Part shown: one piece after another, positions 1 through 41,775 of the stretch
How the letters are laid out: each line of letters opens with the position of its first letter
Position numbering within the stretch: position 1 is the first letter of the stretch
Assembly (NCBI GenBank): GCA_021806745.1
Contig: JAJZQS010000011.1
Location: forward strand, 1 to 41,775
Direction: 5' to 3'
Length of the DNA: 41,775 nucleotides
Source: a bacterium
GTDB lineage: Bacteria > Elusimicrobiota > Elusimicrobia > UBA1565 > UBA9628
Program-made: the position numbers and the translations under genes
The notes under the pieces: model-generated
Told to the model about the DNA's origin: nothing
Databases searched by the model: none
Seen by the model: the letters and a program-made list of their open reading frames with translations, nothing else

Positions 1-668
1 TACTCCATCTTCGGCACCTGCCACTGCCGGTCCACCGGTCCGCCGCCGAACTGCTTGAGCGGGAAGATCTTCGTGCCGAGGTAGGCCAGCATGCCCGAAT
101 CGGCGTTCAGCGCGTCGAGCAGGCGCGGGCGCGCGATCACCGCGCCCCAGTCCGGGAACCACGGCGCGCCGGCGTCGGGCACGCAGGCGGCGTAGGGTTC
201 GAGCTTGCCGTCGGCCGTCTCGCGAAAGGCCCGGCACGGGTTCCAGCGGTCGTAGCGCGAGACGGTGGCGGCCGAATCGTAGTCCGGACCGTCGAGCAGT
301 GCGTCCACGCCGGCGTCGATGAGTTCGGCGCTGACCGCGCCGGTGTTGGCGAACAGCACGATCAGGAGTTCGAGTTCGGTCTTCTCGGCCTTCAGGTCCG
401 AGACGATCTGGGCGTAGCCGTGGGCGATGAGCGCCTCGTCGGAGGGCGCCGTCGCGCCCGGCGCGGGCGGGTCCAGCACCACCGCGCCGAACTGCGCGGC
501 CACGCGCCGCACCGGCGGCGAGACGGTCTGCGCGTAGAGGCGCGGGGCGTGGCTTGAGCCCTTGGCGGCGAGCAGCGGATAGGCGGCCAGCGGCCGGCCC
601 ATGACCTCGGCGGTGTTGCCGGGGAAATCCGGGCTGTCGTCGGGGTCGACGAGAAGCGCGCAGATCAC
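1..668 (-). CDS. CMP-sugar (acylneuraminate-type) cytidylyltransferase, 3' part beyond window
   Basis: This gene starts at a GTG (666-668) and runs leftward off the window, so only about 222 N-terminal residues are visible. The translation resembles CMP-N-acylneuraminate synthetases: an early PGNTAEVMGRPLAAYPLLAA stretch matches the family nucleotide-binding region (usual form PGKN..E..G.PL..Y.L.AA). Later SPPVRRVAAQFGAVVLDPP and LDGPDYDSAATVSRYDRWNP follow the family order (D/Y-DSA.TVS.Y..W.P). The usual N-terminal RGGSKG loop is not seen; the protein begins VICALLVDPDDSPDFPGN, which may mean a degenerate loop or a start upstream that would overlap the preceding gene. The GTG overlaps the TGA of the upstream glycosyltransferase (GTGA), suggesting translational coupling. 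It probably activates a sugar acid for a surface glycan. Family is fairly sure; substrate is unknown. Confidence 0.7.
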   Translation of the reverse strand, partial: MICALLVDPDDSPDFPGNTAEVMGRPLAAYPLLAAKGSSHAPRLYAQTVSPPVRRVAAQFGAVVLDPPAPGATAPSDEALIAHGYAQIVSDLKAEKTELELLIVLFANTGAVSAELIDAGVDALLDGPDYDSAATVSRYDRWNPCRAFRETADGKLEPYAACVPDAGAPWFPDWGAVIARPRLLDALNADSGMLAYLGTKIFPLKQFGGGPVDRQWQVPKME

Positions 669-1636
669 GCGCGCACCGCCAGTTCCTCGATCGCGGCGAA
701 GGTCGCCGCCGCCGTCGCGTCCCAATTGTGGCGCTCGACGGTGCGCACGCCCTCGGCGATGAGCTTCAGCGACAGCCCCTGCGTCGAGGCGAGCGTCACC
801 ACGGCCTCGGCCAGGCCCGCCGCGTCGCCGGGCTTATAGAGGAGGCCGTTTTCGCCGTCGCGCACCAGTTCGGGAACCACGCCTTCGTCCACGCCGACGA
901 CGGGGCAGCCCTCGCTCATCGCGTGCAGGGCCAGCGCGGGAAAGCCTTGGCGGCCGACGGGCTCGATGTAGGCCTTGGCGGCGCGCAGATATTCCATCTT
1001 CTTGGGGTGCGGCAACTCGCCGAGAAAATGCGCGTGCGCGCCAAGCCCCAGCGCCGCGGCGCGGGACTGGAGCTGCGCGCGCGCCGGGCCGTCGCCGATG
1101 ATCGACAGGTGGCAGTCCAGTCGCAGGCGCGACACGGCCGAGAAGACCGTGTCCAGCGCCGTCTGCGAGCGCTCGTCGAGGGGGGCCGCGGTCACCAGCC
1201 CGAAGCCGTTGGGGCGCGAGGCGCGCATGGTGACCAGGGCGATCTGCTGGGCGAAGATCTGATCGTAGGCGTACGGGACGACCCTCACGCGCGCCGGGTC
1301 GAGCCCCCAGTCCAACGCCGCCTCGCTCAGGTAGCGGCTGGGCACGAGCACGCGCGCGGCGCGGCCGGCCAGCGCGCGCGCGCGCGCGGACGCGGGTTCG
1401 CCGCCGCCGAGATCGTCGATGAGCCGCGCGACCACGGGCACTCCGCCGTCGAGCGCGCGCACAATGGCCTGCGGCTGCAGGCTGTTGACGAAGACCGCGT
1501 CGACGGAGGGCTCGGCCTCGAACGAGGGGCGAATTCGCGCGGAGTGTCCGCGCGCCGCGGCGCGCCGTTCCAATTCCCGGCAGAACGCGTCCACGCCGTT
1601 GGGCGAGGCCGGGTCGGGCACCAGCAGAAGCTTCAT
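665..1636 (-). CDS. Glycosyltransferase family 4 (GT-B fold)
   Basis: A 323-residue cytoplasmic glycosyltransferase of the GT4 type, slightly short for the family (350-400). The C-terminal nucleotide-sugar domain is clear: LSIIGDGPARAQLQSRAAAL, then HFLGELPHPKKMEYLRAAKA, and the E-x7-E type region PALALHAMSEGCPVVGVDEG followed by VPELVRDGENGLLYKPGDA. The N-terminal acceptor domain is short and begins MKLLLVPDP. It is coupled by a GTGA overlap to the downstream cytidylyltransferase, so both probably serve the same surface polysaccharide or LPS pathway. A good promoter lies just upstream with its -10 only 8 nt from the ATG, so the message probably has almost no leader. Donor and acceptor sugars cannot be read from the sequence. 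Confidence 0.85.
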   Translation of the reverse strand: MKLLLVPDPASPNGVDAFCRELERRAAARGHSARIRPSFEAEPSVDAVFVNSLQPQAIVRALDGGVPVVARLIDDLGGGEPASARARALAGRAARVLVPSRYLSEAALDWGLDPARVRVVPYAYDQIFAQQIALVTMRASRPNGFGLVTAAPLDERSQTALDTVFSAVSRLRLDCHLSIIGDGPARAQLQSRAAALGLGAHAHFLGELPHPKKMEYLRAAKAYIEPVGRQGFPALALHAMSEGCPVVGVDEGVVPELVRDGENGLLYKPGDAAGLAEAVVTLASTQGLSLKLIAEGVRTVERHNWDATAAATFAAIEELAVRA

Positions 1637-1644
1637 CCGGCGGC

Positions 1645-1673
1645 ATTCTACCAGGCGATCGCCCGGGCGTCAA
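1645..1673 (-). promoter_or_regulatory. Promoter of the GT4-cytidylyltransferase pair
   Basis: On the minus strand TTGACG (1668-1673) is followed after exactly 17 nt by TAGAAT (1645-1650), and the ATG comes 8 nt later. The predicted start point is only 1-2 nt before the ATG and there is no room for a Shine-Dalgarno site. Confidence 0.7.
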
Positions 1674-1713
1674 ACGCAATCGCTCGCGCTGGTGCCCGCG
1701 GCGTTGGATGTCC

Positions 1714-1719
1714 TATGAT
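1714..1719 (+). promoter_or_regulatory. -10 element for the TauE/SafE gene
   Basis: TATGAT stands out in GC-rich DNA between two divergent genes. No good -35 is seen at 16-18 nt. It leaves a leader of about 20 nt that contains the ribosome site GGAGGCGG (1737-1744). Confidence 0.4.
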
Positions 1720-1747
1720 GGCCGACCTCGGGGGACGGAGGCGGACC

Positions 1748-2506
1748 ATGACCGGACACGAATACATCGCCGCTCTGCTGGGAGTGGGCGCGCTCGTCGG
1801 CTTTCTGTCCGGGCTGCTGGGCAAGGGCGGCAGCGCGGTCACCACGCCCATTCTGCAGATATTCCTGCGCGTTCCCGATTACTTGGCGCTGGCCTCGCCG
1901 CTGCCCAGCGCCTTGCCGACCTTGCTCGCCTCGGCGTGGGCCTACCGCGGGCGCGGACTCGTCGATGAGCGGGTGGTGAGGCTGGCCGTGCTGTGGGGCT
2001 TTCCGGCCACCGTCGCGGGCTCGTTTTTGAGCGCCGACGCGGGCGGGCGGGCGCTGATGGTGATGAGCGCGCTGCTGATCGCGGGTCTGGGCGTGTCGCT
2101 GGCGCTGGAAGACGCCCCTCCCGAGGTCGGCGGTCCGCCGGCGCCGGCGTGGAAGATCGCGGCGATCGGGATTTTCGTCGGCGGGCTGTCCGGGCTTTTG
2201 GCCAACTCGGGCGGCGTCTTGTTCGGGCCGCTGTTCATCAGCGTCTTGCGCCTGCCCGCCAAGACCGCGATCGCCTGCTCGATGATCGTCGCGGCCGCGC
2301 TGGCGATTCCGGGCATGGCCGTTCACGTCTACTTGGGCCACGTGGACTGGACGATCGTCGTCGCGCTGTCGGTCGCGGCGATCCCGTCGTCTTATCTCGG
2401 CGCGCGGCTGGCCCTGCGCCTGCGCGACAAGACCTTGCTGCGCGTTTACGGTACGCTGCTGACGCTGTTCGGCTTCTACGACGTGTGGTTCAGCCTGCGC
2501 CATTGA
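1748..2506 (+). CDS. TauE/SafE family sulfite exporter-type permease
   Basis: A 252-residue inner-membrane protein of the TauE/SafE (DUF81) family, of the usual length. It is almost wholly hydrophobic with about seven to eight membrane segments, and shows the two family half-repeats: GVGALVGFLSGLLGKGGSAV near the N-terminus and FVGGLSGLLANSGGVLFGPL in the middle, each with the glycine-rich LSGLLG/LANSGG turn. These proteins move organic or inorganic sulfur anions such as sulfite or sulfoacetate; the substrate here is unknown. I chose the ATG at 1748 because GGAGGCGG lies 4-10 nt before it; ATGs at 1715 and 1718 fall inside the probable -10 box. It is divergent from the GT4 gene. The cysteine operon 26 kb away is the only other sulfur gene in view, so no link is claimed. 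Confidence 0.85.
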   Translation: MTGHEYIAALLGVGALVGFLSGLLGKGGSAVTTPILQIFLRVPDYLALASPLPSALPTLLASAWAYRGRGLVDERVVRLAVLWGFPATVAGSFLSADAGGRALMVMSALLIAGLGVSLALEDAPPEVGGPPAPAWKIAAIGIFVGGLSGLLANSGGVLFGPLFISVLRLPAKTAIACSMIVAAALAIPGMAVHVYLGHVDWTIVVALSVAAIPSSYLGARLALRLRDKTLLRVYGTLLTLFGFYDVWFSLRH

Positions 2507-2531
2507 GCCGGGCTCCCGCGTTGTGTACAAT
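2503..2531 (+). promoter_or_regulatory. Promoter of the M13 peptidase gene
   Basis: TTGAGC (2503-2508), 17 nt, TACAAT (2526-2531). The -35 overlaps the stop of the permease gene. The leader of about 12 nt carries GGAG at 2538-2541, so this gene has a conventional ribosome site. Confidence 0.65.
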
Positions 2532-2549
2532 CGCCGTGGAGAACCAACC

Positions 2550-4589
2550 ATGACCATCGCCCCGATCCTGCTCGCGCTGACTCTTCCCGTTCTGGCCGCC
2601 GACTCGCCGGCCGCCTCCGCGGCCCCGGACGCGCCGAAAATCGGCGCGTTCGACCCCGCCGCGTTGGACCGCACGGCCCAGCCCTGCCAGGATTTCTACC
2701 AGTTCGCCTGCGGCGGCTGGGTCAAGTCGCACCCGATCCCGCCGGACCAGTCGCGCTGGGGGCGCTTTAACGAGTTGGCCGAGCGCAACAAGCTGGTCTT
2801 GCGCGGGATTCTCGAGACCGCCGCGGCCGGGCCGAAGAAAGACCCCGTCGATCAGCGCCTGGGCGCGCTGTGGGGCGCGTGCATGAACGAGTACGACAGC
2901 GATTCAAAGGGCGCGGCGCCCATCAAGGGCGAATTGGCCGACATCGACGGGCTGACGAGCTCCTCTCAGCTGCCGGCGCTGCTGGCGCGCCTGCACTCCG
3001 AGGGCGTTTCGGCCGGCTTTTCCTTCGATTCCGACCAGGACTACAAGGACTCATCGAAGGTGATCGCCGAGTTCGACCAGGGCGGCTTGGGACTGCCCGA
3101 CCGCGACTACTACTTCAAGACCGATCCCAAATCCGAGCGCCTGCGCCGTCTCTATGTTTGGCACGTGGCCAAGGTGTTCGGGCTTCTGGGCGACGACGTG
3201 CAAAAAGCCGCGGCCGAGGCGAAGACGGTCATGGATCTGGAGACCGAGCTCGCGCGCGTCTCCCAGGACCGGGTCACGCGCCGCGATCCCGACAACGTCT
3301 ACCACCGCATGACGCTCGACCAATTCTCCTCCCAGGCGCCGGGCTTCGATTGGGGCGCCTACCTCGCCGCGACCGGCGCGCCCGAGTCGCCGTGGCTGAA
3401 CGTGGTCTCCACCGGCTTCGCCTCCGGCTTCGCGACGCTGGCCTCCACGCGCCCGCTCGACGACTGGAAGACCTATCTGCGCTGGCACGCGGTGGCGGCG
3501 GCCTCTCCGTGGCTGTCCCAAGAGTTCGTCGACGAGGCCTTCGACTTCGGCGGGCGCACGCTGACCGGCGCCAAGCAGCTCAAGCCGCGCTGGAAGCGGT
3601 GCGTGGAGCTGGCCGACGGGCTCATCGGTCACGACTTGGGCCGGCGCTACGTGGAGCAGAACTTCGGCGCCGAGGGCAAGGCGCGCACGACCCAGCTCAT
3701 CGACGCGCTGGACGCCTCGCTGCGCCAAGACCTCAAGAGCGTGAGCTGGATGAGCAAGCGCACGCGCGCGAAGGCGCTGGAGAAGCTCGCGGCGATGACG
3801 CGCAAGATCGGCGGGCCCGACAAGTGGCGCGACTACGAGGGCGTGGTCATCAGCAGTTCGGATTTGATCGGCTCCATCCACAGCGCGCAGGCCTACGAGG
3901 TGCGTCGCCGCCTCAACAAGATCGGCAAGCCCGTGGACCGCTCGGAGTGGGACATGACCCCGCCCACGGTCAACGCCTACTACGACCCCCAGCTCAACGA
4001 CATCAACTTCCCGGCCGGCATCCTCCAGCCGCCGTTCTTCGACCGCGCCGGCGACCAGGCCTTCAACCTCGGCGCCATCGGCGTGGTCATCGGCCACGAG
4101 ATGACGCACGGCTTCGACGACCAGGGCCGCAAGTTCGACGCGCAGGGAAATCTCTCCGACTGGTGGACGCCCGAGGACGCCAAGAAGTTCGAGGAGAAGT
4201 CCCAGTGCCTCGTCGACCAGTACGGAAGCTACGAGGCCGTGCCCGGCGTCAAGCTCAACGGCAAGCTCACTTTGGGCGAGAACACCGCCGACAACGGCGG
4301 CGTGCGCCTGGCCACGATGTCGTTGAGCGCGCTCGAGAAGTCGAAGGCGGTCGCCCCCGGACTCGTCGACGGCTTCACGCCGGAGCAGCGCCTCTACCTC
4401 GGCTTCGCCCAGGTCTGGTGCTCGAACCAGACCGAGGAGAGCGCGCGCCTCCTGGCGCAGGTGGACCCGCACTCGGCGCCGCACTGGCGCGTGATCGGGC
4501 CGCTGTCGAACACGCCGGAGTTCGCCAAGGCGTTTTCGTGCAAGCCCGGCGACGCGATGGTGCCGGCCAAGACCTGCCGGGTCTGGTAG
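2550..4589 (+). CDS. Secreted M13 family zinc endopeptidase (neprilysin/PepO type)
   Basis: A 679-residue protease of the full M13 length. It starts with a Sec signal peptide (MTIAPILLALTLPVLAADS) and is therefore periplasmic or secreted. The N-terminal M13 domain begins with the typical CQDFYQFACGGW at about residue 48. The catalytic domain contains NAYYDPQLNDINFPAGILQP, then the zinc motif GHEMTHGFDDQGR (H516, E517, H520), and GENTADNGG with the third zinc ligand Glu. The C-terminal CRVW ending is the family hallmark. M13 enzymes cut short peptides. The ATG at 2550 is favoured by the signal peptide and by GGAG upstream. It has its own promoter and no operon partner; the secreted serpin at 7114 is the nearest proteolysis gene but inhibits other protease classes. 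Confidence 0.95.
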   Translation: MTIAPILLALTLPVLAADSPAASAAPDAPKIGAFDPAALDRTAQPCQDFYQFACGGWVKSHPIPPDQSRWGRFNELAERNKLVLRGILETAAAGPKKDPVDQRLGALWGACMNEYDSDSKGAAPIKGELADIDGLTSSSQLPALLARLHSEGVSAGFSFDSDQDYKDSSKVIAEFDQGGLGLPDRDYYFKTDPKSERLRRLYVWHVAKVFGLLGDDVQKAAAEAKTVMDLETELARVSQDRVTRRDPDNVYHRMTLDQFSSQAPGFDWGAYLAATGAPESPWLNVVSTGFASGFATLASTRPLDDWKTYLRWHAVAAASPWLSQEFVDEAFDFGGRTLTGAKQLKPRWKRCVELADGLIGHDLGRRYVEQNFGAEGKARTTQLIDALDASLRQDLKSVSWMSKRTRAKALEKLAAMTRKIGGPDKWRDYEGVVISSSDLIGSIHSAQAYEVRRRLNKIGKPVDRSEWDMTPPTVNAYYDPQLNDINFPAGILQPPFFDRAGDQAFNLGAIGVVIGHEMTHGFDDQGRKFDAQGNLSDWWTPEDAKKFEEKSQCLVDQYGSYEAVPGVKLNGKLTLGENTADNGGVRLATMSLSALEKSKAVAPGLVDGFTPEQRLYLGFAQVWCSNQTEESARLLAQVDPHSAPHWRVIGPLSNTPEFAKAFSCKPGDAMVPAKTCRVW

Positions 4590-4614
4590 CCGGGTTCGTT
4601 CGCTTTTTGTTGCG

Positions 4615-4643
4615 TTGAGAGCGCGCCGCCGCGGGATTATCCT
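4615..4643 (+). promoter_or_regulatory. Promoter, -10 six nt before the ATG
   Basis: TTGAGA (4615-4620), exactly 17 nt, TATCCT (4638-4643), then GGAGGC and ATG. Transcription should begin at or next to the ATG, so the GGAGG here would not be in the mRNA. Confidence 0.65.
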
Positions 4644-4649
4644 GGAGGC

Positions 4650-5051
4650 ATGAGCCTCCTCGGATTTCTCGGCGGGCGCGCCGAGCGCCCCGCGCCCAAG
4701 CCGGCCGCCGTCGCGGCGCCCAAGCCCGCCGCCCCGCCGCGCAGCGTCGGCGCGCGGCGGGAGTTCCGCGGTCTGCTGTGGTTTCCGGTGCTGACGGTCA
4801 GCGACGGCGACAAGCTCGTGGTGTCGGCGCGCGCGGGCCTGCCGCACTGCCCGCATTGCCTGCGTCCGCTGGCGCTGGCCGCGGACGGCTCCGAGCGCTG
4901 GGCGTGTGCGGCCTGCGGCCGCGTCAGTCCGGCCTGCGACGCGGATTTCTTCGCCATGGAGGCGGTCGTGGCCGCGTGCGCGCGGGACTTCCTGGCCAAG
5001 CATCCGGACTTCCGCCCCGGACCGGCCCTGCCGGCGTCCGCGCGCGCCTAG
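4650..5051 (+). CDS. Small zinc-ribbon protein of unknown function
   Basis: 133 residues, not recognised as a named family. The N-terminus is a low-complexity Ala/Pro/Lys linker (residues 10-35), followed by a short beta-rich segment and then a CPHCLRPL...CAACGRVSP pair of CxxC knuckles (roughly residues 68-95) that looks like a zinc ribbon. The C-terminus contains ACDADFFAMEAVVAACARDFLAKHP, a helix with further cysteines. No signal peptide or membrane segment. Codon use is like the neighbours and it has a good promoter, so it is probably a real gene. The function is unknown; nucleic-acid or protein binding through the zinc ribbon is only a guess. Confidence 0.7.
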   Translation: MSLLGFLGGRAERPAPKPAAVAAPKPAAPPRSVGARREFRGLLWFPVLTVSDGDKLVVSARAGLPHCPHCLRPLALAADGSERWACAACGRVSPACDADFFAMEAVVAACARDFLAKHPDFRPGPALPASARA

Positions 5052-5121
5052 GTCCCGCGCCGTCACGCCTGCGTGACGCGCGCGTCGCACGCCGAGCATG
5101 GCCCGCGTCGAGCCGCGCGGC

Positions 5122-5127
5122 TATACT
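5122..5127 (+). promoter_or_regulatory. -10 element six nt before lpxH-like start
   Basis: TATACT followed by GGAGCC and the ATG. No clear -35 at 17 nt. The 6-nt spacing puts the expected start of transcription at the ATG. Confidence 0.5.
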
Positions 5128-5133
5128 GGAGCC

Positions 5134-5937
5134 ATGACGACGACGCCCGACGGCGATCGCGAGCCGCGGCGCTGGCGCGCGATCTGGATTTCGGACATCC
5201 ATCTGGGCACGCGCGACAGCAAGACCGCGTATCTGCTGGAGTTCCTGCGCGAAAACGACGCGCAGACGCTGTATCTGGTGGGCGACGTGCTCGACGGCTG
5301 GCGCCTGAAGACATCCTGGCACTACTGGGACCAGCGCCACAACGACGTGGTCCAGAAAATCCTGCGCAAGGCGCGCAAGGGCTCGCGCGTGATCCTCGTG
5401 CCGGGCAACCACGACGAGGCGATGCGCGACTATTGCGGCATGCATTTCGGCGGCGTCGAGGTTCGGCTGGAGGCGGTGCACGAGACCGCCGACGGACGGC
5501 GCTTTCTCGTGGTCCACGGCGACCAGTTCGACGGCATCGTGCGCCACGCCAAGGCCATCGCCGTGCTCGGGACCTGGGCCTACGACGCGGCGCTGCGCGT
5601 CAACCACTGGTTCAACGCGGCGCGGCGCCTGCTGGGGCTGCCCTACTGGTCGCTGTCGGCCTACCTGAAGCACAAGGTCAAGAACGCGGTCGCCTTCATC
5701 GCGAGTTTCGAGACGGAGATGATCGCCGAAGCGAGGCGCCGCGGCCTGGACGGCGTGATCTGCGGCCACATCCACCACGCCGAGATCCGCGACGCGGGCG
5801 GGATCTTGTATTGCAACGACGGAGACTGGGTGGAGTCGTGCACCGCGCTCGTCGAAGACTTCGACGGGCGCTTGAGTCTGATGCGCTGGGCCGAGGAGCG
5901 CGCGCGGCCGCGCGGGGCCGCGGGAGCCGCGGCATGA
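5134..5937 (+). CDS. LpxH-like UDP-2,3-diacylglucosamine hydrolase family metallophosphoesterase
   Basis: A 267-residue calcineurin-type phosphoesterase. The five metal motifs are in order: SDIHLGT (D21, H23), GDVLDGW (D51), GNHDEAM, HGDQFD and GHIHHAEI. This is the arrangement of LpxH and its LpxH2-like relatives, which cut UDP-2,3-diacylglucosamine to lipid X and UMP in lipid A synthesis. In many genomes similar proteins of this length, annotated as LpxH-family, sit next to an MGDG-synthase-like glycosyltransferase, as here, and may act on another lipid-linked pyrophosphate. The ATG at 5134 was chosen because it is preceded by a -10 box and GGAG. Its TGA overlaps the next ATG (ATGA). Family is sure; exact substrate is inferred. 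Confidence 0.85.
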   Translation: MTTTPDGDREPRRWRAIWISDIHLGTRDSKTAYLLEFLRENDAQTLYLVGDVLDGWRLKTSWHYWDQRHNDVVQKILRKARKGSRVILVPGNHDEAMRDYCGMHFGGVEVRLEAVHETADGRRFLVVHGDQFDGIVRHAKAIAVLGTWAYDAALRVNHWFNAARRLLGLPYWSLSAYLKHKVKNAVAFIASFETEMIAEARRRGLDGVICGHIHHAEIRDAGGILYCNDGDWVESCTALVEDFDGRLSLMRWAEERARPRGAAGAAA

Positions 5938-7085
5938 GCGGGCGGGCGCCGAAAATACTCGTCATGCACGCGTCGGTGGGGGCGGGGCATCGCCGAGCGG
6001 CGCTGGCCGTGGCGTCGGCGCTGTCGCTGGAGGAGCCCGGCGCGCGCGTGGAAGTCGTGGACGCGCTGGAATTGGCCTCGCCGTGGTTTTCACGCGCCTA
6101 CGCGCAGGGCTACCTGCAGTTGGTGCGGCGCGCGCCGCGGCTGTTCGGCTTGATCTTCGACTGGACCGACCGCGCGCCCGAGGGCGCGGCGGCCTCGGAG
6201 CGCCTGCGCGTGGAGCTGCAGCGCCGCGGCACGCGCGAGCTGTCGCGTTTTCTCGAGCGCGGCCGCTGGGACGCGGTCGTGCACACGCATTTCCTCGCGC
6301 CCGAACTGACCGCGGCGTCGGCGCGCTCCGGAAGATTCGAGGCGGCGGAGCTCGTGGTCGTCACCGACTACGACGCGCACAGGCTCTGGGCGCGCAATCC
6401 GTACGCGCGCTATTGCGCGGCGGGGCGGGCGGCCGCGTCCCTGCGCCGCCTCGGCGTGCCGTCGGCGGCCGTCGCCGAGACCGGCATCCCGATCGACCCC
6501 GGGTTTTGCGAGCGGCCGAGCAAGGAGGCGGCGCGGCGCGAGTGGGGCCTTGACGGCGCGCGCCCGGTCGCGGTGCTGGCGGGCGGAGGCCACGGCGTGG
6601 GGCCATTGGAGTCGGTCTACCGCGCGCTGCTGTCGGTCCCGACGCCGATCGAACTCGTCGCCGTCTGCGGGCGCAGCGAATCGTCGCGGCTGCGGCTGGC
6701 GCGCGTGCCCGTGCCCGCGCGCCACCGCGCGCGCGCGATCGGCTACACCGAGCGCATGCGCGAGCTTCTGTCGGCGGCGGATCTGCTCGTCACCAAGCCC
6801 GGCGGCCTGACCGTCTCCGAGGCGCTGGCCTGCGGCCTTCCCATGATCCTGACCGGAGCCATTCCCGGCCAGGAGGAGCGCAACGCGGACTTCCTGACGC
6901 GGCGGCAGGCGGCGGTCGCGGCGCCGCACGCCGCCGCCGCGGCCGCGCACGCCGCGCGCCTGCTGGCGGCGCCGCAGGAGCTGGCGGCGATGTCCGGGTT
7001 TGCGCGCGCGTTGGGCCGGCCCGGCGCGGCTTTCGAAGTCGCGCGCCGCGCGCTGGCGCTGGCGCGCGTCGCCGTCGCGGCGTAG
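5934..7085 (+). CDS. MGDG synthase / MurG-like glycosyltransferase (diacylglycerol glycosyltransferase type)
   Basis: 383 residues, GT28-like GT-B fold. The N-terminus KILVMHASVGAGHRRAALA is the MGDG-synthase N-terminal motif (S.GAGH..AA), and LELASPWFSRAYAQGYLQLV is typical of the same domain. The C-terminal UDP-sugar region reads TKPGGLTVSEALACGLPMIL then PGQEERNADFL, as in processive diacylglycerol glucosyltransferases (UgtP) and plant MGD1. It would work at the inner membrane, moving a sugar onto diacylglycerol or a related lipid. Translation is coupled to the phosphoesterase by an ATGA overlap. A far longer reading frame upstream in the same phase is antisense-like GC noise; the start chosen gives the conserved N-terminus. 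Confidence 0.85.
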   Translation: MSGRAPKILVMHASVGAGHRRAALAVASALSLEEPGARVEVVDALELASPWFSRAYAQGYLQLVRRAPRLFGLIFDWTDRAPEGAAASERLRVELQRRGTRELSRFLERGRWDAVVHTHFLAPELTAASARSGRFEAAELVVVTDYDAHRLWARNPYARYCAAGRAAASLRRLGVPSAAVAETGIPIDPGFCERPSKEAARREWGLDGARPVAVLAGGGHGVGPLESVYRALLSVPTPIELVAVCGRSESSRLRLARVPVPARHRARAIGYTERMRELLSAADLLVTKPGGLTVSEALACGLPMILTGAIPGQEERNADFLTRRQAAVAAPHAAAAAAHAARLLAAPQELAAMSGFARALGRPGAAFEVARRALALARVAVAA

Positions 7086-7098
7086 GCGCGGCGTCATC

Positions 7099-7107
7099 TG
7101 ATAGAAT
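7099..7107 (+). promoter_or_regulatory. Extended -10 promoter of the serpin gene
   Basis: TG-A-TAGAAT (7099-7107), an extended -10 with no -35 seen, then 6 nt to the ATG at 7114. Confidence 0.5.
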
Positions 7108-7113
7108 CGCGCG

Positions 7114-8313
7114 ATGCTTCATTTCATCGGACTTCTTCTGATCGCCGCGCCCGCGCGCGGTGGAGGGTTGCCCGTCGATCCGGACGCGTTCCTGGAGCGT
7201 CAGGTCGGCGACGCGGATCAGTTCGCGTGGAGCCTGCTGCGGCTTGCCGACGCCGGCAAATCGAACGCGCTGGTGTCCCCGCTGGGCGCGCGCCGCGTCT
7301 TCGGCATGGTCTATCTTGGCGCGCGGGGGGCCACGGAAACGGGCTTGGCGCGCGCGCTGGACGCCGCGGATCCGGACGCCTTCGCCGCAGGCGAGAGTTC
7401 GACGCGGGCGTCCTTGAACCTCGTCGGAGGCTCGACGACGCTCGAGATCGCGGACTCGGTCTGGCTCAACTCCGACTGGACGATGCTCGACTCCTGGCGG
7501 CGCCGATGCCGGACGAATTTCGGCGACGGCGAACTGAGCCGACGCTTCGGCGCGGGCGCGGTCAAAGACATCAACGCGTGGGTCGCGCGGCGCACTCACG
7601 GGCGCATCTCCCGATTGATCGAGAGCCTGTCCTCCGACGACAAAGCGGTGCTCTTGGACGCGATCTACTTCAAGGGACTGTGGTCGAATCCGTTTCCGAG
7701 GAGATCGACCAAAATCGAGGATTTCCATTCGTCCTCCGGGAAAGTCGTCCGCAGGCCGCGGATGCGGGTGGGAGGCGACTTCGATTACGCCGAGACCGAC
7801 GGGCTTCAGATCGTGCGCTTGCCCTACCAAGACGGGCGGCTCTCGATGACGATCCTGCTGCCGGCCAAGGGGCGGCGGCTTGAGCCGCTGCTGGCGGCGA
7901 TGAGCGGCGCGCGCTGGCGCGGGCTGCTGTCGCGGCTCAAGTTCACCGAGGGGGTCGTCGAGATTCCGCGCTTCAAGTTCGACGCGACGGTTTCCCTGAA
8001 GGCGCCGCTTTCAGCGCTGGGCGCGGCCGACGCGTTCGACCGCGCCCGCGCCGACTTCGGCGCGATGGCGCGGGCGCGTCGGCCCGAGGATCGGCTCTAC
8101 ATCAGCCGCGCCGAGCAGAAGGCCGTGATTGCGGTCGACGAAAAGGGGACGGTCGCCGTCGCGGCGACCGGCGTCGTCGCCGAGACGGTGGGCGCGAGGA
8201 TGGCCGACATGGAGCACCCGTTCGTCTTCACTGCCGACCGGCCGTTCCTGTTCGCCGTCGGCGATCGGCAGACCGGCGCGTTGCTGTTCGTCGGCGTGGT
8301 GCGCGACCCTTGA
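7114..8313 (+). CDS. Secreted serpin (serine/cysteine protease inhibitor)
   Basis: A 399-residue serpin with a short signal peptide (MLHFIGLLLIAAPARGG), so it acts outside the cytoplasm. Core signatures are present: LVSPLGARRVFGMVYLGARG, VLLDAIYFKGLWSNPF, LPYQDGRLSMTILLP, and the C-terminal HPFVFTADRPFLFAV. The hinge of the reactive loop reads DEKGTVAVAATG, with Gly, Thr and small residues at P15-P8 as in inhibitory serpins. Counting 17 residues from the hinge Glu as in alpha-1-antitrypsin puts P1 at Val in VVAETV/GARM, which would favour an elastase-like target; a loop of other length would move P1, and Arg two residues further on is an alternative. It has its own probable leaderless promoter. 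Whether it guards against a host, a predator or its own proteases is unknown. Confidence 0.95.
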   Translation: MLHFIGLLLIAAPARGGGLPVDPDAFLERQVGDADQFAWSLLRLADAGKSNALVSPLGARRVFGMVYLGARGATETGLARALDAADPDAFAAGESSTRASLNLVGGSTTLEIADSVWLNSDWTMLDSWRRRCRTNFGDGELSRRFGAGAVKDINAWVARRTHGRISRLIESLSSDDKAVLLDAIYFKGLWSNPFPRRSTKIEDFHSSSGKVVRRPRMRVGGDFDYAETDGLQIVRLPYQDGRLSMTILLPAKGRRLEPLLAAMSGARWRGLLSRLKFTEGVVEIPRFKFDATVSLKAPLSALGAADAFDRARADFGAMARARRPEDRLYISRAEQKAVIAVDEKGTVAVAATGVVAETVGARMADMEHPFVFTADRPFLFAVGDRQTGALLFVGVVRDP

Positions 8314-8335
8314 GAAATCGCGAGTAGTTCGAGAC

Positions 8336-8364
8336 TTGACGCGCGGCGAGAATCGTTCTATGCT
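8336..8364 (+). promoter_or_regulatory. Promoter, -10 six nt before the GTG
   Basis: TTGACG (8336-8341), 17 nt, TATGCT (8359-8364), TCGGGC, GTG (8371). This is one of the clearest predicted leaderless arrangements in the window. Confidence 0.7.
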
Positions 8365-8370
8365 TCGGGC

Positions 8371-9171
8371 GTGAACGACATCGACAAGAAGAAGGTCGCC
8401 GCGGCCGCCGCGGTCGTGGTCGTGTTGCTGGCGGGCGGCTTCATGTTCCTGCACAAGCGCGCGCCGCAGCCCGCGCCTGTCGCCGCCGCCCCCGTTCCCA
8501 TGCCCGCTCCCGCCGCGCCGCCGCCGCCCCCGCCGCCGCCGCCCGCGCCCCCGGCGCCGGCCCTGCCGGACCTCGCGCACAGCGACGATTTCGTGCGCGC
8601 CCAGGCCAAGGACTTGTCGAGCGAGCCGGGCTTCGCGGCGTGGCTGAAGGCCGGCCACCTGCTCGGCCGCCTCACCGCGGCCGTGGACCTGGTCGGGCGC
8701 GGGCGAATGCCCAGCGACAGCCTTTCGTTCTTGGCCCCGAGGCGGCGCTTCTCAGCCGCGCGGACCGCGGGCCGCTTGGTCATCGGCGCGAAATCCTACG
8801 CGCGCTACGACGCGTTCGCCGCGGTTTTCGCCTCCATCGACGCGTCCAAGGCCGCCGCGCTGGCCAAGACGGTGGACCCTCTCCTGCGCCAGGCCTGCCA
8901 GGACCTGGGCGAAAACGCCTGCGACTTCCGCGCGTCCTTCGCGCGCGCCGCGAGCGAGATCCTGCGCGCCCCCGTGCCGTCGGGACCCGTCGAGATCGTC
9001 GCGCGCCCCAACGGCTTGATCTACGAGTTCGCCGACAAGAGCCTGGAGAAGCTTGATCCGGTCCAGAAGCTGGCGGTGCGGCTGGGCCCGGCCAACGAAG
9101 GCAAGGTCCAGGCCAAGCTCAAGGAACTGGCCGCGGCGATGGGCGTGCCGGACGGCGAGCCGGTTCCTTAG
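8371..9171 (+). CDS. DUF3014 membrane-anchored protein
   Basis: 266 residues. One N-terminal membrane helix (AAAAAVVVVLLAGGFMFL, about residues 9-28) is followed by a proline/alanine-rich linker (about 31-67) and a periplasmic globular domain. The domain matches what I know of DUF3014: LAHSDDFVRAQAKDLSSEP, SYARYDAFAAVFASIDASKA, PLLRQACQDLGE, FADKSLEKLDPVQKLAVRLG. Its function is not known. The GTG start is supported by a -35/-10 pair ending 6 nt before it. It precedes hemW by about 50 nt with a weak promoter between, so it is probably a single gene. Confidence 0.85.
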   Translation: MNDIDKKKVAAAAAVVVVLLAGGFMFLHKRAPQPAPVAAAPVPMPAPAAPPPPPPPPPAPPAPALPDLAHSDDFVRAQAKDLSSEPGFAAWLKAGHLLGRLTAAVDLVGRGRMPSDSLSFLAPRRRFSAARTAGRLVIGAKSYARYDAFAAVFASIDASKAAALAKTVDPLLRQACQDLGENACDFRASFARAASEILRAPVPSGPVEIVARPNGLIYEFADKSLEKLDPVQKLAVRLGPANEGKVQAKLKELAAAMGVPDGEPVP

Positions 9172-9185
9172 CGCGCGCGTTCGTC

Positions 9186-9215
9186 TTGCGCCTTGCCGGA
9201 TAAATATCGGACAAT
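9186..9215 (+). promoter_or_regulatory. Possible promoter of the hemW-phoH-valS run
   Basis: TTGCGC (9186-9191), 18 nt, GACAAT (9210-9215), 9 nt before the GTG of hemW. The match is moderate; TAAATA at 9201 is an alternative -10. Confidence 0.35.
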
Positions 9216-9224
9216 GCCGTCGCG

Positions 9225-10337
9225 GTGACAGGTCTTTACGTCCACATCCCGTTTTGCGCGGTCAAGTGCTTCTACTGCGACTTCGCTGCGTACTCCGGGC
9301 AGAAAAAGCAGGTCGCTCGCTACCTGGCCGCTCTCGAGGCCGAGGCGGCTCTGTCGCCCGCGCTCGCGCCCGAGACGGTTTACATCGGAGGCGGCACGCC
9401 CTCGGAGCTTGATGACGCTCGGTGCGCGGAACTCTTCTTGCGCCTGCGCCGCGCCTACCCGAGCGCGCGGCCCATCGAGACGACTTTCGAGGGCAATCCG
9501 GACAGCCTGGACGAGCGCAAGCTCGCGGTCTTGGCGCGCGAGGGCGTGACGCGGCTGTCGGTGGGCCTGCAGACCGCCGACGACGCGCTGCTCAAGGCGA
9601 TCGGCCGGCGCCACACGGCCGCGGACTTCGCGCGGGTCTTTTCCGCCGCGAAGGTCGAGGGCATCGCGGAGCGCTCGGTGGACTTGATGTACGGTCTGCC
9701 CGGGCAGACTTTGGAAAGCCTCGCGGCGACCCTCGAGTTCGCGCTGGCTCTGGAGCCCGAGCACGTGTCGCTCTACGGTCTCCAAGTCGAGGACCGCACG
9801 CTGTTTTCCAAGCGCGGCGTGGAGGCCGACGAGGATTCGGGCCGGGAGATGTATGAGTTGGCGATCGCGGCGCTCGCGCGCGCCGGGCTCGAGCATTACG
9901 AGATTTCGAACTGGGCCCGTCCGGGGCGGCGCTCGCGTCACAACCTCAACTACTGGCGGCGCGGCGAGTATCTGGGCCTGGGCGCGTCGGCCGCGTCGTT
10001 TTTGAGCGGGACGCGCTCTTCCAACGAGGAGCGCCTGTCGCCGTACCTGGAGAGCGTCGAAAGCGGCCGACGGCCCACGGCCGAAAGCGAGACGCCGGCG
10101 GGGCTCGAGGCGCTGGGCGAGGAGGCGTTGCTGGGGCTTAGGCTCATCGACGGCTTTACTCCCTCGCCGGCGCTGCGCGAGGCGTTCGCCGGGCCGTGGG
10201 CGGTTTTGAAGGCGCGCGGGCTGACGCGCGAGGACGGTCCCCTCTGGCGCCTGACGCCGGAGGGCGTGTTCACGGCCAACGAGGCTTTTCGCGAGTTCGT
10301 GCCGCCGTTTGCGTTCGAGGAGGCCCACCGCGCATGA
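9225..10337 (+). CDS. hemW: HemW-like radical SAM protein (heme chaperone family)
   Basis: 370 residues, normal for HemW. The N-terminus GLYVHIPFCAVKCFYCDFAA carries the radical-SAM cluster motif CxxxCxxC (C11, C15, C18), and the early IPFC.-.KC.YCDF pattern is that of HemW/HemN-like proteins. Later VYIGGGTPSEL, TRLSVGLQTADDALLKAIGR, DLMYGLPGQTLESL and HYEISNWARPGRRSRHNLNYW are all family signatures. HemW proteins bind heme and are thought to insert it into respiratory proteins; they were long misnamed coproporphyrinogen oxidases. It begins with GTG and its TGA overlaps the ATG of phoH. Cytoplasmic or membrane-associated. Confidence 0.92.
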   Translation: MTGLYVHIPFCAVKCFYCDFAAYSGQKKQVARYLAALEAEAALSPALAPETVYIGGGTPSELDDARCAELFLRLRRAYPSARPIETTFEGNPDSLDERKLAVLAREGVTRLSVGLQTADDALLKAIGRRHTAADFARVFSAAKVEGIAERSVDLMYGLPGQTLESLAATLEFALALEPEHVSLYGLQVEDRTLFSKRGVEADEDSGREMYELAIAALARAGLEHYEISNWARPGRRSRHNLNYWRRGEYLGLGASAASFLSGTRSSNEERLSPYLESVESGRRPTAESETPAGLEALGEEALLGLRLIDGFTPSPALREAFAGPWAVLKARGLTREDGPLWRLTPEGVFTANEAFREFVPPFAFEEAHRA

Positions 10338-11638
10338 AGACCTTCGTTCTCGACACGAACGTCGTGCTGCACGACCCCTACGCGATGTTCGCGTTCCAGG
10401 GCTCGCGCGTGGTCTTGCCGCTGACGGTGATCGAGGAACTCGACACCTTCAAGCGCTCCAACGACGAGCGCGGCCGCTCGGCGCGCCTGATCGCGCGCCA
10501 GCTCGACGAGTTGCGCAAGGGCGGCAAGCTCTCCAACTGGGTGCCTCTCGAGCACGGCGGCAAGCTCAAAGTCGAGATCATGGTCTCCGACGGTCTGCCC
10601 AAGGCGTTCTCGGCCCAGAGCAAGGACAACGAGATATTGAGCTGCGCCCAATACTTGAAGAAGCAGGGCGAGAACGTGGTCTTCATCTCCAAGGACATCA
10701 ACCTGCGCATCAAGGCCGAGGCGCTGGGCTTGGAGACGCAGGACTACGAGAAGGCCAAGGTCGACATCGACGAGCTCTACAAGGGCTGGCGCGAGATTCC
10801 GGTCGCGGGCGAGGAGATCGACCGCTTCTACAAGGACAAGCGTCTGGACCTTCCCGCGGCGGACCTCGTGCCCAACGAGTTCGTGATCTTGAAGTCGTCC
10901 GACGGCGGCTCCAAGAGCGCGCTGACGCGCCACGACACGAAGGCGCGCGCGCTGCTCCCCCTTTCGCGCGCGGACTCCGCGCCGTGGGGCATCAAGCCGC
11001 TCAACACCGAACAGCGCTTCGCGCTGGAGCTGCTGCTCAACCCCGACATCCAACTGGTCTCGCTGGTGGGACTTGCCGGCTCGGGCAAGACGATGCTGGC
11101 GCTGGCCGCCTCTCTGCAGCAGACGCTTGAGCAGAAGGTCTACCGCCGCATCCTCGTCGGGCGCCCGGTCATCGCGGTCGGCCACGACATCGGTTTTCTT
11201 CCCGGCACCAAGGAGGAGAAGCTCACCAACTGGATGGGCGCGATCTACGACAACCTGAGCTACCTGCTGGAAAAACCCAAGGGGGCTCTGGAGACCGCGG
11301 ACATGGACATCCAGATGCTGATCGAGGAAGGCGTGCTCGAAATCGAAGCGGTGACCTTCCTGCGCGGGCGCACCCTTCCGGGGCTTCTGATCGTCATCGA
11401 CGACGCGCAAAACCTCACCCCGCACGAGATCAAGACCATCATCTCCCGCGCGGGCCAGGGCGCCAAGATCATCCTCACCGGCGATCCGCACCAGGTCGAC
11501 AACTACTACCTGGACGCGGCCTCCAACGGCCTGACCAACCTCGTCGAGCGCTTCAAGGGCCAGTCGTTGTTCGGGCACGTGACATTCACCAAGAGCGAGC
11601 GCTCGGCGCTGGCCGCGCTGGCCTCGGACCTGCTATGA
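10334..11638 (+). CDS. PIN domain-PhoH ATPase fusion (PhoH2/YlaK type)
   Basis: 434 residues in two domains. Residues 1-150 are a PIN nuclease fold: FVLDTNVVLHDP (first acidic residue), PLTVIEELDTFK and SKDNEILSCAQYLKK supply the expected Asp/Glu residues. The C-terminal half is a PhoH P-loop ATPase: GLAGSGKT Walker A (246-253), LLIVIDDAQNLTPHEIKTII as Walker B region and GAKIILTGDPHQVDNYY as sensor. PIN-PhoH proteins (PhoH2) are reported to unwind and cut RNA. There is no small antitoxin gene immediately upstream as in mycobacterial PhoAT; hemW is there instead. ATGA overlaps join it to hemW and to the following receiver gene. Confidence 0.93.
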   Translation: MKTFVLDTNVVLHDPYAMFAFQGSRVVLPLTVIEELDTFKRSNDERGRSARLIARQLDELRKGGKLSNWVPLEHGGKLKVEIMVSDGLPKAFSAQSKDNEILSCAQYLKKQGENVVFISKDINLRIKAEALGLETQDYEKAKVDIDELYKGWREIPVAGEEIDRFYKDKRLDLPAADLVPNEFVILKSSDGGSKSALTRHDTKARALLPLSRADSAPWGIKPLNTEQRFALELLLNPDIQLVSLVGLAGSGKTMLALAASLQQTLEQKVYRRILVGRPVIAVGHDIGFLPGTKEEKLTNWMGAIYDNLSYLLEKPKGALETADMDIQMLIEEGVLEIEAVTFLRGRTLPGLLIVIDDAQNLTPHEIKTIISRAGQGAKIILTGDPHQVDNYYLDAASNGLTNLVERFKGQSLFGHVTFTKSERSALAALASDLL

Positions 11639-12075
11639 GCCGCGCGGCCCAGCGTCGTCCCGCGGTGGTCATCGTCGACGACGAATCGATCGTCTGCGAG
11701 TCCTTGCGCATACAGCTTGAGTCGGCGGGCTTTCGCGCGACCGCGGTGAACGATCCCTCGCGCGCGCTGGCGACGATCCAAGCCGAGAAGCCCGATCTCG
11801 TCGTGCTCGACCTCTACATGCCGGGCGTCGACGGCCGCGAGATCGCGCGCGCGCTGCGCGCCGACCCGGCCACGAGTACGGTCCGAATCCTGCTTCTGAC
11901 CGGCTCCAACGAGGCCGTCGACGTGGTCACGGGCCTGGACTCCGGGGCTTCCGACTACATGACCAAGCCGGTGGACGGCGAGACGATCGCGGCCAAAATA
12001 CGCTCGATGCTGAACATGGGCGCGGCGCCGCGGGCGAAAGCCGGGTCCAAGCGCGGCGCGCGCCGCGCGAGATAG
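11635..12075 (+). CDS. Stand-alone response regulator receiver domain
   Basis: 146 residues: one receiver domain with no output domain. Acidic pair D15-D16 in VVIVDDE, phosphoacceptor D59 in LVVLDLYMPG, the switch Thr/Ser region LLLTGS (T89) and K111 in DYMTKPVD are all present. The C-terminal 20 residues are a basic tail (Lys/Arg/Ala rich). It is probably a phosphorelay intermediate or acts by protein contact. No histidine kinase is in the window. It overlaps phoH by ATGA and is followed 9 nt later by valS, so expression is tied to RNA/translation genes rather than to a sensor. Confidence 0.9.
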   Translation: MSRAAQRRPAVVIVDDESIVCESLRIQLESAGFRATAVNDPSRALATIQAEKPDLVVLDLYMPGVDGREIARALRADPATSTVRILLLTGSNEAVDVVTGLDSGASDYMTKPVDGETIAAKIRSMLNMGAAPRAKAGSKRGARRAR

Positions 12076-12084
12076 GAGCCCGCG

Positions 12085-14706
12085 ATGGACGACAAAGCCT
12101 ACGACCCCAAGCCGGTGGAGGAGCGCCGTCTCGCGGCGTGGGAGGCCGCGGGGCTTTCGCGCTCGACTCCCGTCAAGGACCGGCGCGCCTACACGATCGT
12201 GATTCCGCCGCCGAACGTGACCGGCGCCCTGCACATCGGCCACGCGCTCAACAACACGCTCCAGGACGCCTTCGTGCGCCACCGGCGGCTGTCCGGCGAC
12301 GAGGCGTGCTGGGTTCCCGGCACCGATCACGGCGGCATCGCGACGCAGAACGTGATGGAGAAGCAGTTGAAGGCCGAGGGCTTGGACCGGCGCGCGGTCG
12401 GCCGCGAGGCGTTTTTGGAGCGCATGCAGGCCTGGACGCGCGACTGCAAGAAGACCATCCTCGGTCAGTTGCGGCGCCTGGGCTGTACGCTTGATTGGGA
12501 GCGCGAGGCGTTCACGATGGACTCGGCGCGCGCGGAGGCCGTCTATCGCGCGTTCGAGGAGTTGTGGAAGAAAGGCTTGATCTATCGCGGCGAGCGCCTG
12601 GTCAACTGGTGCGTGCGCTGCGGCACCGCGCTGTCGGACATCGAGGTGGAGCGCGAGGAGCGCAAAGGGGGGCTTTGGCACATCCACTACCCGCTGGCCG
12701 GCGGCGGCGAGGGCATCGTCGTGGCCACCACCAGGCCCGAGACGATGTTCGGCGACACGGCCGTGGCCGTCAACCCGAAAGACGCGCGCTGGGCTCATCT
12801 GGTCGGAAAGAAGGTCCTGATCCCGCTCATAGACCGGGAAATCCCGGTGATCGCCGACGCCGCCGTGGAGTTCGAGTTCGGCACCGGCGGTCTGAAGGTC
12901 ACGCCCGCGCACGATCAAAACGACTGGGACATCGGCCGGCGCCACGGCCTGCCCGCGATCAAGGCCATCGATCCGCAGGGAAAACTGACCGAGGCGGCCG
13001 GTCCCTACGCGGGCTTGTCGCGCGAGAAGGGAAAGGATCAGGTGATCGCCGACCTCGACGCGAAGGGCTTCCTGCGCAAGAAGGAGGACCACAAGAGCGC
13101 GGTGCAGACCTGCTACCGCTGCGGTTCGGTCATCGAGCCGCTGCTGTCGCTGCAGTGGTTCGTGGACCAAGTCGCGCTCGCCAAGCCCGCGCTGGACGCC
13201 TACGACCGAGGCGACTTCAAGATACACCCGCCGGAGCGGGGCAAGCCCTACCGCGACTGGCTCGTCAACATCCGCGACTGGTGCGTGTCGCGCCAGATCT
13301 GGTGGGGCCACCGCATCCCGGTGTGGTACAAAGACGGCGAGAAGCCGGTCGTCGCGCGCTCCTCGCCGGGCGAAGGCTGGACGCAGGACCCGGACGTGCT
13401 CGACACCTGGTTTTCGTCGGCGCTGTGGCCGTTGGCGGTGTTCGGCTGGCCCGCGAAGGGGGCGGACTTCGACTACTACTACCCGACTTCGACGCTGGTC
13501 ACCGGCTACGAAATCCTCTATTTGTGGGTGGCGCGCATGCAGATGATGGGGCTGGCCTTCGACGGCCGAGTCCCGTTTCGCGACGCGGTCATCCACGGGA
13601 TCGTGCGCGACAAGTCGGGCAAGAAGATGTCGAAGTCTCTGGGCAACGTCGTCGATCCGTTGGCGATGATGGACAAATACGGCACCGACGCCCTGCGCTT
13701 TGCGCTGATGGCCCAGGCGCACCCGGGCAAGGACATTCCCTTCGACGAGCAGACCGTCGTCGGCGCGCGCAATTTCGTCAACAAGATCTGGAACTCGGCG
13801 CGCTTCGTCTTGATGAACCTGCCCAAGGCGCCCGCGGAAGGCGGCTACCGTCTTTCGAGCCTGGACCGCGCGCGCCTGGAACTGGCCGACCGGTGGATTC
13901 TGTCGCGCTTCGCCGGCGCCACGGAGCTGGCGCGGCGCCGCCTCGACGCCTACGAGCCCGCGGCCGCGGCGGAGGCGCTCTACGCCTTCGTCTGGGACGA
14001 ATTCTGCGCCTGGTACATCGAGCTGGCCAAGGGGCGTCTCCAGGGCGCCGACGGCGCGGACCGAGAGGCCGTGCGCGCGATCCTGGTCCAAGTCCTGGTC
14101 GGCTCCATGAAGGCGCTGCACCCGATCCTGCCGTTTGTGACCGAGGAGATATTCCTCGCGCTGAGGCCTTACGCCGGAGAACCCGCCGAGTTCCTGCTGA
14201 AGGCCGGCTACCACGAGGTCGCGCAGGACCTGCGCGATCCGCAGGCCGAAAGCGAGATGGCGCGCGTGATGGCGGCGGTGACGGCCATCCGCTCGCTGCG
14301 CGCGCAGTTGGGCGTGCCGTTGTCGCTGAAGATCGCCGCGGTCGCCGACGGCCCCTTCGCGCCGAAAATTCTCGACGAACACCGCGCCTACGTGGGCGCG
14401 CTCGCCGGTCTCAGCGCCGTCGCGCCGTTTTCGTCCCGCCCCGCGCAGAGCGCGACCGCGGTCGCCGACGGCGTCACCTTCTACGTGCCGCTGGCGGGCG
14501 TCATCGACCTGGACAAGGAGCGCGAGCGTCTGCGCAAGGAACTCGCCCGGGCCGAGGCCGACATCGCGAAATGCTCGGCCAAGCTCAAGAACTTGGCCGC
14601 GGCGGCCGGCGCGCCGCCCGAAAAGATCGCCGAGGCCAAGGCTCAGGCCGAGGCGGCCGCCTCGCGTAAAGACCAACTGGAGCGTACGCTGCGGTGGCTG
14701 GAGTGA
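12085..14706 (+). CDS. valS: Valyl-tRNA synthetase
   Basis: 873 residues, full length for bacterial ValS. The ATP motifs are HIGH at 50-53 (PPPNVTGALHIGHALNN) and KMSKS at 514-518 (SGKKMSKSLGNVVDP). The editing domain carries VVATTRPETMFGDTAVAVNP and GTGGLKVTPAHDQNDWDIG. The anticodon-binding region is followed by the ValS-specific C-terminal coiled coil (about 805-873, DLDKERERLRKELARAEADI onward). Cytoplasmic; charges tRNA-Val and clears mischarged Thr. A ribosome site GGAG sits 6 nt before the ATG. The 3' end overlaps the start of the following secreted protein by 13 nt. Confidence 0.98.
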   Translation: MDDKAYDPKPVEERRLAAWEAAGLSRSTPVKDRRAYTIVIPPPNVTGALHIGHALNNTLQDAFVRHRRLSGDEACWVPGTDHGGIATQNVMEKQLKAEGLDRRAVGREAFLERMQAWTRDCKKTILGQLRRLGCTLDWEREAFTMDSARAEAVYRAFEELWKKGLIYRGERLVNWCVRCGTALSDIEVEREERKGGLWHIHYPLAGGGEGIVVATTRPETMFGDTAVAVNPKDARWAHLVGKKVLIPLIDREIPVIADAAVEFEFGTGGLKVTPAHDQNDWDIGRRHGLPAIKAIDPQGKLTEAAGPYAGLSREKGKDQVIADLDAKGFLRKKEDHKSAVQTCYRCGSVIEPLLSLQWFVDQVALAKPALDAYDRGDFKIHPPERGKPYRDWLVNIRDWCVSRQIWWGHRIPVWYKDGEKPVVARSSPGEGWTQDPDVLDTWFSSALWPLAVFGWPAKGADFDYYYPTSTLVTGYEILYLWVARMQMMGLAFDGRVPFRDAVIHGIVRDKSGKKMSKSLGNVVDPLAMMDKYGTDALRFALMAQAHPGKDIPFDEQTVVGARNFVNKIWNSARFVLMNLPKAPAEGGYRLSSLDRARLELADRWILSRFAGATELARRRLDAYEPAAAAEALYAFVWDEFCAWYIELAKGRLQGADGADREAVRAILVQVLVGSMKALHPILPFVTEEIFLALRPYAGEPAEFLLKAGYHEVAQDLRDPQAESEMARVMAAVTAIRSLRAQLGVPLSLKIAAVADGPFAPKILDEHRAYVGALAGLSAVAPFSSRPAQSATAVADGVTFYVPLAGVIDLDKERERLRKELARAEADIAKCSAKLKNLAAAAGAPPEKIAEAKAQAEAAASRKDQLERTLRWLE

Positions 14707-15458
14707 TCGCCGCCGCGCTGGCGGCCCTGCTGTCGGCGGCCGGCCGCGCGCAGTCCCCGGCGCCCTACATGGGCTCGGACGATTCCGCGTCGACGACGAC
14801 CGCGGCGGGCGCGCCTTCGTCTTCGACGGACACCGCGGTCGCCGCCTCCACGGCCACGGTCTCGCCGACGGGCCACGGCGCCCACGTGGCCGGCGCGCAA
14901 AAGGCGGTCCTCAAGCGCCCGATTCACGCGATCATCCACAAGCGCTCCGCGCATTGGACGCCGGTGTCTTTGCGCGTGGGCGGAGACCCCGGGGCGGCGC
15001 GTAGCGCCGCGACGCTGGCCATCCACGGGCGCGGGCGGCGTCGGCGCGGCAAATCCTCGGCGGCCCAGGCGTTCGCGCGCGCGCGCGCGCGCGGCGACGA
15101 GACGCGGCTGACGATCAGCGTTTTTCCGCGCGCGCTGCGGCGTCGGCGCAAGCACTTCGAGATACGACTGCGCGTGGTCGAGGGCTTCGTCGAGGAGGCC
15201 AAGGCCGCGTTGGTCACCGTCGTCGACCGCCGTCCCGGCGTGGGCGCGGGACTGGACGCCGAGGGGCTCACGCGCGAGGGCGTGGAGTTCGAGGAGGAGT
15301 TTCCCGGCTCCGGCGAGATTTTGATTTCCGCGCTCGACGCGCGGCCCTCGTCCAAGGCCTTCAACGCCGGCCGCCTGCGCGCGGCCGTTTTCGCGGACCG
15401 CGACGCGGGGCTGTGCGAGGTGTCCTGGTCGACGCACGGCCTGCTCAGGGAGCGCTGA
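14694..15458 (+). CDS. Secreted protein of unknown function
   Basis: 254 residues from a GTG inside the last codons of valS. The N-terminus (AGVIAAALAALLSAAGRAQS) is a signal peptide ending AxA-like at RAQ. Residues 25-70 are a Ser/Thr/Ala-rich linker, then a basic stretch with many Arg (about 108-140), then a beta-rich C-terminal region (LTISVFPRAL, FEIRLRVVEGFVEEAKAALV, GEILISALDARP). I do not recognise a family. The overlap with valS suggests it is co-transcribed; its 3' end overlaps the convergent gene by 14 nt. Exported, probably periplasmic. Confidence 0.65.
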   Translation: MAGVIAAALAALLSAAGRAQSPAPYMGSDDSASTTTAAGAPSSSTDTAVAASTATVSPTGHGAHVAGAQKAVLKRPIHAIIHKRSAHWTPVSLRVGGDPGAARSAATLAIHGRGRRRRGKSSAAQAFARARARGDETRLTISVFPRALRRRRKHFEIRLRVVEGFVEEAKAALVTVVDRRPGVGAGLDAEGLTREGVEFEEEFPGSGEILISALDARPSSKAFNAGRLRAAVFADRDAGLCEVSWSTHGLLRER

Positions 15459-16662
15459 CGGGCGCCGAGGGCGGCGCGAGGTCGCGCACGCGCGGCCAGG
15501 CCGGATCTTCGGCGCGGCGAGCGCAGCGCGTTTGAGCCGGGTCTCGGCCGTCCAGCGCCCCGCAGACGAGAACGAGATTCTTGCCGTTCAACGCCCAATA
15601 GTGGTATTCGCGCCCGCCGTCGAAGACCGGCCCCATCATCGACAGCGCCATCGGAGCCGCGTGCGCGACGGTCCTGCCGTCGACGACGACGCCGTTGCCC
15701 CCCATGTCGGCGCCGAGCCTGGTGAAGCCGTAATGTCCGAAGCCCGAGCCGAACGACGGGCCCTTGCCGAGGGGGCGGCCGTAGAGGGAGAAGGAGTGGA
15801 GGACGGTGCGCGCGTCGACGGCGACGAGCACCGTGTCGACGAACGGCCGCCCCGCGTCGTCGAGTTCGATTCGGCAGCCCATGCAGGGCGTCATGCCTCG
15901 TTCGATGCCGTCGACGACCGTGAACGCGCACCGGCCGTACTGATTCGGCCCGCGCGCGGCGCAATAGCCGGCGTGACGCCCGCCGGGGCTGAAGGCGGGC
16001 GTGGAGGCTCCGTCCCAGGGGCCGGTCTTTTCCCCATCGATCTCCACGAAGAACCGGCGCGTCGGCGTCTGCCAGCGTCCGCCGACGCGGCGCAAATCCG
16101 CGCTGAAGGAGACGTCGTCGTACGGGACTTTCCGCTCGGGGCGGTGGTCGCGGTAGAGCCACCTCGCGCCCATCCACTCTTCGACGTAGACGACGGACTC
16201 CTCGGAAACGGCCATCGCCCGAGGCTGTTTTGGAAACGCCGGGCCCATTCCCTGGCCGGACACCACGGCCCAGCCGCCGGGCAGGCGGACGACGAAAGCG
16301 GCGTTGCGGCCGCGCGGGCTGATCAGCAGCGGGCCGATCTCGGCGTAGACCTTCTTGCCCACGCGCACGCCGTTGATCGCCGGAGCCAGGCCGCCGTCGA
16401 CGCTCAGGAAATGAAACAGGATCGAGCCGTCGGCGCTGAGAGCTCCGGGACCGGCGAGAGTTCCCGCGGGCCCGCTCACGCGCGCGGCGCCGTCGACGAT
16501 CCAGCGGTCCTCGCGCGGTCCCGAGTCCAGATACGCGTAGTGGTAGCCGTCGGCGGAAAAGACGGCGTCCGGCGGCGGCAAGGGGCCCGCGTCGTAGACG
16601 GCCACCTGGGCGCGCGCGGCCGCGGCCAAAATCAGCGCCAGCGCCGTGGATGCGGCGATCAC
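15445..16662 (-). CDS. Secreted protein, beta-propeller-like, unknown function
   Basis: 405 residues with a signal peptide (IAASTALALILAAAARAQ). The rest is a series of roughly 40-60 residue beta-rich segments with repeated short phrases of the kind FSADGYHYAYLDSG, LSADGSILFHF, ISPRGRNAAFVVRL, FSPGGRHAGYCAARG, that recall TolB/PD40 propeller blades describing values held for an entity. Several Cys (YCAARGPNQYGRC, MTPCMGC) may form disulfides. Function unknown. The GTG start overlaps the TGA of the upstream HPPD-like gene (GTGA), so it is probably the last gene of that operon, although it has no evident metabolic role in tyrosine breakdown. Confidence 0.65.
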   Translation of the reverse strand: MIAASTALALILAAAARAQVAVYDAGPLPPPDAVFSADGYHYAYLDSGPREDRWIVDGAARVSGPAGTLAGPGALSADGSILFHFLSVDGGLAPAINGVRVGKKVYAEIGPLLISPRGRNAAFVVRLPGGWAVVSGQGMGPAFPKQPRAMAVSEESVVYVEEWMGARWLYRDHRPERKVPYDDVSFSADLRRVGGRWQTPTRRFFVEIDGEKTGPWDGASTPAFSPGGRHAGYCAARGPNQYGRCAFTVVDGIERGMTPCMGCRIELDDAGRPFVDTVLVAVDARTVLHSFSLYGRPLGKGPSFGSGFGHYGFTRLGADMGGNGVVVDGRTVAHAAPMALSMMGPVFDGGREYHYWALNGKNLVLVCGALDGRDPAQTRCARRAEDPAWPRVRDLAPPSAPVSAP

Positions 16663-17432
16663 TTCCGCCGGCGCGCGCGGGCGGCGGCGTAGTCGAGCAT
16701 GTCGGCCTCGACGCGCTCAAGCAGCGCGTCGTCGATCTCGAAGACCTCGCGGCCCTTGAGGCGCGCGGCGACGCGGCGCGCGAGCGCGTCGTCGATGAAC
16801 GGCACGGCGCGGCCGCGCTTGTATTCGTTCTCCTTTTCCTGGTAGAGGCCGAGGAAGGTCTTGTCGCGAAACCAGGCCTCGCGGTTGGAGGCGGTCTCCA
16901 GCTGCTTGAGGAGTTCCGCGCTGGGGTCGCGCTGGACGAACTCGAAGAAGGTCGCGCTCGGCTTGGCCGCGCCGGGCATCGTCCATTCGCCGGAAAAGAC
17001 CTGGATCAAATCCTCGTCGGCGTCTTTCAGGATCGGCGTGATGAAGTTGACGCCGCGCGCCAGCGCGAAGGCGTGGAAGGCGAGCAGGTCCGGCGTGCGC
17101 AGCGCCACGTGCTGCCAGTGGCAGGAGCCGCCGCGGTTTTTGAGCATCGTTCGCACGTGCGAGGAGCGCCCTTTGGGCTCCGTGGGCTGGACCACGGCGA
17201 AGATCGTCTGCGCGGGCACGCGCGCGCCGCGCTCGACTCCCACGCGCGCGGCGAAGGTCATCGAGGAGGGTTTCTTCTGGCCCGGCCAGTTCGAGCGCTT
17301 TTCGTAAATCAAATCCTCTCTCGAAACGCCGAAGACGATGCGCATGAGCGCGTAGGTGGTCTTGTAGAGGTCGGGCTCGACCAGGAAAGTCATGTGGTCG
17401 ACGACGAAATTGTGGAAGGGCTCTTTTTTCAT
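16659..17432 (-). CDS. 4-hydroxyphenylpyruvate dioxygenase-like protein, single VOC region
   Basis: 257 residues, against 350-400 for usual HPPD. It holds the three iron ligands expected of the catalytic half: H13 in VDHMTFLV, H108 in CHWQHVALRT and E164 in TFFEFVQRD. What is missing is the N-terminal VOC repeat; the C-terminus instead has an extra helical, charged tail (about residues 170-257). HPPD turns 4-hydroxyphenylpyruvate into homogentisate, and the neighbours are homogentisate dioxygenase and a fumarylacetoacetase-family gene, so the role fits. A related alpha-keto acid dioxygenase activity is possible. The ATG overlaps the TGA of the flavin reductase gene (ATGA). No frame change upstream that would restore an N-terminal half was seen. 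Confidence 0.8.
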   Translation of the reverse strand: MKKEPFHNFVVDHMTFLVEPDLYKTTYALMRIVFGVSREDLIYEKRSNWPGQKKPSSMTFAARVGVERGARVPAQTIFAVVQPTEPKGRSSHVRTMLKNRGGSCHWQHVALRTPDLLAFHAFALARGVNFITPILKDADEDLIQVFSGEWTMPGAAKPSATFFEFVQRDPSAELLKQLETASNREAWFRDKTFLGLYQEKENEYKRGRAVPFIDDALARRVAARLKGREVFEIDDALLERVEADMLDYAAARARRRK

Positions 17433-18040
17433 GCGGCCTCCGGGCGCGGCAGTTCGAAGTCGTCGCGGGTGCGGCAATACCAGTTGCCTTCCAGGCGCCC
17501 GACCGCGCGCAGGTCGCGATGGTCGACGCGGCCGTCTTTGTAGAGCGCCGAGTCGCAGTGCACGCGCACCACGCGCCCGACGATCAGGTTTCCGGCCAGC
17601 GGCCCCTCGGCCAGGCGCACCACCTGGACGAGCTCGCACTCGAAGGCGGCCGGGCTCTCGGCCACGCGAGGCGGGCGCACCTTGACCGAGGGCGCGGGGG
17701 TCAGTCCGCAGCGCTCGAACTCGCTGACGCCGCGGGCGAAGGGCGCCGAGGTCGCGTTCATCTTCTCGGCCAGGGCCTCGGTGGCGAAATTGACCACGAA
17801 CTGGCCGGTGGCCTCGGCGTTGAGAAGAGTGTCTTTTTTCCGGCCGTTGCGGTCGTTGGCGCAGGAAAAGCACAGGCTCATGGGCTCGGCGCCGATGCCG
17901 GTGAAGAAGCTGAATGGCGCGAGGTTGTTCTCGCCTTGCGGCGAGACCGTCGACACCCACGCGATGGGCCGCGGCTGGATGAGGCCGATCATCAGCGCGT
18001 AGCGCTCGCGTGCGGGCAGCGCCAGGGGGTCCAGGTCCAT
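17429..18040 (-). CDS. Flavin reductase-like FMN-binding split-barrel protein
   Basis: 203 residues, DIM6/NTAB flavin reductase-like family. Family features: ERYALMIGLIQPRPIAWVST at the N-terminus, NNLAPFSFFTGIGAEPMSLC (FMN phosphate region), KDTLLNAEATGQFVVNFATE and SPAAFECELVQVVRLAEGPL. These proteins bind FMN and often pass reduced flavin to a partner oxygenase. Here it lies between hmgA and the HPPD-like gene, joined by TGATG and ATGA overlaps. Neither HPPD nor HmgA needs flavin, so its part in the pathway is unclear; similar genes accompany homogentisate clusters in other bacteria as far as I recall. Confidence 0.88.
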   Translation of the reverse strand: MDLDPLALPARERYALMIGLIQPRPIAWVSTVSPQGENNLAPFSFFTGIGAEPMSLCFSCANDRNGRKKDTLLNAEATGQFVVNFATEALAEKMNATSAPFARGVSEFERCGLTPAPSVKVRPPRVAESPAAFECELVQVVRLAEGPLAGNLIVGRVVRVHCDSALYKDGRVDHRDLRAVGRLEGNWYCRTRDDFELPRPEAA

Positions 18041-19263
18041 CAGGCCGCCGAGACCCCTTGCGTGTCGCGGTTCCAACTCGTCGCGTAGTCTTTTTCGGCG
18101 ATGCCCAGCGCCTGGCGCGCGACGCTCAGCGGCTCGAAGAATGTGTCCATCATCACCGCGAGGTAGTCGGAGAGCTTGCCGCGGTCCTCGAAGGAGCGTT
18201 TGGCCGCCATGCCGTGCGGCGAGTGCGGCAGGGCTCCGGGATGGACGGTCAGCGAGCCGGGCTCGACCAGGCCCTTGCGCGCGCCGTAGGAGGTGTTGGA
18301 GAAGAACATGATCTCGTCGCTGTCGGCGTTGTAGTGCGCGTAGGGCGCGGGGATGTCGCGCGGGTGCCAACCCTCGATCTGGCCCTTGAAGGTGCACACG
18401 GCAAATCCCGCGTGCGGCGCCGCGCCGGACTCGAAGGTCTGGCGGGTGGGGGGGGCGGTGTGGATTTGGCGCGCGAGCGGGTGCTGGTCGTCGACGTGGA
18501 AGGTCCACGGATAGAGCGCGCCCTCCCAGCCGATGAGGTCGAAGGGGTGATGGCCGAGGACGGTCTCGGTCATGAAGCCTCCGCCGTGCTTGGTCCAGAT
18601 CCGGAACTGTCCCTCCTCGTCGCGCGCGGGGCGAAACTCCGGGGACTCGGTCTCGGTCTCGACGACCGGGGCCATCAGCGTGGCCTGGCCGGACTTGTTC
18701 AGGTAGTGCGGGGCGAAGCCGACGGGAAAGCGCGACTCGATGAGCAAAATCCAGCAGTCCTCGCTTTCGAGCTCGACGCGGTAGGTCGTGCCCTTGGGCA
18801 CGATGACATAGTGACCGGGACGGAAAGGAAGAACGCCGTACTCGGAGGCCAGAAGTCCGCGGCCCTCCTGCACGAACCAGAGTTCGTGGCCGTCGCCGTT
18901 GCGAAAGAACCTGTCCGCCGGGCAGGAGCGCTCGAAGCGCGCGCCGTAGACGAAGGTGGTGGAGCCGTAGACCAGCGGCACGCGTCCGCCGATCACGTCG
19001 CCGTGCGGCTTCAGGCGGCCGGTGCGCAGATGCCAGGGCTGCAGGGGCTGGTGGGGCATGGGCTGAGGGCGCAGGTCCAGCGGCAGGCGGTGCGGTTCGC
19101 GTACGATCTGGGTCGGATACTTCCGGTAGTGGTACTTGCGCGACCAGTCTCCGGAAAAGCCGACCGAGCCGTGGATCTCCTCCAGAGCCAGGATGCCCGG
19201 CTCGGAATAGAACTCGGTGTGCGGGGTGCGGGGCACTCGTCCGCGGGTGAGGATCGCGCTCAT
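18040..19263 (-). CDS. hmgA: Homogentisate 1,2-dioxygenase
   Basis: 407 residues, a little shorter than the 430-440 of proteobacterial enzymes. It opens the ring of homogentisate to 4-maleylacetoacetate. Conserved iron-site regions are visible: PAPYAHYNADSDEIMFFSN (His and Glu ligands) and VHPGALPHSPHGMAA (His ligand). Also GWEGALYPWTFHVDDQHP and TKHGGGFMTE are typical of the family. Cytoplasmic. A probable extended -10 (TGCTAGGAT) lies 6 nt before the ATG, so it may be transcribed on its own as well as with fah, whose stop is 32 nt upstream. The TGA shares one base with the next ATG. Confidence 0.95.
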   Translation of the reverse strand: MSAILTRGRVPRTPHTEFYSEPGILALEEIHGSVGFSGDWSRKYHYRKYPTQIVREPHRLPLDLRPQPMPHQPLQPWHLRTGRLKPHGDVIGGRVPLVYGSTTFVYGARFERSCPADRFFRNGDGHELWFVQEGRGLLASEYGVLPFRPGHYVIVPKGTTYRVELESEDCWILLIESRFPVGFAPHYLNKSGQATLMAPVVETETESPEFRPARDEEGQFRIWTKHGGGFMTETVLGHHPFDLIGWEGALYPWTFHVDDQHPLARQIHTAPPTRQTFESGAAPHAGFAVCTFKGQIEGWHPRDIPAPYAHYNADSDEIMFFSNTSYGARKGLVEPGSLTVHPGALPHSPHGMAAKRSFEDRGKLSDYLAVMMDTFFEPLSVARQALGIAEKDYATSWNRDTQGVSAA

Positions 19264-19269
19264 GGCGCC

Positions 19270-19278
19270 ATCCTAGCA
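19270..19278 (-). promoter_or_regulatory. Extended -10 promoter of hmgA
   Basis: Minus-strand TGC-TAGGAT (TAGGAT at 19270-19275), then GGCGCC and the ATG. The 12-mer TGCTAGGATGGC is the same as upstream of fah (20315-20326). No -35 is seen. Confidence 0.55.
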
Positions 19279-19294
19279 AAACCGGCCGAAGCCA

Positions 19295-20311
19295 TCAGCC
19301 GGCGCGGCGGCCGTCGGGGCCGTATTTCAGGCGCGTTTGCGCCGCGGGCGCGCCGATCGAGTTGCGCAAGACGCCCAAGGGTCCGGCGTCGAGCTCGAGC
19401 GCGTCGCCGGGCGCGATCCAGCGGTCTTGGTCGAGCCCGCAGCCCTTGAAGTAAGTTCCCGAGCCGAGGAGGTCTCCGGGAAGCAGGGTCTCGCTTTGCG
19501 AGGCGTGCGAGAGCATGGTCTCGAAAGACCAGTAGGGCTGAAGGCCGCCCGAGCGGCTCCACTCCTGCCCGTTGACGCGGACCTTGAGCTCGGGCACGCG
19601 GCCGTCCCATTCGTCGGCGGTGAGCAGAAACGGCCCCAAGGCCGTGGCGAAGTCCTTGCCCTTGGCCGGGCCCATGCGGCAGACCATCTCGTTTTTCTGG
19701 ATGTCGCGCGCGGAGCAGTCGTTCATGATCATGACGCCGGCGATCAGCGCGCGGGCGTCTTCCACGGCGGCGTCGCGGCACTCGCGCGCGACCACCGCGG
19801 CGATCTCGAACTCGAAGTCGAGCTTGCGCGTGAACGCGGGCCAGGGCAGGGCGTCGCCGGGGCCGTAGATTTCGCGGGGGTTGCCCTTGTAGTAGACCGG
19901 CTGGTCGTACCAGGCTTGGGGCATGGGCTCGCCGCGGCGCGCGGCGCCCGCCTTGGCGTGATCTTCGAAGGCGAAGAAATCCCGCAGCGAGCGCGGCCGC
20001 GGCAGCGGGGCGCGCAGTCTGACCTCGGATTCGTCCCAGACCACGCGCTCGCCGCGCGGGCCGTCAGGGTCGCCGGCAATCGCGTCGAGCGCGCGGCGGG
20101 CCTCATCCATCGACTCCGCTCCGCCGTCCAGAAGTCCGAGCATGTCCGCGGGCACGAAAAAATCGGCGCGCGCGGCGGGGCGGGAGCGGCCCTCGCGGGC
20201 GTAAAGCATCGCCGAGGCCAGGTTCAAGTCGATCACGCGCCCCTCGCGCAACGCGCCCAGGCGCAAGGCGGGCCCCAGCCGCGTCGCCACTTCGAAAGTG
20301 ACCAGCTTCAC
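19295..20311 (-). CDS. Fumarylacetoacetate hydrolase family protein
   Basis: 338 residues, of the bacterial FAH-family length (330-ish, shorter than eukaryotic FAH of about 420). Metal and catalytic signatures are present: RDFFAFEDHAKAGAARRG (catalytic His region), KLDFEFEIAAVVARE (two Glu ligands), GVMIMNDCSARDIQKNE (Asp ligand) and GSGTYFKGCG in the C-terminal part. In this context it should split fumarylacetoacetate into fumarate and acetoacetate, the last step of tyrosine breakdown. No maleylacetoacetate isomerase gene is seen nearby. The start is GTG with a probable extended -10 six nt before it. First gene of the minus-strand tyrosine group. Confidence 0.9.
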   Translation of the reverse strand: MKLVTFEVATRLGPALRLGALREGRVIDLNLASAMLYAREGRSRPAARADFFVPADMLGLLDGGAESMDEARRALDAIAGDPDGPRGERVVWDESEVRLRAPLPRPRSLRDFFAFEDHAKAGAARRGEPMPQAWYDQPVYYKGNPREIYGPGDALPWPAFTRKLDFEFEIAAVVARECRDAAVEDARALIAGVMIMNDCSARDIQKNEMVCRMGPAKGKDFATALGPFLLTADEWDGRVPELKVRVNGQEWSRSGGLQPYWSFETMLSHASQSETLLPGDLLGSGTYFKGCGLDQDRWIAPGDALELDAGPLGVLRNSIGAPAAQTRLKYGPDGRRAG

Positions 20312-20317
20312 GCGGCC

Positions 20318-20326
20318 ATCCTAGCA
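20318..20326 (-). promoter_or_regulatory. Extended -10 promoter of fah
   Basis: Minus-strand TGC-TAGGAT (TAGGAT at 20318-20323), then GGCCGC and the GTG. It is the twin of the hmgA element and overlaps the region of the divergent small gene. Confidence 0.55.
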
Positions 20327-20334
20327 CATCGAGA

Positions 20335-20340
20335 TATGCT
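20335..20340 (+). promoter_or_regulatory. -10 element of the small membrane protein gene
   Basis: TATGCT with a leader of about 20 nt that carries a strong purine-rich ribosome site GGGGGGCGGAGG (20351-20362). No clear -35. Confidence 0.4.
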
Positions 20341-20365
20341 AAATAGGCAAGGGGGGCGGAGGCTC

Positions 20366-20566
20366 ATGAACGACGCCATCGGGAGTTCCTTTTCCTTCGC
20401 CGAGCTGTCGCATGCCGGCTGGGGCGCGATCGCTTTCGGCGCAGTGCTGTTTCTGGCCGGCGCGGTCCTGGCCGTGATCGCCTGCCGCCTGCTGTGCCGC
20501 TGCTGCGACCCGAACTACGTCCACGGAGCCAAGAGCCCGCCGACGCGGTCCAAGCGCCGGAAATAG
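20366..20566 (+). CDS. Small single-pass membrane protein with cysteine cluster
   Basis: 66 residues. One membrane helix (about 20-42: IAFGAVLFLAGAVLAVIACR) is followed by LLCRCCDPNYVHGAKS and a short basic tail (RSKRRK). The positive tail after the helix suggests the C-terminus faces the cytoplasm. Four cysteines cluster at the membrane edge (ACRLLCRCC), which could bind metal or carry lipid. No family recognised. The start is set by the strong ribosome site GGCGGAGG three nt before the ATG region, and a -10 lies further upstream. Short, so some doubt remains. Confidence 0.6.
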   Translation: MNDAIGSSFSFAELSHAGWGAIAFGAVLFLAGAVLAVIACRLLCRCCDPNYVHGAKSPPTRSKRRK

Positions 20567-20615
20567 GCGCCGGAAACCGCGAACGCGAGGTCGTTCGTCG
20601 GCCGCCCGTCGGCCT

Positions 20616-22538
20616 CTAGAAGTAGGATCCGAAAAATATCCGCCGTCGGCGCGGCTTCGCGAAGGACAAGTCGAGCACGGCGTCGCCGGACTCTATCTTG
20701 ATCAGCGGCGCGCCGAAGCGCTCCAAAAAAGTCGTGCGCAGTACGCGTCCCGACGACTGGCGGCTCTCGATGAGCCCGTCGCCTCCGGTGTAGATCATCA
20801 CGTGCGTGACGCGCTCGGAGTCCTCGGAGCGCGTCAAAAACACGAGGTCTCCGGGCTTGAGCTCGGCGCGGCGCACCGGACGCGCGCGCAGGTACTGCTC
20901 GTGCGAGTCGCGCGGGACGTCGCGGCCGTGTACGCGGTAGGCCAGGCTGACCAGGCCCGAGCAGTCCACGCCGATGGACGGATCGGCCTGGACGCCCGAG
21001 CGTCCGCCCCAATAGTAGGAAGTGCCCAAAAAGAGTTCGGCGGCGCGGATGATCTCGGCGCGGGAGCTCTCGGTGGGCAGGGGCGGCGGCGAGTACAGGT
21101 CGGCGGCGGCGATCTCGCCCGCGGAGCCGTCGAGCATCAGCACCCGCGCGGTCGACGAGGACTGCGACAGCCGGTCCAGCCTCGTGCCCACCGACAGCGT
21201 CATGAGCTCGCGTCCGACGTGGACGATCGCCTGGCGCGTGCGCACCGCGCAGTTTTCCGGAGGCGGCTCGGCGCAGACCAAGGCGTCCGCGCGCACCCAG
21301 CCGCGGTAGCCGCCCCACTTTCCGTGCGAGTCGAGCGCCTCCTGCTCGTCGGCGCTCAGCCGGACCCAGTCGCCTCGGGATTCCAGGGCCGTCACGCGCT
21401 CGCCGTAGAGAAGCTGGGACAGGTGCGCGTCGTCGGCCAGATGCACGCGCTTTCGCGCCGTCGGCTTGGACCAGAGATCGGCCACCGCCGCGCCCACGGC
21501 CAGGCGGCGCGGAAAATCCGGGCCGATCAGATAGGCCAGCCCGCGCTTGTTCACGCGCCAGACCTTATGGAACGCGGCGCGGGCGTAGACCCGGCGCTCT
21601 TGGCCGGCTCGGCCCGCGGGGTCCAGCGCGATCACGTCGCCCTTCGGCGTGAACCCCACGACCACCATCAAGTGCCCGCCGGTGCTGCGCATCGGCGAGC
21701 CCGGCAGTTCTCCCTCGCCGAAAGTCACGCTGACCGCGACCGGACGCCCGGCCGCGATCTCGGCTTCCAGATCCGTCAGCGACTGCAGACGCGCCACGCG
21801 CGCGTCCAGGCCCAGGAGCCCGGCGTAATCGGCGTTCGCGCTCCAGTTGCCGAAGAGCTGCGAGGTCCGGTCGCGCACGGCCAGGGCGACTTCCTCGGTG
21901 CCGAGCCGATGCCCCCAGAAGGAGAGCACCATCGAAAGCGAGGTCGGCGAGCAGATGTCGTGCTTGTACTTGTCTTGCGCGTCCATTTGCGAGCGCGGCG
22001 CCACGGCCAGTTCCCGCGTCCAGGGCCCGGTGGAGGCGGCGGGAGGCTCGGCCGGCGCGTCGCCGTTAGACAGAGCCAAGGACACCGAGCGCAGAAAGAC
22101 GGGCCTTCGACCGGCGCGGAACTTGAGCTTGTAGCGCGCCGCGGTCGCGGGAGATTTCAGCTTGAGCTCGTCGACGGCCAGCGTCGCGCGCGCGTCGTCG
22201 ACGCCGGGCGCGGAGGAAAATCCGTCGGCGCGAAGCGTCCCCAGCGAGTACCAGCCGCTCCAGCCGGCGTCGCCGCGGACCTTGACGAGAAGCTCGATCG
22301 AGCCGCCGGGCGGCACTTCGGCCGACAGGGAGCCGACGAGATTGTCGAAGGGCGTCGGGGACTCGATGTCGCCGGATTCGAGCGTCGCCGACGACGCCCG
22401 CGTGCGGAAAAGCCCGCGCGCGAAGGCGACGCGCGCCAGGCCGACGGCGCGGTCGGCGGCGACGTCCAGCGGCGTGCGATGCACGACGTTGCGATTCATC
22501 GCGAGGGCGGGGGGGGCGGAGACGATCAAAAAAGCCAT
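20616..22538 (-). CDS. Secreted C39-like peptidase / SH3b / NlpC-P60 hydrolase fusion
   Basis: 640 residues from the ATG at 22538. After a hydrophobic N-terminus (MAFLIVSAPPALA) comes a beta-rich domain (about 30-160). A peptidase C39-like domain follows (about 180-340) with C196 in HDICSPTSLSMVLSFWG, H289 in GGHLMVVVGF and D306 in ALDPAGR. SH3-like regions cover about 345-485, and the C-terminal NlpC/P60 domain has C526 in GVDCSGLVSLAYR and H579 in VTHVMIYTG. NlpC/P60 enzymes cut peptidoglycan stem peptides, with SH3 domains binding the wall. The start is uncertain: a TTG at 22583 with TAAGG before it adds 15 residues including Lys and Arg, giving a more normal signal peptide, but it puts a terminator-like hairpin inside the gene. 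Confidence 0.85.
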   Translation of the reverse strand: MAFLIVSAPPALAMNRNVVHRTPLDVAADRAVGLARVAFARGLFRTRASSATLESGDIESPTPFDNLVGSLSAEVPPGGSIELLVKVRGDAGWSGWYSLGTLRADGFSSAPGVDDARATLAVDELKLKSPATAARYKLKFRAGRRPVFLRSVSLALSNGDAPAEPPAASTGPWTRELAVAPRSQMDAQDKYKHDICSPTSLSMVLSFWGHRLGTEEVALAVRDRTSQLFGNWSANADYAGLLGLDARVARLQSLTDLEAEIAAGRPVAVSVTFGEGELPGSPMRSTGGHLMVVVGFTPKGDVIALDPAGRAGQERRVYARAAFHKVWRVNKRGLAYLIGPDFPRRLAVGAAVADLWSKPTARKRVHLADDAHLSQLLYGERVTALESRGDWVRLSADEQEALDSHGKWGGYRGWVRADALVCAEPPPENCAVRTRQAIVHVGRELMTLSVGTRLDRLSQSSSTARVLMLDGSAGEIAAADLYSPPPLPTESSRAEIIRAAELFLGTSYYWGGRSGVQADPSIGVDCSGLVSLAYRVHGRDVPRDSHEQYLRARPVRRAELKPGDLVFLTRSEDSERVTHVMIYTGGDGLIESRQSSGRVLRTTFLERFGAPLIKIESGDAVLDLSFAKPRRRRIFFGSYF

Positions 22539-22577
22539 GGAAAAGCCGGGCGACCAGCGCGGCCGCCCGGCTTTTCC
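22528..22577 (-). terminator. Intrinsic terminator-like hairpin after the ferredoxin gene
   Basis: Arms 22539-22552 and 22564-22577 pair perfectly over 14 bp around an 11-nt loop. On the minus strand the second arm is followed by ATGGC and six T (22528-22533). The 5-nt gap before the T run is longer than usual. The hairpin ends exactly at the ATG of the wall-hydrolase gene. Confidence 0.55.
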
Positions 22578-22590
22578 GGTCAAGGGCGCC

Positions 22591-22905
22591 TTACTTGACG
22601 AGTTTGTTGGTCGGCTTGTGAGGCGGGTCGTTTGGCGGTCTGGCGGGAGCCTTGGGATTATTCTTGAAAGTCGGCGCCAAATCCGCGTTGATCTTGGCCC
22701 AGGTGGGATTTTCGTCGGCCGAGCCCGAGATGGCTCCGATCGGACACTCCGGCAGGCAGACGCCGCAGTCGATGCAGACCTCGGGGTTGATGATCATGAA
22801 CTTCTCGTTTTTGTAGTCGCCGGGGTGGATGCATTCCACCGGGCAGACATCGACGCAGGCGGCGTAGACTTCTCCGAGACAACCTTCACCGATCACGTGA
22901 GGCAT
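22591..22905 (-). CDS. 7Fe-type ferredoxin ([3Fe-4S][4Fe-4S])
   Basis: 104 residues. Cysteine spacing is that of Azotobacter-type 7Fe ferredoxins: C9, C17, C21, C25 and then C44, C47, C50, C54 (CIDCGVCLPECP). The place of the usual second Cys of the first cluster (C9-x2) is not Cys, which predicts a [3Fe-4S] cluster there and a [4Fe-4S] cluster from C21, C44, C47 and C50. The C-terminal 45 residues form a Lys/Pro-rich tail common in this family. A cytoplasmic electron carrier; partner unknown. AAGGGGG lies 6 nt before the ATG. It is divergent from the porin gene, sharing a 64-nt intergenic region. Confidence 0.93.
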   Translation of the reverse strand: MPHVIGEGCLGEVYAACVDVCPVECIHPGDYKNEKFMIINPEVCIDCGVCLPECPIGAISGSADENPTWAKINADLAPTFKNNPKAPARPPNDPPHKPTNKLVK

Positions 22906-22952
22906 GGGCGACCCCCTTCTTTTCGCGCGTGGCGGGAGCGGGCAAAAGCCGG

Positions 22953-22958
22953 TATACT
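22953..22958 (+). promoter_or_regulatory. -10 element of the porin gene
   Basis: TATACT, 11 nt before the GTG at 22970, predicting a leader of about 5 nt. GGTATA read on the other strand may serve the divergent ferredoxin gene. No convincing -35 on either strand. Confidence 0.4.
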
Positions 22959-22969
22959 CACCACTGCGC

Positions 22970-24466
22970 GTGAGCCATCCTAACTCTTCGACCCGGCGTT
23001 GTCAAATTGCGCTGTCGCTCGCGGCGCTTTGCTCGCTTTCCGTTCGCGCGTCCGCGCAGGCGATGCCCGCGGGGGCGGCGGTCTCCACGGCCGCCGCGGC
23101 CGGGCTGTCCTCGGCCGGCGGCGAGCGGGACAAGCAGATTGACGCGATGCTGCGTCATTTCCAGGACGTGCGCTTTTTCGGCGTGGGCTCCTTCAACTGG
23201 CGCAACGTCGGCCCCAAATATCCCGGCTACGAGACGCAAATCCAAGACGAGGTCTACCTCGCCGACATGTACTTCGGCTTGGAGACGCCCATGGCCGACG
23301 GCGTGCCCTTCCACGCGGAGTTCACGATGCCCACCCAACTGCAGGGCGCTCCGCAGCTCTACCAACTCTACGCCGAGTACGACCGCGTCGAGAACTGGAA
23401 GGCGCAGATCGGCAAGTTTTTGGTGCCCTACGGACGCTACAACGAGCTCTACCGCCCAGACGAGTTCCTGGCGATCACGCGTCCCCTGCTCTACGCCTCG
23501 CCCGACAGCATCGACCTGGTGGTGCGGCCCAACTCCCCCGTGCCGCCGGTCAGCGCCGGCTACACCGACCTCGGCGCGCGGCTGAGTTGGTATCCGAACA
23601 AGGAAAATCCGCTGGTGCCCGACGAACTGACGGTGTTCGTGGTCAACGGTCTGGCCGAGTCGGACAACCGCTCGCGGACCTTCCCGAATCCGCAGAACCT
23701 GGGCGTGCCCGGGCCGCCGACTAGCGGCGTGGGCCTGGACTTCGGCCACCAGAACAACGGGCTGGCCGACAACAACAACGCCAAATCCCTGGGAGCGCGC
23801 GCCGTGTTCGCGCTGGGCGACCTGCGCCTGCCCTGGCCGTTTCCGGAGAAGGGCGCCGACCTCGACGGCGTCACGCTGAGCTTCTCGGGCATGGGCGGCT
23901 CCTACGATCTGGAAAACCAGCTCTACTACCAAATGTGGGCGGCGGACTGGTCGTTCGACTACCACGGCATCAGTTTTTCCGGCGAGGCCGAATACGAGAT
24001 GGACCAGTACAAGAGCCCCCAGATGGTGTCCTCGACCACGGACTTGGCTCCTTCGCTCGTCAATCCGGTCGACCAAATTCGTCTGCGCGAGGAAAACTAC
24101 GGCTATTTCACTCAAGCCGCCTTCCCGGTCATGCGCCATCCGCCGGTCGGCGATCGTCTCACGGGGGTGCTCGTCTACAACCAGATGTATCGGCGCGGTC
24201 CGCTGATGGATTTCCTTCTCAACGTGACCGACCCGGCCGGCGGCGGGGTCATCCCGTCGATGACGGCCTACAAAGTGGGCACCCCTCAGGTGCTGACCCA
24301 GATGGAGAAGATGACCGCGGCGCTGAACTGGAAGCTCAGCGAGCACTTCACCGCGAAGTTCGAGTATTCCTACTGGTTCATGGGCAAGGCGACGGTGCCA
24401 AGCCCCACCTCGACTGGCAACCTCGACGTCTACCAGACGGCGATGTCTCTGGTCGCGAGCTTTTGA
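22970..24466 (+). CDS. Outer-membrane porin-like beta-barrel protein
   Basis: About 498 residues from a GTG. A signal peptide (CQIALSLAALCSLSVRASAQA) is followed by a short Ala-rich stretch and then a long run of amphipathic beta strands with many aromatic residues. Phrases such as WKAQIGKFLVPYGRYNELYRP, ADWSFDYHGISFSGEAEYEM and FTAKFEYSYWFMGKA are typical of porins of the phosphate-selective or DcaP-like kind. The chain ends ...SLVASF, the C-terminal Phe that marks outer-membrane barrels for the BAM machine. Substrate unknown. An upstream in-frame ATG at 22904 would add 22 residues and spoil the signal peptide. The stop overlaps the next ATG (TGATG). Confidence 0.88.
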   Translation: MSHPNSSTRRCQIALSLAALCSLSVRASAQAMPAGAAVSTAAAAGLSSAGGERDKQIDAMLRHFQDVRFFGVGSFNWRNVGPKYPGYETQIQDEVYLADMYFGLETPMADGVPFHAEFTMPTQLQGAPQLYQLYAEYDRVENWKAQIGKFLVPYGRYNELYRPDEFLAITRPLLYASPDSIDLVVRPNSPVPPVSAGYTDLGARLSWYPNKENPLVPDELTVFVVNGLAESDNRSRTFPNPQNLGVPGPPTSGVGLDFGHQNNGLADNNNAKSLGARAVFALGDLRLPWPFPEKGADLDGVTLSFSGMGGSYDLENQLYYQMWAADWSFDYHGISFSGEAEYEMDQYKSPQMVSSTTDLAPSLVNPVDQIRLREENYGYFTQAAFPVMRHPPVGDRLTGVLVYNQMYRRGPLMDFLLNVTDPAGGGVIPSMTAYKVGTPQVLTQMEKMTAALNWKLSEHFTAKFEYSYWFMGKATVPSPTSTGNLDVYQTAMSLVASF

Positions 24467-25410
24467 TGGGCCTGACCGCGCTGGCGCTTATGATGTGCGC
24501 CGCGGGCGCCCATGCGTCTTCTCTGGATTTGCCGCCGGGGCGCTTCGCTCTGGCTCAGTCCACGCCCGTGGTCGGCGCGCAGTGGACGGAAACGACGCTG
24601 CGCTTCCCGTCGCCGGTCAAAAGCCCCTGGCCGGCCAACGACACGGTGTGGGCGCACCTGGTCGTGCCCCGCGGCCCCGTGCGCCGTCGCGCGGCGGTGC
24701 TGGTGCTGCCGGTGATGGCGGCGCCCAACGTCTGGATCGAAACGCGGTTCGTCCATCGCTTCGCGCGCGACGGATTGGTGGTGATGTGGCTGGAGATGCC
24801 CACGCAGTTCCACCGCCGCCCGCTGCCTTCGGAGCCCAGCGGTCAGGTGTTTTTGGCGCGCACGCCCGGCCGGCTCGCGGCGAACTTCCGACAGTCGGTG
24901 CTCGACGCTCGCCGCGCGCTGGGCGTGCTCGCGGCGCGGCCCGAGGTGGACTCGTCTCGGATCGCCGTGTTCGGCATCAGCCTCGGCGCCATCGTGAGCT
25001 CCCTGGTCTACTCGGTCGATCCCCGGCCGCGCTTCGCGGCGCTTCTTCTGGGCGGCGCGGACATCCCCACGCTGGTTTTAAACGGCTCGCTGACCGGGCC
25101 GTTCGCGCGCAAGATGGGGCTGTCCGCCGACGAACTTCGCCGCGCCTGGGTGGGACTCGACGCGCTCGACTATCGCGCCGCGAACGCGGGCAAGCCCGCA
25201 CTGCTGCTCAACGCGCGCTCCGACACGGTGATCCCGCGCGCCAACGCGCTGGCGCTGGCGCGCGCGTTTCCCGCCGCGCGGCAGGTCTGGGTTCCCTTCG
25301 GGCACTACACTTCGATCCTGCATTTGATCTGGCTTCCGCGCTGGGTCTCGGCGCGCCTGCGCGAGGCGTTGCGCGCGCCCCCCGAGTCGCGACCCGTCGC
25401 GCGACCTTGA
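24466..25410 (+). CDS. Secreted alpha/beta hydrolase
   Basis: 314 residues with a signal peptide (MGLTALALMMCAAGAHASS). The alpha/beta-hydrolase triad is visible: nucleophile Ser in IAVFGISLGAIVSSL, Asp in LLLNARSDTVIP and His in WVPFGHYTSIL. The preceding RRAAVLVLPVMAAPNVW gives the oxyanion strand. The layout recalls acetylxylan-esterase/dienelactone-hydrolase-like enzymes of about 300 residues. Substrate unknown. Translation is coupled to the porin through TGATG, so the two probably act together: the barrel taking up the substrate or product of a periplasmic hydrolase. Confidence 0.85.
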   Translation: MGLTALALMMCAAGAHASSLDLPPGRFALAQSTPVVGAQWTETTLRFPSPVKSPWPANDTVWAHLVVPRGPVRRRAAVLVLPVMAAPNVWIETRFVHRFARDGLVVMWLEMPTQFHRRPLPSEPSGQVFLARTPGRLAANFRQSVLDARRALGVLAARPEVDSSRIAVFGISLGAIVSSLVYSVDPRPRFAALLLGGADIPTLVLNGSLTGPFARKMGLSADELRRAWVGLDALDYRAANAGKPALLLNARSDTVIPRANALALARAFPAARQVWVPFGHYTSILHLIWLPRWVSARLREALRAPPESRPVARP

Positions 25411-25435
25411 CGACCGCCGCGCGCGGGGCTACACT
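25407..25435 (+). promoter_or_regulatory. Promoter of the two-TM protein gene
   Basis: TTGACG (25407-25412), 17 nt, TACACT (25430-25435). The -35 overlaps the stop of the hydrolase gene. The leader is about 19 nt with GGTGAG near the ATG. Confidence 0.65.
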
Positions 25436-25460
25436 ACCGTCGACGACAGACGGTGAGACG

Positions 25461-25991
25461 ATGATCAAGACCAGCCGCTCGCGGCTCGAGATACGCCAGG
25501 AGGCCGACAAGAAGTCCTCCCTGCTGGGGTCTTTGCTGGTGGCCGTCGGCGCGACGGAAGCCTTGCTTGCGGCCGCGGCCGCGACCGCGGAGTGGGCGCT
25601 GCCCTCGGGCTCGGGCTACGTGGGTCCGGCGGTCAGGCTGGTCTTGTCACTGGCGGCGGCGGGCTTGGGGTGGTTTCTTCTGCGCCGGCGCTGGCGAGTA
25701 GTGCTTGACCTCGATCACCGGATGGTCGCGCGCTACCGCGGCTTCGCGCTGTACGGATCCGGGGTCAACCGCAGTTGGGACTTGGCCGAATTTTCCCATG
25801 TCGTGCGCTTTTGCGCCGAGGGCCGGGGGATTTTCGGCTTGGGCCCGGCCCGGCGCGACGCGGTGCGCCTGCGCCGCCGCGACGGCAGTGAACTCGACAT
25901 CTACGTGGGCGCCGACCCGCAAGACGCCGACGAGTCGGCCTCGCGCATCGCGCGCTTCCTGGAACTGCCGCTGGTCGCCGACCGCGGCTAG
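25461..25991 (+). CDS. Two-TM membrane protein of unknown function
   Basis: 176 residues. Two hydrophobic helices (about 20-45 and 55-75) are followed by a cytoplasmic-looking beta-rich domain (about 78-176: WRVVLDLDHRMVARYRGFAL, RSWDLAEFSHVVRFCAEG, VRLRRRDGSELDIYVGADPQ). This two-helix plus beta-domain plan is like bacterial PH-like or YdbS-type proteins, but I cannot assign a family. A good -35/-10 lies upstream. Its stop is one base from the stop of the convergent baeRF gene. Confidence 0.7.
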   Translation: MIKTSRSRLEIRQEADKKSSLLGSLLVAVGATEALLAAAAATAEWALPSGSGYVGPAVRLVLSLAAAGLGWFLLRRRWRVVLDLDHRMVARYRGFALYGSGVNRSWDLAEFSHVVRFCAEGRGIFGLGPARRDAVRLRRRDGSELDIYVGADPQDADESASRIARFLELPLVADRG

Positions 25992-25992
25992 G

Positions 25993-27135
25993 CTAGGGCC
26001 GCGGCCGCAGCGGCGACGCGCGGCCCGTCTTGAGAGAGAAGACCGAGCGCAGCGACCGCGGCGCCGCGCCGCGGCGGCGGGAGGCGTCGGGGACCGCGAG
26101 CTGCGCGCCGATGCGACCGATCGCCTCGAAGTCCGAGCAGCCCGAGATGCGGTCGACCTCCACGCCCTCCTCGACGGCGCGGCCGACGAGCTCGGCGACC
26201 ACGTCGAGCACGTGCTCGGTGCGGCGGAAGCACCAGGGGCAGGCGCTGTGGTTCAGCGACAGGCGCCCGCAGCCCGGGCAGCGACGCCCCATCTTGGCCC
26301 AGTCCGCGCAGACCAGCACGCGCTTGACGCAGCCCTGCTGGAGCGCCGTCGCGACCGCCTCAAGTCCCGACACCGCGCCGCCTTCCCGCAGCTCGTCGAG
26401 GAAACGGCGCACCAGCACCTGGTCGCGCAGCTTCAGCGCCTCGCGCTCGTTGTAGCGCACGCGCTCAAGGACGGCGGCCAGCGGCCGGTCCGGCGTCAAC
26501 AGCGGCTCGCAGATCACCGCGTCTTGCATGGGCGGCGGCAGGGCGCGGGCGAGGTCCGCGGCGAGCGCGCCCGAGGCCCCCAGGATCAGAAGTTCGGCTC
26601 GGCGGCGCTCGATCCAGCCGGCGGCGCGTTCGGCCAAGTCCGCGGGGCGCGGCGCATCGAAGCTCCCGGATTCGAGTTCGACGCCCTCGCCGAGGTGGAT
26701 CTCGACGAATCTCGCGCGGCGCGAGTCCGCCTGCAGCAGCAGGAAGCGGCGATAGCGCTCGCGCAGCGAGCCCAGCACCCGCACGTCCGGGCGGTCGCCG
26801 AGAGTCAGCGACGAATTGACCCGCTCGGGCAGCGCGAAGGCCTCGAAAAGCCCGCGCCGCAGGCAGGAGGCGGCGCACAATCCGCGGCGTCCGGCCGGAG
26901 GAAAGCGCTCCAGCGCGAACGCGGCCAGGCGCTCGATGTCGGCGCGGACCGCTCCCATCTTCGGATCGGCGGCCGCTTCGCGCGCGAGCTTGGGCAAAGT
27001 CGAGGCGAACGCCCCCGCGGCGTCCACGTCCAAATGCAGCGTGACCACGTCGGCGTCGGGAGAACGCCAGGACTCCAAAGCGGCTGCCCGTTCGGCGCTG
27101 AGAAAAAGGTCGGCGGGTTCGGGCGGCATGGGCAT
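25993..27135 (-). CDS. Bacterial eRF1/Vms1-like protein (baeRF family)
   Basis: 380 residues in an eRF1-like layout. The N-terminal part (1-125) contains VTLHLDVDAAGAF and RGLCAASCLRRGLFEAFALP followed by GDRPDVRVLGSLRERYRRFL, the pattern known in bacterial archaeo-eukaryotic release factor (baeRF) proteins. Residues 130-215 look like eRF1 domain 2 (LLLQADSRRARFVEIHLGEG), and 235-345 like domain 3, with GLEAVATALQQGCVKRVLVC and a zinc ribbon C286-C289...C299-C302. The GGQ peptide-release motif of true eRF1 is not seen. These proteins are proposed to act in ribosome rescue or tRNA-linked quality control, but their roles in bacteria are largely untested. No attack-toxin or translation gene is adjacent. 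A promoter lies upstream. Confidence 0.8.
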   Translation of the reverse strand: MPMPPEPADLFLSAERAAALESWRSPDADVVTLHLDVDAAGAFASTLPKLAREAAADPKMGAVRADIERLAAFALERFPPAGRRGLCAASCLRRGLFEAFALPERVNSSLTLGDRPDVRVLGSLRERYRRFLLLQADSRRARFVEIHLGEGVELESGSFDAPRPADLAERAAGWIERRRAELLILGASGALAADLARALPPPMQDAVICEPLLTPDRPLAAVLERVRYNEREALKLRDQVLVRRFLDELREGGAVSGLEAVATALQQGCVKRVLVCADWAKMGRRCPGCGRLSLNHSACPWCFRRTEHVLDVVAELVGRAVEEGVEVDRISGCSDFEAIGRIGAQLAVPDASRRRGAAPRSLRSVFSLKTGRASPLRPRP

Positions 27136-27154
27136 TGGCCTGGCGTCTGAACGC

Positions 27155-27184
27155 AGGATAGTCCGCGGCGCGCGCGCGCGTCAA
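27155..27184 (-). promoter_or_regulatory. Promoter of the baeRF gene
   Basis: Minus-strand TTGACG (27179-27184), 18 nt of almost pure CG alternation, TATCCT (27155-27160). Predicted leader about 13 nt. Confidence 0.55.
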
Positions 27185-27203
27185 TAAAACATTGAGCGTA
27201 GCG

Positions 27204-27986
27204 TCAGCTCTGGCAGCGGGGGCAATGCGGGCTCGAGCGTCCGCCGATGGGGCGGCGGGTGTCGCGCACCGGGCCGCCGCAGGTCCCGCAGGCGCGGCGG
27301 CCGTAGACTTTTACGCGCTCCTGCATGCGCCCCGGCCGCCCCAGCGGGTCGAGAAACGACTCGTCGTCGAGCGTGGAGCCTCCCAGCGAGACGCCAAGTT
27401 CCAGCACGCGTCGGCAGGCCGCCGCCAGCGACGCCGTCTCGGCGCGCGTCAGCGACCCTCCCGCGCGCGCGGGGCGCACGCCGGCCAGGTGCAGGGCCTC
27501 GCTCGCGTAGATGTTGCCAAGGCCGGCGATGAGCCGCTGGTCCATCAAAAGCGCCTTGACCGGCGCGCTTCGCCCGCGCAAGACGGCGCGAAGAACCGAG
27601 GCGTCGAAGCCGGGGTCCAGCGGCTCGGGGCCGAGAGCGGGCAGCGGTCCGCCGACGCGGCCGAAGCGGCGCGCGTCGTGGAAGAAGATCTCATCGTCTC
27701 CCGCGCGAAAGCTCAGGCGCGCGTGGGGGCCGTCCTTGCCGATCGTCAGGCGCCCGGACATGCCCAGGTGGAAGACGACCGATCCCCGGCCCTCCAGGTC
27801 CAGCAGCAGGTATTTCCCGCGGCGGCGCCAGCCCGCGACGCGGCCGCCCTCGAGCGCTTTCAGCGCGACGGCGGGCGGTCGGCGGTAGAAGGTCGGCCGT
27901 CCCACGGCGACGCCGCAGACGACGCGCCCGCGCAGTCGCGCGTCCAACGCGCGGCGCACGGTCTCGACTTCCGGCAGTTCCGGCAC
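27204..27986 (-). CDS. mutM: Formamidopyrimidine-DNA glycosylase
   Basis: 260 residues, of normal length. The N-terminus MPELPEVETVRRAL supplies the catalytic Pro2 and Glu3; GWRRRGKYLLLDL has the conserved Lys, and GLGNIYASEALHLAGVRP the helix-two-turn-helix. The C-terminal zinc finger is CGTCGGPV...CPRCQ with the DNA-contacting Arg in IGGRSSPH. It removes 8-oxoguanine and ring-opened purines. It starts with GTG 7 nt after the stop of the MoaD-MoeB-rhodanese gene and is probably read from the cysteine operon promoter. Its place there may reflect an oxidative-stress link, but this is conjecture. Confidence 0.96.
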   Translation of the reverse strand: MPELPEVETVRRALDARLRGRVVCGVAVGRPTFYRRPPAVALKALEGGRVAGWRRRGKYLLLDLEGRGSVVFHLGMSGRLTIGKDGPHARLSFRAGDDEIFFHDARRFGRVGGPLPALGPEPLDPGFDASVLRAVLRGRSAPVKALLMDQRLIAGLGNIYASEALHLAGVRPARAGGSLTRAETASLAAACRRVLELGVSLGGSTLDDESFLDPLGRPGRMQERVKVYGRRACGTCGGPVRDTRRPIGGRSSPHCPRCQS

Positions 27987-27993
27987 GGGGGCG

Positions 27994-29415
27994 TCAGTAG
28001 AGCGGCACCGACGGATCGATCTCCTCGGCCCACGCGTTGATGCCGCCGCAGACGTTGATCGCCCGGAAGCCCTGAGAGCACAAAAACGCGACCGCGCGCG
28101 CCGAGCGTCCGCCGGACTTGCAGTGCACGATGATGGTCAGCGACTTGTCGAGTTCGGCGACGCGGCCGGGAAGCTCGCCCAGCGGGATGAGCTTGGCGCC
28201 GGGAATTTTGGCGATCTGATGCTCGTGCGGCTCGCGGACGTCGATGAGAATGAATTTCTCGTTCTTGTCGAGCTTTGACTTGAGCTCGACGACGGTGATC
28301 TCGGGATGGGTCGGCATGGTTTTCTCCTTGAGGCCGCAGAAGGCCTCGTAATCGATCGGGGCGGTGACGGTGGGCTTGTCTCCACAGACCGGGCAGGCGG
28401 GATTTTTCTTCACCTTCAGCGTCCGCCAGGACTGCTCGAGCGCGTCGTAGAGCATCAGTCGGCCCACGAGCGGGCGTCCGACGCCGAGCAGGAGCTTGAG
28501 CGCCTCCACGGCCTGCATCGTGCCGATGACGCCGGGGAGAACTCCCAGCACGCCGCCTTCGGCGCACGACGGCACCAGCCCGGGCGGCGGCGGCTCGGGA
28601 TAGAGGCAGCGGTAGCAGGGGCCTTGCGGCGCGGCGAACACCGACAGTTGGCCCTCGAAGCGGAAGATCGAGCCGTAGACGTTGGGCCGGCCGGTGAGAA
28701 CGCAGGCGTCGTTGACCAGGTAGCGCGTGGGGAAATTGTCGGTGCCGTCGGCGACGAGGTCGTAGCGGCGAAAGAGCTCAAGCGCGTTGGCCGAGGTCAG
28801 GCGCGTCTCGTGGGTCTCGACGGCGATGTGGGGATTGAGCGCCTCCAGGCGACGCTTGGCCGAGGCGAGCTTGGGCGTTCCGACCGAGGGGGTGTCGTGG
28901 AGGATCTGGCGCTGGAGGTTGGACTCCTCGACCGCGTCGAAGTCGACGATGCCGATGCGGCCCACGCCGGCCGCGGCCAGATACAGCGCCAGCGGCGAGC
29001 CCAAGCCTCCGGCGCCCACGCACAGCACCGAGGAGTTCTTGAGCTTTTTTTGCCCGTCGGGGCCGACTTCGGGCAAGATCAGGTGGCGGTGATAGCGTGC
29101 GAGCTCCGCGCGGCCGAGCTCGGCGTCGGCGGCCAGCGTCGCGCCGCCGGCGATGGCGGGCACGATCAAGACGGTGTCGCCGTCGCGCAGCGGCGTGGCC
29201 AGCCCCTGGCGGTCGCGGGCATCCTCGTCGTTGACGTAGACGTTGACGAAGGAGCGCAGGGCGCCTTCCGGAGTCATCAACTGGGCCTTGAGCCGCTCGT
29301 GGCGCGAGCACAGCGCCTCCAGAGCCTCTCCGACGGTGGCCGCCGTCACGGAGACGACCTCTTGACGGTCGGCGAGGGCGCGCAGGGCCGAGGGCAGGCG
29401 AATGTCGACGCTCAT
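27994..29415 (-). CDS. MoaD/CysO-like carrier - MoeB/ThiF E1-like - rhodanese fusion
   Basis: 473 residues in three parts. Residues 1-91 are a ubiquitin-like sulfur carrier (VNVYVNDEDARD, LRDGDTVLIVPAIAGG) whose GG is at 90-91. Residues 103-345 are a MoeB/ThiF/Uba4 adenylyltransferase: GAGGLGS ATP loop (134-140), ESNLQRQ, GTDNFPTRYLVN, Cys284 in SCAEGGVLGVLPGVIG, and zinc pairs C267/C270 and C341/C344. Residues 370-473 are a rhodanese with C432 in HCKSGGRS. In M. tuberculosis the separate CysO and MoeZ do these jobs: MoeZ adenylates and thiocarboxylates the CysO tail. Here the carrier GG is followed directly by ATLAADAELG, so the carrier must be cut, work in cis, or be only a docking domain. 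ATGA overlap with the JAMM gene. Confidence 0.93.
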   Translation of the reverse strand: MSVDIRLPSALRALADRQEVVSVTAATVGEALEALCSRHERLKAQLMTPEGALRSFVNVYVNDEDARDRQGLATPLRDGDTVLIVPAIAGGATLAADAELGRAELARYHRHLILPEVGPDGQKKLKNSSVLCVGAGGLGSPLALYLAAAGVGRIGIVDFDAVEESNLQRQILHDTPSVGTPKLASAKRRLEALNPHIAVETHETRLTSANALELFRRYDLVADGTDNFPTRYLVNDACVLTGRPNVYGSIFRFEGQLSVFAAPQGPCYRCLYPEPPPPGLVPSCAEGGVLGVLPGVIGTMQAVEALKLLLGVGRPLVGRLMLYDALEQSWRTLKVKKNPACPVCGDKPTVTAPIDYEAFCGLKEKTMPTHPEITVVELKSKLDKNEKFILIDVREPHEHQIAKIPGAKLIPLGELPGRVAELDKSLTIIVHCKSGGRSARAVAFLCSQGFRAINVCGGINAWAEEIDPSVPLY

Positions 29416-29861
29416 GAGTCCTCCAGCACGATCTCTTCTTCGACGAACGAACGGCCGTCTTCGGTGCGCTGCCAACTGCGCCCGTCCAGGGGCGCGCCCG
29501 CGTCCACGCGCACGATCCAGTAGCTCAGGCACGGCCAGGCCATCTTGAGGTCGAAGGGCGAGGGCCAGGCGGGATGGTCGGGGTGGGAGTGGTAGAAGCC
29601 CACGACTCCGCGCCCGGTGCCCGACAGCCCGCGCTCGACTTCGGCCAGTCGGCGCGGGTCGATCGCGTAGCGGTTGGTCTTGGCCGAGGAGTCCCAGCCG
29701 TTGGGCAGCGCGAGCGCTCGGTCGGCGCGCACCTCGCGGCCAAGGCGGTCGAAGTCCTCCGGCACGGGGCCAAGCAGCAGTCCGCAGGCCTCCTCGGGGT
29801 AGGCCGCGGCGCAGGCCCGGGAGACTTCATCGACGACTTCGCGGCCGGCGCGCAGGGTCAC
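29412..29861 (-). CDS. JAMM/MPN metallopeptidase, Mec-like
   Basis: 149 residues. The JAMM zinc signature is complete: E24 in YPEEACGLLLG, then H91-S-H93 and, seven residues on, S101-P-F-D104 (HSHPDHPAWPSPFD). Mec of Mycobacterium and similar JAMM peptidases free cysteine from the CysO-cysteine adduct or trim residues after the GG of sulfur carriers. The gene lies between cysteine synthase and the carrier/E1/rhodanese fusion, with GTGA and ATGA overlaps on both sides, which is strong evidence for the same job here. Its likely substrate is therefore the carrier part of the fusion protein. Cytoplasmic. GTG start chosen because it gives the overlap and the normal family length. Confidence 0.92.
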   Translation of the reverse strand: MTLRAGREVVDEVSRACAAAYPEEACGLLLGPVPEDFDRLGREVRADRALALPNGWDSSAKTNRYAIDPRRLAEVERGLSGTGRGVVGFYHSHPDHPAWPSPFDLKMAWPCLSYWIVRVDAGAPLDGRSWQRTEDGRSFVEEEIVLEDS

Positions 29862-30787
29862 GGCGCCCAGAACCTCTCGCCGAGGTAGCGCTCCCCGGCG
29901 TCGCAGAACACGGTCGCGATCACGGCCTCGCGGCCCTGCTCGGCGAGTTCCCGGCCCAGGCGCAGGGCCGCGGCCAGGTTCGCGCCGCCGGAGGGTCCAA
30001 GCAGAATCCCCTCGCGGCGCGCCAGAGCGCGCGCGGCCTCGCGCGCCTCGTCGGTGGAGACCTCCATGCGCGCGTCGGCCACCGCGTCGTCGTAGATCGC
30101 CGGCACGATCGAGGTCTCCATGTGCTTGAGGCCTTCCAGGCCGTGCATGGGTCCGTCGGGCTGCATCGAGATCAGGCGCACCTCGGGCTTGAGCTCGCGC
30201 AGCCGCCGCCCCGTGCCGACGAAAGTCCCGCTGGTGCCCAGGCCCGCGACGAAGTGCGTGATCGCGCCGGCGGTCTGCGCGAAGATCTCGGGGCCGGTGG
30301 TCTCGTAGTGCGCGCGCCAGGTCATCGGGTTCGAGTACTGGTCGGCGTAGACATAGCGCTGCGGCTCGGCTTTCATCATCAGCCTCACCTCGCGGATGGC
30401 GCCGTCGGAGCCTTCGAGCGGGTCGGTGAACAGCAGTTCCGCGCCGTAAGCCTCCAGGATCGCGCGGCGTTGGCGCGACAGGGACCCGGGCACGGCGAGG
30501 CTGACGCGGTAGCCCAGGCGCGCGCCGATCCACGCGTAGGCGATGCCGGTGTTGCCCGAGGAGGAGTCGAGCAGGATCTTGTCGCGCGTCAGCCGCCCGC
30601 TGTCGACGGCGTCGCGGAAAATGTAGAGCCCGGCGCGGTCCTTGACGGAGCCGCCGGGGTTGTGCCACTCGGCCTTGCCGAGCACGCGCACGCGGGGCCC
30701 GAGCTCCGGAAAGGCGCGGCTGACGTCGAGAAGGGGGGTGTCGCCGACGCGCAAGGCTTTCGGGTCGAGGGCGGCGCGGGAGGGCAC
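29858..30787 (-). CDS. cysM: PLP-dependent cysteine synthase (CysM/CysK family)
   Basis: 309 residues. The PLP lysine is K49 in WHNPGGSVKDRAG; SSSGNTGIAYA is the substrate loop, GLGTSGTFVGTGRRL the phosphate-binding loop and GPSGGANLAA the second loop near the cofactor. Chemistry: replaces the acetyl or phosphoryl group of an activated serine by sulfide or by a thiocarboxylated carrier. The next two genes are a Mec-like JAMM and a CysO-like carrier, so the sulfur donor is probably the protein thiocarboxylate, as for M. tuberculosis CysM; this is inference from context, not from the enzyme sequence. It begins with GTG preceded 6 nt upstream by a -10 box. First gene of the operon that ends with mutM. 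Confidence 0.9.
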   Translation of the reverse strand: MPSRAALDPKALRVGDTPLLDVSRAFPELGPRVRVLGKAEWHNPGGSVKDRAGLYIFRDAVDSGRLTRDKILLDSSSGNTGIAYAWIGARLGYRVSLAVPGSLSRQRRAILEAYGAELLFTDPLEGSDGAIREVRLMMKAEPQRYVYADQYSNPMTWRAHYETTGPEIFAQTAGAITHFVAGLGTSGTFVGTGRRLRELKPEVRLISMQPDGPMHGLEGLKHMETSIVPAIYDDAVADARMEVSTDEAREAARALARREGILLGPSGGANLAAALRLGRELAEQGREAVIATVFCDAGERYLGERFWAP

Positions 30788-30793
30788 GGGCTC

Positions 30794-30822
30794 ATTTTAA
30801 TATACATGACTAAATTAATCAA
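30794..30822 (-). promoter_or_regulatory. Promoter of the cysteine operon, leaderless geometry
   Basis: Minus-strand TTGATT (30817-30822), exactly 17 nt, TAAAAT (30794-30799), six nt, GTG. It lies in an AT-rich block (30791-30830) that also has a loose dyad TTAAT...ATTAA, a possible regulator site. Confidence 0.7.
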
Positions 30823-30831
30823 GTATCGCTC

Positions 30832-30860
30832 TTGACGCCGTCGGTCCTCGGCGCTATCCT
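30832..30860 (+). promoter_or_regulatory. Promoter of the caspase-like gene
   Basis: TTGACG (30832-30837), 17 nt, TATCCT (30855-30860). Predicted start near 30867, leaving a leader of about 24 nt with GGGAGGG before the ATG. It is divergent from the cysteine operon promoter 10 nt away. Confidence 0.65.
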
Positions 30861-30890
30861 TCGGTCGACGGAAAGGGAGGGTGGCTCGGC

Positions 30891-32510
30891 ATGAAACCGA
30901 TCACGGCGGCCGCGGCGTTGATCCTGGCGGCGACGGCGTTCGCCGACCCGGGACCCTGGCCGAGCTTGGCCGCGCCCGCGAAGTCCGTGGGCGGCGGGGC
31001 CCGGGACGCCGCGGTGATCGTCGGCATCGGCAAATACGACGCCGTGCCCCCCGTCGTCGGGGCCGCCGAGAACGCCCGCGACTGGTATGAGTATTTGACC
31101 GCCACGCGCGGCGTGCCTGCGCAGAACGCGCGCCTGCTCATCGACGGAGACGCCGCGCGCGAAGACATCTTGGAGGCGGTCAAGACCGCCGCCCGCCGCG
31201 TGGGGCCGGGGGGAACTCTCTGGTTCGTGTTCGTCGGCCACGGCGCGCGCGGCGCCGACGGTCGCGACGGCCTGCTGGCGGGCGTCGACGCCCGGCCCAG
31301 CCTGAGCAGTCTCCAGGCGCGAAGCGTGGCGGAAAGCGAATTGCTGCGCGCCCTCGCCCGCGGGCGAGAGCGAGACGCGCTGGTCGTGCTCGACGCGTGT
31401 TTCTCGGGGCGCGACGAAGACGGCCGCGAACTCGTGGCCGGCCTGCAGCCGCTGATGCCGAGCATGGGCGTGCGCGTCCCGGACCCGCGCGAGGCCGTTT
31501 TGACCGCGGCGGCGGGAGATCAGTTCGCCGGAGCGCTTCCCGGCGAGCAGCGTCCCGCGTTCAGCTACCTCATCCTGGGCGGTTTGCGCGGCTGGGCCGC
31601 GGACGCGCGCGGGGTCGTGACGGCGGAAGGTCTCTGGAGCTACGCGCGCCGCGCGCTGGAGGCGACCGTGCGCGGGCGCGAGCAGTCGCCGCAGCTATGG
31701 GGAAACCGGCGCGCGGCCTGGGCGAGTTCCCGCGAGCCGGGGCCCGACTTGGCCCGCGTGGCGCTGGCGACGGCGGGTTCGGCTCGCGCGGGAGCCGAGG
31801 CGGCCGTCGGTGACGGCGTGGAAATCGAGTTCAAGGACGGCTCGCAGTTGTCCGGCGTCTTGTTCCGGCTCGACGAACGCAGCGTGGGGCTAGACAGTTC
31901 CGGGATGCGCACGACCTGGCCCCGTTCCGAGGTGGCGCGCATGATCGTGCGCGCCACATCGCAGCAGCAGTTCGACGACTTGATCGCCAAGGCGGGAGAC
32001 GACCGCGCCAAGCTTCTGGCCGCCCTCGATTTCGCCCGCGACCGTCACCTCTACACGGACTACGACCGGCTGCGGACGCGGCTTGGCCTGCCGCCGGACC
32101 CAGCCAGCCTTCCGCACGCGCAGGAGGCCTTGCGCCCGGCGTGGTCTGCGCCGCCCGTCGAGCGTCGGCGCCGACATCGGCGCGGCGACGACGGCGCAGG
32201 CGACGATGGCGGCGACGATGGGTCGGCGGACTCGGGCGAGGGGGCGCCGCCGCCCCCCGCGGCGACGCCGCTGGGATTTCAGCCGCAGCAGGAATTCGCC
32301 GCGTCGCAGGAGACGGCGATGGGCGGCGAGTTGCCCGGCGCGATCTTGTATTACGGAGGCCCGGCTTGTCCCGGCGGGGCCTGCGGCGGAGGCTTTGGCG
32401 CCGCGCCCGCGATGCCGCGCTATTCTCCGGTCAACGAAGGGCACGTTCCGACTCCGGCGATGGAGTTCCAGCGGTCGCTGCAGAACCTGATCAACCGCAA
32501 CGCGCCGTAA
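30891..32510 (+). CDS. Secreted caspase-like (peptidase C14) protein
   Basis: 539 residues. A signal peptide (MKPITAAAALILAATAFADP) sends it out of the cytoplasm. The caspase-fold domain spans about 38-265: start AAVIVGIGKYD, catalytic H117 in FVFVGHGARG, catalytic C170 in VVLDACFSGR, then a conserved AGDQFAGALPGEQRPAFSYL. Both residues of the dyad are present, so it may be active. After it come a small beta-rich segment (about 300-345), a helical part, a disordered Arg/Asp/Gly-rich stretch (about 423-450), Pro/Ala-rich sequence and a Gly/Cys-rich end. Related bacterial orthocaspases cut after Arg or Lys. Neither the substrate nor a partner can be seen. Its 3' end overlaps the convergent epimerase gene by 20 nt. 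Confidence 0.9.
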   Translation: MKPITAAAALILAATAFADPGPWPSLAAPAKSVGGGARDAAVIVGIGKYDAVPPVVGAAENARDWYEYLTATRGVPAQNARLLIDGDAAREDILEAVKTAARRVGPGGTLWFVFVGHGARGADGRDGLLAGVDARPSLSSLQARSVAESELLRALARGRERDALVVLDACFSGRDEDGRELVAGLQPLMPSMGVRVPDPREAVLTAAAGDQFAGALPGEQRPAFSYLILGGLRGWAADARGVVTAEGLWSYARRALEATVRGREQSPQLWGNRRAAWASSREPGPDLARVALATAGSARAGAEAAVGDGVEIEFKDGSQLSGVLFRLDERSVGLDSSGMRTTWPRSEVARMIVRATSQQQFDDLIAKAGDDRAKLLAALDFARDRHLYTDYDRLRTRLGLPPDPASLPHAQEALRPAWSAPPVERRRRHRRGDDGAGDDGGDDGSADSGEGAPPPPAATPLGFQPQQEFAASQETAMGGELPGAILYYGGPACPGGACGGGFGAAPAMPRYSPVNEGHVPTPAMEFQRSLQNLINRNAP

Positions 32511-33603
32511 AAATCCCGGCGGCGGGGATCACGCCGATTCCGGCGCGCACCTCGGACAGGTCGTAGACTCCGCCGCGGCCGAGGCGCAATCCCCGCGTGG
32601 GCTCGCGCGCCAGCCACAGCGGCGTGTCGAGATCGACGAAGCGGAAATCCCCCAGACCGGCCGCGAAATGCGCGGCGGCGGTCATCGCCAGGGAGGTCTC
32701 GATCATGCCGCCGATCATCAGGCCCATCCCCGCGCCTTTGGCGATGAGCGCGGCGTCCCAGGCTTCCCGCAGACCCATCTTCATCAGTTTGAGGTTGAGA
32801 ACCTGCACGACGCGGCGCCGGCAAAGCTCCCAGGCGTCGGCGCGGCCGCGCACGGACTCGTCGGCGGCCACCGGCACGCCGCCCAACCGCGCCACGCGCG
32901 CCAGGCCGTCCCAATCGTCGGCGGCGGCGGGCTGCTCGAACAGGGCCGGACGAACGCCGCGCGCGCGCAGGCGGCGCAGAAGCTCCAGCGATTGCCGCGG
33001 GCCGTAGCCCTGGTTGGCGTCGAGCATAAGCGTCAAGCGCGAGTCGACCTCGGCCACGGCCAGAACGCGCGCGCAGTCCTCGTCGGCGTCCCGGCCGACC
33101 TTGATCTTGACCGTGCGCACGCCCATGGCGCGGATGCGGCGCGCCGCGGCCGCGGCGGCCCGCGGCGGCACGAGCGTCACGGTCACATCGCTGGCCACGC
33201 GCGCGAGCGCGCCGCCGAAAAGCGCGCGCAGCGGCAGGCGCGCGCGGCGCGTCCAGGCGTCGAGCAGCGCCGCGCCGAGGGCGGCGCGCGCGGCTCCGGC
33301 GCCGCGCGGCAGAAGTTCGTCGACGTCGTCGAGGCGGGAGCGCCACGCCGCGCCGTCGCGCCCGAGCAGGGCCCGTCCCGCGCGCCGGATCGCGGCCCGG
33401 GCGCCGTCGGCGGTCTCCCCGTTGAACGCGGCCAGCGGCGCGGCCTCGCCCCAGCCGACGGTTCCGTCTTTCCAGGCGACGCGCACGAACACGCCGCGAT
33501 GGGCGTGGGCGGCGCCGCCGGCGATCTCGAAAGACTCCTTGAGTTCGGTCTCGAAGAGGCGGTCGTCGACGGCGACGATCTCGGCGCGCGCGCGACGCGT
33601 CAT
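32491..33603 (-). CDS. Enolase-superfamily dipeptide epimerase-like protein
   Basis: 370 residues, muconate-lactonizing subgroup. Catalytic pieces in order: KIK (K166, K168 in VKIKVG), metal ligands D195 (LDANQGY), E223 (LFEQPAA) and D248 (AADES), and K272 in LNLKLMKMG. The C-terminal GMIETSLAMTAAAHFAAG and DLDTPLWL resemble L-Ala-D/L-Glu epimerases, which recycle murein peptides; o-succinylbenzoate synthase is an alternative but menaquinone genes are absent here. Cytoplasmic. The ATG overlaps the TGA of the thioredoxin-fold gene (ATGA), so it is the last gene of the nrdAB run. Substrate not fixed by sequence. Confidence 0.85.
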   Translation of the reverse strand: MTRRARAEIVAVDDRLFETELKESFEIAGGAAHAHRGVFVRVAWKDGTVGWGEAAPLAAFNGETADGARAAIRRAGRALLGRDGAAWRSRLDDVDELLPRGAGAARAALGAALLDAWTRRARLPLRALFGGALARVASDVTVTLVPPRAAAAAARRIRAMGVRTVKIKVGRDADEDCARVLAVAEVDSRLTLMLDANQGYGPRQSLELLRRLRARGVRPALFEQPAAADDWDGLARVARLGGVPVAADESVRGRADAWELCRRRVVQVLNLKLMKMGLREAWDAALIAKGAGMGLMIGGMIETSLAMTAAAHFAAGLGDFRFVDLDTPLWLAREPTRGLRLGRGGVYDLSEVRAGIGVIPAAGIFTARCG

Positions 33604-34652
33604 GGCAAATCCGCGGCGGCGCAGGCGTCGGCGAACTGGAGGCCGTCGACGGCGGCCGCGCGCGCGTCCGGCAGGATGTAGATCTCGCGCAGGCGGTCCG
33701 CGGAGTCGCGCACGAGGTCGTAAAGGCGCGCGGAGGAGACCGGCACGAAGCTGCGGCCGTCGTCGTCGAAGCGCACGTCGCTTCCGGCGGCGTCGGGGCT
33801 CAGCCACTGGTCGTCGCGCTTGACGAAAAAGCGCGCGGCGCGGCCCGTGGGAGGCGCGAGCACGGCAAGAGTCCGCGGCGCGCGCGCGACCACGCGCAGG
33901 TAGGCGTGTACGCTGCCGTTGCCTTGGGCCAGTTCGAGTCCGTCGGCGGTCCGGACCCACCGCCCGCGGGTGCGGACTTCCCCCAGGCGCGAATCGTTGA
34001 TGATCTGGTCGAAGCGAGGCATTCCGGAGGGCAGCTCCGCGACCGTGGTCTTGCTCTGCGAGCCGAAGTCGATGTCCGGCCCCGCGAAGCCGCAATCGTG
34101 CGGCGCCTGCGCGGCGCGGGCCAAGACCGGGGCGGGGAGGTCGTCGCGCGAGACGAGCTCCGACAGCGCCGCGCGCAACTCGTGCTCGAACTCGGCGTTT
34201 CCGTCCGTGCCGAGCTGGTCGAAGACGATTCGTCCTCGGCGATCGAGCAAGAACAAGGCGGGCCAGCCGTCGGCGCCGTAGGCCCGCCACAGCGCGCGAT
34301 CGCTATCGACGACGACGGGAAACTCCACGCCCTGGCGCTTGAGTTCGGCGCGCAGCCACAGCACGTCCTTCTGGAAGCCGAGCCGCGGCGTGATCACGCC
34401 GACGATCATCAATTGGCTCAGCGCGTAGCGGTCGAACCAGCGCTTGAGCACGGCGGTCTCGCGCATCGAATCAAGGCCGGTGGGGTTGATGAACGCGACG
34501 ACCGTCGCCTTGCGCCCGCGCAGCAGCGACAGCGGCAGGGGCTTGGAGTTCAGCCACGCCGCGCCGGAGGGGAACTCGGGCGCGGGCGGAGTCAGCGGGC
34601 GCGCGGCCCGGGCGCAGGGAGCCAGAAAGAGCGTCAGCAGCAGCGCCCTCAC
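33600..34652 (-). CDS. Secreted thioredoxin-fold protein lacking the CxxC motif
   Basis: 350 residues with a short signal peptide (RALLLTLFLAPCARAA). Residues 25-165 form a thioredoxin-like domain related to the NHLRC2/DipZ type (ATVVAFINPTGLDSMRETAV, IVGVITPRLGFQKDVLWLRA, YGADGWPALFLLDRRGRIVF). Where the redox CxxC is expected stands PTGLDS, so it cannot be a standard thiol-disulfide enzyme. The C-terminal 150 residues (GEVRTRGRWVRTADGLELAQ, AYLRVVARAPRTLAVLAPP) resemble the C-terminal domain of DipZ-type proteins, probably ligand binding. GTG start 12 nt after the nrdB stop; an operon with nrdAB is likely, although the secreted product has no clear tie to it. Confidence 0.75.
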   Translation of the reverse strand: MRALLLTLFLAPCARAARPLTPPAPEFPSGAAWLNSKPLPLSLLRGRKATVVAFINPTGLDSMRETAVLKRWFDRYALSQLMIVGVITPRLGFQKDVLWLRAELKRQGVEFPVVVDSDRALWRAYGADGWPALFLLDRRGRIVFDQLGTDGNAEFEHELRAALSELVSRDDLPAPVLARAAQAPHDCGFAGPDIDFGSQSKTTVAELPSGMPRFDQIINDSRLGEVRTRGRWVRTADGLELAQGNGSVHAYLRVVARAPRTLAVLAPPTGRAARFFVKRDDQWLSPDAAGSDVRFDDDGRSFVPVSSARLYDLVRDSADRLREIYILPDARAAAVDGLQFADACAAADLP

Positions 34653-34664
34653 GCCGGCACCCGC

Positions 34665-35663
34665 CTAGAAATCCTCGCCGAAGCCCACCGAGCCGGTCAC
34701 GCCCACCTGGTAGGCCGAAACGCGGCGCTCGAAGAAGTTGGCCAACTCCTGCACGTCTTGAAGCTCCATGAAGTTGAACGGGTTCTTGGAGCCGAACACG
34801 GGCTTGAGGCCCAGGTTGGCCAGGCGCTGGTCGGCCACGCACTGCAGGTACTGGCGCATGCCCTGCACCGACAGGCCGGCCACGCCGAGGTCGAGGAGAT
34901 CTTGGGCGAACTGCATTTCGCACTCGATGGCTTCCTTGAGCATTTCGACGATGTCGGCCTCCATCTTGGGCGTGAACAGCGTGGGGTCTTCGGCGCGCGC
35001 GGTCTTGACGACTTCCATCGCGGCGGCGATGTGCATCGACTCGTCGCGGAACACCCAGTTGGTGCCGCCGGCCAAGCCGTTGAGCAGGCCCTTGGAACGC
35101 AGGAAATAGACGTAGGCGAACGCGGCGAAGAAGAACAGTCCCTCCACGCAGGACGCGAAGCAGACGACGTTCATCACGAATTGGCGCTTCTTGTCTTGGG
35201 TGTCGAGCGCGTCGAGTTCGTGGATCGAGTTCATCCACTTGAACATGAAGTCCGCCTTGCGCTTGATCGAGGGGATGTTGTCGACGGCGGCGAAGGCCTT
35301 CTCGCGCTCGGAGGGCTCGGGAATGTAGGTGTCGAGCAGGGTCAGGTAGAACTCGACGTGCAGCGCCTCCTCGAAGAGTTGGCGCGACAGGTAGACGCGA
35401 GCCTCGGGGGAGTTCACGTGCTTGTAGAGGTTGAGCACCAGGTTGTTGCTGACGATCGAGTCGCCGGTGGCGAAGAACGCGACCAGGCGGTTGATCAGGT
35501 GGCGCTCGGCCGGGGTCAGCTTGGCCTTGAGGTCGGTCACGTCGTGGGAGAAGTCGACTTCTTCGACGGTCCAGGTGTTCTTGATCGCGGATTTGTACAT
35601 TTCGAAGAAGACCGGATACTTCATCGGGCGGAGGGTGAGGTTGAAGCCGGGGTCGAGGATCAT
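34665..35663 (-). CDS. nrdB: Class I ribonucleotide reductase, beta (radical) subunit
   Basis: 332 residues. Metal ligands of the R2 fold: Asp in FFATGDSIVSNN, E and H in FEEALHVEFY, Glu in ASCVEGLFFFAA, and E and H in FRDESMHI. Four residues after the first ligand His is Tyr (HVEFY), the position of the radical Tyr122 of E. coli R2, so a tyrosyl-radical (Ia/Ib-like) rather than a Phe-type Ic subunit is expected. The C-terminus VGFGEDF should bind NrdA. Together with NrdA it makes deoxyribonucleotides and needs oxygen for activation. It is 88 nt downstream of nrdA with a strong hairpin between. GGAG lies 9 nt before the ATG. Confidence 0.96.
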   Translation of the reverse strand: MILDPGFNLTLRPMKYPVFFEMYKSAIKNTWTVEEVDFSHDVTDLKAKLTPAERHLINRLVAFFATGDSIVSNNLVLNLYKHVNSPEARVYLSRQLFEEALHVEFYLTLLDTYIPEPSEREKAFAAVDNIPSIKRKADFMFKWMNSIHELDALDTQDKKRQFVMNVVCFASCVEGLFFFAAFAYVYFLRSKGLLNGLAGGTNWVFRDESMHIAAAMEVVKTARAEDPTLFTPKMEADIVEMLKEAIECEMQFAQDLLDLGVAGLSVQGMRQYLQCVADQRLANLGLKPVFGSKNPFNFMELQDVQELANFFERRVSAYQVGVTGSVGFGEDF

Positions 35664-35711
35664 GGTCGTGTTCTCCAGCCGCGTCGGCCGCGGCGTTTTG
35701 CGGCAAATCGT

Positions 35712-35740
35712 CCCCGGCGGGGCGTTGCGCCCCGCCGGGG
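35712..35740 (-). other. Strong hairpin between nrdA and nrdB
   Basis: A perfect 13-bp GC stem (35712-35724 with 35728-35740) around a 3-nt loop. No T run follows on the minus strand, so it is unlikely to be an efficient intrinsic terminator; it may block 3' decay or set the NrdA to NrdB ratio. Confidence 0.6.
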
Positions 35741-35751
35741 ATGGGGATGAA

Positions 35752-38154
35752 TTACTGGCAGGCCTCGCAGCTTTCGGGGTTTTCCAAGGAGCAGGCGATC
35801 TTCTCGGCGTCGGTCGCTGCGGGCGCGGGCGCGGCGGTCGAGACGGCCGTCACCGTGGCCTTGGCGATTTTCGTGGCCGGGCGCGAGCGCAGGTAGTAGG
35901 TCGTCTTGAGGCCCTTTTTCCACGCATGCATGTACATCGACGAGAGCTTGCCGATGTTGGGGCTTTCGATGAACAAGTTCAGGGACTGGGACTGGTCGAT
36001 GAACGCGCCGCGCTCGGCGGCCATGTCGATGAGCGAGCGCTGGGGGATCTCCCAGACCGTGCGGAACACCGCGCGCACGCTCTCGGGGATCTCCGCGAAG
36101 TCCTGCACGGAGCCCTCCGAGATCTTGAGGCGGTTGCGAATGTCCTCGTTCCAGAGCCCCAGTTTCTTGAGCTCCAGGCACAGATACTTGTTGACCTGCA
36201 GGAACTCGCCGGAGAGCGTCTCGCGCTTGAAGAGGTTCGAGATCTGCGGCTCGATGGCTTCATAGGCGCCCACGATCGAGGCGATCGTCGCCGTCGGCGC
36301 GATCGCAAGCAGCAGGGAGTTGCGCAGGCCTTTCTTGACCATGTCGGCGCGCAGCTTCTCCCAACGAGCGGGGTCGCTGGCCGCCGCGCCCCACAGCTCG
36401 AACTGGAACACGCCGCGCGCGGCCTTGGTCTCCGGGAACGCCGGGTGCGGGCCCTTGGCCGAAGCGAGCTCCACGGAGGCCGACAGGGCGTGGAAGTAGA
36501 TCTCCTCGGCGATCTTCTTGGAGAGTTCGCGCGCGGGCGCGGAGTCGAAGGGCAAGCCGAGCTGGAAGAAGGCGTCTTGCAGGCCCATCACGCCCAGCCC
36601 CACCGGCCGCCATTTCTTGTTGCTCTCGGCCGCCGCCGAGGTCGGGTAGAAGTTGATGTCGACGACGCGGTCGAGGTACTTGACGGCGGTGCGCACATTG
36701 GCGGCGAGCTTGACGAAATCGAAGCGGCCGTCTTCGACGTGCTTGGCGAGGTTGATCGAACCCAGGTTGCAGACCGCGGTCTCGCCCTGGCTGGTGACCT
36801 CGATGATTTCGGTGCACAGGTTCGACGAGTGCACGGCGTTGGCGGGCGCGCCGGTCTGGTTCGACTTGAGGTTCGAGGGATCCTTGAAGTTCATCCAGCC
36901 GTTGCCGGTCTCGGCGAGCGTCTTCATCATCCGCGCGTAGAGGTCGCGCGCCTTGACCTGGCGCGCGTAGAGCTTCTTGCTCTCGCCCTCGGCGTAGGCG
37001 TCCTCGAAGGCCTTGCCGTAGAGATCGGTGAGGTGGGGCATGACCTTGGGGTCGAACAGAGACCACGGGCCGTCCTCCTCCACGCGCTTCATGAACAAGT
37101 CCGGAATCCAGTGCGCCAAATGCAGGTTGTGCGTGCGCCGCGCGGGGTCGCCGGTGTTGTCGCGCAGCTCCAGGAACTCCTCGATGTCGGGATGCCAGGT
37201 CTCCAGGTAAACCGCGCACGCGCCCTTGCGCTTGCCGCCCTGGTTGACCGCGACCACCGAACTGTCGAGAGTCTTCAGCCACGGCACGATGCCGTTGGAC
37301 TTGCCGTTGGTGGAGCGGATCAGAGAGCCGCGCGCGCGGATGCGCGAGTAGCTGACGCCGATGCCGCCGGAGAACTTGGAGAGCAGCGCGATGTCGGTGT
37401 AGCGCTTGTAGATGGACTCCAGGTCGTCGCAGGGGCTGTCGAGCAGGTAGCACGAGCTCATCTGCGGATGGCGGGTGCCGGAATTGAACAGCGTCGGGGA
37501 GCTGGGCATGTACTCGAAGCGCGAGATCAGGTTGTAGAACTCGACGGCCTCCTGGACCGTCTCGGCCAGGCCGCAGGCCACGCGCAGGAAGAAATACTGC
37601 GGGGTCTCCAGGACCTCGCGCGTTTCCGGGTTCTTAAGGAGATAGCGGTCGTAGACCGTGCGCAGGCCGAAGTACTCGAAGAGCTCGGAGCGGTTGGAGT
37701 CGATCGCGTCGTTGAGCTTGCGCGCGTTGGCCTGCACGAACTGGCCCACTTTCTCGGCCATCAGGCCGTGACGCACGCCGGCGGCGATGGACTGCGAAAA
37801 CGAGTGGATGTCCTGGTTTTCGACCTCCTTGTGGATGTAGGTCGACAGCAGGCGCGCGGCCAGGCGCGAGTACTCGGGCTCCTCGGCGATGAGCAGGGCC
37901 GCGGTCTGGATGGAGAGGTTGTCGAGCTCCTTGGTGGTCGCGCCGTCGTAGAGGCCGCCGATGGTCTTGGTGGCGATCTTGAGCACGTCGACATGATCCA
38001 GGCCTTGGCCGCAGCGCGCGACCGCGCGCACGATCTTGTTGACGTCCACCGGCTCCAGTTGGCCGCTGCGCTTGCGCACATGCATCATGACGGGGGCCTC
38101 CGGAGCGTCGTCGCGTCGTGTGTCGGCGGGAGGCGTCTGCGCGGCCGTGTTCAT
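35752..38154 (-). CDS. nrdA: Class I ribonucleotide reductase, alpha subunit
   Basis: 800 residues from the ATG at 38154. An N-terminal ATP-cone (MMHVRKRSGQLEPVDVNKIV onward) implies allosteric activity control. The catalytic core has SSCYLLDSPCDDLESIYKRY (first redox Cys), NAVHSSNLCTEI (N-x-C-x-E radical site), ETAVCNLGSINLAKHV (second redox Cys) and LLLAIAPTATIASIVGAYEA. The C-terminal tail carries SCEACQ, the thioredoxin-reducible pair. The start at 38154 is preferred over 38166 because GGAG lies 6 nt before it. Followed by nrdB. Confidence 0.96.
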   Translation of the reverse strand: MNTAAQTPPADTRRDDAPEAPVMMHVRKRSGQLEPVDVNKIVRAVARCGQGLDHVDVLKIATKTIGGLYDGATTKELDNLSIQTAALLIAEEPEYSRLAARLLSTYIHKEVENQDIHSFSQSIAAGVRHGLMAEKVGQFVQANARKLNDAIDSNRSELFEYFGLRTVYDRYLLKNPETREVLETPQYFFLRVACGLAETVQEAVEFYNLISRFEYMPSSPTLFNSGTRHPQMSSCYLLDSPCDDLESIYKRYTDIALLSKFSGGIGVSYSRIRARGSLIRSTNGKSNGIVPWLKTLDSSVVAVNQGGKRKGACAVYLETWHPDIEEFLELRDNTGDPARRTHNLHLAHWIPDLFMKRVEEDGPWSLFDPKVMPHLTDLYGKAFEDAYAEGESKKLYARQVKARDLYARMMKTLAETGNGWMNFKDPSNLKSNQTGAPANAVHSSNLCTEIIEVTSQGETAVCNLGSINLAKHVEDGRFDFVKLAANVRTAVKYLDRVVDINFYPTSAAAESNKKWRPVGLGVMGLQDAFFQLGLPFDSAPARELSKKIAEEIYFHALSASVELASAKGPHPAFPETKAARGVFQFELWGAAASDPARWEKLRADMVKKGLRNSLLLAIAPTATIASIVGAYEAIEPQISNLFKRETLSGEFLQVNKYLCLELKKLGLWNEDIRNRLKISEGSVQDFAEIPESVRAVFRTVWEIPQRSLIDMAAERGAFIDQSQSLNLFIESPNIGKLSSMYMHAWKKGLKTTYYLRSRPATKIAKATVTAVSTAAPAPAATDAEKIACSLENPESCEACQ

Positions 38155-38222
38155 CGGATTCTCCATGAAGATTTGATAGCGTTGTCGTCGTGAGGCGCGA
38201 GAGCGTCGCGCGGCAGGGGACT

Positions 38223-38251
38223 AGGATAACCGAAGAATTTTTTTTTGTAAA
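38223..38251 (-). promoter_or_regulatory. Promoter of nrdAB
   Basis: Minus-strand TTTACA (38246-38251), 17 nt containing an A8 run, TATCCT (38223-38228). Expected start near 38216, so a leader of about 60 nt before the ATG at 38154. I could not find paired NrdR boxes. Confidence 0.65.
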
Positions 38252-38268
38252 GGCCCAGAAAACATCCA

Positions 38269-38883
38269 ATGACTAGTAATCGCCTACAAGTGCTTTCGAG
38301 TGTCGTTTTTTACATCGTCATTTCGGCAATCTCCGGCTGCGCGCGCTCGCCGCAGGCGGCGGCGGCGCCGCCTCGGCCCCTGCCGGATTTCGCCGCGACC
38401 GTCGTGGGGGAGCGCGGCGCGGCCCCGTTTTCGCGCGCGGACCTCCTGGGCCGGACCTGGGTGGTGGATTTCATCTACACGCGCTGCCAAGGTCCCTGTC
38501 CGACGCTGAGCGCGAACATGTCGCGCCTGCAAAAGAGCTTGCCCGACTCCGTGGGGCTGCTGTCGTTCACGGTCGATCCCGATCATGACGCCCCCGCGGT
38601 TCTGGCCCGCTACGCGCGGCGCTTCGGCGCCGACTCGCGGCGCTGGCTGTTCGCGACCGGCGACAAGGCCGCGCTGATGAAGCTCTACCGCGACGGCTTC
38701 CTGATTCCGGTGGCCGAAAGCGCCGCCGCCGCGCCGGGGCAAAACATCGCGCACACGACGACCTTCGTGCTCTTGGATCGCCGGGCGCGCGTGCTCGGCT
38801 ACTACGACGGCGAGGACGCCTCCGACCTCGCGCGCTTGAGCGCCGCGGCGGCGGCCCTTAGTTCAGGCCGAGCTTCGAGATGA
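38269..38883 (+). CDS. SCO1/SenC family copper-binding lipoprotein
   Basis: 204 residues. A lipoprotein signal (YIVISAISGC, Cys24) anchors it to a membrane. The thioredoxin-like SCO domain has the copper-site cysteines C73 and C77 in YTRCQGPCPTL and the distal His in NIAHTTTFVLLD, with FTVDPDHDAPAVLARYARRF as another family feature. SCO proteins deliver copper to the CuA site of cytochrome c oxidase or act as thiol reductases there; no oxidase genes are in the window. It is divergent from nrdA, and its 3' end overlaps the convergent DsbA-like gene by 26 nt. Confidence 0.93.
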   Translation: MTSNRLQVLSSVVFYIVISAISGCARSPQAAAAPPRPLPDFAATVVGERGAAPFSRADLLGRTWVVDFIYTRCQGPCPTLSANMSRLQKSLPDSVGLLSFTVDPDHDAPAVLARYARRFGADSRRWLFATGDKAALMKLYRDGFLIPVAESAAAAPGQNIAHTTTFVLLDRRARVLGYYDGEDASDLARLSAAAAALSSGRASR

Positions 38884-39649
38884 TCTTGTCGAAGTAGGAC
38901 GGCGGGTAGGCGCCGCGCACGGCCACGCCGTTGACCAGGAACCCCGGCGTGCCCGTGAAGCCGAATTTCTCGGCTTCCTTGGAGTCGGCGTCGATCTTGT
39001 CCTGGACGGCCTTGCTTTGCGAGTCCTTCTCGGCTTTCTTGACGTCCAGGCCCAGGTCCTTGACCACCTGGTGGAAGAACGCGTCCGCGGTCTTGGCGTC
39101 GGAGAGTTTTTCCTGGTTCTCGAACATCTTGTCGTGGAAGATCCAGGCCTTCTCCGGCGACTGGATGGCCACGGCCTCCTGCCAGCGCGCGGCGGGCATC
39201 GCCTGCGGATGGAGGTTGACCAGCGGCATGTGCTTGTAGATGAAGCGCAGCTTCTTGCCGTATTGGTCGCGGAGTTGCTCGACCACCGCGAAGCCGCGGC
39301 GGCAGTACGGGCATTCGAAATCCGAATACTCGACGAGAGTGATCGGCGCGTCCTTGTCGCCGCGGATGCGCGTGGAGGCGTCGATCTTGGGAGAGTAGGG
39401 ATGCTTGATGGCCTCGTCGAGCTCCTTTTGCTCCTCGACGGCCTGGGCGGCTTTCTGCGAGTCCATCACGAACTGGAAGAACTTGGCCTTCGTGGCCGGG
39501 TCGTCGATCTTGAGCAGGGCGTCGACCACCATCCCGGGATTTTGACTCAGGGCTTGAGCGATCTGGTCGCTGGAGATGCTCTTGGGCGCGGCGGTGCAGG
39601 GCGCGGCGGCGATCAACGCGGCGACGGCGGCGGTCAGCGTGCGGTTCAT
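38858..39649 (-). CDS. DsbA-family thiol:disulfide oxidoreductase
   Basis: 263 residues with a signal peptide (NRTLTAAVAALIAAAPCTAA). After a helical N-terminal region (about 25-80), the thioredoxin-fold DsbA domain contains VEYSDFECPYCRRGFAVVEQ (CPYC active site) and the cis-Pro loop FTGTPGFLVNG. A Lys/Glu-rich helical insert lies between, as in BdbD/Com1-like proteins. It would make or repair disulfides in exported proteins. The ATG overlaps the TGA of the TlpA-like gene (ATGA), so the two are probably co-expressed. Confidence 0.93.
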   Translation of the reverse strand: MNRTLTAAVAALIAAAPCTAAPKSISSDQIAQALSQNPGMVVDALLKIDDPATKAKFFQFVMDSQKAAQAVEEQKELDEAIKHPYSPKIDASTRIRGDKDAPITLVEYSDFECPYCRRGFAVVEQLRDQYGKKLRFIYKHMPLVNLHPQAMPAARWQEAVAIQSPEKAWIFHDKMFENQEKLSDAKTADAFFHQVVKDLGLDVKKAEKDSQSKAVQDKIDADSKEAEKFGFTGTPGFLVNGVAVRGAYPPSYFDKIISKLGLN

Positions 39650-40134
39650 GAAGGCCTCCTGAGAAGCTGGAGGATATCATTTTCCACCGAAGACGCGTCC
39701 AGGGGTCCGACGTAGCGGCCGCGAATGGCGCCGTCCGGGCCTATCAGGAAAGTGGTGGGAAGGTCGCGCACCGCGTAGGCGTCGAGCACGGCGGGGTCGG
39801 CGTAGGCCACCGGAAAATCCAGCTTCTCGCGCGCCAGAAACGGAGGCACGACGCGGGCCGGGTCGTCGTCGACGCTGACGGCGAGCACGACGAACCGTCC
39901 CCGAGAGTCTTTCGCCAGCGCGCGCAGGGCCGGCAGTTCCGCGCGGCACGAGTCGCACCAAGTCGCCCAAAAATTGAGCAGCACGACCTTGCCCCGCTGC
40001 TGCGAGAGGCTCACCGGGCTCCCGGCGGGCGATGTCAGCGAGAAATCGGGCGCGGCGTTGTCAGGCGCGGGCCGGGCGCACGCGGTCAAGGCGACGACGG
40101 CGGCCAGCGCCGCAAGTCGATGAGGGGTGATCAT
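39646..40134 (-). CDS. TlpA/ResA-like thioredoxin lipoprotein
   Basis: 162 residues. Lipoprotein signal LAALAAVVALTAC (Cys19). The AhpC/TSA-Redoxin domain has LLNFWATWCDSCRAELPALR (active-site CxxC) and the cis-Pro loop VRDLPTTFLIGPDG. Such ResA/TlpA proteins reduce disulfides outside the cytoplasm, often in cytochrome c or oxidase assembly; with the SCO1 and DsbA-like neighbours this fits a metal/thiol maturation role. A start upstream in the same frame would run through a GC hairpin and break the signal peptide. Its ATGA overlap joins it to the DsbA-like gene. Confidence 0.92.
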   Translation of the reverse strand: MITPHRLAALAAVVALTACARPAPDNAAPDFSLTSPAGSPVSLSQQRGKVVLLNFWATWCDSCRAELPALRALAKDSRGRFVVLAVSVDDDPARVVPPFLAREKLDFPVAYADPAVLDAYAVRDLPTTFLIGPDGAIRGRYVGPLDASSVENDILQLLRRPS

Positions 40135-40151
40135 GTCGAGGATGGCGCGTT

Positions 40152-40183
40152 CCGGCGCCCCCCGCGTGAGCGGGGGGCGCCGG
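40152..40183 (-). other. Perfect GC hairpin between tetR and the tlpA-like gene
   Basis: Arms 40152-40165 and 40170-40183 pair over 14 bp with a GTGA/TCAC loop. No T run follows on the minus strand; it may be a weak or factor-dependent terminator for tetR. Confidence 0.55.
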
Positions 40184-40196
40184 GGTGAGGCGGGCA

Positions 40197-40838
40197 TCAG
40201 CACCCGCAGGGAGTCTTCGGACCCATGGCGTCATCCCTCCTGTTTGCGGTTTTATGCTGCTCTAAAATCGAACGCGCCACGCCCGCGACGCGGCGAAACA
40301 CCCCGGCGTCCCGGCGGCAGCGCGCCAGCATGATCGTTCCCTCATAAAGCGCCGCCACGGCCTCGGCGCAGGCGCGCGCGTCCATGCCGGAGGCGAAATA
40401 GCCCGAGGATTTGGCGCGCTCCAGGCACTCGGCCATGGAATCGGTCCAGCGCGAGAAGAAGCGCCCCACGCGCTCGCGAAACGCCTCGTCTCGGTCGCTC
40501 ATCTCCAGGGCGATGTTGCCCACGAAGCACCCGGCCTTGCAGCCGATGCCGTCGAAAAAATCCGCGGCGTCTTCGAACATCTTCTCCACGGAGCGTTCCG
40601 GAGCGGCCTGCGCGCACAGGGGCCCGACCTTGCGCGAGAACTCCTCGATCTTGAAATCCAGAACGGCCAGCGCCAGGTCGGACTTGGAGCCGAAATGGTG
40701 GAAGAGGTTGGCCTTGGTCATCCCGCAGGCCTTGGCGATTTCGTCCATCGAGGCGGCGCCGAAGCCCTTGAGATGGATGACGTGCTCGGCCTCCCTCAAG
40801 ATGCGGTCGCGAACGGCGAGATCGGGTTTTCTCCCCAT
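40197..40838 (-). CDS. TetR/AcrR family transcriptional regulator
   Basis: 213 residues. The N-terminal helix-turn-helix reads RDRILREAEHVIHLKGFGAA then SMDEIAKACGMTKANLFHHF, with GSKSDLALAVL after it, as in TetR proteins. The C-terminal ligand domain (about 70-200) has cysteines in GCKAGCFVGNIALEMSDRDE, the pattern of regulators related to YxaF/LmrA or of nemR-like electrophile sensors; the tail ends CGC. A perfect palindrome sits between its own -10 and its ATG, so it very likely represses itself. The downstream tlpA/dsbA pair is separated by a hairpin and may or may not be a target. Effector unknown. Confidence 0.92.
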   Translation of the reverse strand: MGRKPDLAVRDRILREAEHVIHLKGFGAASMDEIAKACGMTKANLFHHFGSKSDLALAVLDFKIEEFSRKVGPLCAQAAPERSVEKMFEDAADFFDGIGCKAGCFVGNIALEMSDRDEAFRERVGRFFSRWTDSMAECLERAKSSGYFASGMDARACAEAVAALYEGTIMLARCRRDAGVFRRVAGVARSILEQHKTANRRDDAMGPKTPCGC

Positions 40839-40846
40839 AAATTGAC

Positions 40847-40860
40847 TGACCGTCCGGTCA
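40847..40860. promoter_or_regulatory. TetR operator palindrome
   Basis: TGACCG-TC-CGGTCA, a perfect 6+2+6 inverted repeat extended by TTGAC and TCAA. It lies just downstream of the tetR -10, over the expected transcription start, the typical place for autorepression. Confidence 0.75.
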
Positions 40861-40889
40861 ATTATAGCGTCGAAAGCCGATCATGTCAA
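40861..40889 (-). promoter_or_regulatory. Consensus promoter of the tetR gene
   Basis: Minus-strand TTGACA (40884-40889), exactly 17 nt, TATAAT (40861-40866): both hexamers match the sigma-70 consensus fully. Such a strong promoter makes sense for a gene kept off by its own product. Confidence 0.85.
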
Positions 40890-40930
40890 GATGCTACCGC
40901 CACCGCTGCTCGCTTGCCTTGCGCAGCGAG

Positions 40931-41775
40931 TCAGCGTGCGACGGCGAGGCGTCCGGACCTGACGATGGACATGCGTGCGGCCTTGCGCGCAATGACGACG
41001 AAGTCGTAGACGGCGCCCGCCTCCGGCGGCACTCTCCAGACGTAGCCGTATGTCAGGCGAGGACCCTGTCCGTTGCCGACGTCGACGACTCCTTGGGAGG
41101 TCATGGCAATGGGAGCTCCAAGCGGCAGCCCCCGCGCATATAGACGCAACTCCACGCCGTCGGCCGGACCGGCCTGGACGCGAAACGTCGCCGAGCCCCC
41201 GGGCGTCGCGTTTGGGGACACGAAGACCTCGTGAAACTCGAAGGTTTCATCCACCGGAGGTCGAACGACGCCGACGCTTGCGGCAGCACCGGCGGCGGAG
41301 CCGTCGGCGAGGGCTTGGCAAGTCGTCAGGCGCCATGCCGACGCGGAGACCGTGTGCGCGGACGCATCCATCGTCGACGGCAGCGGTGTCCAAGACGCCG
41401 CCGCCGGGTCCCAGGCGTAAATCTTGACGGCGGCGCTCCGTCGGCCGGAGATCGCCGCCGGGTCGTAGGGCAACGTGATCGTGGCCGGGATCGAGAGCGT
41501 CAGGCCGGCCGGACCGAATGCGGCCGCATCCGAGACGGCGCGCAATCCTTGCGCCGCTCGGGCGGCGGCTTGAGCGAGGAGTTCGGCGCGCCCTCCATAG
41601 GTCGCCGAGGAGATGATGAGGGGCGAGTCTTGCGCGAGTGCGTCGGGCGCGATCAGGACCGCGGCGCCGTCTGAGCGGCGCGCCAGGCCTCCGTACTTGC
41701 GGCCGATCACGGCCAAGGCGGGGGTGGGCCCCGAGGAGGCGGTGACGGCAAAAGGCGCGGGCGGGGGCTTGGATG
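40931..41775 (-). CDS. C-terminal part of a surface or secreted multi-domain protein, 5' end beyond window
   Basis: The frame is open to the window edge, so the visible 280 residues are the C-terminus of a longer protein; a TTG at 41716 is not a convincing start. The visible part begins with a Pro/Ala/Ser linker (KPPPAPFAVTASSGPTPALA). Next is a segment with LTLSIPATITLPYDPAAISG, then VKIYAWDPAAASWTPLPST and HTVSASAWRLTT, the pattern of the beta-sandwich domains seen near the ends of large bacterial surface proteins (LPYD...L.IYYWD...W.PL...V....V...HFS.F). The C-terminal 90 residues look like another Ig-like domain (ATFRVQAGPADGVELRLYAR). Function unknown; probably exported. Confidence 0.7.
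   Translation of the reverse strand, partial: SKPPPAPFAVTASSGPTPALAVIGRKYGGLARRSDGAAVLIAPDALAQDSPLIISSATYGGRAELLAQAAARAAQGLRAVSDAAAFGPAGLTLSIPATITLPYDPAAISGRRSAAVKIYAWDPAAASWTPLPSTMDASAHTVSASAWRLTTCQALADGSAAGAAASVGVVRPPVDETFEFHEVFVSPNATPGGSATFRVQAGPADGVELRLYARGLPLGAPIAMTSQGVVDVGNGQGPRLTYGYVWRVPPEAGAVYDFVVIARKAARMSIVRSGRLAVAR

Follow-up and report, generated by a model that had tools for sequence, protein, structure and literature searches.

JAMM peptidases are known to trim short tails that follow the GG of free sulfur carriers, as HcyD does in Wolinella (HcyS/HcyD) and QbsD in Pseudomonas (QbsE/QbsD). In the mycobacterial cysteine pathway, CysO is thiocarboxylated, an adduct is formed through CysM and this is hydrolysed by Mec (PMC3227635). 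Iyer et al. (2006) listed, as operon type 4c, an association of ThiS/MoaD, E1-rhodanese, JAB and cysteine synthase, and considered that a JAB might free ThiS or MoaD from fusions, which would leave the C-terminus open for sulfur transfer (PMC1779556).

The following fused carriers have MoaE as a partner. HvJAMM1 cuts SAMP1-MoaE, an artificial construct in Haloferax, precisely after the Gly, and the cut is needed for activity (PMC4443979); DR0402 cuts MoaD-MoaE (PMC8832034); and MoaX must be cut at Gly82-Ser83, by a protease that the study did not identify (PMC4326299). The principle that a JAMM frees a fused carrier is already known. No paper on a carrier-E1-rhodanese fusion was found in the open literature searched, among the matches listed. 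An earlier note on this DNA was aware of no work on the maturation of such a fusion; JAMM maturation of MoaE-fused carriers has, however, been published, and Iyer et al. had anticipated it in general terms in 2006. Within the literature searched, novelty lies in the fusion of carrier, E1 and rhodanese, in how widely it occurs, in the way it alternates with tailed carriers and in the correspondence of an internal GG with JAMM.

Organization of the operon

The window, i.e. the whole stretch of 41,775 nucleotides that was analysed (contig JAJZQS010000011.1, Elusimicrobiota), displayed a three-gene operon on the minus strand with the following features.

30787-29858, minus strand: cysM-like PLP enzyme, first gene of the operon, 309 aa, GTG start
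29861-29412, minus strand: JAMM/MPN+ peptidase, Mec-like, 149 aa, GTG start, Pfam Prok-JAB 74 bits
29550..29591, minus strand: JAMM zinc motif HSHPDHPAWPSPFD, residues 91-104
29415-27994, minus strand: fusion of CysO-like carrier, MoeB/ThiF E1 and rhodanese, 473 aa, ATG start
29143..29415, minus strand: carrier domain, residues 1-91, Pfam ThiS 57 bits
29143..29148, minus strand: Gly90-Gly91 codons, putative cleavage point after Gly91, invariant in the 36 fusions of alignment A2
29125..29142, minus strand: linker ATLAAD, residues 92-97, within the stretch of pLDDT <50
28381..29124, minus strand: E1 (MoeB/ThiF) domain, residues 98-345, with DGTDN, SCAEGG, C267, C270, C341 and C344
27997..28317, minus strand: rhodanese domain, residues ~367-473, with Cys432

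The cysM-like protein reached 215 bits with Pfam PALP and 314 bits with TIGR01138 (cysM), the latter under that model's cut-off of 394. Its PDB relatives included cysteine synthase B 2bht and 3dwg_A, and it displayed the PLP lysine motif GGSVKDR starting at residue 45. The JAMM/MPN+ peptidase retained Glu E24 and an intact H91-S-H...S-x-x-D motif. Pfam delimited ThiS (residues 5-91), ThiF (108-343) and rhodanese (375-464) domains on the fusion, which carried the set expected of a MoeZ-type E1-rhodanese: a ThiF adenylation core, zinc cysteines (C267, C270, C341 and C344), a catalytic Cys and a rhodanese active-site Cys (Cys432). Residues D226, C267, C270, C284, C341, C344 and C432 were invariant in the 36 aligned fusions (alignment A2).

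Two PDB chains aligned end to end with the carrier domain: 4n6e_B, of the ThiS/MoaD family, and 3dwg_C, the CysO of M. tuberculosis (over carrier residues 1-91). The latter is a free-standing chain of 93 residues, and the match reaches its final residue, whereas the window carrier is fused to a MoeZ-like enzyme and its GG is present, yet internal in the chain. Both gene junctions, cysM/JAMM and JAMM/fusion, were overlaps of 4 nt (GTGA and ATGA, respectively), and GGAGG preceded the ATG of the fusion. The earlier note had described a tightly overlapped operon of cysM, JAMM and CysO-MoeB-rhodanese with all parts of the mycobacterial pathway, and an internal GG at residues 90-91 followed by ATLAAD. 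Domains, junctions and translation agreed with this description, and its numbering of JAMM residues E24 and H91 was correct.

The four functions of the operon are the same as those of mycobacterial CysO/MoeZ/CysM/Mec+ (PMC3227635). They also make up the complete gene set of the CysO-type operon, Iyer type 4c, for which fusion of E1 to rhodanese is listed and, in the passages on it, not fusion of the carrier to that E1 (PMC1779556). With MoaD-MoaE, SAMP1-MoaE and MoaX, the window fusion shares the internal GG of a MoaD-like carrier. Their partner is MoaE, a user of the sulfur, and their product Moco, whereas the partner in the window is an E1-rhodanese that would load the carrier, the expected product being cysteine. 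No MoaE turned up in the genome of the window.

A second start inside the fusion, from which free E1 could be made as well, was discarded, as the linker DNA of the window contained no in-frame ATG, GTG or TTG; free E1 alone would in any case leave the carrier unreleased.

Carrier states and their distribution

The first comparison set consisted of 58 genomes, namely the window's own and 57 others, and yielded 21 further full-length fusion loci, each with JAMM and CysM directly upstream. Given these 21 loci in the 57 other genomes, and full-length fusions in other phyla, we discarded the possibility that the window's reading frame results from a frameshift or a misassembly. The wider set comprised 340 genomes of Elusimicrobiota and the best 80 of 575 relatives in public genome contigs; these searches also uncovered fusions in Acidobacteriota, Chloroflexota, Gemmatimonadota and Thermoplasmatota archaea. 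The 80 relatives were chosen with an Elusimicrobiota-built profile and are therefore uninformative on overall prevalence.

Altogether 130 CysO-like carriers were counted, after removal of L068, which lies on the contig of L012, and of two matches below 80 bits; the window's own carrier stands outside the count. Fifty were fused to E1 (44 to E1-rhodanese and six to E1 alone), 50 were free with residues after the GG and 30 ended exactly at the GG. The internal GG had been regarded as unusual in the earlier note; with 50 out of 130 carriers and several phyla, the fusion is instead recurrent, and the note also overlooked how often free relatives are tailed. Elusimicrobiota contributed 49 of these carriers (27 fused, 16 tailed and six exact, the window not counted). 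Tails were one to 20 residues long in 49 of the 50 free tailed carriers, while the remaining one (L119) ran 80 residues past the GG into a NIL domain. Free tails were short and mostly dissimilar to one another. HcyS and QbsE carry a short tail, as these relatives do, in place of the enzyme fused in the window.

A control set was made of 40 other ThiS/MoaD-family carriers of Elusimicrobiota, i.e. all 39 non-CysO-like ThiS-family matches of one search and one from the 340-genome search, of which ~40 further weak matches were left out. Thirty-nine ended exactly at the GG and none had residues beyond it; the fortieth, a partial match (G052 contig 3), ended without any GG. Residues after the GG are thus a habit of the CysO-like carrier type and not of the fold.

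A tree of 81 E1 domains required 13 changes between fused and free carriers (12-14 over bootstraps), of which at least eight were forced by supported branches. Within the main E1 clade (70 rows), all 25 free carriers were tailed and none ended at the GG. Six carriers with an E1 in their locus stood outside the tree: those of L128, L117, L119 and L177, which did not pass the filter on length and score of E1, and the two of L138, which was left out by hand. In L128, a carrier ending at the GG stands beside E1-rhodanese, JAMM and CysM, and it would be the sole exception of this kind. The simplest reading of these patterns would be that a protease trims whatever trails the GG, so that the stop codon can drift.

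A split form was encountered in a close relative within the window's genus (G011, locus L026), where the carrier ended in GG-Leu and its stop codon overlapped the start of E1 (TGATG). A one-base error may still lie behind this split form, although ORF lengths resembled those of the window in another five stretches of 19 kb from the same genome.

Co-occurrence with JAMM and the Gly-Gly joint

JAMM was found in the same locus for 43 of 44 E1-rhodanese fusions, one of six E1 fusions, 30 of 50 tailed carriers and 10 of 30 exact carriers. For carriers without JAMM in their locus, a genome-wide call was made with Prok-JAB above 50 bits; matches of 20-30 bits, which we guess to be probably RadC-like, were ignored. 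Anywhere in the genome, JAMM then accompanied 44/44 E1-rhodanese fusions and 5/6 E1 fusions, the co-occurrence for which the earlier note had proposed a genome search, as well as 46/50 tailed and 17/30 exact carriers. The single E1-rhodanese fusion lacking JAMM in its locus (L072) had one elsewhere in its genome. Pooled, 95 out of 100 internal-GG carriers had a genomic JAMM against 17 out of 30 terminal-GG carriers (Fisher p 2e-6), a p value that overstates the association because rows are related and the tree-controlled test, with two and four supported pairs, had too little power; we therefore rely on its direction.

Among the 18 carriers with no JAMM in the genome, 13 ended exactly at the GG. 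The other five had an internal GG (L103, L117, L176, L193 and L196; no JAMM above 50 bits); three of these five genomes were 72-79% complete. The 10 terminal-GG carriers with JAMM in their locus, mostly from Actinobacteria, indicate that JAMM does not require a tail.

Four residues were invariant in 36 non-redundant fusions, namely P at position -6, A at -3 and G at both -2 and -1, and variation leapt from the next residue on. Ser, Ala or Thr occupied position P1' in 28 of these 36, against 39% across the linker at large (p 3e-6, the residue class having been picked after looking at the data). Pro was encountered at P1' in none of 51 fusions, while it made up 15% of the linker. The first residue of free tails was Ser, Ala or Thr in just 18 of 50, so that a trimming enzyme would need wider acceptance there. 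Conservation of the GG need not reflect cleavage alone, as HvJAMM1 reportedly does not depend on a GG when it acts on linear fusions in vitro (as related in PMC8832034). The distance from the GG to the RYxR motif of E1 ranged from eight to 46 residues in 49 fusions. The AlphaFold2 model of the window fusion had a mean pLDDT of 88.7, with residues 90-98 below 50; GG and linker are thus predicted to be disordered, in line with an exposed flexible joint.

Proposed maturation and alternatives

Taken together, these comparisons suggest that the fusion is probably an inactive pro-carrier within a CysO-type operon, which the JAMM would cut after Gly91 and from which it would later free cysteine. The carrier would be made as an inactive precursor joined to its own activating enzyme. 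Cleavage after Gly91, which we infer to be performed by the JAMM of the same operon, would then leave two products, a carrier that ends in GG and a MoeZ-like E1-rhodanese of the ordinary kind. By analogy with the mycobacterial pathway (PMC3227635), the MoeZ part would adenylate and thiocarboxylate the carrier, CysM would form carrier-cysteine by passing the carrier's sulfur on to an activated serine, probably O-phosphoserine, and release of cysteine by the same JAMM would regenerate the carrier. Between the two options of the earlier note, release of the carrier by JAMM as a first step is favoured by JAMM co-occurrence, the invariant GG, the tails and the pattern of fusion and fission, all of them comparative sequence evidence, while the other option, a mechanism in cis, found no support.

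If JAMM tolerates residues after the GG, the carrier stop codon would hardly be constrained, and relatives could drift between short tails and fusion with the downstream gene, be it E1-rhodanese, E1 or, once, a NIL protein. A wider reading, offered tentatively and at somewhat less than even chances, is that a two-step JAMM, acting in pro-carrier processing and in cysteine release, has freed the carrier stop codon from selection, and that carrier-E1 fusions have hence been repeatedly made and broken in bacteria and in Thermoplasmata. Uncut fusion may in addition serve as a brake, with cysteine-loaded carrier competing with pro-carrier for JAMM.

Another protease might cut after Gly91 and leave to the operon JAMM just the hydrolysis of carrier-cysteine. 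The five internal-GG carriers in genomes without detected JAMM would fit this, as would MoaX (MoaD-MoaE) of M. smegmatis, cut after Gly82 by a protease that the study did not identify (PMC4326299). Given a genomic JAMM for 95 of 100 internal-GG carriers, and given that HvJAMM1 and DR0402 cut equivalent fusions (PMC4443979, PMC8832034), we regard it as unlikely. A comparably low probability is attached to a fusion that works uncut, its carrier domain docking to or regulating E1, or chemistry in cis bypassing the free C-terminus. The precedent would be the Campylobacter-type Ub-like-ThiF proteins, which, like the window fusion, bear an N-terminal Ub-like domain on a ThiF protein. This domain belongs to a family distinct from ThiS and is thought not to be a carrier because a separate ThiS typically accompanies it (Iyer 2006, PMC1779556). 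Such a companion was looked for here: the window's genome (a MAG, 93.6% complete) gave a single ThiS-family match, the fused carrier itself, and in none of the 28 Elusimicrobiota genomes with a fusion did another CysO-like carrier exceed 90 bits (often just the 15 best candidates were scored). A free second carrier had been set beforehand, in the earlier note, as the finding that would speak against release of the fused one. An uncut fusion is also at odds with a GG that is invariant whereas the linker varies, and with the G81A variant of MoaX, which was neither cut nor active, although its authors left a direct effect of the change possible (PMC4326299).

Least probable is a gene fusion of the ordinary sort that carries no particular meaning, in which no CysO route operates and CysM uses free sulfide. 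The score of the cysM-like protein under the equivalog cut-off agrees with it, as does Lys instead of Arg at its residue 221, presumably the OPS-binding position of Mtb CysM. Against it, no CysE above 35 bits was detected in the window's genome, which leaves no clear supply of O-acetylserine, and 43 of the 44 loci with an E1-rhodanese fusion, from different phyla, keep all four functions side by side.

With the pro-carrier reading preferred, these operons would provide natural and widespread ubiquitin-like precursors, each forming a single chain with its own E1 and adjoined by a dedicated deconjugating protease. A simple bacterial operon of three genes would then allow tests of how ubiquitin-style precursor processing originated. 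MoeB-type annotations can moreover conceal a cysteine-pathway carrier in genomes seemingly without CysE. Where the CysO-JAMM operon was present (23 genomes), three genomes had a strong CysE match (>90 bits), against 12 of 35 others, a difference that was not significant (p 0.12). Several of the 28 fusion-bearing Elusimicrobiota genomes also displayed weaker, MoaD-like matches.

Flanks of the operon

The operon was bordered by two ORFs, both characterized by eye:

27204-27986, (-), ORF adjoining the fusion, resembling a MutM/Fpg DNA glycosylase
30891-32510, (+), divergent neighbour, resembling a caspase-like peptidase

The former, apparently a glycosylase of this type, began no more than 10 nt from the stop of the fusion. 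The product of the latter is a putative caspase-like peptidase. One or two additional rhodanese genes were found downstream of the fusion in loci L013, L015 and L017-L020, which belong to several genomes of the same genus as the window.

Carriers next to PLP enzymes and NIL domains

A threonine-synthase-like PLP enzyme preceded the CysO-like carrier in some of the compared loci (own coordinates):

L050, 4444-5730, TIGR00260
L119, 3714-5516, TIGR00260
L180, 3315-5952, PALP

TIGR00260 scores reached about 288 bits in both L050 and L119; PALP was the one profile applied to the L180 enzyme. A NIL-domain gene adjoined the carrier in L180 and L077, and both formed a single fused protein in L119. Such loci perhaps make homocysteine from O-phosphohomoserine by a carrier-dependent route.

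Tandem carriers and cysteine-rich tails

In locus L138 (4979-6384, Dehalococcoidia), a carrier with a GG-GWA tail and a second carrier joined to E1 in one chain were arranged in tandem; CysM and JAMM followed downstream. Post-GG tails of four Acidobacteriota carriers (L088, L093, L101 and L143) shared a cysteine-rich end, R-C-[IA]-C-[SR].
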